Shown: positions 1 to 64,000 of the stretch, in pieces
How positions within the stretch are numbered: position 1 is the first letter of the stretch
Layout: every line of letters starts with the position of its first letter
Translations under genes and position numbers: made by a program
The notes under the pieces: generated by a model
Database searches by the model: none
What the model saw: only the letters and a program-made list of their open reading frames with translations
What the model was told of the DNA's origin: nothing
Assembly: GCF_000264995.1 (NCBI RefSeq)
Contig: NW_006767450.1
Span: 434,403 to 498,402, forward strand
Length of the DNA: 64,000 nt
Reading direction: 5' to 3'
Source: Punctularia strigosozonata HHB-11173 SS5
Taxonomy: Eukaryota; Basidiomycota; Agaricomycetes; Corticiales; Punctulariaceae

Positions 1-474
1 TACTTTGGTAATTTACACTTCACATCAAGGTATATTGACAGTGGAGGAAGGATATGGTACCAGGATGGAATGGCAACAAGGGTATGTCTCCAAGAACCGG
101 CAAGTACACCTCTGGAGGAAGCTCATGGTGCAGCTGCATCACTTCTTGTATATATGCATTGCTAGACCTGTTCACCTTTATCTCTCTCTGGAACCATCAC
201 AAATGTTTGTTCGCAGTCATTGCAAATTCACGTGCGGATTATCCACGAAATATCACGTGAGGATCGGAGGCCATTCGGCCGATGACATCTTTTGCACTAT
301 ACGTACAGCCACTCGGGCCTCACAAATTCGGTTTATTATCCGATTAATAAGCCTATCTACTCAAATTTACCTATGTTCACAGCCTCATCGGCCATATGTG
401 ACTGCGTATGCCATAACGCACATGCCAAGGGGGGGAGTCGGGACCGGCGCTTGGCGCCAGCTTACACACGTCGC
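1..474. other. Left-edge non-coding stretch
   Basis: No gene could be supported here. The open frames are short, lack codon structure and show no recognisable domain. The segment lies just downstream of the stop codon of the minus-strand PPR gene, so it probably holds that gene's 3' flank. Confidence 0.5.
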
Positions 475-2751
475 TTACGCGTTGAATTCCTGCACCACCG
501 GTTCACTGGGACCTAGCTGCTGTCCACGACGCCGCGTAAACCTTTTCTTCACGTAATCAAGCTTGCGATGGCGGTACATGTGTCCCATGCCTCGGCCAAG
601 CTCCGGCACCATCTCTAGCTTCGCATTGGCGACGACGTTCGCGAGCCTTCTGCCGTCTGCCGCCGCCATGAGGTTCGGGTGCACTACGACATTCCCCTGC
701 TTTTCCGCATACAGAATCTCGCTGTTATCGGCTGGGTCCATAGACGAGAGAATAGCACGTCGGATGAGCCGCTCGAGGGGTGCACGAGCGAACGACGTGA
801 CAGTTGCCTGTGGGAAGGGTTCAAGACCCAGAAGCATAGCCAGTGACGGGACCACGTTTCTCCTCTGAATCTTGGTAGCGGATATGGGATGATTCATAGC
901 GTACGTCTCGTCCGCGAGAAACGTAGGTGCTGTGCCCTGTATCGACTGCACCGACTCGTGCAGATTGTACGCGTCCTGCATGCCGATGATGTCTTCTGGG
1001 TCCAATTGCAAACGCACGGAGGGAATCTGACCGAAGTGCATCATCTGGGCGTATATCAGGGCTTGGAGCGTCTCGCCCTCAATGCCCATCCAGTTCTGGA
1101 TAGCGCCGCCCAGAAACTGAAGGATCCACGTCATGCCCTTCTCATCGCCAACGCCCCAGCGAGCGCTGATGGCGAGCTGTCGCTGGGCCTGGGGTATGTC
1201 CAATCGTGCCCGTCGACTGAGTTCTTTGAAGACGGAAAGCCAGGCTCGGGCAGGTACGTCCACCCGGCAAATCGCGAACGTCCGTATGACCACATAAGCG
1301 CCCGCGTAATCCCTGGCGGCGAGGAAAGCCCTGAGCGCCACAGTAAGGGTGGAGGATGTGACGATCTTCGAGGATGCTGCCATGCGCCCGGTGGTCTCCT
1401 TGGCATGGGTGTACAGCATGGCATGATACAGAGCACGCAGGCGGGAGCCAGAGTGCTGGTCCCCGAAACCGATCTCTGTGTTCAGTGACCGATGGGTCGT
1501 GCGCATATGTTCCCCGACCTTCACCCGCCTAGTCCGAGCGGACCGCCTGCGGCCCTCCGCCATGTCGATACGCGCGCGCTCCAATTTCTTCAACGCGACG
1601 AAGAGCGACGCGAAAGTGGTTCCATCTGGTGTGAGACCTGCGGCGAGAAGCATCTCGAAAATCGCGAATGCTTTCTCCAGCTGGCTTCGGCGCACCTCTC
1701 GCGCGATGAGGATGTTGAAGACAACAATGTCGGGCGGAACGCCTGAGCTGGCCATGCGCGCCAATACCTCTTCGGCACTCATGTAAGGAGGGGGAAGCCT
1801 TCCGCTGCCGCAAATTGGATCTTGAGTAGGCATCTCCACGTTGCTGGAAGACTGCTTCGTGTCGATTTCATCCGATAGGTTGGCAAGGAAGGCCTGGAAG
1901 ACACTGGCCACATCGGCGTCCTCGAGGAGTGCCTCTGCCGAGTCGTATGTGCCAAGTTTCGAGTGGATATTCACCAGCGCGCAAACTGTGGTCTCGTGCA
2001 GCTCATACTCTTCGTAGTTGCGCCTCGTCCTCTGCCTCCGTGGTATCTTCTCCTTGAGCTCCTTGTTACGGGCCTCAATGAACGCGTCGAGGATACGGTT
2101 CACAAGCTGGCCGGACGGCGCAACTTCGCAAAGAAAATGAAGCAGATGTCGAAGAGCGTTCTCCGTGTAATTCGGCAGGGCGAGAACGGGCTGCAGTGCG
2201 GCGAGCATGTGGTCGTCAGAGGCGCAATAACTGGCGTCCTCGGCAATCTTTAGCGCCACTATAAGCGCCTGCAACTTGGGACTGGGCATATGCCGCTCGT
2301 TGCGCATTTCGTAATGGAGAGCCAGTGCGTGCTTGTATGCGCCGTAAATGAGGAACATATTTGTTGCTCGTTCATACGCATCACGCCTGGCCAGGCCGGA
2401 CGTGAAAGTTGGCAGGGCGGAGGTGAAGAGGGCATATGCGGCGTCCGGGTTTGGCTTGGAGTTGTCGCGGTCGAGACTACGCGTGAGCGAATGAAGCAGA
2501 GTATTGACACGGGCGTGATCGATCGCTTCCGCACGTTCCTTCTCTTGCACCGGCTTCGTGAATGCGTACGGCGGGAAAGTGCGGACATGGCGCCTACATG
2601 CGGCGGGGAAATCAAGTGCTCCGCGCACTGAGCTGCGCAAAGCGGGTCCGAAGATACTAGTGCGTGCACATCGTGCCAACATCAACGCTTGACGTCCATA
2701 CAACGATTGATGAAGCCCTGTTCTGCGATGACAAGTGAGCGTCTTATTCAT
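475..2751 (-). CDS. Pentatricopeptide-repeat protein, probably mitochondrial
   Basis: Single-exon gene of 758 residues from the first ATG at 2751; a second ATG at 2682 (reading MLARCARTS) is also possible. The N-terminus is rich in Arg, Ser and Ala with almost no acidic residues, as in a mitochondrial presequence. Around residues 335-385 a clear PPR hairpin pair is visible, with DIVVFNILIAREV followed by GLTPDGTTFASLFVAL. More helical repeats flank it but are less regular. PPR proteins bind organellar RNA and act in its processing, stability or translation. The specific RNA target cannot be told from sequence. The C-terminus is basic (YRHRKLDYVKKRFTRRRG). Lack of introns contrasts with the intron-dense neighbours, which is common for fungal PPR genes. 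Confidence 0.8.
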   Translation of the reverse strand: MNKTLTCHRRTGLHQSLYGRQALMLARCARTSIFGPALRSSVRGALDFPAACRRHVRTFPPYAFTKPVQEKERAEAIDHARVNTLLHSLTRSLDRDNSKPNPDAAYALFTSALPTFTSGLARRDAYERATNMFLIYGAYKHALALHYEMRNERHMPSPKLQALIVALKIAEDASYCASDDHMLAALQPVLALPNYTENALRHLLHFLCEVAPSGQLVNRILDAFIEARNKELKEKIPRRQRTRRNYEEYELHETTVCALVNIHSKLGTYDSAEALLEDADVASVFQAFLANLSDEIDTKQSSSNVEMPTQDPICGSGRLPPPYMSAEEVLARMASSGVPPDIVVFNILIAREVRRSQLEKAFAIFEMLLAAGLTPDGTTFASLFVALKKLERARIDMAEGRRRSARTRRVKVGEHMRTTHRSLNTEIGFGDQHSGSRLRALYHAMLYTHAKETTGRMAASSKIVTSSTLTVALRAFLAARDYAGAYVVIRTFAICRVDVPARAWLSVFKELSRRARLDIPQAQRQLAISARWGVGDEKGMTWILQFLGGAIQNWMGIEGETLQALIYAQMMHFGQIPSVRLQLDPEDIIGMQDAYNLHESVQSIQGTAPTFLADETYAMNHPISATKIQRRNVVPSLAMLLGLEPFPQATVTSFARAPLERLIRRAILSSMDPADNSEILYAEKQGNVVVHPNLMAAADGRRLANVVANAKLEMVPELGRGMGHMYRHRKLDYVKKRFTRRRGQQLGPSEPVVQEFNA

Positions 2752-2784
2752 AAGCGCGGTGTTAATTTCTACGCACCGGACCAA

Positions 2785-3193
2785 GTTTACCAGTAGATAG
2801 GCCTAGCTTTCCCTCAACACAAGCCCCAAGAATTGATAGAACAGTTCAAACTTGGCCCTGGTTAAACGGATAAGAATGCGAGCAAAGGCGGAGATGGCGA
2901 AGAGGGCGCGGGCGGCGCGGCGGGAATTTTGGTCAGAGGTGGCTGTGCTGAACCTTTAGTTATAGTTGTGAGTGTGGGAAACGTCAATCTAATCTCCCAA
3001 CCTAGGCTGACGGTCAATGTCAATAACCTCTGGCCTTAGGCTCAGGTCTCACACTCACCCTCCGTACAGGCCCAGGGCGATGATTCTCATGATGAAATAG
3101 CTGCCGCAATGCCGATATAAATAACAGCAGACTGGTCATACGCCTTCAGGAATAGCCAGAGACTACTCACGCCGACTCGCGAGGACCACAACC
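2785..3193. promoter_or_regulatory. Divergent intergenic promoter region
   Basis: About 400 bases separate the PPR gene (minus) from the SDR gene (plus), both reading outward, so promoters for both must lie here. A TATA-like run (cgatataaataa) sits near 3112-3124, about 75 bases before the SDR start codon. No other element was recognised. Confidence 0.4.
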
Positions 3194-4555
3194 ATGGCTG
3201 AAAACATCCTGGAATCTTTGACCGCCAGCAACATATTTGACCTTCAAGGTGTGGTTGCAGTGGTCACGGGAGGTGGTACGGTATGGTTTATCCCCGCCAT
3301 CATGCGCGTCGAGCCAAAGGATGGAATGCTTTCTTCAGGGAATAGGGCTCATGATCAGCTCGACCCTCGTAGCCAACGGCGCCACCGTCTACATCATTGG
3401 ACCCAAGCAAGATGATCTGGATAGGTTGATAGCTTTTTACTATCGTGCTACTCGACGTCTCTGATCCTTCGGTAGGATCGCCGAAGTGTACAACAAGGCA
3501 GCCGCAACCCAAGATGGGCGAGGCCGGATGCACGGAATCCAAGGCGACGTCAGAGAGAAATCGGAGGCTGTTAGACTTGCGTCAGAGGTTGCCAAGCGAG
3601 AACCTCATGTCACGATTCTCTTCAATAACGCTGGGTAAGTCGCCGCTGGTTTGCCCTCAGGTCTCGCGGGCTTCACTGATAGCATCCATGTTTCTCACAG
3701 CATACACCAAGGTCTAGCTCAAAGGCCTGCCGAGGCCACGGCCGCTGCCTTCATCGATGCCTACTTCGACCCCGTTACACAGGAACACTTCACCAATTCC
3801 ATAAACACCAACTCTGTCGGTTCGTCTCCACGATCTTCGCAGTTAGATCAGTAAACCGATTGATCGGTCCGAACGTGGTGTACACACCCACTCATACAGG
3901 CCCTTACTGGCTCACTTTCGCTTTTTTGCCTTTGCTTGAGAAATGGAAGGCAGACTCAAACCCTCTCAGCAAGAAGTTCGTCCCTCAGATCGTCATGACA
4001 AGCAGTATGAACGGATGGACAAAGGCACGCTTGCACACTGGATTCATCTCCTCCATCAATTGACTGACCATGGATAAAAGGATTCAGCCACCGGCGGCAA
4101 TTCCTTCCCTTACCTGTTCTCCAAATCAGCCATCGGACATGCAACGTCCTCGCTTGCGCACGAGCTTCTCCCGCTCGGTATCCGAGTGAACGGCATTGCT
4201 CCGGGTTGGTTCGTCACCGAGGTACCCCCTCAGTCCTGTTCTCTCCGTTTCATATTCTCAGTGCGTGAATTGGTGTTTAGATGTCTATGCCAGGAACAAT
4301 CGACTCCCTCGGCATTTCGCACGCGCCGCCCGACCACAAATTAAACTTCTCTGTCCCTACTGTGCCGACCGGCGGCACACCCCGCGACATGGGCACGCTC
4401 GCGCTCTTCTTGGTCGCCAACTGGTTTGTCAACGGCGAGACGGTGTTGATCGACGGTGGGGTGAGTGTATTTCATATCTGTCTGCCAATCGAAGCGCATG
4501 CTCATCAGCCTCTTCATACCTACAGACGCTGTTGAAGCACCCGAGTTCCTACTAG
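3194..4555 (+). CDS. Short-chain dehydrogenase/reductase
   Basis: Eight exons give a 308-residue protein: 3194-3280, 3339-3424, 3476-3634, 3701-3819, 3900-4024, 4081-4221, 4281-4460 and 4526-4555. They sum to whole codons. The Rossmann NAD(P)-binding glycine motif TGGGTGIG is split by intron 1. NNAG follows, then the catalytic region with ivMTSSMNGW and YLFSKSA (Tyr and Lys of the YxxxK motif), then RVNGIAPGW and a C-terminal NGETVLIDGG. This is a classical SDR; substrate and cofactor preference cannot be assigned. Intron 5 (4025-4080) starts with GC rather than GT. The gene lies beside an MFS carrier and an NRPS-like reductase, so a role in secondary metabolism is possible but unproven. Confidence 0.9.
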
Positions 4556-5064
4556 AAGTGAACTGGCAAGCGATGTCATCTTCATACGATTTGCCTTGCC
4601 GCGTTCGGTGTGCACTTCGCGGTGTCGATGCTACGTTCTTCGTATGATTGACCGAGGCACTTGTTCTGCCACCCAATTGTTTTATTTGTCATTAATCTGC
4701 GTCGATGATAACGATGATGAGATGAGACAACTATATTGAGGCAGGCGCTATACGGATACAAGCAATGCTACAGTCCGAGATACAGTAGGGTAGAAGGATC
4801 GTGAACGCCAGACTGCCAAGTCCGGACACATCTTGATTGATTGGATGCAGATATCACTATGGCAAAGCGAGTCAGTCGATATCTGGGCTGTAGAGCATAG
4901 TAGAGTACGATGTCAACGCGAACGTACAAGACAATAATGGGTATAACGGTAACCGGAAGTGCTTTCCGCCATCTTATTGTGCAACTTGGTGATCCTGATC
5001 CAGAAAAATATCAGTCACCTCTGTTTGCCCCGACCAGAGAGCGGGATCCTACCAGATGGCGATA
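4556..5064. other. Intergenic, convergent 3' flanks
   Basis: Between the SDR gene (plus) and the pheromone-like gene (minus). Both end here. No coding signal or RNA gene was recognised. Confidence 0.4.
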
Positions 5065-5238
5065 TTAGGCGATGATACAACACCCCACACAACCCTTCTT
5101 ATCGTAGTCGAACGGTGTTTCATCCTTCTCCTTCTCTCCTGACGCCGATTTCAAGTCCAGCTCGAAACCCGGCACGATAGATTCGGTAGTGGTTGCCATG
5201 AATAGCGCGGAGATGGTGGTACTCCTGAAGGAGTCCAT
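5065..5238 (-). CDS. Fungal mating-pheromone-like precursor (CaaX peptide)
   Basis: A 57-residue intronless frame. It begins MDSF, the usual opening of Agaricomycete lipopeptide pheromone precursors, and ends in C-I-I-A, a CaaX box that would direct farnesylation of the last Cys, removal of three residues and carboxyl methylation. ATG 5238 is the only ATG upstream in frame. Length matches the family (about 50-60 residues). Before the CaaX box the tail reads FDYDKKGCVGC, so a second Cys pair lies close by. The usual internal cleavage pair (ER or EH) is not obvious; an acidic stretch EKEKDE near residue 36 is the best candidate. A TATA-like ctataagaac lies on the minus strand near 5362-5371. 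No STE3-type receptor is in the window, so this is probably outside the mating-type locus. It could instead be another short prenylated peptide. Confidence 0.65.
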   Translation of the reverse strand: MDSFRSTTISALFMATTTESIVPGFELDLKSASGEKEKDETPFDYDKKGCVGCCIIA

Positions 5239-6238
5239 GATGACCGGAGTTGCAGCAGTCCGCAAGAGGTTCAGTGGCGAGGGGAGGGAGGGTGAGTATG
5301 TGGCTCAGGGAATACAAGAAACGGGAAACTTGTCTGACTTGTCTGGCAGCTGAAGCGTTCTTATAGTCTTGTGTATCCACGGGCGCACCTCAAGTCATGA
5401 CCGTTACAATTGCACGGAGCGCAACCCGGATCCGAGCGCCGGTGACGTCCGAGAGACATTGTCCCGTCGCCAGCTCCGTCCTCTGAGTTTAGCTACGCGA
5501 GGTGGAGGCCGGTATGGAACCTTCAGTGCGCGGCCCATCGTCAACGTCCACACAAAAACCAAGTCCGGATATGGAAGGAGGCGGTCCGGGGAGGGTTTTT
5601 GTGTGTTGCCGCGCGCACCGACTGCGTGCGCCTTTTGTGCGATCTTTATACAGTATTCTTTGCCAAAGCGCGATTATCAGGCATCGCACACACCCCGTGT
5701 TCAGCATCGTGCAGGAGGACAAGAGGCGCATTCGGCTGAGTTGCGCGTATGAGCGCATTTCCGAATCCTAAAGGCACTTCGACGTAATCGATGCTCCCCG
5801 CCATGCAGAATTTATGACTTGTCCGATTGACTTTTGAAGAATCCCAGAACCCGAATATGTCGAGGTTCAACTGTACGAGTTCCAGCAGCCGCAAACGTCA
5901 GGATCAAACCGTCAGGAGAGAAAGTCAGGTCGCAAGACGCAAGGCTTTCCAAGAAAAGAACCGTGAACTTGGGAACACGTTGCATGATATGACAATTGAC
6001 TGCGCACGGCCTGCGGCAGCCAGCGGCAGCCGGCCATGAGCGACGCGGACCGGGCGGGAAAGACGAACGATATGAGCGCCACGTGCCAGAAGGCGGTGGC
6101 AGAGACAACGCCCCCGCGTTATCGCAGGCGGCCAACTCGGTGTGTACTCACCACACCAATCATATCCACCCCTCCTGCTTTGTTCCTCGTCTATCCCACT
6201 GCGCAGGAACAGAGAGGGGTGTTTGCGGAAGCTCCAGG
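5239..6238. promoter_or_regulatory. Divergent intergenic region of 1 kb
   Basis: Lies between the pheromone-like gene (minus) and the MFS carrier (plus). Apart from the TATA-like element near 5365 on the minus strand, I recognise no structured element. The open frames here are short and mutually overlapping and look like chance. Confidence 0.4.
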
Positions 6239-8561
6239 ATGGCCCAACCCCACCACCCGCGCTTGCTGAGTACTCCTCGGCTTGTTACCTTCGTTGTGTC
6301 TATTCTCGTCGCACTTGGGTCCGGAACAAACTATGTGTGTGCTTTTGCAAGTGCCAGCTAGCAACCAGAGCTCTTGACTCATATGACTCCATTCTGCCCA
6401 TTCCGTGAACTCCGGTGTACTAGGTTTTCTCTGGTCAGTTATTATTTGCCTGAGAATGCACGGTATTCACTCAATCATCTTATCACGAAACGTGTCACTG
6501 TCGTTCTCATTCTTCTCTTCGCCCTCAATCAGCCTACGCGCCACAACTGGGCTCGCGCCTCCGCATCAGCCACACACAGTTGAATATCATCGGTCTCGCA
6601 GGCAATGGTACGCTGCAGCACCTGCCATCCATGTCATGGCCGACCGAATGACCGCTGCCCATCACAGTGGGTGTATATAGCACCGCCCCTATATGGGGTC
6701 GGATAGCCGACCTCAAGGGTCCTCGAATGCTGCTATGTATTGCATTCGTCGGTTTGCTGCTGGGCTATTCCGGAATACGCCACATATACGACGCTGGATT
6801 GCCAACTCAGGCCGATTCTTGTCAGTGCCTCTTCGTGGTTGACTCGCAAGAGAGCTGACGGAGTTGGCGTTCACGGAACAGCTACGAAGGCGGCGTTACC
6901 TGGCCTCACTTTCTGGATCCTTGCTTTTTGCAACTTCCTCAGCGGTGTTGGCGGGAATGGCGGGCTCTGCTCCGCCCTTAACGTTACAGCGAGGAACTTC
7001 CCCGACTCTCACGTACGTCTTCCACCGCAAGGTTACAGGACGGCCGATGCTTAGGATTGTATCCAGCGTGCGGCTGCCACGGGGATCGTCATATCAGGTT
7101 TCGGTCTCTCCGCGTTCTTCTTCTCAACCATCGCCCACACCTTATTCCCGGGCAACACATCCGATTTTTTACTCGTACTCGCACTTGGGACATCTATCCC
7201 CATGGTCCTCGGACTATTCTTCCTCCGATACATCCCGCTTCCCGCTACCACGACCGCGCTCGAGCACGGACCCGCTTCCGCAGAGGAGCAAGAAAGCCTG
7301 GTGATCCACGGGCCCCCGGAAGTGGAACGTGCCAACAGTCGCACCCGTCTCCTCTCACCTGCTGCCGTGGAGACAGAGGTCGCTGACGAGGAGGAGGTTC
7401 CGCATGTTCACCACCAGCAGGTGTCCTCTCACTTCCAGTTCCCGCACACCAGAAATTCGGTGGAGATGAGCGTTAGCCCGACGCGGGACGGCCATCGTCG
7501 CTCTGCTAGCGCGCGCACGCGTCGATCTCGGAGCAAGAGCAAAGAGATACCAGTGAAGGACGTAGACGGTCCAAACATCCATGGCAAGGCTCTTGCCTTC
7601 GCACCTGACTTCTGGCTTCTCTTCTGCTTTATGTCCCTGTGTAAGCTCTTTTATGCAACCTTGTCATGACTGCTCATAAGAATTCATCAGTGAGTGGGAC
7701 CGGCCTCATGTGTGAGTCAGCCTCACACGACCGTACCCGCGGCTTCTCTCATGACTCCCGTAGATATCAACAACGTGGGATCCATATCGCAGGCCTTGTT
7801 CGCACAAGGAAACCCGGATTACGATGAGACTATGGCCTCGCAGTGGCAATCGGTCCAAGTATCCGCCATCAGCATCACTAACTGTCTTGGTCGGATTGTC
7901 ATCGGTACTGCTTCTTTGTCTCTCCCGCCTTTGGTGCTGAGTAAGGCGATACATAGGCTTCACCGCCGACTTCACGAAGTACAGTCTGCAACAACAGCGA
8001 TCCACGTGCCTAACATTGGTCGCAGCGCTCCTGCTTGTATCACAGCTGGCTTGTCTTGCCATCACCGACGTGTCGGATTTGTGGAAAGCAAGCGCCCTCC
8101 TTGGGTTCGGATACGGCAGCATGTTCGGTCTTGTCCCGACGATCGCCATCGAGTGGTTCGGTCTTCGTGAGTCCACACGCGCTTGCTCCTCGCATTCGGG
8201 ACGCGCGCTGACCAGAGGTGTGATCCCAGCCCATTTCTCCGAAAACTGGGGCTTCCTCTCGCTCTCGCCCCTCCTCGGCGGCAACCTCTTCTCGCTCGCA
8301 TTCGGGCGCAACCTCGACGCGCACGCCTCTCCCGGATCGCCGTCCACCTCGCAGCCGGCGTCACTTCTGCGGCGCGCGGGACTCCCCGCAGACGCGCAGT
8401 GCTTCGACGGGAGAAGCTGCTACGAAGCTAGTCTGCACATGACCATCGCGGCGTGCACGGCTGCTCTGGGAATTGCTATATGGCTCGGGGTGAGGGACCG
8501 GAGGAAACTCAGGGAATCCGCCGCCTCCGAGCGTGAGGTTGTGTGGGCCGAGGAGAACTGA
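6239..8561 (+). CDS. MFS transporter, nodulin-like/MCH1 type
   Basis: Ten exons give 580 residues: 6239-6334, 6424-6433, 6533-6607, 6668-6820, 6882-7012, 7067-7640, 7691-7711, 7764-7904, 7957-8166 and 8230-8561. They sum to whole codons. The family signature GTNYVFSAYAPQLG near residues 29-42 is only restored by splicing in a 10-base exon; a second tiny exon has 21 bases. A first membrane half follows (GLAGNVGVYSTAPIWGRIAD and FLSGVGGNGG), then a long hydrophilic loop rich in Ser, Arg and His (about residues 240-335), then a second membrane half. This arrangement matches fungal MCH1-like carriers, grouped with monocarboxylate permease homologs without proven monocarboxylate transport. Substrate unknown. 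It stands between the pheromone-like gene and the NRPS-like gene. Confidence 0.85.
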
Positions 8562-8818
8562 TGATGTGCAATCAACAATAAATTACCCGGATATTGGCAA
8601 TCAGTAATAGAGCTCTATAGATCATGGTTCAACGATTTCATATGCATGTCTTAGTGCTGGAAAAGCTAGTTCTCATCTACCATGAGTGTCGTGATAAGAT
8701 TGTTCGCCGTAAACTTCATCGTCTTCCTTTGAATATAAGCCGACTGAGATGACGGACGTAGAATCGTGCAGCATGCGAAACCAAATCCTATGGTACAAAC
8801 AGATCCGTCTAATCATCA
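8562..8818. other. Short convergent intergenic region
   Basis: Lies between the MFS carrier (plus) and the NRPS-like gene (minus), whose 3' ends face each other. An AT-rich aataaatta near 8577-8585 could serve the MFS transcript's 3' end. Nothing else seen. Confidence 0.35.
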
Positions 8819-11800
8819 CTAACCCGGCAAGGCTCCCACTCGTCGCCAATATGCAAGCCACTTGTCGATGTCGCTGGGAGCAAGAGGGGCCAATTCGTTC
8901 AGGAAGCGTGCGGCTGCCCTCGCCTTCTCCGTAGCCATCAACGGCATGCCCATCGCCTCGTGCGCGTTGTCCTTAGGAGCGCCAGATATGGCACTTGCGC
9001 CTTTGTAGAAGGAAAGAAGTCGTAGAGCGGGGTTCGCTTGCATATGTTCAACCTCTGATTGCGACTTGTCCTTCAAATCGTTGTCGAGCGCCTGTAGCCA
9101 GTCTGCGTAGGTGACCAAAGGCACTCCGAGCTGTTCGGCGATATAGCCCACTATCGAGGACCATGTTACGGGATGAGGGTGCGCCAGATGCACAAGTGGA
9201 GGTACGCTGTCCTCGTGATTGAGCGAGATCTCCACCATGGCGGATGCAGCGATATCAAGGGGCACCCAAGCAGCGACCTAATACATTTAATCAATGAAAA
9301 ACTTACACGAGGAAGGGTGAAGAGTGATGACTCACTGTATCTATGTCCGGCAAGCATTTCACGACAACGCCAGAAGCCACCAACGACGGGAACCACTCGG
9401 CAGCATTCCAATCACCAGTCTTGCCGCCACTGAGCTGACCGACACGGACCACTGTAGTGTGCAAAGCAGGAATGACGGATGCTGCCTTGGACAAAATCAT
9501 CTCTGCCACCCATTTACTCTCGCTGTAACCAGCGCCAAGCGCAGACGCCGGGTTCTCAAAAATGATCTCCTCGGCGGGTTGGTCCAGCGGCAAATCTGTG
9601 CCAAACGTATGTGTCAACCAGGTGTAAACAATGGTCATGGGCGACTTACTCCGCAATGTGGAGACGCTACTGGTAAAGACAATCGAAGGGGGCGTTGCGA
9701 GGCGAGATGTCAAAGCAAAATCTACGAATCGGCGGACGATCGCTATCTGAGGCTCGAATGAAGCAAGAGAGAGGTTGAAGTTGACCGGATAAGCTGGAGT
9801 GACCTGGACGTTAGTTGAGACATCTGCATATCAATGAACACCACTCGCCATTGTGGATGATCGTGGTGACGGAGTCGTGCATCTATGGTGAGCGAGTCAG
9901 CAAGGTGCTTCATTCAGATGTCATTATCTTTACCTCCCGGAAAGTCGCAGCATCCAAGCCCAGTTCGGGCGACGCAAAGTCGCTCTCGAGGAGAATAAGC
10001 CTTGGTGACTCAAGCAGACCTTCATCCAGCCCACGGGCTACGAAAGCATCCTTCTGTCGCTCCTTGAGGGAACGGCCTTTTGATGAACGCCTGTTCGGTG
10101 CGTACACCTTCCGCACTCTGGGAGAAGCAAGGAGGCCGGCCAATATGCTGGAGCCGAGTCCGCCGGTCGTTCCAGTCAGGAGCACAACGTAACCGCCGGA
10201 GTTCGGGTCGTAGACATAAGTGCCGCTGTGTGCGGGCAAATCAAGCAAGTATTTGTCCACAAGCGCGAGCATCTCGTCCGTCTTGCGTGCCTGAGTGGTA
10301 CCCGCGTTGTCGACGGAAGAATCTATTTCCATAACGAATTTCGCGAGTGACGAAATCGTGGGATACACGTAGACGAGGTCGAAGGGCGGCGCGGTCACTT
10401 CGCCGGAATCGCGCAGGGCGCGGGCAACGGTGTTCCTAATCCATGTTGCTTGCAGACTAATGCGGAGGATCAGCTTAAGCACAGCGTATATGTCCAAGTT
10501 GGAACAAACCTATCACATCCGTACTGGAACAGGTCATCCTCATCTGTGATAGCCGCTTTAAGCACCGTGTGCACGGTCTTCCTGACGAAATCCAGGGTAG
10601 ACTCGGAGTTCCATTCGGTCGGGGCAGCGATGTCTGACTGGCTGGATTCTTCGATCGACGTGTACAGAGCCTCTATTTCAGCCTCGTATTCGTTCAGAGT
10701 TGCTTGACGGCGGATCGACCCTTTAGGCGTGTACAGGAATGGTTTATCCGGTGACGCCACAAGTATCATCTGTTCATTGTCACGTCAACTTGCGTATAAG
10801 CGATTATCAACAAAAGCGTACCTCTTTGAACAGACGTGAATGCTGTGGCGCGTAAGCATTCATCTGCTCCACAGTCGGCCAGATGGCGTTACGGAAGGCT
10901 ATCAGAAGCTCTTGATTTGCGGGGTCGAAGGAATGCTCGGGCTTCGGCAAGATAATTACCCCGTTTTGGAAGCGACCACGCCCAAACATGAGGGCAATCT
11001 GGATGCGGGGATCTTTACGTAGAATGGCCTCTGAGGTGACCTACGGTCAAAACATGTCATAACGGAAGGGGCAAGCAACTCACCTAAGGGCCCGGGATTT
11101 GTCTGACGGATCGACGGATTAGTATATTGTGTCTAATCGCGTACTAATAAAACGGACCTTCTCGCCGGTGGAGAGCATGATCTGATCATCAGCTCTTCCG
11201 ACTATTTTCCAGTGTCCCTCCTTTGTCGGATGAGGAACAAGCAGATCGTTAGTGGCATACGCATCGGTGCCGTTCCACTTCGTATTCAGTACGAGTGGTA
11301 TGCTCGTCTTGCATTTCTACATCATTTACATCAGTGCCGTATTGTTCCAGGAGCGAGTGGCACTCACCACCAAGATAAGCTCGTATGTGCCATCACCGTG
11401 TGGAACGAACTCGGGTTGACATGTCGGAATGATGGGAAGATAGTCCCAATCCTTCCCAGCAGGTGCTGAACATCGCATGCGCGGTGATGATCAACATATG
11501 TTATCGCGACAAAAATGAGAGTGTATGTTCACCTGAAATGAGCGGCACCTGCAGGCCCGTTTCGCTCGAACCGTATATATTGTAGATATTGAGTCCGTGG
11601 TCTACCAGGAGGTCGCCCAAACCCTTGTCAAATGGTCCACCTCCACTCATCTGTGCATCGTTCAGTCACGAAGGTCAGGATGTGGCAAGGGTGCATCAGC
11701 ATACCACACCCTTCAACCCCTTCAAAGCCGTGATCTTAGACGGATCGCGCGCCCAGGTCTACAGGAGTTATCCTCAGAAGAGGACAGAATCACGTGTTCA

Positions 11801-12953
11801 TGAACTAACCTCCACAATATATGGCGCGCTCAAGGTGTATGTGCAGCCCGTGTTGATAATGCTCTCAAACGTTGACTCGGGCGTAACGGCGATAGCGGGG
11901 GTTTGAGGCTTAAAAGCCGCGACAGTCATTCCGCAGCCTGCCTGCCGGATAAGCATACGTCAGAACGGCTCCTCTCGCTCTTGTCCTCCTAGCAATTTAC
12001 TTACAACTAACATCGTGGTGAATATCCCCATGGCATGGAACATCGGTACCGCTTGACAGCCCAATATCTCGCCGCATAAGTCGGTATGTGAGGATACTGG
12101 CGAAGTCAATGCTTAGGACCACGAAATACAGCGATGGGATGACATCACCTACAGATGGGATTCGCCAGTGTGATCCATGTATCGTGCGTCCAGACCAGGG
12201 GCTTTGGGAATGCCGTCGAGCCTGTATATTGGCATTAGCCTTGTATGCTCAACACATCCGCGAGAGACAGAGTACCTGACGAGTGAATGAAGAAGGCAGG
12301 AGAATTCATGCGGAGCTCTCTTCTCGGAAGCAAATAATCGTCCCCAGCTATGAAAATGTCTTGATGAGCTGGCATCTCGGAAACGAAGTTCGAGTAAGTC
12401 TTGTGCGGGTCGTGGATCGTGTCGAGAGCCTCGCGAACTACAGCCTGTATGCGCGGCTCGCTGGAGACGAGAACATGCGCCGTGTTCACCTTCTGGAGGA
12501 GATCGGCGACGGCGACGGCGGAGTTACGGTGCGAGAGATGGCAAACCACATATCCGGCTCGAACGAGACCAATCCATGTAGCGAAGTAGGTGATGGTGTC
12601 TAGATGTATATTAGTTGAGGATTGCTTATGATGCAAAGAAACCTTTGGCTCGAACCTGTGGCTGCAAATATAGCGATCACCGGAGCCTCCTGGGGTTTGG
12701 GCTCCAGACCTCGGTTGGAGAGGCGGTCAATCAACATGCGACCTGCGCGATGCATCGCATGAACACCTTGCTTGAAAGTGATCTCAGCCCGGTCGCCGGC
12801 TTCGGTGGCATACACGAAGACAACGTGATCCGGATTATGCTGAAGGTGCCAGTCGTAGATCTCGGGGACGGTCAGCGAGCCATCGAGCGGAGGCTGCTTG
12901 TAGGCCGTGGCGTTGGCACCATGGACGTTAGCAAGAGTAGAGGAGACAGGCAT
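8819..12953 (-). CDS. NRPS-like adenylation-carrier-reductase (A-T-R) protein
   Basis: Multi-exon minus-strand gene, roughly 1,050-1,100 residues; not every internal splice was resolved. Order of parts: an AMP-binding adenylation domain with the A3-type motif FIHSSGSTAFPKP and later MFGRGRFQNGVIILP; a carrier domain whose phosphopantetheine site FQYGCDSLQATW is formed by splicing across the intron 10457-10509; and a thioester-reductase domain with the NAD(P)-binding LLTGTTGGLGSSILAGLL and the active-site region GAGYSESKWVAE. This layout, also seen in aminoadipate reductase, activates a carboxylic acid, holds it as a thioester and releases it as aldehyde or alcohol. No condensation domain is present. 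The start at 12953 is chosen because a TATA box (gatatataagc) lies on the minus strand about 85 bases upstream; the frame stays open further but without ATG context. Confidence 0.85.
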
Positions 12954-13033
12954 AGCGAACTGGTGGATGCGAGCTGGAGATCTCGCAGACGTGAGTGTGT
13001 TGTAGACTCTGCTTCGACTACGAGAGAAACCCA

Positions 13034-13045
13034 GCTTATATATCG
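13034..13045 (-). promoter_or_regulatory. TATA box of the NRPS-like gene
   Basis: Minus-strand gatatataagct lies about 85 bases upstream of the chosen start at 12953. This supports that start over longer open-frame versions that would begin near 13250. Confidence 0.55.
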
Positions 13046-13902
13046 CATCCACACCGTTTAACGACGCGAGCTGAATCAGTAACCAGCTGCTAGTCGACGG
13101 GTCATAGGTAACATCATACTGACCGAAGTAGGATTTTGAAGCCGCGTGAATCGAAGCGCCAACCCGGGCATAAACGGTGCACACGGCAGAATCCCGCAGT
13201 CTCGCCATGGTTGACGCATCCCATGTATTCGAAGTTACACGGCACGTCATGCGTCATCTATCGCCGTCTTGCGTTGCAAGCCATCCGGAGATAAAACATG
13301 CGAGTCACTGCGCTAGTTGTATCTTCAGCGATGCGAGAGTGCTACAGTCTTTTCGAGACAGTCTTGCCATGTTTGTCGAATCCTAGGTGTTTATGATAGA
13401 CGACACGTCGTCTGGCGCTGTGTTGGTAGCCATGAGGGGATAAAGCATCGAATCCTTGAGCTTCGTAGAGAGTAGCCGGTGGAGTAAAGAGCATATAATA
13501 TAGATGGTACGATCTGATTGGCGGATTGCATACACGAAGCAGCATGAAGAAGTCTACAAGATGGGGATTCGCAAACTCTGAAACCAAGTGGTGGCCGCGA
13601 ATGTCTTCAGGTGATACGACTCGGATTCTCTGTGAGCGAACAGTATTCCCTAGGCCTTAGTTTCTTTGGGCTGAGGTGCTCGATTGAGAGTTCTAGCACA
13701 GAGGACCTCGGCTCGAGTCTGTGGACCAGTATAGATCGTTCTCAAGGTGCGCCAGCACAATGGTCCACGCCATTTGAAGTTGTGACAGATTGTAACACTC
13801 TTGTGACACTTCCGGGACGCGCACACGTGACTGATAGCAAACTCAACCTGAGCTCGCGCCGCTCAGTCGTTCGTGTGCACCTTGGACGAATTGTCAAGGC
13901 AG
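13046..13902. other. Divergent intergenic region
   Basis: Lies between the NRPS-like gene (minus) and the p31comet-like gene (plus). Open frames run through it by chance, without domains. No further element recognised. Confidence 0.4.
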
Positions 13903-15437
13903 ATGTCTACTACTGTCCTTACCTCTCCTCCTCCTCAAAATGCCCCATCAATAGCTATAACATCGGCGTCCAGCTCCAGCATTTGTGTCGACACACAAGC
14001 GACACAAAACAACAACCATCGCCACACGGACGACGAAGTTACACTCGAGAAGCCGCTTCGGATCCCGGTTGTCGTTCTGGACCAAGACGTAGTATCCGTG
14101 ACACTGGCAGCGCGTATATCAATGGCACTGCTGGGTCATATGCTCTTCCTCAAAGGACAGATTCCACTGTGAGTGTGCATCTCCTAAACAATACCCTGAC
14201 TCAGACAACGTATATGTATAGACCTGTGACACAGTTGCCCCGTATACACGCATCGGAAGGGAACTCGTCGAAGCAGAAGGCAAGGAAGAAGAGACAGGAA
14301 ATGGTCGATGCGCTTTCCACGCTCTCATCAGATTTGCACTCTACCTTCGCGTCTCTCTCGACTGCCATAGCAAACGCACACACCCAGAACTCCTCGCCAA
14401 CACACTTCGTTATTGTGTTCGGACCTTTGACGGCACCAAAGGCTCGCGTGATACTCGTGCTCGATGGGCTGGAAATTCGCGTACACGAGACTCAGGACCA
14501 CCAAAACAGCGACGAAGAAAGCGCCAGCGAAGACGAAAATGACAACGTCAGCCTAGCCGCGGACGGTACGCATGATGATAGCAGTGATGACGAATGGCCT
14601 CCATCCTCAAGATCGCCTTCACCCGGCAGCGAGACTTCTTCGCGTAAATCACTCCCACAATCGACTGTACTCCCTCCCCTTGCTCCACCCAGTAGGGCAC
14701 CACTCTCACCCTCCTCGACCCTCACCCTCGTTTCGGACCCAGTGCGAACACCTCTCTCAGACATATCTGCAACTCCTTCAGCACAGCCGAAGCGCTTTCC
14801 CAGTCCGCCAGTGCCGTCACGAGTGACCGTAGTTTCCAAAGAGAACTTCTCACCGTCACCCTCTGGCAGCACATCACACGTAGAATCTGAACTGCGCGCG
14901 GCGGAACGGCTGCTTTCGCGGACACTCGTTGATGCTACCGGAGAGACCAAAGAGGCAATACCGCCTACAATGGATTTCTTGGGCAAAGAATTGCGTGCGT
15001 TTACCCTGTTTTGTTACCAAGCACCTCCTCACCAATGAATGTTACGTGACAATCCAGCGCCCATGGACATACATATCCTCATTCATGCTCCGAGACGGTT
15101 CCGGCATTCTCGATGGACACCGCGCACGCAAATGTCTGCGACCATGGACAGCGTTTTGGAACACTTCCTGGCAGACTGTGGACTCGCGGACACGGGACAC
15201 TCTAATGAAGACACCCCTATCGGGATGGTAAAAACCCGGAGAACAGCGAAGGGTTCTCTGACACAAGGCGTGTGGGTCGGCTGTCGGAGGTCCAACCCAA
15301 GGCGTACCACAGAAGCTGCTTCAAATGACAAGACGTGCGATGATTTCGACTGTACCAGCGAAGAAGATGATGATGACGAAGACGAATTGATGTGGTGGAG
15401 CTGGAACGACAAGCTCGTGGGCTTCGACGATTGGTAA
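13903..15437 (+). CDS. Candidate p31comet (MAD2L1BP) homolog
   Basis: Three exons, 13903-14168, 14222-14994 and 15058-15437, give 472 residues and sum to whole codons. Residues about 65-95 read ISMALLGHMLFLKGQIPLPV then TQL, which resembles the p31comet block in animals (hydrophobic helix, QxPLP, then QL). A helical segment follows (about 105-140), then a strand THFVIVFGPLTAPKARVILVLDG, in the same order as in the animal protein. A long acidic, Ser/Pro-rich insert (about 160-330) separates this from a C-terminal part with GVWVGCRR, an acidic run and MMW-like WWSWNDKLVGF at the end, comparable to the tryptophan-containing C-terminal tail of p31comet. If right, it would be an adaptor that lets TRIP13/Pch2 remodel Mad2 and silence the spindle checkpoint. 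The assignment rests on remembered family motifs, not a search. Confidence 0.5.
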
Positions 15438-15752
15438 TGCTCGTAAACCATTGGGACTGGAACCCCCCCCCCCCTTGCAATACTAGCATCATACACATAC
15501 ACACGCATCCAGCATACCTTCATTGTATATATCCGCTCCTTGTGACTTGCATGTGTACTTTTAGCGCAATGATCACCCAGGACGTTGTTGGAAAAGTAGA
15601 ACTGATGTATAACAAAGTCTCGCTTTGCAACCATAATTAGGAAGAGATTGCGCGTTTCGCCCGAATAGTGAATTACGAGTGCTTCAGTAGGTTGTTCATG
15701 GGTACATTAAGTTACGTGTAGTGATAACGCTTGGCCTACACAACAGGGTCCG
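15438..15752. other. Convergent intergenic region with a poly-C run
   Basis: The 3' ends of the p31comet-like gene (plus) and the 5-phosphatase gene (minus) face each other here. A run of 12 C lies at 15463-15474. No gene seen. Confidence 0.4.
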
Positions 15753-18700
15753 TTACAGTAGCCGCTGGTCAATATAGAAGTTTCGTGCGACTGCCAGCAG
15801 TCTGTGCTCCTCGTGTTGCCATAGTGCTTGCACCTCAGTCTTGATCTGCGCTCTCGCCTCCCGATCTACTTTCTTCACGGTCATCTCGAACGCGGCCGAC
15901 ACGGGCCGATGGTCGGATACGTTCGGCTCGTAGCGTTGGTAGTGAAGCTGCCGCACCCGAGACGGCTCCCTCGAACGCCACAGAACTCTGTCGCACCAAG
16001 CAGGGCAACGTTTCTTCTCCGACGAATCGTATGTATCCGAGCCACGGTCATACTTGTACGTCGGCGCGAATTTGAGAGGACCTTCACTGAAATGACGAAG
16101 TCGGAAAGCGCGGTTGTGCTTCATCTCTTTCAGGAGTTGGTCGTGCACGCCGAGCCATTCGAAGTCGCCTGACTTGATCGCGTTGACCACTATTTCACGT
16201 CGTTGGTCGATGCGGTAGTTCATGTCACCGTTCAGCTGGAGCTGAATCAGCGGAGGCGCTACGAAATTAACCAGGGTCCACATACGAAGACTATCTCATG
16301 ATCAAGGACCATGGTGCCGTCTCCACCATTGACGTATGCGATCGGCTCGTCTGTGGATCTTGACATTGGTAGCAATTCCTTGTCGTCGAATAAGTGTGCA
16401 ACGTCTTGATTCCTTTGGCGTACATGATGTTGTCCCGCAGCCAGATGGCAGTTGACGAAGCAAACCGAAGAGTCCTCGATGACGAACCGAGTCACGATTC
16501 CGCCCTATGGAAAGCATTTCAGTACGTGCACTGAGATGGAATATGATACGTCGCCTACCTTGTTACCGTAGTATCCGCCCATTCCCCGCTTCATCTTATC
16601 GATCGCCACATCCTTGAGGTCGATCTGTTCCTTGCTCCTCACGAAAACGCAAGAGAACAGTCCAACCATACTCTCGCTCCCCACCACGGTATACCCCTCT
16701 TCCACCGGCATATGAAGTTTGACCTTCATCACCAGCCAATCGTGCCACCTCCGATACGCCTTCGTCACCTTATCGCTCAAACCGCCATCGTTCGTCTTCT
16801 TCTTTCCAGTACCGGTGTATAGCACGGTCTTTGCCGCCATTCGACGCGATTCCAAGTCGATGAGCTCCTGGAAACCGAAAACCATGATGTCCGGTCTGTC
16901 GACCGAGGTCAGGACACGCTCTATGAACGTAACGTTTCCTTCGTTGCCGGTGAGCATGTCGGGTTTGGCAGCGTCGATATTCCATGTGACGACGAGGACT
17001 TTCAGAGGGCGGAATACGCTGAACTGACTCTCACGCTTCAACAATTCGGTCTCTGCGGGGTCGAAGGCTCATCAGCGTTGCGAACATCGGTCGGCAGCCA
17101 GCATCACTCACCGATCCAGTCGTTGCCGAGCAAGCCATCCCAGTACCTCACTTGCTCGTCTCGTCCGACACTCACGACTGCCAGCCGCCCTAACGCCTCA
17201 AGCGCCCACGGGTCGGTTTCGATCCTCAGAACCGGAAGGTCTTCGTGCGCCCTCCAGCAATTCTTGACGAGCCATGGCCGAGGGCCCACTTCATACGCCG
17301 TTATCATGCCCTTTCTTCCGCCCATCCACAACCTCTCGTTCACCCCCTCCAGACTGAGCACGTCGCTGACGCTGACCTTCACCACCTCCTCGCACCTCGG
17401 ATACCCGTCTTCCGTCTGTAATTCCCAGACGCTGATACATCCACCCTCGTGACCGAGATAAGCGCGACCCGGAGTACAAGGCAGCATCGTCCCGCTGGTC
17501 ACCGCACCAACGTGCTCTATGGGGAGCACCGTCTTGCCAGTGCTCCCCGGTGTGAAGATGTCGTACACGCGGATGTTGGGCCCTCTGCTTCCGGCAGCGG
17601 CGTTATGCGCTTGGGCGTAGTGGCCGGCGCTGTCCGCACGCGCGCTCGTCCATAGCCTCCCGTCGATAATCATCGCCCAGTCCTGCTTCTCCGCGATGCG
17701 GAACACACGGGGCTGGGTGAACGCCATGATGAGGTCCTCGCCGAACTCCTCGGGGCTCGGATTCCAGATGAGAACCTTGCCGTTGTCGTCCATAGATACC
17801 ATGCTTTTCCCGTACCGGAAGAGATGTGTGACTGTAGATGAATGCGCTGCAGCTTTCATGCCGGTGACTTGACCGATGCGAACGTCGATTTCTGCCATGT
17901 GTCCGCCGGAGAGACCGAGCCAGAGGAAACATCCAATCCGGTCTGACGAGCTCCAGCGGAACGCGATCGACGAGATCTTTGTATCCTTATTCTTCCATTC
18001 GAGAGCGTCTTTGAAGTCGATGTCAAATAGGGGAAGATCTGACCGCGAGAGGTCATAAATCTTGACGTGGTGACCAGTCGCCATAACCACGCGATTACCA
18101 CTGGTCGCAACCATCCCCGTATGCGCAGGCACACTGATCCGAGCAGTGGAGTAAGCGTGCGGGTGAATATCCGGAGGTCGTCTCGACGCCCTGGATGCAT
18201 CGGGTAGTTGGTCTTTCGGGTCTTTATCTGCCTCTCCGCTCTCTTCATCCGACGAATCGTCGCCGTCGTCTTCTTGATCGCCCGCAGCAGTAGGTCTTAC
18301 CGGCGGAAGCTTCTCGTTGGGCCCGATCATACGTCTGGGCGGAGGCGGCAGCGCACCGTGTTTCAGCGCACTGGGTGCGGACGCTGGCACAGCTTCAGGC
18401 CCGCCTGCATGGTTAGGGGCTGTAGCACGGCGTACAGGCAACTTTGCGCCAGAAACGGGGGCGGCGGCAGACGCTTCGAGGGCGGGAGGATCTGACTTCG
18501 CCGCCTCGGGAGGAGGAGGGCCATCAGGAGACTGCGGACCTCGCCGCACAGGGAGCGGCGGCGGAGCCCCTACCGCAGGACTAGCAGGCGCGCCTGTGTT
18601 GAAGTTGTGCGTCGCGCGGTGACGCGGCGGCGGGCGAGGTGGTGGAATGGGTACGGATCGTGTAGTGGAAGGGGGTGTAGTTGTTTCCTCTGGGCTCGCA

Positions 18701-19624
18701 ACCTCCGCATCGGCAATGGCTTCGGGGCTCTGGCTTAGCAGCTCCGATGACTGGATCTTGGTGAGTCCATTCGGACGGCTGCGCGAGGGTAAGGGAGGTG
18801 GAGATGAACCCGAATTCTGATGGGTGAGTGGGGTCGCATCTTTGATGTCTGCAAAAGGATCCGAATCTTGGACTTCGACGCGGGGCAGTTCTGGCTGCGC
18901 CGAAGGGAGGTGATTTACGTTGCCACCGGTTGGAGGGTGTTGCGCGGGCAGAATCGTGGAGGCAGGTCGAGGTTTCGCCGAATTTTTCGTATCGATAGTT
19001 GGATGTGGTTGGGACACGATTCGATTTCCATTGGCATGGGGCTTTGCAGTCGAGGGCAAGTTGGGTACAGGGGAGCTATGTTCGAGGTCAAGTGCGGGCC
19101 AAGTGAAACAAGAGAACCACATACGCGAATTTGCTCCTGAGCGACGTTATTCCGCTCACTGGGGGATGATTTTCCTCCTCGCTGCTCTTTCCGCCTACGG
19201 GCTGGTTTGGCGGAGGCGGCGGTTTCCTTGCGATGAGGGCATCCAGCGAATATGGCTGAGGCTGCTCCGCTAGTTCTTGCGCCTTCGTGGGATGCAGTAG
19301 CGGGGACGGCCCCGGAGACGGGAGTGCCACTCCGGCGGTCTTGTTCCTGGATGGAGGTGGAGGTGGCGGCGGTTTCCTGCCCGACGCATTGCTCCGCAAG
19401 GACGACGCCGAGCCCATGGGCCGCAACGTTTGCTCCGTCTCAGGCACGGTAGAAGTTGTGTGCGCGTCGGAGTCGACGCCATGCCGCGCAAGGCTGCTGG
19501 TGGGCCGCGATGGCGGGAACGACGTGGACGGCGTCAGCGTCGGGCCGGAGGACTGAGCGAGCTGCTCGAATCGACTGCGGAGGTTGCTGACCCCCGGCGA
19601 CGGGGTGGGCTCATTGTCGGACAT
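15753..19624 (-). CDS. WD40-inositol polyphosphate 5-phosphatase fusion
   Basis: Five exons (19624-19125, 19075-17112, 17052-16559, 16504-16286, 16241-15753) sum to whole codons and give 1,221 residues. The first 480 residues are disordered and Pro-rich (many PPPP runs), with two related short motifs, SNLRSRFEQLAQ and SLRSKFA. Residues about 485-820 form a WD40-like propeller (HVKIYDLS, VLIWNPS, GCISVWELQ, RDEQVRYWDG). Residues about 835-1190 are the 5-phosphatase domain: VTWNIDAAKPD, FGFQE, FVNCHLAAGQ, LNGDMNYRI and the catalytic SDHRPVSAAF. The fold removes the 5-phosphate of phosphoinositides such as PI(4,5)P2, in the cytoplasm or on membranes. The order propeller then phosphatase resembles plant WD40-type 5-phosphatases. 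Key catalytic motifs look intact. Confidence 0.9.
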
Positions 19625-20094
19625 GACGTCAAGTCAAGGCAGGCCGTCGACGAGCGGGATATGTATCAAGGGTGGCGGTCGCACAATCGGCGATGGCGGG
19701 GGTAGGTTGGGGTCAAAGTCGGTCGAACGATCGGTTCGACATGTTTTGGGCTCTGCCTTAGCTAAGAATAACCTGTGCCCCATCGGGATCTGCCATATTT
19801 GGCTAACACGGCGGGCATACGTAAGCCGCCATCAACGGGGGCAGGTTCCTCGGAGATGGGGGAAGACCGAAGCGCAGTACGCTGTACTCGTTTCTCGAGT
19901 CCATACAATCTACCAAAAACGGCATGGATAATCATACACAACAAGGCATGGAGCTACATCCTTGTAGACTACAGCGACCTCTCGAAACTTACAGTGCCCT
20001 CGATGGCCTCGCAGTAGCATTTGCTGGCACAAGTCTATAGCCCGTGTCGCATCCTCCGAAGTGGCCACCCGGAGTAGTGCAGCTGCAGCCGACA
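19625..20094. other. Intergenic region upstream of the 5-phosphatase gene
   Basis: Contains the promoter side of the minus-strand 5-phosphatase gene and the 3' flank of the next minus-strand gene. No TATA or other element was recognised with confidence. Confidence 0.35.
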
Positions 20095-20797
20095 TCACCG
20101 CAATCGACGGAGGTCACGCCCGAGCTGCTCGGGCAGACCAGAGCGTACGAGATACTGTCGCGCTTCTATGGCAGAAACGTTCTGTGAGCGCGTGCGGCCG
20201 CTTTCCTGCGGTTCATAGCGTACGTCCTCCATGGAACGCTTCACGACGGCACGGTGGACATCAAATTGCAGCCGCTTAAACTTGGCTTCCATCGTGTCCG
20301 GGCTGGTCGGTGTGGCGGAGCGCCCACCACCACGACATACGGTGGTGGGGGCACAATCGCGGAGCGTCGACGGGCCCCCGACGCCTGCTGCCCCGCCTGA
20401 CCCGTGTTGCGAGTGAAGCCATTCGGATACGATATCGGTGTTGTTGACCAGTTGGTAAGACCCGTCATAGATGTCGTTGTTCACGACGTCGCTGGGTCAA
20501 CGTGTTGGTCAGTATATTCGGACCTTTGAGGTCAATGTGATCTCACTTGGCGATGCCGTTGCCGATGGTCATATAGTCGTCGTTCGAGACAGACTGTGTT
20601 CTAAATATAGACGATGAAAGTGCACTTCGGATTCCGCCGCACAGCATTAACCGCCGCACAGCAGGAACTTGACGGCATGCAACGAGTTTGCAACCTTGTT
20701 TGAGGGCGCTCCATGCGTTGGAGAAAGCACTGTTGCGCAGCGACCGGAAATAGGTGGAATGCGGAGAGCTGTCGGCCGAACTCTTGGCTTGATCCAT
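20095..20797 (-). CDS. Hypothetical protein, 215 residues
   Basis: Two exons, 20797-20547 and 20491-20095, are joined by a 55-base GT-AG intron that keeps the frame and turns two interrupted frames into one reading GNGIANDVVNNDIYDGSYQL at the junction. The C-terminal half has a plausible soluble composition (NNTDIVSEWLHSQHG; KFKRLQFDVHRAV). No domain recognised and no signal peptide. The upstream part (residues 1-60) is less convincing, and the true start or an extra 5' exon may lie elsewhere; an acceptor-like tttag precedes AACACAG within the first exon. Stands alone between the 5-phosphatase gene and the duplicated segment. Confidence 0.4.
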
Positions 20798-20984
20798 TCT
20801 CCTTCTTACCTACCTTTTCGTTGGCATCATCGAGGTTATACTTGACGATGTCTCTCTTGACCAAAGGAGTGCCAGCATTCTATGAACAGGTCATTACCGA
20901 AACTTCAAACATTACTAAAGCCCTTACCCAAGTTATATGTTCAGAAATCGTTCATACCAGGGAACGCACAGCCTGTGGACGCCA

Positions 20985-21560
20985 ATAATATCGGCTTTCC
21001 TGTGCCGCGGAAGAGAAACCCATGGCTAACCCCGGCTGGCGCCGCAACGTGTTCAAGGTGACTATGATTTGCGCACCGACGGCCTTCGGCGCCTGTATGT
21101 TGTGACTCGTGAGCATTCACCTTGCAAGTTCACCGCGTGCGTGCTCAAGGAATCTCATGCAGGCTATCCAAACTTGGAGACGATTCCTCGCTTGAACGAT
21201 CAAGAGGTCCACATAGAGACAATGGTGGCATGTAGCACCCTGTAGCTTAGCCGTTGTGCGATGATAATGTGAAGTCCGCACTCACCCACAATATTGCTGA
21301 TCGGTGGCCCATGCGTTTATTCAGCGCGTCCAGTGCAATCCGCAATGCATTCCGTGGCCTGTTGTGCGCCTCATGTAGCGCCAATATCGCAATGCCTAGT
21401 TCCGAGATGTCAGAGACGTTCACCGTCGATATGTTCAATACCCATGAGCCAGTATGAGGATGATCGGGTCAGTCGGATCACCTCCTATTGACTGCCGACT
21501 TGCCATTCTTGCATCCTGTGCACGAGGCCGACACCTTGAACACCGACAACCCGGCCGTCG
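20985..21560 (+). repeat. Tandem duplication, first copy (diverged)
   Basis: This stretch matches 21575-22135 in order. Shared blocks include ggctttcctgtgcc, then cgcaacgtgtt(c/g)aaggtga, then gatcaa(g/c)aggtccac, then the row around gcttagcc(g/a)ttgtgc, and finally gaacaccgacaac. The blocks keep the same spacing, so this is a tandem copy about 590 bases apart, not chance. The position matching the start codon of the downstream gene reads TTG here and its frame stops soon after, so this copy does not encode that gene. Confidence 0.65.
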
Positions 21561-21574
21561 GCCGCTTGTGTTGA

Positions 21575-22135
21575 CGCTAATGGCTCGGCTTTCCTGTGCC
21601 ATGGGAGGCGAAAACATGGCTAATGCCCGCAACGTGTTGAAGGTGATGATGATCTACGTTCTGTTGGCTGTCGGCGCCTATATGCTGTGGCTGGTGAGCG
21701 TTCATCTTTCCAATCCGCGATGTACGCGCTCGATAAGAGCTCCGCACGCGGCCCAAACTTGAAAAGCGAATACTCGCTTGAACGATCAACAGGTCCACCT
21801 AGAGACAATGGGAGCATGTTACAAACTGTGGCTTAGCCATTGTGCAATGCTGATACAAAGTGGACGCTCACCGACACGATCGTAATTGGTGGCCTCCGCA
21901 TAATCAAGCGTCTAGTTCCCCATCCGACCTGTGGCCTCCTCTGCGCCTCGTTTAGGGCTCGAAATTACAGCGCGTGTCGGGAAGCGATGAGAACAGTAAA
22001 ACGCTTGGCTCTTTGACGCCAACTCTAGATATAAGGAGGATTGGCGAGCTGTATCTCCTCCCAATACCTGCTGGCTCGCCACTCTTGCCTCTGTCAATAA
22101 CCCCCGACACCATGAACACCGACAACCTACTCCAA
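21575..22135 (+). repeat. Tandem duplication, second copy
   Basis: Second copy of the unit at 20985-21560. It ends just inside the first codons of the Cys/His-rich protein gene at 22112 (atgaacaccgacaac), so it carries that gene's upstream region. A short frame at 21616 (MANARNVLKVMMIYVLLAVG) followed by a donor-like gtgagcg could be a small membrane-peptide exon, but the first copy's equivalent is broken and I do not call it a gene. Confidence 0.65.
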
Positions 22136-22963
22136 CACTACATCTCCATCGCAATGACCAGGGTCTCCAGCGAAGAAGCTGCTGCCGAGCTTGATGAGCA
22201 ACTCCAATCACTAGACATAGGGACTCTCGAGCAGCTGGACCGTGACCTGGAACGCTTTCCGCTGGCGGCGAGCAACATGTCTGCCAGCCCTCTTCAATGG
22301 CACCCGTCCTCGAGCCACCGTGATTCTCTGCAGCTGAGAGCTCGCGGCTATCGCGGTCATCACACAGAGTCGAAGCCACTCTCCCCAGGGCATGGGCCCA
22401 TATACCGCGCAGAGAGGATCGGCATGGCGCTCCCCTCGAGTGAAGAGGGCACTCCAGATTTGGACAGTGACCCCCAGTCCTCGGGCGACTCCAGCATCGA
22501 GGACCTAGACCTGAACTCTGTGTCGGGTCCACTGCATGCGATGGCCCCTCTCACGCCGGAGCGGAGCCACTGCGAGAGGTGCCACCAAGATTACGACGAC
22601 ATGCGCCACGAACAGGGGACTTGCCGGGTAAAACACGACTTCTGCGAGACGGACTGGCAGCGAGAGGGTGATAGCACCTATTTCCGGTGCCAGAACTGCG
22701 ACACTATCGGTAGACGCCTCCAAGGAGAGACAGCCGTCATTTGCGCGCCGGGGCGAAAGCTGTGCTTCGTAGGCGCCCATTTGAAGTCGCCAGCCAGGTG
22801 AGTGCGGTTCCGCATCATAGCTATTCGGCGATGCTCAAGCGCGACAAGTAGCTCAAATTGCGTACAATACTGCCAGTACCGAAGCGACGAACGGCAAGAA
22901 ATGACAACAGCCCGGGGGAAGAGGGTGCGCTTCTGCATGCACCCGCGAGCAAGCCGTCGCTGA
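22112..22963 (+). CDS. Cys/His-rich putative zinc-binding protein
   Basis: Two exons, 22112-22797 and 22852-22963, with a 54-base intron starting gtgagt, give 265 residues and sum to whole codons. The N-terminal third is helical and acidic (EEAAAELDEQLQSLDIGTLE). The middle is low-complexity with SSEEGTPDLDSD. Residues about 155-205 carry CERCHQDYDD, then C-x3-H (CRVKH), then CQNCDTIG, a pattern suited to zinc binding; more Cys follow, including CVQYCQYR in exon 2. I do not recognise the family with certainty; similar C-x2-CH modules occur in uncharacterised Agaricomycete proteins. Its promoter region lies in the second unit of the tandem duplication. Confidence 0.6.
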
Positions 22964-23275
22964 GTAGACTAGAAAGACGGCTATGCTGTGAAGCACAAGC
23001 TCTGAAACTATGGGACGCACATTCATTGGATCTCTCACCTAATCATAACAACAGTCTATCGGAACAACATCAGGAGCAAAATAGAATAATCATAATTCAT
23101 GTACATTGAGGAAGCAAAGGAAAAAAAGACGGCGACGCGTTCGCATTTTGTCGCGACTTCTTAAGTCAGGATTCCCACGCCATCGTCTCGCCACCGACGC
23201 GCATGACATAGGCGAACGTCCCTGCACGCACGGTCTTATCCACCTATTCCTCTGAGCGCTACCGTTCGTATCATC

Positions 23276-26200
23276 ATGCCACCAGCCAGGACTCCGTCGA
23301 AGTCCGGGGCGGACATACGGTCCATGTTCGCGAGTCAAGCCGCCAGTCAGTCAGTGCGTACAACGCGCCTATGTGCAATGAAGTGCGGCCCCTGAACACG
23401 GTTTGATATACAGCGCAAAGCGCAAGGTTCCGGCGAAGGAAATGCGATAGAAATAAGTGCGTTAACAAGATTTTTATGTCAGACGCGTGTTTTGACGCGA
23501 CCCGTTGTAGGCGATGACGAGAAACCCAAGCAGCAGACGAAACGGAAGAAGCCCAGCGCGCTGCTTTCCAGCGACGAGGAGGACGGAATAAGGGCAGCCA
23601 CCCCTCCACCTACCAAGAAGAAGGCCGAAACGAAGAAGATCGCTGCTGCGAATGGGTTCACCAACACCAAACCACGGCCATCAACCAGCACGCCAATAGC
23701 ATCGAGCAGCAAAGACAAGCCCAAGGCGACGCCTACACCCACAAAGGCCAAGCCTGCATCTCGGAAAGCGAAGAAAGACGATGACTATGAGGAAGAATCA
23801 GAGGCGTCAGGGTCAGAATCCGAAGATGACGAGGAGGAGGATGTGAAGCCCACCAAGAAGAGCGCTACGAAGACCAAGACCAAGGAAGCTGTCAAGCGGC
23901 CGAAGAAGCGGCCGAAGCTGGAGTCAGACGAGGAAGAGGTTGGATCTCCAAGCAATTTGAAAGCCAGAGCGGCTGAGGTTGCAGATCCGCCGAAGCCGAA
24001 ATTCGAGTGAGTGGGTCCGTCCCGCTTGGTTGACTGGTTCTGACTGGATATCAAGCTGGGCGGCCAAAGCTGCGCGTCTAGCTGCCCGACCTGTTGCTTC
24101 AGGGTCCAAGGCGGTTCCAGAACCGAAGACCATGGACTGTCTTATGGGGCTTACGTTTGTGTTTACTGGGGAATTGTCAAGCTTTTCGAGGGACGAAGCT
24201 ATCGATATAGCTAAACGCTACGGCGGGTGCGTTTTCATGGTGCCTTCGTCTGTGCCATCGTTGACGATGCCTACCAGGCGTGTCACCCTTCAGCCTTCGA
24301 GCAAAACATCGTATGTGATCCTCGGCGACGATGCAGGTCCCGCCAAACTCAAAGCCATCGAGAAGAACAACCTCAAAACCCTCAACGAAGACCAATTTCT
24401 CAATCTCATCGCAACGCGTGTCGGCCCGAGCGGAAAAGGAGGTAAAGTGGACGAGAAACTTGCCGCCAAGATGAAGAAGGAGCAGCGCGCGATAGAGGAA
24501 GGGGCCAAGGAGCTAGAGCAACGCGAACGCGACCAGGCGAAAGCGGCGAAGAAGGCGCAGACTAGCGGATCGGCGCCGAAAGCGAAACCTGTCGACGCGT
24601 CTACCCAACTATGGACGCAGCGATATGCCCCGCAGACGCTAAAGGAGATATGCGGCAATAAGAGCCAGGTCGAGAAGCTGCAGCAATGGTTACATGACTG
24701 GTAAGCCACTCCGCTCCGATGTTCCTACGCATCTCATGGACACTTTGCAGGCCGAACTCTCTCAAGGCGGGATTCAAGAAACCGGGCAAGAACGGGATGA
24801 ACGTCTTTCGTGCTATCCTCATCACAGGACCTCCGGGCATTGGTAAAACCACTTCGGCACATCTTGTCGCAAAGCTCGAAGGTTACACCCCCATCGAGCT
24901 AAACGCAAGTGATGCACGGAGCAAAAAGCTCGTGGAGGTAAGCTGCGCTATTCGACGCATCTCGAACTATAGTAACGATTGTCTTGCGTCAGAGCAGCAC
25001 AAACATCATGAATCAGAGTCTTGACGGTTGGATGGGTGGTGGCGACGTAAGTGCCCTCGTGAAATGATTGTGCTCGAGTGCTAACGCGTTACACAGGCTA
25101 CGAATGCGGCGGGCATCAAAATCACTGAAAAATCGTGTTTGATTATGGACGAGGTCGATGGCATGTCCGCCGGCGATAGAGGCGGCATTGGTGCCCTTAA
25201 CGCGCTGATACGGAAGACTAGGGTGAGAAGCTGCGTCCTGAAAGCAGTATCGCTACTGGAAGCTTACATCTGACAACCTTAGATCCCCATAATATGCATA
25301 GCCAACGATCGGACGGCTCAGAAGATGAAACCTCTCCAGGGTTCCACGTTCAGCCTCACCTTCAAACGGTATGAACTACTCATTTTTGACATTTCCTCGT
25401 GTCCTCAGTTTTTCCGGAAAGACCTGAGGCCGCGACAATTCGATCCCGAATTATGAGCATTGCTTTCCGGTACGGGATCCTTGTTCATGCTACCTCTTGA
25501 CGTCCACTCACATATGCATCAGAGAAAAGTTGAAGGTCCCTGCCAATGTCGTCGATCAACTCATCAATAGCGCGCAGTCGGACATTCGGCAAGTCCTGAA
25601 CATGCTCTCAACATGGAAGTTGTCAAGTGACTCAATGGACTTCGATGAGGGCAAAACACTGTAAGAATGATGTTCCGTCTCTGTCGCCTTCAAATAACTG
25701 AACAGGCTGTCTTGCTACAGTGCTAAGCTCAATGAGAAACATACCATTATGACACCGTACAATGTCATATCAAAGGTGTTCGGGCCGTATACGTTCTCGC
25801 CGACATCCAAGGAGACTTTGAGTGATAAAATGGAACTTTACTTCCATGATCACGCGTTCATACCGCTATTTGTGCAGGTTCGGAATTTTCGGCCAAACCC
25901 ACTGTACTAGCACGTCTGACGCCCTGTACAGGAGAACTATTTAAGGGCCCTTCCAAATAGGCTGAAAAATCTGGATGGCCCGCCGAAGGTTCTCAAACAC
26001 CTGGAACTCATGGACAAAGCCGCGTCGTCGATATCTGATAGTGACCTCATTGACTCCATGATTCATGGGTATGAGATTCCGTGTTTTCCTTGATCATGAG
26101 CTGATACCATCGTGCAGTCCTGAACAGCACTGGTCTCTCATGCCACTGCACTCCGTTTCATCCTTCGTGTACCCAGCTTCCCTATTGTATGGTTTCATGC

Positions 26201-27009
26201 CACAATATAGCAAAGAACCTGGCACAGCGATATCCTTCCCCCAGTGAGCGTCGTTCTTGCGCACCATGATCGATATCGCTGATACTTTCGGCAGGTGGCT
26301 TGGCCAGAACTCGAAGGGGCAAAAGCTCAGCAGACAACTCAGCGAAACTCAGATACGAATGCGTTTGAAGGTATCAGGCGACAAGGCCGAAATCCGGCAA
26401 TCGTATCTCCCCGCTCTGTTCCCCCACATCGTGAAACCCTTGATGGATGACGGCGTCGTAAGCATATACTATTTTTTGCCAGGAAGGCCCTGATGGCGTT
26501 CCACAGAGCGCAGTAGAAGAGGTCATCGACTATATGGACGAGTACTACTTGAACAAGGAAGACTGGGATACTATAGTCGAGCTTGGAGTAGGCGATAAGA
26601 AGGATGATCTTGTTCTAAAGAAGATCGCACCTACCACCAAGACAGCACTTACCCGGAAGTGCGTACAGGTCGTGTACATGCGGCGCTAGCCATTTACGCG
26701 TCTTATCCAGATACAATTCAACGGAACACCCTGTGCCTTTCCATAAGGCCGTGGACCTGGGTAAGATACCGAAGAAGCTCACTGGTGGGCCAGCTCCGGA
26801 CCTAGAAGAGGCTTTCGAGGTGAGTCATGCGATAGACTGGGGCAGTTAGTGCATGTCCTTATGCTGTCCAGGATGACGATGCCGTGGAGGAGGAGGACGA
26901 CGACAAGCAAGCGGATGACGACGATATTAGCAAAGACAAATTGTTGAAACCCAAGAAACCCAGGGCAGCGACCAATGCAACAAAAGCGAAACCGAAGATC
27001 AAGAAATGA
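23276..27009 (+). CDS. RFC1: Replication factor C large subunit (RFC1)
   Basis: About 15 exons. Residues 12-19 read ADIRSMFA, a PCNA-binding-type motif at the N-terminus, as in other RFC1 proteins. Intron 1 is 23354-23482. A Lys/Ser/acidic-rich linker follows, then [10 protein letters not shown] and a BRCT domain ([21 protein letters not shown]) that binds DNA ends. The AAA+ clamp-loader core contains LWTQRYAP, Walker [10 protein letters not shown] and Walker [11 protein letters not shown], plus the RFC-type IICIANDR. The RFC1-specific C-terminal domain follows, with [10 protein letters not shown] and [12 protein letters not shown]. It ends in an acidic stretch and a Lys-rich tail (KPKIKK). 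Function: ATP-driven loading of PCNA at primer-template junctions during replication and repair, in the nucleus. All expected motifs look intact. Confidence 0.95.
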
Positions 27010-27485
27010 AGTAGATCTATCATCGAGATGCACGCTGGCCTGATGCAGCATGGAATGACATACTGAATTCATGCATACGTTGATCAAGTATATCATGACA
27101 GCTGATTCAGTTGACGCACTGAATGCATCTCAGACAATCCATATAGTACCTATAGGCCGGGTGTACCCCATCCCGTATGCCTGAGCCTGGTAATCCTTCT
27201 CCATCCGATATCTACAACATTATCTCCCCGAGCCCTTCCGCACACCACCGCTTCATAGTGATTCAGCTGAAAGAAATGTATACATGCGCTGACTAGAGTC
27301 GTTCAAGGGCGATGAAGAGCGCCTATCTGCTGCCGGACCGCGCTAGTCCCTCTGAACGACGATCAACCATGGCATCCACGAATCACGAAAGTTTCTGTGC
27401 TAAAACGATCTAAGGAGAGCCGCCGAAAGTGCCACCCGAATCTACAATCTATCGCCAATGAAGACAGGCTTCTACGTTAGAAGTA
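27010..27485. other. Convergent intergenic region
   Basis: The RFC1 gene (plus) and the CHAT gene (minus) end toward each other here. Nothing beyond short chance frames was seen. Confidence 0.4.
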
Positions 27486-30400
27486 TCAGATCCCCAAATG
27501 GATGTACGGCGCCCATCGACTAGGGTCGGGATGCTCTCGGCGTAGCTGCTGCACAGCCGCATCGAGCGCGTAAGGGATGTCGTCCGGGTCGAGGGCCTCC
27601 GAATCGCCGCCGAATACACTCTTGTATACTGAGTGCGCGATTGCTGGGCCGTCGACATCTTCCATAGACCTGAGCAGGCGTGGTAAGTAAGATCAGATTA
27701 TCAGATCCTGACCGTATTTTCAGGTGTGCTCACCAGAGCGTTGCAATCACGCTCTTGAAACCCGCGAACAACATGGTGGCAGCAAGGTGGACGGTTTGGT
27801 CCGGTTGGTTCTACAAGGTGCGTATTGAGTTCCTGTCTAAGGTCAGGCTGTGACATAGCTGACCTTATCTCCTTTGGCGGTCTCACAGGCGCTCAAGAAC
27901 GCCATGAATGCGTGCGGAAGCGGTGTCAGCATCAACCTCTCGATCGTGAGCATCTCGTCCCGCATCACGAACCCACTTTTGAGCGGATTGACTGGATCCT
28001 GGTAGCCGTGGCATGCGAGGTGCAATATCGTTGCCTCGGGTAAACTGTCGAGCAAGGCCCGGGCCGTGATTCCGCTCACTTCTCCAGCTCCTCCCTCGTC
28101 CGCAGATGCTACTGCGACTAACTTCGCATTCGCAGGCAGTGACGCCCGAACAACAAGAGCTTCATCGCTTGCAGACGCTAATTCGCGCCAATTTGAATGG
28201 GGAACCGCAGCGATCAGTGCTCGAACATCACGCTTTTCCACAGGGGTGTGCGTTGCCCTTGCCGCAATCAGGGCACCGAGTGTCGGGGTATAGGAAGATA
28301 CTACGTAATCCGAGCACCAGCTGTCGTCAGCCCCTGCCGCGTGCAAGGGAAGATGAACGAAGGGCCCTGTGGGACACCACCATATTCGGGGGCGGTCTCG
28401 ATCGAGAGAGGGCTACGAAAACGGTCGGTCTCGACGTCATACAGTAGGTCAAGTCTCGTACCTCAATCTCTAGCGACCTCAGTATTGGCCCAACTGCAGT
28501 CACCCATAGGTGTCGTAAAATGTCCACAGTATTTCGGCACGGCAGTGTGGATAATGGTCGTTGCTGTGACACTTTCAGACGGTCCCGCAAAGTTGAGCGA
28601 GTTTCTGTCACTACCGAACGCCATGAAATGCCCGACTGGACCACCCAATCCTCTGTAATTTGGGCAAGTGGCAGGCTGTTGATTTGACCATATGGTTTGA
28701 TGATAATGGCATGGCACGCCAGCTTGCTAGACACAAGCACAACAACGGGACCCCGTTCTGCGACCTTCGCCAATGCAGGGAACTCGTCGTGCAGTAAGAA
28801 CCGTCCCAGTCCGGGGAGATCACGGACCTCGCTTAATAAGGTATCAAATTCCTCGCTTTGTCGCCTCCTGCGAGCTGCTTCTGCATCCACTGCCCGCTGA
28901 TCTTGAACCGCCTCTGACGGTTCACTGGATCGTTCTAGCTGCCGAGCAAGGCTTGACAGACGGTCACGGAGCTCCCCTGGTACGGCATCGAATGGAGAGC
29001 GTAGACGGAGGCTGTGCGTCCAGAAGATGGCGCGCCCTTGCTCGAGGATCTCAAGTGCCTTCTCTGGCCCCTGAAGATTGAGTGCGTAGACCGCGCCCAT
29101 GTTCGCTATCTTCTGGCTGGCCTTCAGGGACTCAAGCCGGGATTGTGGCTGCAGCCCCAGGAGCGCTACACGGGGCAACAAACCGATGACCCTAGAGCAG
29201 ATGTCCAGGAGCTGGGATTGAATCGACTGGTCTGAGGAGGAGATACTCTTTCGTCCGTCTGAGTGGATGATATTGAGTATCCGTGCGGCGTCTTGAATGC
29301 GTGATCGTGGGTCCCTGTTATCCTCCGCCAATGCATCTGACAAATGCTTCAATGAGAGGGAGAGATTGCGGTATGGTGTGCCTTGCTCCATATATAATTC
29401 GGCAGTATCAAGGAGCCACTCGTATCGCTCTCTATAACCTACACGCACCGTCGATGAGTAAGTGACCATGATCTCTAATGCATGAAGTGCGTCATGGTCG
29501 TTGTGAGCCAGGCGAAATCGCGTCAAATGGCAAGCAGCAAGGGTACGGAGGCATCCCAGACGATTTGGGCGATGTGACACGGTATCTGCAACCGGTTCCA
29601 GCACGGCAATGGCCCGATCAATGTCTGCGAGATCGTTAACATGGCGACCACGAAGAAGGAGTGTCTTCGAAAGCACGTATATTGCATCCAGTGTATTGGC
29701 ATGCTCCGAAGACAATGAATTTAGCAACTCCTCCGCGCGTGGTATGGCTTCCTCCAGGTCTTTCGTGGTACCGAGAGACTCGAATCGGGTGCACAAGTGT
29801 GATATCATAGTGACAACGGTTGTGGGGAAGGATGCATCGGTAGGAGAAATCAACTTCATGACACGACGATCCCATTGAAGTGCTTCGGTCAAGTTGGCGA
29901 TATCACCGGTCTCTGCGAACCGGAGAACCAACATTTCCGCTAGGATGCGGGCAGGATGCGATTGTCGAGGATGATTGTGCAGAAGCTCTGCAGCCTGACG
30001 GCTCGTCTGGATTGCCTCTTCCAGATCGTTGTGTCTGCCGTATCGAACAAATTGCATGTACAACCCCACCGACAAACGGAACAGCGGAAGCCACGTTGAT
30101 TGACCACCGATGTGTGACTGCTGTAGATGATAGATTTCTCGCCACATTGCGACCATCTCCTCCAGATCATTTTCTTCTGGCGATCCCGTAAGCTGATACC
30201 GCAGATAGAGGAGAGTTGCTGTGGCATCCATCACATGCCTCCGTGCAGCGCTATTCTGAGGACATGCATTGATAGTTTTTCGCCCAAGGCATATGTCCTC
30301 GTTGAGACGGTTATCAACCCTGCCGGATTGGTAGGATCGACGATAGGTGAGAGAAAGTACAGTGGACACCAGGTTTGGTCTTTCAATATGCAACGGAGGG

Positions 30401-31270
30401 CAGAGTTGGGTCGCATCAGCAATGACACGACAGGCTTCATCCATATCTCGAGACTCTCCCGAATAGTCGTGTCGAGTAAACAAGTACCAGCCTAGAGAGT
30501 GCAGATGCAGGTGTTTGCTAGGGTCTTCCGCCGATATCGCGTCCAGTGCTTGTCGTTGCAATTCCACAGCTTCGTTGATGAAAGTGCCATCCATGGTTGC
30601 GCCGAAATAACCCCTTAGCACCTTTGCAAGGCCACGATATGCAGATGCTCGCAACGGATGTCCGATGCCACATAAGAGGACGGCATCTCGATAGAGTGCT
30701 TCGATGTCTCGATAAGCAGTATGGTGATATGACGTGTCAGCTGGATGGTCAATCTGGGTGAAGCTGTGAAGGACATCGGCGTGCAGTATCAAAATAGTGG
30801 GGCAAGATATTCGCTCCGCACGACATGTTTCCAGAGCGGCTTGGCTGTGCCGCAGAGCAGACTGTATATCGCTGATATCCGAGGTAAATAAATAACGGTG
30901 GTGCAGTATGCGGGCCAGATATATAAGTGCGTGATACCGTTTTATCCGAACGTGGGATGGCTCCTCGAAATCGGCGTGTACTTGACGTGGATATTGTTCA
31001 GGAGGTGGCGTTTTCCCGTCTTCGGTGACCAGTAGAAGTGATTGGTAAATATCGATGCTCTTCTGCGCTGCCTCGAGGTCGCTGTCCCGAATATACTGTT
31101 CAAAAAATCGCAGACCTTCGGCGCAGCATCCGAGTGGTGTCGGAGGAGGGACTGTCGGCATCAATGCATACGTAAATCCAAACTTTATACAGATGAAGTT
31201 CGGAGAACATACCGGCCGCACACTCGCACTGGGTCACTGAATTGGATGCGAATCCATCACTGTCTGTCAT
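27486..31270 (-). CDS. TPR-CHAT protein (caspase-fold)
   Basis: Five exons (31270-31213, 31151-28462, 28412-27864, 27810-27734, 27669-27486) sum to whole codons and give 1,185 residues. Most of residues 20-800 is helical repeat of TPR type, with lines such as AVELQRQALDAI, HLHSLGWYLFTRHDYSG and EAIPRAEELLNSL. The C-terminal part is a CHAT domain: RIWWCPTGPFVHLPLHAAG, then the His motif ILHLACHGYQDP, then the Cys motif AFLSACETAKGD, and LAATMLFAGFKSVIATLW near the end. The paired His and Cys of the caspase/separase-like fold are both present, so it may be an active cysteine protease; this is inferred. In fungi such proteins are linked to recognition and cell-death systems, but target and trigger are unknown. 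A TATA box lies about 170 bases upstream. Confidence 0.9.
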
Positions 31271-31435
31271 GATTATTGAACCGCTGTAGCGAAGTAGGGT
31301 AAGCACTCATCCACACAATCGTCGCAGCCTTCCAGTTGTGCACAACTACGGCTCACCTTTGTCAGGCTGGATATCCTATGTTCCAGGTTATCAAGTGCGA
31401 GCGGGTTTAACTGCATCGTGCGCCAAGAACTCGCT

Positions 31436-31447
31436 CTTATATACTAG
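31436..31447 (-). promoter_or_regulatory. TATA box, CHAT gene side
   Basis: Minus-strand gtatataagagc lies about 165-175 bases upstream of the CHAT start codon at 31270, within the 482-base divergent region shared with the O-mannosyltransferase gene. Confidence 0.45.
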
Positions 31448-31752
31448 CTACGTACCCGCTTGAGGGCTGTGCCTTTCAGTTGCTTCATCATCAGCGGACG
31501 TGTGAAGGCGCCGGTCAATGGCAACAATTTGGGTAGAATTCGTTTTCGTAGCTCAGGGGGTGGCCGTGCTGTGCATCATTCGGCAATCCCCCTGCACGGC
31601 GCATCACCACTGTGCTGCGCCTCCGACGGCGACACGTCGACCAAGGCTGCACTTTCCTTCCAACCACGGCGTTCACGACAAAATTCTAGGCGACATCTGT
31701 ACCAAACGGCACCACGTCCTCAAGGAGAGATCCTAGGATAGTAGAATCTACG

Positions 31753-34700
31753 ATGTCCATGAGGGCGCGCAGGCCGGCCTCGCCGCCGCTAGGCCACACA
31801 TCCCAACGCTTTCCCCACCGCAAGCAGGACCATCTTGACGCTGATGAGCGACGAGCGGCTGCGTCGCTAGGGCTTGGGCCGGGGCAAAAGAAGGCGTTTC
31901 CTGCAGGCGGCATACGGATGACGAGCGGCGAATGGAAACTTCTCGTGTTCATCACGCTCGTCGCGGCTGCTGTGCGGCTTTTCAGGTTATCACGGCCTAA
32001 TAGCGTGGTGTACGCATATCAATATCTACGTTCAAAAACATCTGACGATTCTGAATGTTTCGTAATGCAGGTTCGACGAAGTGCACTTCGGCAAGTTCGC
32101 GTCCAAGTATATCAAGACGCAATACTTCGTGGACGTGCACCCGCCCCTGGCTAAACTTCTCATAACACTGGCTGCATTCGTTTTCGGTTACGACGGAAAC
32201 TTTGACTTCAAAGATATAGCCAAGTAAGCACTTCATTTCCAACAACCACGCGACCCAGCTGACGCTTTCGTGATTTACAGAGTCTATGACCACGTTCCTT
32301 ACGTCGCCATGCGCATGGTCCCCGCCGTTCTTGGCGTCGCCACGGTCCCCATCGCCTACATCACCCTTCGCGCGCTTGACTGCCGCGCCACGACCGCGCT
32401 CATGGCAGCGCTCTTCGTCACCTTCGAGAACGCGCTCGCGACGCAGTCACGCTTCATCCTCCTCGACTCCCCCCTCGTCTTTTTCACCGCGCTTACCGTC
32501 CTCCTCTGGACCGGTTTTTGTAACGAGGACAAGCACAAGGCGTTCACGACCGGCTGGTGGACGTGGCTCGCGCTATCCGGCCTCAGCCTCGGCGCCGTCT
32601 CGAGCTGCAAGTGGGTCGGCCTTTTCACGGTCGCGACCGTCGGCCTGAGCACCATAAAGCAACTCTGGCTTCTGCTCGGCGACCTGAGGGTATCGCCCAG
32701 GTTACTCATGCGCCATTTCATGGCTCGGGCGCTGTGCTTGATCGTGGTACCGATACTGTTCTATATGGCCATGTTCGAGATCCATTTCTTGATCCTGGAG
32801 AACTCGGGCGATGGCGACGGATTCATGAGCTCGGAATTCCAGCATACGCTCGGTGGCAAGGGCATGGCCGATACCTACGCGGGTAAGCCAACCTGTTGTG
32901 ATGTAGGAGAACATAGCGTTGACTTCCATTCCCATACAGACGTTGCTCTGGGCTCTGTTGTGAGCATCCGGCATGTTAACACCCAAGGCGGCTATCTTCA
33001 CTCTCATCCGCACACCTACCCCGGCGGAAGTAAACGTTCGTCCTGTCCTGTCCATAACATGCACTCTTTCCCCCATCTCATCTGTTGAGCCCTTCACAGA
33101 GCAACAAGTCACTCTCTACCCGCACCGCGACGACAACAACAACTGGAGGGTCGAGAACGCGACCGTGCTAGACGACCACTTCTTCAACTGGGAGACGGAC
33201 CCCATCCGGCCCGTGACGGACGGGATGCGGATCAAGCTCCAGCACGTCAACACCGAGAAGCGCCTGCACTCGCACGAGATTCGTCCGCCGATCTCCGACG
33301 TCGACTTCCAGAACGAGGTCAGCGCGTACGGGATGAAAGGCTTCCCCGGGGACATGAACGACGACTGGATCCTCGAAATCGATCATGGCTCCGGCGGCGA
33401 CCGCGAGAGCTGGAAGCGGCTGAGGACGCTGCGCACGCAGTTCAAGCTCAAGCACGCTCTGAGTGGCTGTTATCTGTTTTCGCACAAGGTCAAGCTGCCT
33501 GAGTGGGGCTTCGAGCAGCAGGAGGTGACGTGCAACAAGAATGCGGTCCGGGAGAACTCGCTGTGGTATGTCGAGACGAATACCCACCAGATGTGTAAGT
33601 CAACGCTATCTATCGTTCCGTTCTATTCTGAGTGGGCAGCGCTGATACGTTGAGTTGTCACAGTACCGCAAAACGCGCCTAAGGTCAACTACAAGCTCCC
33701 GGGCTTCTTCGGCAAGTTCATCGAGCTCCAGCAAGTAATGTGGAGGACCAATGCAGGCTTAACCGATCGCCACGCATACGACTCGCGACCGGATGCGTGG
33801 CCACGTTTGCTCCGAGGCATCGTTCGTATACCTCGTCCACTCTCGTCCCCTCTTCGCTTATCACCGGTTATCACAGAACTTTTGGGTGAAGGACCACCGC
33901 CAGATTTACCTCATCGGTAACCCCATCATCTGGTGGATGAGCACGCTCGCCGTTCTTATCTACGCCAGTGCTCGCGGTCTCCTCATTCTACGTGAAAAAC
34001 GCGGATTCCGGGACTTCGATAATAGTATGCATTTTCCTCCCTTACCCGAAGTGTATTCTGACGACGGTCGCGTTACAGCCAAAGTGGTCAAGTACGATCA
34101 CCTCTGTGGTTTCCTCTTCATGGGCTGGTGTCTGCACTACCTTCCCTTCTACCTCATGAACCGCCAGCTGTTCTTGCACCACTACCTCCCTGCCCTTTAC
34201 TTTGCCATTTTACTGTGTTGCTCCGTGTTCGACCTCGCGACATCGACGCTCAAAGCGCGAGTGCGGTTCGGAATTGCCGCTATCCTGATCGCCATCGCCA
34301 TCGCCACCTTCTCACACTTTAGCCCGCTGACATACGGCAGCGCGTGGACCAAGAAGGAGTGCCAGGACGCCAAATGGCTTAAGACCTGGGATTTCTCGTG
34401 GTATGTCACACTCTCCCCGCCTTTGTCGAAGCTGACCATCGTTCCTTCATTATAGCAATGATTTCTTGGATGACGTGAGCCCCCTCGTATCCCCACGTGC
34501 CTTATGCAACTTGACCGTCCCTACAGTACTCTGGCTACGCAAACTTGGCTACTCCTGCCAGGTCTGCGGTACCCGTGCGACCTCAAGGCGGCCGCGGCGC
34601 CGCTGTCGTCAACAACAAGCCCGTGCAAGACGCCGAGCACACGAGCAGCGTCATCATGCAAGCGCCCGAACCGGGCCGCGACGCTTTTGCGCAGGAGCCC

Positions 34701-35060
34701 GTGCGCGACATCAAGAGCGCCCCGCCGCCGCCGGGGCAGCAGGTGCCTCCTCCGCCGCAGTCCGACGAGATTAGCTCGGATCCGCCCGCGCCCGCCGAGC
34801 CGGCCGCGAAAGCGGACGACGAACCAGAAGAGAAGAAGGCGGTTCCCGAAGCCGAAGCGGAGACGGCGCCCCCCAAGGCGGCCGAACCAGAGACGCAACC
34901 GTCGCCGGTGGTCGACCAACCCGCGCCTCCCGTCGTCAAGGCTGAGGCCGAGGCACCGGAGGTACCTGCGCAGGGCAAACCTGCAGGTCCGTTAGGCGAG
35001 GACGACGCGGAGGCGGCGCGTATTGCTCAAGAGCTGTATCCGGACGAAGGTGGGCAGTGA
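31753..35060 (+). CDS. Protein O-mannosyltransferase (PMT, GT39 family)
   Basis: Multi-exon gene. After a basic N-terminus, the first membrane helix ([17 protein letters not shown]) is followed by the catalytic luminal loop with [14 protein letters not shown] and [11 protein letters not shown], the PMT signature holding the catalytic Asp-Glu. Several membrane segments follow, then a MIR domain ([37 protein letters not shown]), then the C-terminal membrane set ending [15 protein letters not shown]. It transfers mannose from dolichyl-phosphate mannose to Ser/Thr in the endoplasmic reticulum. Near the end a 19-base exon (34456-34474) joins DFSCNDFLDD to [10 protein letters not shown]. Beyond that is a Pro/Ala/Glu-rich tail of about 150 residues, not typical of the family core. 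The motifs suggest a PMT1- or PMT4-like member; I cannot settle which. Confidence 0.92.
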
Positions 35061-35368
35061 GGAAAAGTACATACACCGTCGTTCGTTCGTAATTTGCTGT
35101 TTGTCTATATTATACCGGGGACACTCCTTTGCTTTGGGTAGACGCGATAGAATCGCAAAATTACCGTCATGTAATAACATAAGTATTAGCAGAGGTCTAA
35201 AAATATCCGAACTCCGAATTTCGTGAGCACTTGCTAACCCTGTCCAAGCACTCAAGTAGTCCTATCTTCGATTCCTTGTGCTCTAATCTTAGTAGCCTAT
35301 GGAAGTTTGTGGCCTCACGCGAAGCAGTTAAAAGTTACCGTTGAGGACGTCCAAAACATCCTGGCGAA
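35061..35368. other. Convergent intergenic region
   Basis: 3' flanks of the O-mannosyltransferase gene (plus) and the zinc-finger fusion gene (minus). AT-rich; no gene seen. Confidence 0.35.
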
Positions 35369-38300
35369 TTAATTAGGTGGGATGCAGATCTTGATGATTA
35401 GGCGTACCCATGCATCATCATCCCATGGCTTAACCCCCTGCAGAGCCAGTTCGTAAACTTCGTCGTCGGTGAAGCCGCAATTGCGCTGCCGTTCCTCAAC
35501 TTCGCGCTCCAGTGAGGGATCCCGAGGCCGAACACCTTTGCCTTTCCCCTTCTTCGGCTTCCCCCCCTTTTTCCTGGGCTTGTTGCGGCTCATATCAGGA
35601 CTAGGCCCCAAATCGGTGAAGTTCGTCTCGTCGTCCAGTGACTCGATGAATTTTTTGCCGTTATCGCGAAGGTCTCCGTTGAGCATGCGGCCTAGAAACC
35701 CGTCCATCATTTGACCTGGCGTGGTGCCAGAGAATTCATATGCCATGTCGAGCATCTCCAAATACTGCTCAATTTTCTCCGGCTTGTTCCACCAGCCGGA
35801 GGGAGGCAAGTATAGCTTTGAGTGAGCATAGAAGCAATCTTCGTCGTCGAATTTGCAGTCTCCGAGGAGGTAAAAGAGACACACGTTGCGACCGCTGTTG
35901 TGCGGTTCGCGGTCAGCATTTGCTGTTTGGACGGTGAGGCACGTACAGATCGTCGCGCATGCTCCGATTATCTGGTCCGTGCTTGAAAGGACACTTCTTG
36001 GCGCCCTTTTTGCATCCATTGTGATTGTAGAACTTGCAGGGGGTGCCGTTGCCTTCATGCCGAAAATCGGAAGAGTCGGAGGTATAACCAAGCTCAGAGT
36101 CGTAGATTGGATCTTCGGGGTCACTTTCGCTGTCGTAGTCACCGCTTTCGAAGAGTTTCCGGGCATCAGCCAGCTCATGTTTGGCTTCCATACATTTGGG
36201 GTCTTGCTCCAGGCATAGCTCGAAATCTGAGAAACTCAAACAATTCAGATTGACTGACTGCCCAAACGAGGGACTCGTACCGCGCATCGCTCCTTTAACC
36301 ATTCCTAGACCCTTGCGAGCAATTCCGCGTCGGTACCTAGCTTTCAACAACCTCGGTTCATGAAGCAGAGTCTTGTCGGTGCATCGTTCCGTCAAGACGT
36401 AACTACCGAACTGTGTCAGTTTCGCCGGAGTCCTGCATTGGCCAAGGCTCACTTTTCCTGCTTGAGATATGCGGCGGCCATGTTCGTCAAGTATACAGGC
36501 CGAGGACCGTCCATCTGCACCGCTTTCCGATACGCCGCAATTGCACCAGCCCAGTCACCCTTCTTGTAGAGCTCATTACCCTTCATGAATGGATCAGCCA
36601 CAAACCTTACGCAGACGGATATGGCCAGAAACTTGCCTGTTCCTTCAGCTTGGCCCCTTCTGCGTTCTTTCTCTTCAGCACCGCTTGACGTTTCTCCGCG
36701 CGGGCCTCCACCTCGGCCTCTCGCGGACGTCTGGGACGGGAAGAGCCCGAGGAGGCACTCGGTCCGCCCACAGGCCGAGATTGCTGCGCGCTCGAGGCCG
36801 GCGCCGGCATAGATAGATGGCCCGGGGTCCCTTGCGCAAGGGAAAAGACGTGATTTTCGGGGTTGCAGTCGGGCCCGTGGACATGGCCCGCCTCGCTCGC
36901 CCTGAGCGGGACCATGCTCCCGTCCGGGCTGATGGTCCAACCGACGACGCTATCGTATGTATTCTCCCCAATGCCTTCCAGAGACAAATGCAGCATGCGC
37001 AAAATCACCTTGGTCGCCGCATCCTCTGCGTTCACGTCTCCCACGTACCCGAGGTATCCCTCGCCTAGACGCGTAAAGGCGGCCGGCGTCTGCGCGGTGT
37101 CGACGGAGGCCGGCGCGAACACGTGTGACTGCATGCGCGACTGCGCCGACGGGCTGTACACGCGCGCGTTCGGGTCGACATTAGCGAGGTATAACGCCTT
37201 GATGCTGAAGCTTGGCTCTAGTCCGCGGGTGTCCAAGCCTTGGATCCCGTTGGGATTCAGGTAGACGGTCGTGCGGTGATACGAACCGGGCTCCCACGCG
37301 ACACCCCATTTGGCGAAGAACTTGGTACCCTCTTCACCCAACGAGAAGTGATTCGTGAAATTGCCTCCAAGAACGACGGTGCCGCCTTCCTTGCAGTACG
37401 TGATGAGGTGCTTGAGGAGTTTGTTGCTTTTGGCTTTGGACACGCCCGCATCAATGGCATAGATCGCGTCCGGGCGTTCAGAAACGGGGGCCGTGATGAG
37501 CTGTTTGGCTTTGCTGGCAGACTCGACGCGGATGACAGTCGCATGTTTAGCAATAGCATTCATCATCCAACCGAAGAGGTCGTTCAGATAGTCCTCCTGC
37601 ATCAACGCGAGAACGACAACTGTCGGCTTGGCCCGCGATTTCATATTCTGTTCGGAAACCCGTCAAAAGGGCTGCTACACACTCTTGTGAGACATACGTA
37701 CGTCCACTTGAAGCTTCGATGCTTGTGCACTCGGTTGAATTTGACTCGGTCCTAGGGCAGCCTGATCATGAACATTCGCGGCTGGAGGGGATGGGTGCCG
37801 CTTGCAGGTAGTGCTACCATGGGCGCCTTCCCGCGCATTGGCTACAATGTCATCGAAGCCATCCAGTGACAGGCGAAGCATTCGCAAGACGACCTTCGTC
37901 GTCGCGTCACCAGCGTTGACGTCGCCCGTATATCCAAGATAGCCCTCTTTAATCCGGGTGAAGGCGACGGGGGTCTGCGACGTATCTAAGTGCACTTGAG
38001 AGAAGCGCGGGGTGTACACGCGTGCACAAGGGTCGACGTTCGAGAGGTAAAGCGCCTTGACGTTGTACGACGACGCCAGGCCCCGCGTGTCTATACCCGG
38101 CACGGTGTCGATTGATGCAAGGACTACGTCGGTCGACGTGTAGCTCGCGGGCTCCCAGCCTAAGCCCCATTGCTCGAAGAAGACCGAGCGTGTCTTGGGC
38201 CAGGGGAAGTTGTTGCCAAAGTTTCCAGAGAGGACGACGGTGCCGCCCTGCTTAGCGAAGTCGATCAGCGCTTCCAAGACGCCGTGGTATTCGTCGTCGC

Positions 38301-39214
38301 AGATTGCGGCGTCGATGACGAGGACGGCGGAAGGGCGCTCAGGAGCGGGCTTAGCTAGCAGTTCCTTCGCTTGGTTAACACAGTCAACCCGCTGAACGGA
38401 GGCCTGCGCCGATATGCAAGTGATCATGGGTTGGAAGAGGTGATCGAGGTAGGTTTCCTTCAACAGTGCAAGGACCACGATCGTTGGTTGCGATTGCGAT
38501 GCAAGAGGCTGGTTGAGTCGAAGTTAACATATATCGGAAAGGCATGAGGTGAGGGCGCACGTCAGACCGGTTCAAATGGCACAGCGCGAGGACCACAGCA
38601 GTGGTCTCTTCCTCGGCGTTCACGTCGCCAATATACCCGACGTATCCCTTTCCGACTGTTGCAAACGCTACCGGTGCATTATCCGGATCTTCGCATCCGT
38701 CATACACCACGTTGGATGAGTTGAGATCGGGTCCCGCGAGCTGTACGGCTTTCATGCTGTACTCAGGTGCCATGCCATATTTGCTCAGTCCCGGGATCTC
38801 CTGGCGCGTCATACGATAGTTGCATCTCTCGTATTCATCTTTAATCCAGCGTAAGCCCCACGCGTTCTGGAACATGGAGTCCATGTCGTTAGGGCGCACG
38901 AAGGAACTGAACATGCAGCCGTACACGACGGTGCCTCCGCCGGTCTTCGCGTACTGCACGAGAGAATCCAGCGTCTTCTTATGCTTCGAGGACGTCACAG
39001 CGGCATCAGTCACCAAGACCGCTGTGAGGTTGCTGGGTTTGCTGAGGCGTATCACGGCCTCTTCCTCGGTGCAGGCTTCGACGAGGGTGGCTCTGGCGTG
39101 CAATGCAGCCAGCATGTGCGCATACATCTCCTCGAAGTACGGCTGCTTCGCGAGGCACAGGAGTAAAACGATTGGCTTCGAAGTTGAGGATGCCATCGTT
39201 TCAACCGCCGACAT
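35369..39214 (-). CDS. Triple Rossmann-like repeat / TPR / CCCH zinc-finger fusion
   Basis: Seven exons: 39214-38561, 38508-37702, 37647-36637, 36580-36453, 36402-36281, 36226-35947 and 35894-35369. They sum to whole codons, 1,175 residues. Exons 1, 2 and 3 each encode one copy of the same domain (residues about 10-215, 225-450, 490-725), starting PIVLLLCLAKQPYFEEMY, PTIVVLALLKETYLDHLF and PTVVVLALMQEDYLNDLF. Each copy carries GGTVV(Y/L)G and (A/T)xGxGYxGYxGDVNA-type lines. The fold looks Rossmann-like, perhaps ThuA/amidotransferase-like; no active site is evident. A charged linker leads to TPRs (GNELYKKGDWAGAIAAYRKA; RLLKARYRRGIARKG), then two CCCH fingers (C-x7-C-x6-C-x3-H near 970 and C-x7-C-x5-C-x3-H near 1006). 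The intron joining copy 3 to the TPRs (36581-36636) starts GC. Suggests an RNA-binding chaperone-adaptor; function unknown. Confidence 0.75.
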
Positions 39215-39802
39215 GTCTCACACCTGGGATAGGGGTGTATCGTTCCGAACGTGCTCGTTACTACATGACAAAGCGACAACGAACCTCTGATTCGTCGGAG
39301 ATACACTAATGTTCGCTTAGAAGCTTGAGTAAACGAGCTAGAGAGAAATAGGTGCAGCTGAGATTGAGCGTCCGAGTTGAAGTTGTGGTCTGAGTTTTGC
39401 TCCATCGCGTAACGCGCCGAAAACCCTAAAACGCGTCGCGGCGCGTGGCCTTCATCATATTGGTGGCTGTGCCAATGGCGCTTAACTGTATAAGCGCCCG
39501 TGACTATATTCAGCACACCGCGTCGCACCGATCAACCTGAACTCACGACGCATTGCCTCCGAGCCCACTCCGGGTTCCCATGGAACGGCCGGCCCTCTGC
39601 TGTCGTGTCTCACCACTTTGTCTGGCATGACTTGCGGCCTTCGAGTGCTGGTATGCACAGAAGCGGGCATGAAGATGCCGAGAGGTCTGTCCGTTGGAAC
39701 TTGTACCGCCCAACTGCTCACATGTCTGTTCGACACGATGACAGGTTGCGTCAACGTCTGGTAGACTATGGCGAACCCCCCTCTTATCCGCAGGCCGGAA
39801 GG

Positions 39803-40483
39803 ATGAAGATCGAACTTGACTCTGGGAGGGTGCCCGAGTAAGCCAGCTAGGCTCCCCGTGGCCAGATTGCGATTATGCTGACGAAGGCTATCTCATCAGG
39901 CGCCGCCCCGTTCCCATATGGACGCCGTTTCGTACTCTAGCTTCCGGTGCTTTCTGCTTCTTTGCGTGTTCGACAATCTGCCGCGTTCTAGGATGCGGAT
40001 CGCACTGGCCGTTGGACGCCGAGTTCTGTCTTGCGGCCCTTCTTGGGCTGCTGTAAGCACCATTCAAGATATTGCCAGTCATATTTTTCTGATCCGGTGT
40101 CCTTCAGTCTCTACTGGCTGGGCTCCTACGCCAAGGCATATCCCAACGCGTGGTTTTTCCAAGCCGACTTATCATGGCTCCTCTGGCTCCTCTTCGGTAC
40201 GCATATGTTGTCTCCAATCTTGCGCTATCGAATGCCGAATTGACAGTACAACACAGACCTTGCCCTCCTCGCGCTCGGCTCCACCCTCTGTATCCACGCC
40301 TCGCGCGACCCCTCCAGCGTCTTTCACGCCAATAACAACATGCTCTCCAGCCTCCCTCTCAAGCTCTCCGCGAGCTTCCTTGCAGGCGCCATCTGCGGCG
40401 GAGTCATCCTCCTGCTCAACATCGCTTGCTGGCGCGATGGTCGGCGTGTCATCCTCGGCGGGCCCTGGTACTCTTCGCATTGA
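39803..40483 (+). CDS. Small multi-pass membrane protein, hypothetical
   Basis: Four exons, 39803-39837, 39900-40052, 40108-40196 and 40257-40483, give 167 residues and sum to whole codons. At least four hydrophobic segments: FRTLASGAFCFFACSTICRV, AEFCLAALLGLLYWLG, QADLSWLLWLLF then LALLALGSTLCI, and LSASFLAGAICGGVILLLNI. It ends CWRDGRRVILGGPWYSSH. No family recognised. The consistent splicing and membrane-helix pattern support a real gene. It is divergent from the long fusion gene, sharing about 590 bases of upstream sequence. Confidence 0.6.
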
Positions 40484-40696
40484 TACCTTCGGTTCGTTCT
40501 AACGACATGGACTAATTCATTTCCTGCGTTCCTTCTTATGTATCGCAGTCTCATCACCGCTATCGCTACTGTACAACATCGGACATATCAGGCTTTGTTG
40601 GCTGTGTTAATGGTCGGATCATCACTACCAATTTATGTTCACATCCTACCGTACAGAACCCATGTCTGCAAGAAGGCAAGATATTCATACAGCCGC

Positions 40697-41683
40697 TTAT
40701 GACGCTGCTTGCGGGTTGTCGAAGTCGTACTCCCAGTTCTGGCGCTCTAGCGCGCTCGCGAAAGTCCGTGCTCGCTGCCAAATGCTGTCGCCCCCAGACG
40801 CCTCTCTTTCCCAGTCATCATGCAGTGACGCCATCTGCATGACAGCGAATATCGGGTAGCCGCGGGCACGTTGCATCTTGATTTCTCTCAGACATTCCTG
40901 ACCCTGGGACCCCGAACCTTTCTGAGGCAATTCGATTACATGCATTTTCAAGTGGGCGAATGTTGGAGCCGCGAGCGAGTGCGAGTTAACGAGCAACTCG
41001 CCGGTAGCTGCGCGCGTGGCCATAGAGAGATGAGTCAGACTTCGGTACGTGGCCAACACCGAGTTCGGCGCTAGGTACTCTGTCAAGTGGTGGATGCGCA
41101 GGTGAGTGATCGCGTCGACGGAGGTAGGAGTAATGGGCGAGTAGTGGTGAAGAGAAACCGCTTTGAAGTCGACTGTAACGTGAAGCTCCTTTCTTCGCGT
41201 TCTTGCGAGGGTCTCGTCTTTCTCAGTCGTCTCTGCGGGCAGGCGTGAAGCGAAGGCCGCGATTTCCTTCCACAGCCAGATAGCATTACGGCGCTGTGCC
41301 CAACCGATCGACTCCAGGTTCGGGAATAGCAGGAGTCGGCTCGATAAGAACGGCTCGTGTAGGTAGAGTTCGTGCAGACGATACGCGGGGTTCGCTCCGC
41401 TCGGGTAAAACGAATCTATCCATAGTTGACGGACATGGCCAGCTCGCGTTCTCGCGATCGCGCCCTTCCGTCCACCCTCCATGATATCTGCTATCCAACG
41501 TCTGATGAGGCCCGCGCTTGGCTTGTCGTGGTCGTTTGCGATGATCACCGCGTACAGGTGGCACTCTGCGATCCGTCTCGTCCACGACGAAACAAGGCAA
41601 AGATTGTAGGCTGTTCGGCGGTCTATCGCAGCGGCCTTTTGCATTATGTCGATTAGGATTTCGTTCGGGAGAGATGCCACCAT
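40697..41683 (-). CDS. F-box-like protein, tandem paralog 1
   Basis: Intronless, 328 residues. The N-terminus SLPNEILIDIMQKAAAID fits the opening of an F-box (LPxEIL), followed by NLCLVSSWTRRIAE as its second half; the typical Trp is shifted. The remainder shows no clear leucine-rich repeats but has a conserved core ARTRRKELHVTVDFKAVSLHHYS shared with the next gene. F-box proteins recruit substrates to SCF ubiquitin ligases; large lineage-specific sets are typical of Agaricomycetes. Its paralog at 41995-42960 is on the same strand and of the same length class, so the pair arose by tandem duplication. Confidence 0.7.
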   Translation of the reverse strand: MVASLPNEILIDIMQKAAAIDRRTAYNLCLVSSWTRRIAECHLYAVIIANDHDKPSAGLIRRWIADIMEGGRKGAIARTRAGHVRQLWIDSFYPSGANPAYRLHELYLHEPFLSSRLLLFPNLESIGWAQRRNAIWLWKEIAAFASRLPAETTEKDETLARTRRKELHVTVDFKAVSLHHYSPITPTSVDAITHLRIHHLTEYLAPNSVLATYRSLTHLSMATRAATGELLVNSHSLAAPTFAHLKMHVIELPQKGSGSQGQECLREIKMQRARGYPIFAVMQMASLHDDWEREASGGDSIWQRARTFASALERQNWEYDFDNPQAAS

Positions 41684-41994
41684 CGAGCTGAGCTATGTGG
41701 AAACTGGAATACACGATGCGGTGAGCACAGAGTGCCTTGTCAAATATTTCATTTTCACACGAACACGGCCAACTTCTCCCTTGCAGTACTCATGGGAGTC
41801 GGAACCAGAAACTTCCGTACATCATCATTGCCGAAGCAGGCTATGTAGAGTGCGTTCTGCTGAGCGCAACAATGCTTGTCATTCGACACGAGGGTGAGAT
41901 GCATCTATGCACTGGCAGACATATCGTCATATGCATGCCACTGATTGTCAGGGATCGCTACGTCCGCCTACTTGTATGGACTTCGTCCATGGTC

Positions 41995-42960
41995 CTAGTT
42001 GTGAGCAAGCTCCCAGTCCCGGCGCTCCAATGCGCTCGTGAAATCTCGTGCCCGCTTCCAGATGCTGTCGCCCTCAAACGCCTCTCTTTCCCAATCGTCG
42101 CGCAACGACCCCGTCCGCATCGCCGTAAACATCGGGTAACCGCGCGCGCGATGCTTCTTGATCTCTCTGAGGTATCTTTCGTTCTCTGAGTCCGAGCCTT
42201 CCGAGCGTAATTCCACCACATGCATCTTCAAATGGGCGAACGTTGGTGCCGTGGGGGAGTGTGCTCGTCCATGCCATTCACTGGTGGCAACGGTCATGGA
42301 GAGATGGGTCAGGCTTCGATACGAGGCCAACATCGAGCTTGGTGATCGGTCTTCTGCCAAGTGATAGAGGCGCAAGTGAGTGATCGCATCGACCGAGGTA
42401 GTAGTGGCGAGTGAGTAGCGATGAAGAGACACCGGTCTGAAATCGACCGTGAGGTGAAGTTCCTTCCTCCGGGTCCGTGTAGCAGACTCGCTTTGCTCGT
42501 GTGTCCCCGCGACGCGGGAAGCAAATGACTGAAGTTCCGTGCGTAGGCGACTGGCACCGGGGCGCTGGGTGCAACCGACAGAACGCAAGCTGGGGAATAG
42601 CAAGAGCAGATTCGCTAAGAGCGGCTCGTCCAGATGGGTTTCGTGCAGGTGATTCACGAGATTCCCTCCGGTCCCGAACCACGACTCTACCCATATTTCA
42701 CGAACATAACCGGCCCTCGTCCTCGCGATCGCCGAATCCCGTCCACCCTCTGCAATCACCGCCATCCAGTGTATGATAAGGCCGAGGTTTCCTCGCTTAT
42801 GGATATCTGCTATGATCACTGTGTACAGGCTGCGCTCTGCGATTTGTCTGGTCCAGGACGAAACGAGGCAGAGATTGTGGGCCGCTCGACGATCCGTTGC
42901 AGCAGCCCGCTCAAAAATGTCATTTAAGAGCTCGTGTGGTAGGGACGTTGCGGATGCCAT
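41995..42960 (-). CDS. F-box-like protein, tandem paralog 2
   Basis: Intronless, 321 residues, similar along its full length to the gene at 40697-41683. Shared lines include NLCLVSSWTR, SVDAITHLR, SYRSLTHLSM, PTFAHLKMHV and the C-terminal GDSIWxRAR. The N-terminus SLPHELLNDIFERAAATD fits an F-box opening. The 311 bases between the paralogs hold no gene. Substrates unknown. Confidence 0.7.
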   Translation of the reverse strand: MASATSLPHELLNDIFERAAATDRRAAHNLCLVSSWTRQIAERSLYTVIIADIHKRGNLGLIIHWMAVIAEGGRDSAIARTRAGYVREIWVESWFGTGGNLVNHLHETHLDEPLLANLLLLFPSLRSVGCTQRPGASRLRTELQSFASRVAGTHEQSESATRTRRKELHLTVDFRPVSLHRYSLATTTSVDAITHLRLYHLAEDRSPSSMLASYRSLTHLSMTVATSEWHGRAHSPTAPTFAHLKMHVVELRSEGSDSENERYLREIKKHRARGYPMFTAMRTGSLRDDWEREAFEGDSIWKRARDFTSALERRDWELAHN

Positions 42961-43627
42961 GAAACTTTGCAGTTGAAGATTGCGGAGGTGTTGAAGAAGT
43001 ACGCCAGCGCGTGGTTAGAGAGAAGGCTGGTTGCTTATCGTTCTCACGCCCAAACTCCCTTTACTCTCAGTTACATCGCAATGTCCGTGGAGCCTTCGCC
43101 ATCGGGATTTTGTGTTGAGAACGATGCCATTCCCTTGAATATATTTCTGACTTGGGGAAAACGCGGTAGCTCCCCCGACGGCTTGTAGCGCTCAAGCCGT
43201 CGATGGACGTAGACACGCGCTGAAGACTACGGTATGTAGGCTTTGTGGGGATTGCAACCTACTAAAGAGACTGCACATCAACCGGACCATTGCGACTGTA
43301 TCAACGGGTGAGAGTGAAGTTAACTCCATGAAGTTCCGACGTCTGCCCGAGACGTGTGCTTTGATTCTGAGGATCAAGAGATATCGTGCCGGGGCAAAGT
43401 AGCTTGTGTATATCTCGGCACTCGGTCAGTACAGTCGATTCTTCCGATCTCGTGATGATGCTAACCGTTGACGGGGAATTCGGAGGTAAACGGGATAATT
43501 GGTTTTGCGTACTTACGGCGCGAACGTACATACGACGGAGCGCGCTTACTAGAGTGGTGGTAAAAGTTCTCCGCAGTAGTCAAAGATGTCTGCGGGGAGC
43601 CCCGCCAAAATTTGCAGTGCATGGTAC
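42961..43627. other. Gene-poor stretch
   Basis: Short overlapping frames only, none with a domain or convincing splice structure. Holds the upstream region of F-box-like paralog 2. Confidence 0.4.
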
Positions 43628-44000
43628 AGCTACACTCAGAACGATAGACGAATCCGTCCACGTTCGGTTCGTGTGCCGTAGCCTGCCGGACTCCAATGGA
43701 AGCAACGATTGGGGCTCAGAAGCGGCGGTTGTGAACCTCCGCATGTACAGACGACTATCGGCTATGTTTTGTTTACTGGCTGCACGCCTCTACTCGAACA
43801 ATAGTTGCCTTAAATCGCGCTGTGTTCATGAATTGACCGGGCTCTGTCGATTTGATGCTTGATTTTTCGAATGAGCATGGACGCAGAGCACCAAAATCAT
43901 GAGAAGAGCCCCTTTCCATATATGGGAAAGGTGGAGCTCGGCGGCTACGGCACACAAACCGAACGCGGGCGCGTTCGTCTATCGTTCTGAATGTAGCTGT
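43628..44000. repeat. Diverged inverted repeat
   Basis: The segment from 43628 (cagctacactcagaacgata) is matched by the reverse complement of 43938-43999 (cagctacattcagaacgata), and the match continues through a row ending gtgtgccgtagcc. Arms are about 60 bases, separated by about 245 bases. No coding frame lies inside. It looks like the remnant of a foldback or MITE-type element; no target-site duplication was identified. Confidence 0.5.
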
Positions 44001-45248
44001 AAAAGTTCCACCCACCTTGCCTGTGCTGCAGATACACCCTATTGACCCATAGGAGTTTATAGCGATCTAGCCGAGACAAACCTTGCTACTTCGATGCTAC
44101 GGTAGAACGTTCACGTTCGCACGAGAATTCAAGACTCCGGTACGTATACAATGCGATCACCGGCTTGTTTTGCCGCGTATACACGGACATAAAAACATCA
44201 TGGCTTCTTTGTTGCTTCGACGGCCGCAGATACAGCAGAGTATGGGTCATACGTTACCTTTTTTGCACCGGGGTGTGCCTGAATGCGATTATGAACGAGA
44301 TAGAAGATGATTGTAGGCAGCAGCCGTGCGCACTCAGCATTTCGAATGGTTCTTGGTCTCGCACCGTCTGTCAGACTCGCGAAGTTGAGCGTATGCGAGA
44401 TCAGGAAGCATACCAATGCTATCACTAACAGGTGGTTCATGGTTGATAGCGCGGTGTGCTTGATGCATGCATTTGCACTGCACTGGATCGTCTGTGTTGC
44501 AAACTCTCTCCGTGCACTGTACTGAGGCTCAATATACCATCGTTGCTGTACGAGATTGAAGAGACAGACATGCAAGAATACGTCGTAGCGCTTGATATAC
44601 GCTCTCTTTTTGATCCTTCCCGGTAAGCCAGAGCGTCATGACAGCCGTGACGAGCGGGTCCATGGACTCCATATCAGCGCTCTCTCTCCCGTGTCAACGG
44701 GGACCGCCCAACTCTCACTCGTGATCCTTATTTCCATGTGTCGGCCGTTAAGCAATCGGCAAACTGTAGTTTGACAGACGAGGTGACATGCCGATGTAGC
44801 GCCAAGGGCACGACAGAGGGGTGTCTATCATCAGTACCCCACGAGCAAAAAAGCTTGCATCGGAGTTTTCGCCGAGAAGAACCTTTCTACGAACGATAAC
44901 GTGAAAATTCCACCCAACGCCAACCAGTTGGTTGTGTTCGCAGTCCAAGGAACATGGGTCTCGATACTCACCTCCTGTCAGAGCAACGCTTCCTCCACGT
45001 TGTTCCTTTCCCTTTGGTGACGGGGAGCACGCTGAGCAACGACCGCGTGTCGAATGAATGGTAAGGCTGATACATCCCACGAGCATAGAGTCCGAAGATA
45101 CCAACAGAACGCAGGCACAAACAGCGGTCCGTGGGTGTAAGGCGAGGTCACTGGCAAGTATAAAAAGAGGGCGGATATCCAGAGGAGCTTCAGCAAACGC
45201 AGTCTAGCCATCCCAGCAATCACTCACAATCCCCTCTCATCGGTCACG
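44001..45248. other. Gene-poor stretch before the secreted-protein gene
   Basis: No supported gene. Short frames overlap on both strands without domains. A TATA box for the next gene sits at 45159-45166. Confidence 0.4.
45159..45166 (+). promoter_or_regulatory. TATA box of the small secreted protein gene
   Basis: tataaaaa lies 90 bases upstream of the start codon at 45249. A C/T- and A-rich leader follows, as is common in highly expressed fungal genes. Confidence 0.6.
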
Positions 45249-45491
45249 ATGCAGTTCCTCTCTTACACCGCTGTTCTCTTTGCCGTCATGGGCTTCGTCG
45301 CTGCCAACCCCGCGCCGGCCCCTACGCCTATCGCCCTCGGGCCGACGATCACCGTCCACTTCGGCCCCGACGCCACATGCGGCTGCAACTGCGGCGGCGC
45401 AACCGCGGTTCCGAAGGCCGTCTTTATCGTCCCTCTCACCGGCGCAGCCCCGGCCGTTACGCCCACTTGCAGTGCCACCTGCTCCTGCTAG
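45249..45491 (+). CDS. Small secreted Cys-rich protein
   Basis: Intronless, 80 residues. Residues 1-19 (MQFLSYTAVLFAVMGFVAA) form a signal peptide with a likely cut after AA and before NPAPAP. The mature part is about 60 residues and has six Cys: CGCNC in the middle and C-x3-C-x-C at the very end. A Pro/Ala-rich start and Gly/Thr content suggest a small extracellular protein. It is not a hydrophobin, since the eight-Cys pattern with CC pairs is missing. A good TATA box 90 bases upstream supports expression. Function unknown. Confidence 0.75.
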   Translation: MQFLSYTAVLFAVMGFVAANPAPAPTPIALGPTITVHFGPDATCGCNCGGATAVPKAVFIVPLTGAAPAVTPTCSATCSC

Positions 45492-46681
45492 ATAAGGTAA
45501 GACGGTGCTTGCATACAAAAGCGCGATGTAGAAGCTGATATGTCTGCACAAGAGAGGAAGATGGCGGCTTACAGCCTGAAGGTGCAGATAATCGTGCGGC
45601 ATGACAGCGAAAGCAACTTACCCAAGTACATCACAGATCGCTGCACATCACGGTTGCTGGGATTGGAGTTCTGTGGAGGATACTATGCACATGTATATGA
45701 ACGCGAATCGCAGAGTATTACCGAATGAATCATACCTGGTCCAATGGTCTCCATGCTTCCAATATCTGATGGCTTTGTCGGTATACGAGGAAGATCAAGA
45801 GGACCAGATAGGACTTGAGCTGACCTAGGAGACTCCGAAGCAAGATGTTGGTGATAACCCGCCCACAATTCTTGCCTTGATATCCCAGAGTTACGTTCAC
45901 GAGGTCCATAGATATTGTTCCATGAGCACATCCAAGCCTGATGAGCTTGACTGGTTGACATGATGTTCTGCCAATCTAAGGTCCATTGTCAAGCACGGCA
46001 AGACAACGGCCTGCCTGCCGTTTCGAGGGTCTGCGTAACAGATAATATGCGATCTTAGGTATTTCCCGAAGCCGGGAAGGGGTCACCAGTCTCCCGTGCG
46101 GAACTGTCGATGGGATTGGTTTGCGCTCCGATATGTACTCGCAGCCACAAAGTGCCGATATACCTGCGTCGGATGAAGGATGGACGTCCATACGATCGAG
46201 ACCAGAGACCATGTAGGGCCACACCAGCCCTCACTGGAGTTGAGTGAATACAGAATGAGCGCAAGACGTGGTCGATATATACTGGAACTGTATTCACCGA
46301 GGGAGATCAGACAGAGGTCGAGAGTATGGCCAGCGGGTGGCTGTCCCGGAGTTTGGAGCGCGCAGCAGGCCTGCCCTAAAGCCATCGATAACCGACCGCC
46401 CTCGCTGTTCGCATCATTACCCTCTGCCCAAACCCAACGCCGAGCTCAACGCCGAAGGTGTGTACACCCGCTCGCTCCTGTGTCGTTGCCCGCTGTCATC
46501 GACGTTGCTAACGATTATGCCCCGTCCTCTGCCCTCCTCTCAACGACATTGCTGATGCGCGCTATCGCCATCTACGCATGCGACGTTGCTTTGATGATCG
46601 CGCAACGTGTCGGCCAATCGCGGACAGCTCGTCTACGACACCTTTCTCTTCTCTACGTACCGTAACGACTAATCCAAAACC
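45492..46681. other. Intergenic region upstream of the actin pair
   Basis: Short frames only. The last 200 bases before the first actin gene are C/T-rich (for example around 46580-46670), as in strong fungal promoters. No TATA identified. Confidence 0.4.
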
Positions 46682-48129
<1,448 letters not shown>

Positions 48130-48967
48130 GCGCGCGCTCGCATGGGGGAGGCTCCAAAAGACTGACGCGCGACGACGCCACGGTTTGCGGAGGCGGAGGC
48201 GGATTAGATACAATATTACGATACTTTGTTCTGGCGCGATACGGTGATCTTTGCTGTCAAGAAGTAACGATATGGGCTCTTTTCACCTACTCCATTGCCA
48301 TGGTCTGCCTACTCAGCGGAAGCGGGGCGAGATTACGTCGGTTGTGTGGACGCGCGTGAGTGCAGGTGGTGGACACGTCTCACCACTTGAACTCCTTTGC
48401 TCCAGCCCTTTGCCCGCAGTTTGCTGGTCTCGCAAGCACCACCACCGCGAACGAACCGAACCTTGCGGCTAGCCGTAGCTGTAACCAGCTATCATATATA
48501 TCATAACCGGCCTTGGCGCCGTTTCACCTCATAGATGCCTGGCTGTGCACTGCGAGCGTCATACAGCGGAGAGCTGCGCACCGTATGCGCAGTCAACTCA
48601 GACCTCGGCAGTTAACTCGAGCGGGGAAGATGCGCGCGCTCACGCCGATTATAGTCTGTCGTCTAGGCGGGCCGTTCGAAAAAGGCTTCTGCCCGCCTCT
48701 GACAGCTTCCTGACAACTTGGACCCATGCTCGCGAACGAACCGTTGCGGCGCAGCCCGAGCGCGCGATGGACCGTATCCAACGACCTTGGCGGGGGTTTG
48801 TCAGCGCGGAAGCAGACCGCTGCGCGCTGCGCATGTTGCAGCGGACGTGCCCTACGTTAAAAGGCTCGGACCGCCCTTCGGAATGGAGGACCTCAGCGGA
48901 GCATCTCCCAGGCCAGATTCCGAACAGTCAACACCACTACTTTTCAGTCTCATATACCACATACGTG
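48130..48967. other. Intergenic region between the two actin genes
   Basis: Holds the 3' flank of copy 1 and promoter of copy 2. A TATA-like atcatatatatcat lies near 48490-48503, far from the start at 48968. No further gene seen. Confidence 0.35.
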
Positions 48968-50507
<1,540 letters not shown>

Positions 50508-50948
50508 GCAGAGATGGGGGGGATCGATAGCATTTGTGCTCGGCGTTCGGTAGTTGCGTTCGCGATGGAAGCAGCCTGGGCGGGCGCTTTTGCGTTTGCG
50601 ATGTGGACGATACCTGCGCTTGTATTTAAATAGGATGAATAGAGCTGATTTGCAGCTGATAAATATTAGCGACGAATTCAATTCGCGGCTTCTCATTGGT
50701 AGACAAACAAGTTGATTCCGTTCCGTAGAGAAATACTGGCTGCAAATCAGCTCCAAACTCATTGTCTGAATATTGGATACTGACACGGTGAATGATGCTT
50801 GACGGCTTACGTAAACGCGTCGTGGCGGTGCCCATGGCGGTCTCGGCTGCGCTCCGGTTGGCGCTGGCTTCGTTTGTCCCCTCGGCGAGTCACGCCTGGA
50901 GAGGCGCCACTCGTTGCACTGAATACAAGGCCACTTAAGCTTAACAGC
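50508..50948. other. Intergenic region between actin 2 and RNA14
   Basis: About 440 bases with no supported gene; moderately AT-rich around 50640-50780. Confidence 0.35.
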
Positions 50949-53906
50949 ATGTTGCAAGATCATTCCGTGTTGGCCTCCTCTCAAAATTCCGAACGTATCG
51001 ATTCACCCGCCACAAGCCAGCAACTTCAACATTCCCAGCAAGACCCGTCCCAGAGTCCCTGGGATGTCCTGTTTGCCCGACTGAAAGACCACCCGCACAA
51101 CCCTGAGGGATGGAAGAAGCTCGTGGACCTCGCCGAGGCCCCGGGCCCGAACGGTGTCGTTCAGCTAGATAGGGTGAAGGCCACGTATGACCGCCTGCTG
51201 GAAACGTATCCGAATACCGTATGTGACGCAAAACTTGAGAGCGCGGCCCGTGTATCCGACCCATGTTTTGTGTAGGCTGGCGCGCAAATCGCGTACATCA
51301 ACCACTACATGCAAAATGGCCAGCAAGCGACCGTTGAGCAGCTGTTCAAACGTTTTTTGCCTACCTCGCCCGCCGTTGAGCTGTGGCGGCACTACATCGG
51401 TTACGTGAGGTATGTGCTTTCTGGTGTAACCCTCGATTGAAGTAGAACGGTTGCTCAGTCGTAGAGATTACAGGCGTCTACACTCGGGATCAGATCCAGG
51501 AGCCCGAAAAATCGTCGCAGACTCGTACGAGTACGCGCTGCGCCACATCGGTCAGGATAAGGATGCGGGTGAGATGTGGGCGGACTACGTCACCTTCCTC
51601 AAGATGGCGCAACCGACCACACCTCGCGAAGAGCAAGAGAAGAACGACGCCATCCGGAAGGCGTACCACCGCGCCGTGAAAATCCCGCTCGAGAACGTCG
51701 AGCGGCTGTGGTCCGAACTGGAGAGCTTCGAGAACGGCCTGAACCGGACGACGGCGCAGAAGTTTATGACCGATCTCCGGCCCGAGCACATGCAGGCACG
51801 GTCCGTCTTGCGCACGCTGCGCGGGCACCTCGCGACGCTGTTGCCGCCACCGCCGCCGAGCGGCGTGAGCGGTCGGACGAGCGTCTGGCTGCCCAGCGTG
51901 CCGACGTTCGACCCCGCGCAGAGAGCGCTCGTGGGCGCGTGGAAAGCGTATCTCAAGTGGGAGGAGAGCAATCCATTGGCGTTGGAGGAGAAAGATCGGG
52001 CGGTGCTGGAGGCACGGTTGAGGGGCGTGTACAGGAAGGCGGTTGTGCGGATGAGATACTTTGGCGAGATCTGGTGAGCCCTTGCCTGCGTCTTTTCCTT
52101 GGTGTTTGTTCCAATAGCTCAATTACAACGTGTGGCAGGTTCATGGCGTATACGTGGGCCAAAGGCCTTACCACCGGCAAGCAGGACGAGCCGATAACTT
52201 GGTTAGAAGCCGGCATCAAAGCGAATCCAGCGAGCTTTTTGCTCAACTTTGCATACGCCGAGGCGATGGAACTCAAGGGCGACTTCGCGAAGGTGCGCAC
52301 GACGTTCGAAACGTTCCTCAACGTCCTGCGCGCCGACCTGGACAGCCTTAAAGCCCGGATCGATGCCGTTTACCCACCGGCCGCGAACGGGGCCGCCGCC
52401 GGCGCGGACACGACGCTCGCCACGGATCCGAATACGAGCGTGGGCGCGAACACGACGATGAACTCCCAGAACACCCAGAGCTCGCAGGGGTCCACGACGA
52501 GCACGCCGGATGAGGAGTCGAAGCGGAAGGAGCTCGCGGAGAAGCGGACGGAGTACGGGCTGGTGTACATCATGTACATGCGCTTCTCGCGCCGGGCGGA
52601 GGGACAGATGCCGTGGCGGTTGATCTTCAAGAAGGCCCGCCAGGACTCGTGGACGCCTTGGGAGGTGTACGAGGCCGCTGCTCTCATGGAGTACCATTGC
52701 AGCAAAGACGTCGCCGTCGCCGGAAGAATCTTCGAAAAGGGAGAGGAGCTCTTCGGGGACGAGATCGAGTTTGTGACGAGGCATTTGGGCTTCCTCATCT
52801 CGATCAATGATCAGAACAGTGAGTTTCATTCCCAAGTATGCCTTTTTCGGTTTTTCAATATATTGATCACGACGTTCGTACAGATGCCGACGCGCTGTTC
52901 AAGAAGGCGGTCACCAAGTTTCCCGCGGATCGCGCCCGCCCGCTATGGGAGCGCTGGGCGCGATATGTATACCAGTTCGGTGACCTCCCCAGCTCCCAAG
53001 AGCTCGAGAGAAGGTTCGCGGAAGTCTATCCGAACGGTAAGTGACGTTGTTGGCACCTGGTGATATCACTCTGACTCTCCGTTTACAGACCCTCCGATTA
53101 AGCGATTTGCCCAACGCCATATCTACCTTGGCACTGACGCCATCGCCGCGCGCGACCTCGGCTTCGCCATCGCACGCCAAAACAACCTGTCCTCGAACTC
53201 GAGCGGCAGCTCGGTTGGCAAGGCCAACCCGGACGCGTCGTCTGCGTCGATGGCGCCCCCGCCGGCCAAGAGGGGGGCGTCGCCGGATGGAAGGAGGCGG
53301 GACGAGCCGCCACCGGCCAAACGCCAGCGTGGGAGCCCGCCGCCGAGGGACAGGGAGAGAGAGCGCGAGCGCGAGAGGGAGCGCGAGAGGATGGAGAGGG
53401 AGCGGGATAGGGAGAGGCTGGAACGCGATCGCGAGAGGGAAAGAGAGCGCAGGGCGGCGCTGGCGCAGATGCCGCCGCCCCCGGCGAGGAGGTACGCCAG
53501 CCCGGCGGGGAGGGAGCGCGACCATGGCAAGCCGCACAGGGAGGTGCATGTGCCGCCGGTCATCTCGTGGTTCGTCGGAACTTTGCCCCCACCGGCGGCG
53601 TTCGACGGTAAGCGTTTCTGCTCCTTGCGTCTCGTGATGCTTGTGCTGACGACATATGTGTGTATAGGTCCTGTCTTCAAGACGGACGACTTGATGAGCT
53701 TGTTCAGGAACGCGATCATACCCAGTTCGAACTCTTCTTCCGCTGGGCCGCCGCCGCCTCCACTACGCGACGCAAGCCCACATGGAATGCCTCCACGCCG
53801 AGGTGAGTCATTGGTGTTCAACTATGCCGCCGACCCTAACCGTCACTCTGTTGCACATTCAGCACGACCACCACCGGATTATACATTGGGCGGGCGACGG
53901 TGGTGA
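50949..53906 (+). CDS. RNA14: mRNA 3'-end processing factor RNA14/CstF-77
   Basis: Multi-exon gene. The N-terminus has WDVLFARLKDHPHNPEGWKK, the opening of the HAT-repeat array. HAT repeats continue with AGAQIAYINHYMQNGQQATV, ARKIVADSYEYALRHIGQD, ARKIV-type helices, LWSELESFENGL and RHLGFLISINDQN. The C-terminal section has a long Arg/Glu run (RERERERERERERMERERD) and then HVPPVISWFVGTLPPPAAFD, the CstF-50/Rna15-binding type of tail, followed by FKTDDLMSLFRNAIIP. It ends PPDYTLGGRRW. The protein scaffolds cleavage and polyadenylation factor IA and works in the nucleus. The Arg/Glu tract is unusual for the family and suggests an added RNA- or protein-binding region. The start at 50949 is the first ATG with family-like sequence; a short upstream extension is possible. 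Confidence 0.9.
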
Positions 53907-54257
53907 TACCACACAAAATTATGGACAACCCAGAGCATGCATTCTCCTGCATATACCTACGTTCCTTCTCTGCTCTTGATGCTACTTTCCATTAGGCGTA
54001 AGACGTTGCACCCATGCTTCCTCCGCAATACATACTGTTTTTCCGCGATGGTGGCGTGTGACCCTACCCGTTGATCCATTCTACTGCGCGCCTCTCATGT
54101 CATGTCCGCGTCGTATGCTGTGACAAGAATCGCTTATACCTGAGTCTACGTACTGGCCAGAGAGCAACGCCCATTAGAGTGTCTCTGCTTGGCTTTGCAG
54201 CAGACAACAGGCACCTATTAATCTGCGTTGTACAATACTGGATCGTCATCGTTCGCT
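53907..54257. other. Short intergenic region
   Basis: Separates RNA14 from the AT-hook gene, both on the plus strand. No supported gene. Confidence 0.35.
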
Positions 54258-55241
54258 ATGTCGGCAGTAGAGTCGCATGCGACTTCAAGCAGCTCGGACT
54301 CCGTTGTACCCCGTGGTCGCGGTCGTCCCAAGGGGAGCAAGAACAAGAAGACACTCCTGGCGTTGCAACTCCAGGCCGCTTCGCAACACCCGAGTGGTCA
54401 TAATGAGGTGGTGAAGAGGCCTCGAGGTCGTCCACGGAAACATGTATGTTCTGCTGCGTTCGCGAGCGCTTCTGTATCCGACATGTCTGGTTTCCTATGG
54501 CCAGCCAATTCCGGACGCTTCGCTCGTCAAGAGACCTCGCGGGCGTCCGCGTAAACATGTGAGTCACTTTGCTATTTATCGCTGCGGCTTGCTATCTTCT
54601 CCTGACTTCTTACCTACTACCACCGCGTATAGCCTCTCCCTTTAACACAGGCGACGTCTGCTGATGAGCCGAGGAGCAGGAGAAGCTTTTCCGCCAGTTC
54701 GTTCTCAGTGCCTGACTCGGGGACGCCCTCGTCTTCAGGCGGGGTCGCGGACTGGGAGAGCTCGAGCTCCTCTGGTGGTTCCGCGTACTCTCGCTGGGAG
54801 ACCTCCCGCAGGACTCCCTTTGACGTCTCGTCCATGAGCAACCAGCAGGCTCGGGCAGCATCCTCCATCGCACCGAACGAGGAGCGCTCGCGTCCTCGAC
54901 AGGAGGAGAAGACGAGTATGGAGTTCCACCTCAAGATCGTGTACCATGACGAGGATAATGCTCGAAAGTGGTGCCGGCTATGCATGTATGCACTCCTTCT
55001 CTTCCCTCACTTCTCTCACTCCGCAGTCAATGCTGAGATATGGTCAATCTACTCCAGGATTCAGACGCGGGAACAGGAAAATGCGGCACATGTGAAGCTG
55101 CTGCCGTTCCCCATCGATGCGACGCCGTCCTCGCTGATCCAACATTGCGAGAACATGCATACTTCGACGTGGAGACGGATCGCTGGTCTTCCTGCAGAGC
55201 AGGCGGAAGAGATGGCCGCGGCTTTGGTGGTGAAAAGGTAG
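54258..55241 (+). CDS. AT-hook DNA-binding protein
   Basis: Multi-exon gene opening MSAVESHATSSSSDS. Three AT-hooks: RGRGRPKGSKNKK in exon 1, and two copies of KRPRGRPRKH, one closing exon 1 and one closing exon 2. Each KH is followed at once by a GT donor, so a hook-bearing exon end seems to have been duplicated. A Ser-rich linker follows, then KWCRLC and, about 45 residues later, LIQHCENMHTSTWRR. Those Cys and His are spaced like a BED-type zinc finger, though this is only a guess. An internal candidate intron starts gtatgcactcc (54985 region) with acceptor ctccag; with or without it the frame stays open to 55241. A nuclear regulator or chromatin protein is likely; targets unknown. Confidence 0.65.
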
Positions 55242-55503
55242 TGCGGCGGTCGCTCGACAGGAACACAGCCTTGAATCTTGCGGCACCTGTATGTTTTAGC
55301 TAACCGGTCTACTCTTTGATTAGCCTCTTCGTTTACACCGTGTGTGTCGCATAGTGTAGTTGCACTGTAATAACATCTTATGTCTGTGCTGCACTGCAAG
55401 CGCTATCACAATTCTATACTCAGTTTCATGCCCCGTATCTCCGCACGCGCGATACCACGATGAGCGCTTACCACCATGTTCGGCTCGGAATCCGCTCTTC
55501 GCC

Positions 55504-58149
55504 ATGCCCCTCCTCGGCACCGACCATTCAATACTCGTCAAGGATGAGGCCCCCTTCTTCAGATCGTTAGCAGAACTAGACGACTGGGCGTCGAAACCGT
55601 CGCCCAAGCTCGGCGCGGTACTCCCGTACACGCCACGCAGGCCGGTCCCTGGCCCGCAAGCGCACCAGGGGAAGCTACTGGTGAACCACGGCCGATTGCT
55701 CGCGATTATAGCCATTGCTGACTGCGGCTGAAGGTCTGTCACGACTACAAGGTGAAGATGGTTTTCCAACTTGCTACACCTCGTGTGCTCACCACCCGGT
55801 GATCATAGGGCGGTTACACCGAATCGACGTCGGCGCATGGTTACACCTTCAATTTCTGGCCTTTATGCGACTCTTTCATATAGTACGTCGTCATTTGTTG
55901 ATTCTTGTCAAGGATCTCCCTCATATCGTTCCAGTTTCTCGCACCACCGAGTGACTATTCCTCCGCCGGGATGGAGCACGGCTGCGCATCGCCAAGGCGT
56001 CAAAATGCTAGGCACCTTGTGAGTCAGGGTTTTTCTTCTCCCTTGCGTACGCATGCCTATATCTCTTCTGGCTCGCAGGATATTCGAAGGCGACGGCGAA
56101 GCGGATTGTCTGCGCCTCCTCGTCGGACGCTTGCCCTCGAACGTTACGGGCTCTTCTGCAGGAGACACGCTTCCCTTCTCGCCGTATTACGCCCGGGTAC
56201 TTGCGGATCTAGCGTACCAGCGCGGTTTCGACGGTTACTTGCTCAACTTTGAATGCCCGTTGCGAGGTGGACTGGAGCAGACTCGCGCCCTGACTGCGTG
56301 GATCGCGCTCCTTGACGCGGAACTCAAGTCGAAAGTCGGACCTCATGCAGAAACTATATGGTACGTCCAACGCATGGACGATCGCAAGACTTGAACGCTG
56401 ATCGTATGTATTCGTCCTATCAGGTACGATAGCGTGGTCGTTACTGGTCAGCTCCGATGGCAAGATCGGTTGAACAGCCTCAACCTGCCCTTCTTCCTTC
56501 CGTCTACAGCCTTCTTCACGAACTACACAGTGAGCATCTTTCGTCGCCTTCAACGGGTATATATGCTCACAATGCGAGTGTAGTGGCCCGCACACTACCC
56601 AAACCTCACCGCCTCGTACTTCCTGTCCCTCGCCCAGGCCTCGCTCGCCCAACTCCGAACACAGCCGAAGACGCTCAACTCTGTGTACGTCGGAGTCGAT
56701 GTATGGGGCCGCGGGCAACACGGCGGCGGTGGCCTCGGCTCTTATCGCGCGCTCGCCCACATCGATCCGCTCGGACTTGGCCTTAGCGCCGCGCTCTTCG
56801 GGCCCGCATGGACATGGGAGTCGGAGCAGGACAAGCCTGGGTTCGATTGGCAGACGTGGTGGAAGTACGAGCGGCTGCTGTGGGTTGGCCCGGAGGACGA
56901 ACAGGGCCGGCCGGACGTGCCGGAGGCGCCCCGAAGGGAGGGAGAGCCGGTGCACGACCACGGGCCCTTCGAACCCATCGCGAACTATTTCGGGAGGCGC
57001 GCTCCTCCAGATCCTCTGGACGTGGCGTTCTGCACGACGTTCTGCCCTGGCGTGGGGAACGCGTGGTGGGTGGAGGGCGTGAAGGTGATGGACAAGGCGG
57101 CAACAGGAGGGTGGACGGACGTGGATAAGCAGACTTCGCTCGGGGACTTGGTGTGGCCCAGGGCTGCTGTCACCTGGGAGGCGGAGAACGATCAGCCCCC
57201 GCGGACGGACGTGTTGCCCACCGCGACCTCGTCTATCTTCTTCGAAGATGCATGGACTGGAGGCAGCAGCTTACGGCTGTCATTCTCCTGTCCTGGCTCA
57301 GACGCAGAGGATGCCTTTTTCCGTTGTCTCTGGGTCCCAGTGCAATCTGCAGCACTGAGCTCCCAAATGCCCTACCATGTGACGTTGGTGTACAAGGTCG
57401 ACGCGCAGGAGGACGATGCCCAAGTGGAAGTGGACCTAGGTTTATCGATCAAGATTCTGGCACCGGACGGCAAGGCACATCACAACCTCAACGTATCCCC
57501 GGTGTCCACAGATCAAGCGATCGACCTTCCCGGAGGATGGAGCCGCACGACAGTCCAGCTCACGCTCAGTGCCGACCAATGCGAGCTTGCGAGGGATGGC
57601 GTCGCCATTGGACTCGCCCTTGGCTTCGCTGTGGAGGACCCTACGCAGTCCTACAAGTTTTCTGTTGTTCTCGGACAGCTGGCCGTTTACCCAGCGCCGT
57701 TAACTGCACCCCTGTCACAGACAAACCCGAAGGTCCTATGGGCCTCGTACACTCCCGGTACAGCACCGGCATCCGCCGGCGTGCTCGAATGGGAGACTGC
57801 CGCGTCCTTGCCGACGCTACCCAGCCTGTCCATCACATCTCCCGACGACCCCATCCCTGCGTGGATCCTGGATTACAGCCAGCGACAGACACCCGCGTTT
57901 TCATACTTCAACATCTACGTGCAGGCGCGAACGCCGCTGGCGCCGAGCGTGCCATTGCCGGGGCAGGCGACGTTCATCGGTACAACAGGTCTGGACGGCC
58001 GCTTGCACCGTTTCTTCGTGGACGATGCTTGCCTTCCAGAGGCTCTGCAAGGTATCGGCGTGCGGTTTTACGTGCAAGGCGTTACCGACCGAGGGAGGGC
58101 GTTGAAGTGGGACCGATGCGCGTTCGTGGATGTGCAGCTTCCGAAGTAG
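55504..58149 (+). CDS. Endo-beta-N-acetylglucosaminidase, GH85
   Basis: Multi-exon gene opening MPLLGTDHSILVKDEAPFF. An 18-base exon at 55734-55751 supplies VCHDYK in KLLVCHDYKGGYTES. The catalytic segment is GFDGYLLNFECPL, with the Asn and Glu of the GH85 NxE motif. Downstream lines TIWYDSVVVTGQLRWQDRLN, FFTNYTW and NSVYVGVDVWGRG fit the barrel of the cytosolic ENGase family. The C-terminal half is beta-rich and probably holds the accessory domains. No signal peptide is visible, so a cytosolic enzyme is expected, cleaving the chitobiose core of free or misfolded-protein N-glycans. Length is typical for fungal and animal ENGases. Confidence 0.88.
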
Positions 58150-58682
58150 CGTTGTCGTTGGGCAATGTCAACACTCGAATCTCATATAGAAGGAGCTGCT
58201 TGGCGTATATGAGTTCATCTCATGCACTGTATGTGCTGGGGGGGCTTCGTAGTTCAACCGCAAACATGAAGACCATCGGTATGTGCCATGGATTAGGGGA
58301 GTGGTGTGCTCGCAACGAGCTCGTCGCCTCATGTCAGCCCGACGAAGACCGTCGAGAAACGCGCCGCAGAGGCAATCCCCACCGGCGCTGTGCAGAAGCA
58401 CCGAAGGCACGCCGAGCACTTGTCGCGCTTGGGCTTGGATTGAAGCCCGAACTTACGGTGGTCTCCATCCGATATCGGTCGAAGGAAGGACCCGCACCTT
58501 CTTGGACTCCGTACATTCATGCTCTTATACCAGCCATGATTGTGTCCCCTTCCCTTGCTACACTGCACCCTGGGCTGCTAGCGTCCTCGCACTCATCTTC
58601 AGTAGAAGATAAGCATGCGTGGGCGCGACCACCCGTCCACTCGTTTAGACACCACGCCTGATACTCTCACATTTTGTATCTC
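58150..58682. other. Intergenic region downstream of GH85
   Basis: Only short frames, none with a domain. No supported gene. Confidence 0.4.
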
Positions 58683-59259
58683 ATACCTCATCGTACTCCT
58701 CGTCATAGTGCTCCGCGGATTCTCTGTCTCTTATCCTTATCATTTCTCTCTGCACATATACCGTTTCGGTCTTCTTGGTGACATCAATGGTTCCATTGCT
58801 CGCTGCCGCTGTTCGATGTACCCTTCGACATGATCATCTCCCTTTGTGGATGCATGACAATACACTCGTGGCCGTTCATACCAACGATCCATGGACATGG
58901 TCCTCGCGATGTGCCCCGCGCAAGAAGACACGGGCAGTCGCACAAAATTAGCCCAAGGTATGTCATCGAATTCGCGAATACATTGCACAATGATGCGGGA
59001 GACACTGAGCGCAGAGAGATACATGACGCTGTTATAACATTCCATTCCATTGCCCGACCCAGACCCATCCCGGAGCGTCGACAACAAACTTGAAATTCCT
59101 AAGAAAAACTCAACATTCAGTAAAGCGCGTTCGTCACCTAGAGAGATGTGTGTCAGTGAGGGAGTTGGGGTGAGATGCACGCGCCCGACTGTGTTCGCAA
59201 TTCGGGCGCGCGCTCTCCGGGGGCACGAGGGCCGAGAGTCAAAGATACCGCGAACATCA
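58683..59259. repeat. Left copy of a direct repeat flanking the sequence gap
   Basis: This 577-base segment is repeated almost base for base at 59582-60157, the other side of the N run. The only difference seen is one base near the end (cgcaattcggg against cgcaatcggg). Minus-strand open frames of about 95-160 residues cross both copies, but none has a domain, so no gene is called. The identity and position next to the gap suggest one locus assembled twice. Confidence 0.8.
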
Positions 59260-59581
59260 NNNNNNNNNNNNNNNNNNNNNNNNNNNNNNNNNNNNNNNNN
59301 NNNNNNNNNNNNNNNNNNNNNNNNNNNNNNNNNNNNNNNNNNNNNNNNNNNNNNNNNNNNNNNNNNNNNNNNNNNNNNNNNNNNNNNNNNNNNNNNNNNN
59401 NNNNNNNNNNNNNNNNNNNNNNNNNNNNNNNNNNNNNNNNNNNNNNNNNNNNNNNNNNNNNNNNNNNNNNNNNNNNNNNNNNNNNNNNNNNNNNNNNNNN
59501 NNNNNNNNNNNNNNNNNNNNNNNNNNNNNNNNNNNNNNNNNNNNNNNNNNNNNNNNNNNNNNNNNNNNNNNNNNNNNNNNN
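59260..59581. other. Assembly gap (322 N)
   Basis: A run of undetermined bases from 59260 to 59581. The sequence flanking it on the right restarts inside the left copy of the repeat, so the true distance and content across the gap are uncertain. Frames that bridge the gap have no meaning. Confidence 0.95.
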
Positions 59582-60157
59582 TACCTCATCGTACTCCTCG
59601 TCATAGTGCTCCGCGGATTCTCTGTCTCTTATCCTTATCATTTCTCTCTGCACATATACCGTTTCGGTCTTCTTGGTGACATCAATGGTTCCATTGCTCG
59701 CTGCCGCTGTTCGATGTACCCTTCGACATGATCATCTCCCTTTGTGGATGCATGACAATACACTCGTGGCCGTTCATACCAACGATCCATGGACATGGTC
59801 CTCGCGATGTGCCCCGCGCAAGAAGACACGGGCAGTCGCACAAAATTAGCCCAAGGTATGTCATCGAATTCGCGAATACATTGCACAATGATGCGGGAGA
59901 CACTGAGCGCAGAGAGATACATGACGCTGTTATAACATTCCATTCCATTGCCCGACCCAGACCCATCCCGGAGCGTCGACAACAAACTTGAAATTCCTAA
60001 GAAAAACTCAACATTCAGTAAAGCGCGTTCGTCACCTAGAGAGATGTGTGTCAGTGAGGGAGTTGGGGTGAGATGCACGCGCCCGACTGTGTTCGCAATC
60101 GGGCGCGCGCTCTCCGGGGGCACGAGGGCCGAGAGTCAAAGATACCGCGAACATCAT
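59582..60157. repeat. Right copy of the direct repeat flanking the gap
   Basis: Matches 58683-59259 throughout apart from one deleted base. The right copy continues into unique sequence (ccgtgcacaacgatatccgc), which the left copy would have entered had the N run not begun. Confidence 0.8.
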
Positions 60158-60520
60158 CCGTGCACAACGATATCCGCGCACCTCCAACCCCTCGAACCTC
60201 GCGCCCCCTTGCGACCAGCGCAAGAGACCGAAGCTAGAAACCGGAGCCGAAACCGAGCCAAGCCAAGACCTGAAAAGCAGAGCAAAGCGATTAGTAGAGC
60301 CTGTGGAAATGGTTAGCCTATGATCATATGTATGGAGATGAAGGGAGGCTTACCGAAAACAAATATCAGCGCATCGGAGTCTCTTGAAGCCTGGTCGCCG
60401 GTCCCTGGAATCTGTAAAATCTGCGAACGAAATTCAGACAAGGAATCATAACGAAAAACAGGAAGACTCACCTAAAGAAGTGCAGTGCGAAGTTCCACCT
60501 GCGCCCCCACTCCGACGCCC

Positions 60521-61052
60521 TTAGACATCAACCTGACCTGCCCGCCGAATTGCTCCCTTCCTCTCCACCATAGCCTTCCTCGCCCCCATCAAGCCCTTCT
60601 TCATCGCCTTCCTCCTCTCCACCGTCGCTTGACCCTCACCGAGCACCATATCCCAGTCCATCTCCTGCACCTCCTCCACGACCTTGACATCGACCTCGAC
60701 CTTGATCTCGACGACCGCCGGCATCTTGCGCCTTCCAGTGACGATGGAACCGAGCCTCTTCAAGCCCCTCTCGACCGACCTCAGACCGGTGACCGCCGCC
60801 TGCAGAACGACGGGCCGGGCCGAGGCCACGGGCAGCTCCTTTCTAACTTCCAACGACGACGAAGGGCTCGTGGGCACCTGCGTGATCGATATATCGTTCA
60901 TGAGGCTCGTCGTTGATAAAATAAGGGGCAAGGCCACATACCTGGACACCTCCGCGAACGATTTCATAAAAGACCAGCGTACCGTCCGACTTCTCGTAGA
61001 TGAAGACAGAGGCACCGGCGTAATGGACAGCGACGATGAGAGTGGAGCGCAT
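60521..61052 (-). CDS. Small hypothetical protein
   Basis: Two exons, 61052-60942 and 60877-60521, joined by a 64-base GT-AG intron in frame, give 155 residues. The N-terminus (MRSTLIVAVHYAGASVFIYE) is hydrophobic with a short beta-like stretch; the C-terminal half is Lys/Arg/Glu-rich and helical (RRKAMKKGLMGARKAMVERK). No family recognised. A second reading is possible: a donor at GGCAG|gtcagg and acceptor at gcgcag, then one more exon, would give a longer C-terminus reading DFTDSRDRRPGFKRLRCADI and ending near 60305. Which end is right cannot be decided here. The assembly duplication lies just downstream. Confidence 0.45.
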
Positions 61053-61367
61053 GATATTATGAGGGGATGATTGAGATGTGGAAGTTTGTGGTTGCTTTGC
61101 AGTAATGAGGTGATGGATGTATCAGGAGAAGATGTAGTTGGCCATATAACGAGCATCCAGCGAGCTCTTATACCAGGAGAGAGCGGATGCGGAATAACCG
61201 TGCGGCTCGACTTCACGGAAGGTGGATTGGCTCCTTTGGTCAATTCCCGGTGCACAGACCTCCCAGAAATCTCGTGGAACGACTTGCTCTTTGGATCATA
61301 GAGCCGATGAGATACCACGTAGCATAGATCCCGGCCAGTTGAGCCTCGCATGGAGTAGTGCAATGTT

Positions 61368-61416
61368 CGGAAGGAGGACATGAAGTCGTAAATTACGACT
61401 TTATGTCCTCCTTCCG
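61368..61416. repeat. Near-perfect 49-nt palindrome
   Basis: Arms of 24 bases (61368-61391 and 61393-61416) around one central A. The left arm begins cggaaggaggacat and the right arm ends atgtcctccttccg. The single mismatch would be a G-U pair in RNA, so a transcript would fold into an almost uninterrupted hairpin. It is not part of any recognised gene. Confidence 0.8.
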
Positions 61417-62846
61417 ACTCGTAATTCGCTGGCGGTCCAGCTCCAGTGAATATTTTAATAAGCGCTGCAAGTACCTGGTGCGTGACCAGTTTTTATCGGG
61501 AATCCAGAGCCTCGGTGTACATGTTGAGTAGAGATGACCGACAATGTACTACGAGTCCGAGTCGGAGCTCCGCACGCGCCACCGATGACCATACATAACG
61601 CAGCGGGAAATCCCTTGTTGTATAATAACTATGGTTGTTACTGACATATTTGCAGCTAAGCTAGTCTGAGGTTATGACAGATTTATCTCAAGGATGCAGA
61701 TATATGTCAAGAATATGACTACTTCCCCGGTCTCTTTGCAGTAAGTTTGACATCATTTGGGTCAACTTAGCTCATAGCTTTTCTGAATTATTTTGCAAAT
61801 TATCTCTGATATATTTTGCCCAGTTTCCCGCAGTGTAACGGCGTCGACGTTGCGCTCATGCGTGTGAACGACTGTCTTCATTGTTCATCGAGAGTCTGAC
61901 TGGGGAGACCAGACGTTACGTATTTTCCGTCGGACTCCAACGGGAATCATAGCTGAGAGTCGGGCACACTGCGACTCACGACTGCAACGCCTCGTACGGT
62001 ATGTAGCCCTGCCTCTTCGCAAAGAAGGCGCTCGATTCTTATGATGATAGGCCTAGAGCTGACGATTCGTTTCTCGGACACGAACACGCACAAAGGATGT
62101 CATACGCCCTTGGGGCCGTGATGTCCGTATTTGCTGCGCAAAAAAGCCATCCTCGGCCACTAGTACGGACTCCGAAGCTGTTCCGATCTGTCCTCACGCT
62201 GCACGCACTGCCCCGAGCTGCGTTCGAATTTGGCCGTTGGCGTTAAGATCGCAAAGACAGGAAAACTCTGAGTGTCTCTTGACGCTCGGCACTAGCGCTG
62301 GGTACATTTGAGCAGGGATGTGGCGGAGAGGTTGTCAGCTGCTTGTCTAATTAGCGTGCGCCGTTGTATTGTTGAGGACCGCCGCGGTGCGGGGTCGCAT
62401 GTGGTTGTGTTGACTTGTCGATCGGACAGCACGATGGTATGTCTACAATGCCACAGTATTCTCGATATGGAGTCACTGGATATCGTACTTATGAGCATGG
62501 CTGTACAGCTCATTGCGGCCAGCACTGTCGTGGCTTTGATGAAGCACGCTGCCCGCACTATGCCCGGTGACACCGATAACGGAGTCCCTCGTCCATTGGA
62601 TGTCCTGAAGCTGGCGCCTACTTTGCGTTCTGATTGAGCACACGACCCCGAGGCTTGTTCGGACTGCGGCATTCGGGCAAGTCCAGATTTGGAAGGCTAT
62701 GTTCAACGTCCAACTCTATATATACCTCGAAGTGGCTTCTGCTGGCAGACAGTCAACTATCCCGCCAACGAACGCAATGGGCATCCGGACTCTTTCCCAA
62801 CCACACCCGCGCGATCCAGGACATAGAACGCCGACCACCTTGCGCT
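61417..62846. other. Gene-poor stretch
   Basis: About 1.4 kb without a supported gene. Frames near 62290-62670 are open on both strands at once, without domains, and look like chance. The upstream region of the right-edge gene lies at its right end; tctatatatacc near 62713 is TATA-like. Confidence 0.4.
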
Positions 62847-64000
62847 ATGAATTCGTCCAGCGAAAGCTCGTCGTTCGCTTCCGAACATGAAGCTCGTGCT
62901 ACGGTCAGATCGTCTGGCTATCGAGGACGAATGGCTGTGCCGTTTCCTTCTTCGAGCAGCCCCGTTGAAATGCTACTGCCCGAACTCCCGAGTGAGTTGG
63001 TGTTGATCCCTGCGTTGGAGCGTCCGGCCTAACGCGTCAGCAGGCGCTCCGAGGTTGGAAGCATCAAAGACATCATCGTCGCAGCAGACAAGCTCGGACA
63101 AACTCACGGCCCTCCCCGTCTCGCCGCCAGGATCACCTGGTATCGGTCGCGGTCGGGGTAACGCTCGAGCATCCCGCCGAATCGAAAACTCGAGCTCCAC
63201 ACAGTCTTCCTTGCACGAATACCTACACGGAGGCGTGACTCATGGCCTAGGTTTTCTATCAGCAATGTCCAACAATGAAAATCAGAGATATGCAAACACG
63301 GCGGAGAGTGACGATGAGCTTGCGTCACATCATCGGCGAGTGTCATTCGACAGCGACCATGGCTCCTTCTCGGCAACGCCACGGACTATCAAGCAATGTA
63401 AGTAACTCACGGCACAACATTTGTGACCCCGTGCTGACCTCTATGAAGCGGTTATTGCTCGACTTGCACAGGCAAGCGACTCGACGATTCGAGCGAGCAC
63501 CTCTACACCACAGCATCCCGTCAGACAATCGTCTGTTCGTGCCAGCACTTCCACTCCACTGCAGCACCACCTCAGAGATAATTCCGTCCGAGGAAGCACC
63601 TTCACTTCGCAACAGTTCCCGACCCGTGACTCCACCGCTAGACTGTCGCGGTCGACACTGCGAGTGGGCCCTCGTCTCCGAGGACAGAGCGTCGACGAGG
63701 GTACGCCGGCCACGTCCCGCGCGGCATCCCCTCTGCGTTTCTTCCAGTCTCTCACAGGTTTGCACCGCGCTCAGTCGCGAAGTGACGAGCCCTTTGTGCC
63801 GGTGGACCCCTTCCAGCTTCGCCTCAGTCTGCGCATCCGACCCTTGCGCAACCCAAGCTCTGTTATCGACGTCCAGCATCCTCCTGTCGCAGATGAAGAG
63901 GGTTACAACTTCGAGTGCAATGACACCATCGTGTGCTGTCTACCCATTCCTTGCACCAGCCGGAGAGCCTCTGTGGACGTGCCGAAATCGACCCGCACTG
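62847..64000 (+). CDS. Ser/Thr-rich protein with short repeats, 5' part (runs off the window)
   Basis: Opens MNSSSESSSFASEHEARATV at 62847 and continues in frame past the right edge after two introns: one beginning gtgagttggtg at about 62992, the other beginning gtaagtaact near 63400. The first 190 residues are disordered. Residues about 190-250 hold four imperfect copies of a unit of about 17 residues: STIRASTSTPQHPVRQ, SSVRASTSTPLQHHLRD, NSVRGSTFTSQQFPTRD and STARLSRST. A more ordered part begins near SPLRFFQSLTGLHRAQ and DPFQLRLSLRIRPLRNPSS. No family recognised. Likely a cytoplasmic or nuclear regulatory protein, judged from composition only. Confidence 0.6.

Follow-up and report, generated by a model that had tools for sequence, protein, structure and literature searches.

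A probable unlinked lipopeptide pheromone precursor gene with two extra cysteines in Punctularia strigosozonata

The window, which is the whole 64-kb stretch of DNA analysed here (C18:434403-498402), is part of the 33.57-Mb genome of Punctularia strigosozonata, assembled in 32 contigs. On its minus strand, positions 5065-5238 translate as MDSFRSTTISALFMATTTESIVPGFELDLKSASGEKEKDETPFDYDKKGCVGCCIIA (57 amino acids, stop codon TAA), and the first frame of the plus strand over the same positions is interrupted by stops. The translation confirms the original prediction of a 57-residue frame running from MDSF to CIIA. The precursor has an MD[SA]F-type N-terminus, its CaaX box CIIA (residues 54-57; 5068-5079, minus strand) sits directly ahead of the stop codon, and its length falls inside the limit given for short precursors (up to about 100 amino acids; PMC4101180). 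The start codon had been described as the only in-frame ATG, which is wrong, since codon 14 (5197-5199, minus strand) is a second one, from which a 44-amino-acid frame would begin. The CVGCC cluster reported to precede the CaaX box is present at residues 50-54 (5077-5091, minus strand), and comprises Cys50, Cys53 and the putative prenyl acceptor Cys54. As a single query against the protein database the frame gave zero matches, and for this reason it seems to be unannotated. To its left, positions 4281-4463 give a weak match to the short-chain dehydrogenase-type family PF13561 (E 0.00093; 19.3 bits, where 27 is the curated cut-off). The frame on its right, at 7202-7669, has no Pfam match. Elsewhere in the window lie an open frame of 964 amino acids (28327-31221, minus strand), two adjoining and very similar open reading frames that look actin-like by eye (47063-47782 and 49388-50077), and one 50-amino-acid frame that occurs twice, about 900 bases apart (58740-58892 and 59638-59790), forming a direct repeat next to masked sequence.

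The genome contains several mutually similar copies of this gene, namely a group of five composed of the window gene, C2:296986, C2:309885, C24:196681 and C24:199818, whose alignment shows a common head, MD[SA]F, and a common tail, P-x-[DEN]-Y-D-x-x-G-x-x-G-x-C-x-x-A. A 29-place pattern for the tail (AARGG...TGYNTNATHGC) found four matches in the genome versus none for the reversed control; C24:199818, the fifth member, deviates from this pattern. The absence of a clear ER or EH cleavage site, as originally described, holds for those two dipeptides, but an acidic alternative, D39-E40 (5119-5124, minus strand), is a candidate N-terminal processing site, because an aspartate plus one residue occurs at equal spacing in three of the four paralogues, C24:199818 being one residue shorter. 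An acidic site thus stands 14 residues ahead of the prenyl cysteine in four of the five members. The predicted mature 14-mer TPFDYDKKGCVGCC (residues 41-54; 5077-5118, minus strand) coincides with the block P-x-[DEN]-Y-D-x-x-G-x-x-G-x-C that is conserved in all five.

Chance controls and profile tests both single out the window frame. Frames of 30-110 amino acids that start with M and end in C[ILVM][ILVM][ASMCQT] number one in the window (mean of 0.26 in 150 first-order Markov versions of it), and an MD[SAVT]F...CaaX frame of the same length range, of which the real window has one, occurs in 0 of the 150 simulated windows. With a profile built from the other four group members, the frame comes out on top among 1,760 frames running from stop to stop (20-200 amino acids), with an E-value of 8.8e-8 (the next being 0.08); with three outside relatives added to the profile the value is 4.9e-11, and with eleven outside relatives alone it is 2.8e-8. 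Conservation of the head, the tail and the CaaX box was checked in the paralogues and in database proteins, and is found in both.

Searching the protein database with the five-member alignment gave 17 hits at E <= 10, of which P0018-P0024 are weak (E 0.18 to 3.5). Fourteen of these relatives (P0010-P0016 and P0018-P0024, eight of them named Mycena) are built of two repeated units each, with the first one ending in C-V-V-C or C-I-V-C (C-V-I-F in P0010), mostly followed by (R/K)-E-D. P0011-P0016 and P0018-P0024 resemble the window gene in their tail, G-S-S-G-S-C-V-I-A, and in their MD[AS]F head, which in P0016 and P0018-P0020 comes after an N-terminal extension, while P0024 continues beyond the tail. 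They differ from the window gene in having the two units with the internal C-V-V-C or C-I-V-C, and in carrying serine where it has its extra cysteines. A further hit, the gene model PUNSTDRAFT_130482 (P0008), is identical over its first 44 residues to the C2:309885 precursor and gives that precursor (C2:309882-310028) another C-terminus instead of the CaaX tail. This exchange of tails, apparently made via a predicted intron, is likely to be either an error of the model or a splice form without a prenyl site.

The genome search that had been suggested, for STE3 homologs and for other MDSF...CaaX frames, located the receptors on contig C12 and found 12 pheromone-type precursors, the latter number being a lower bound. 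The STE3 model (PF02076, E <= 0.001) has 25 exon matches, all on C12 between 141,735 and 199,840, and their positions suggest about eight genes; these match counts are likewise lower bounds. The same search has no match in the window or anywhere on C18, which bears out the earlier claim that no STE3-type receptor is nearby. Homeodomain matches (PF05920) number four, on C1, C2 and C11, with none on C18. Three of the precursors lie among the C12 receptors (C12:183240, about C12:184850 on the minus strand, and C12:189696; hereafter the MAT-B precursors). The other nine lie elsewhere: C2:296986, C2:309885, C24:196681, C24:199818, C24:201296, C3:2684545, C3:2685785, C22:95100 and the window gene. 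The window gene is therefore not linked to the STE3 receptor genes in the sense that it lies off the receptor contig, a status defined at contig level, as C18 and C12 might still belong to one chromosome. The missing neighbour, which had been presented as a surprise, is the rule in this genome, where 9 of 12 precursors lie off the receptor contig, and genes of this kind have been described before.

Only C12:183240 was found by the Pfam pheromone model (PF08015) at E <= 0.001, and the others were recovered by querying with the protein sequences of the window frame and of two paralogues, by tail patterns and by scanning the receptor and precursor loci. The tail pattern C[IVM]IA gave 47 matches versus 16 in the control. 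Ten of these end in TGG, which is not a stop; the remaining 37 were all examined, 32 of them over stretches extending about 300 bases upstream, and nine gave an MD[SA]F frame. Another seven gave M-starting frames with other heads, which we take to be chance. The pattern C[IVM]VA gave 57 matches versus 57 in the control; 17 end in TGG, and ten of the other 40 were examined, of which C12:183240 and C24:199818 proved to be precursors. The last of the twelve, on C12, ends in CIIS and came from the receptor loci, CaaX types other than C[IVM][IVM]A having been covered within the receptor and precursor loci only. The head pattern gave 223 matches, of which the first places were examined. Two clusters stand out among the precursors. 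Contig C24, which is without a receptor match, carries three pheromone-like precursors in 5 kb (C24:196681-201421). On C3, the neighbouring precursors at 2684545-2684736 and 2685785-2685973 contain two pheromone units each, with an internal ...TQTYCVIA, then R-T, then a second ...TQTYCVIA as the end, so that the last CaaX box alone is terminal. Repeated units with CaaX-like motifs have been reported in red yeasts and for HPP1 of Trichoderma.

The precursor genes also have promoter elements in common. Words were counted in the 260 bases upstream of each of the twelve genes, with 3,000 stretches of the window as background. The top pentamers were ACAAT (12 of 12 genes) and TATAA (9 of 12), and the top hexamers ACAATA and ATTGTC (9 of 12 each). 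ACAAT or ATTGT thus occurs within 260 bases upstream of every precursor gene (mean of 3.83 genes in dinucleotide shuffles, with 0 of 500 reaching 12), ACAATA in nine (mean 0.89) and GACAAT in nine (mean 1.21), neither of which any of the 500 shuffles reaches; in eight genes, the window gene included, a TATA-like hexamer lies between -140 and -80 (mean 0.33; 0 of 500 reach eight). These shuffle figures are flattering, because the sequences tested are also those from which the words were chosen. In a fairer test, with the words taken from the other eleven genes, the window gene has three of the five top pentamers (ACAAT, TATAA and GACAA) and one of the five top hexamers (ATTGTC); it is without ACAATA, which nine of the eleven others have, and without the heptamer GACAATA, which six of them have. 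By hexamer placement and word counts, its own elements, all on the minus strand, are a TATA-like TATAAG 127 bases upstream of the ATG (5360-5365), an ATTGT element 172 bases upstream (5406-5410) and a GACAAT element 225 bases upstream (5458-5463). HMG-box proteins that regulate pheromone genes recognise elements of the ATTGT type. Downstream of the frame, a candidate 3′-UTR intron with a weak donor, GTAGGA, can be drawn at 4995-5052 (minus strand), which is suggestive only. It follows a sequence rule of our own, which requires a donor shortly beyond the stop codon together with a branch-like site and an acceptor, and five of the seven genes with enough downstream sequence, the window gene included, conform to that rule, a count that was made without a chance control. 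For comparison, at least three Agaricus pheromone-like genes give transcripts with an intron in the 3′ untranslated region (PMC8305134).

Taken together, these observations make it probable that the window gene codes for the precursor of a lipopeptide pheromone and belongs to the unlinked, non-mating-type class. The original description as a pheromone-like CaaX precursor, possibly non-mating, is upheld by the paralogues, by the promoter elements and by two database relatives scoring above the 22-bit cut-off of the Pfam pheromone model (24.4 bits for P0009, which comes from a JGI source, and 24.0 bits for P0011 of Mycena latifolia), and the appeal to a new prenylated signal is unneeded. Against this reading stands the Pfam result itself, as the window protein has no match at E up to 10, whereas the four paralogues do match, if below the cut-off (18.9, 19.8, 14.2 and 16.3 bits), as do P0010, P0017, P0021 and P0022 (11.8, 18.2, 21.4 and 16.9 bits). 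Among the MAT-B precursors, C12:183240 passes (36 bits), and the other two score 14.9 and 15.8 bits, the latter having been scanned without its first Met. The cut-off is a detection threshold and does not define the class biologically; because two of the three MAT-B precursors miss it as the four paralogues do, it does not decide membership among pheromone precursors. Two further readings, an exon of a larger gene and the tail of a G-gamma protein, were rejected, as promoter elements and the head motif precede the frame and a domain match is lacking.

By analogy with known pheromone biology, the precursor would be prenylated, cleaved, exported and paired with a receptor as follows. Cys54 would be farnesylated, the residues IIA removed and the new end carboxymethylated. 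A cut near D39-E40 would release TPFDYDKKGCVGCC, a peptide of about 14 residues, whose length would lie within the reported mature range of 9-14 residues (PMC4101180), and DE is among the charged dipeptide motifs listed in PMC8305134. The mature lipopeptide TPFDYDKKGCVGCC would then be exported and may have as its receptor one of the STE3-type proteins that C12 encodes in trans, probably one without a tie to mating specificity. In Schizophyllum, self-pheromones have been considered as possible ligands of two orphan receptors of the non-mating kind (PMC8161036).

The CVGCC cluster is the one real oddity of an otherwise largely ordinary gene. At the places of Cys50 and Cys53, serine is found in 20 of 20 relatives, that is, in the four other group members and in 16 of 16 database hits (the last unit of P0009-P0024, with P0008 left out as the C2 gene in a different splice model), a sample biased in that the database hits were retrieved with the group's own sequences as queries and that P0018-P0024, seven in all, are weak. 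In the first unit of P0010, alanine stands at the second of the two places. In third-position GC, too, the window gene stands apart, being with 0.68 the lowest of the five, against 0.80-0.94 in the four paralogues. These features, which count against the pheromone reading, could mark a decaying duplicate, namely a former pheromone-like gene whose frame is still open, which is weakly or not at all expressed, and in which the two changes from serine to cysteine are neutral drift. The lack of ACAATA, the weak intron donor and the lack of any Pfam match where the paralogues at least score below threshold all point the same way, as does the fact that no database entry was found for the frame, while other proteins from this genome do have one. 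However, the frame, the CaaX box, the head motif, the TATA-like site and the GACAAT and ATTGT elements are all intact, and the three MAT-B precursors are comparably low in third-position GC (0.56-0.71). On balance we regard decay as unlikely, though it deserves to be taken seriously.

The same two cysteines may be read in another way. If Cys50 and Cys53 were palmitoylated beside a farnesylated Cys54, the product could be a membrane-tethered signal that is not released and acts in contact or intracellularly. The cysteines are peculiar to the window gene among the relatives compared, and yeast Ste18 shows the same arrangement, with a palmitoylated C106 beside a farnesylated C107 (PMC7403958). 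However, palmitoylation is here a conjecture from sequence, the cysteine pair occurs in one gene only, and the remainder of the protein matches neither the G-gamma nor the GTPase families, so that tethering seems quite improbable. It is tempting to speculate further that, through the two substitutions, a non-mating pheromone that used to be released became a membrane-tethered peptide with both farnesyl and palmitoyl groups, signalling by contact or inside the hypha, which we consider a long shot. To our knowledge, a tethered pheromone-derived signal has not been described in mushrooms, and we know of no study that by its title joins pheromones with palmitoylation. Drift in a decaying copy and dual lipidation both fit Cys50 and Cys53, and drift is the simpler. 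A chance frame without function, for which its shortness and the failure of single-sequence searches might speak, is scarcely credible in view of the simulated windows (0 of 150), the profile E-value of 8.8e-8 and the common promoter elements.

As a probable non-mating pheromone precursor, the window gene bears on a wider question. Mushroom genomes contain STE3-like receptors without a known ligand and pheromone-like genes without a known receptor, and the function of the STE3-like receptors is stated to be open (PMC8305134; PMC8161036). Having at least nine precursors besides the MAT-B three, with promoter elements in common, this genome offers a clean set for direct tests of ligand-receptor pairing. 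Within that set, the window gene is a natural two-residue change that could show whether extra cysteines alter the release of a prenylated peptide. In the portions of the literature on P. strigosozonata and pheromones that were accessible, no treatment of the pheromones of this species was found.

Compared with known systems, the MAT-B precursors of the same genome share with the window gene the head motif, the size, a CaaX-type end and the ACAAT/ATTGT and TATA-like elements; by contrast, they lie amid STE3 genes and encode different mature peptides. The tail of yeast Ste18 has a cysteine immediately ahead of the CaaX cysteine (PMC7403958), as does the window precursor (CC, residues 53-54), but it is a different protein, and a Pfam search finds no GTPase or G-gamma domain in the window protein. 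The closest parallels are found in other mushrooms. The precursors of Pycnoporus cinnabarinus (39-65 amino acids), where similar presumed non-mating-type precursors are reported and the receptor genes derive from EST contigs (PMC4101180), and those of Agaricus (44-54 amino acids; PMC8305134) resemble the window gene in having an MD head, a CaaX tail and several similar copies. Agaricus bisporus has four pheromone-like genes, three at one position on chromosome 1 and one on chromosome 2; these genes are G-rich and lie away from the mating-type locus, the chromosome-1 trio being only loosely linked to it, at over 50 cM (PMC8305134). The consensus sequences GGGSGNGAYC and GGGSGNNAYC reported for Coprinopsis and Laccaria differ from TPFDYDKKGCVGCC, which has two extra cysteines. 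Thus, unlinked pheromone-like precursors are already known in mushrooms, and the window gene adds one more to them.
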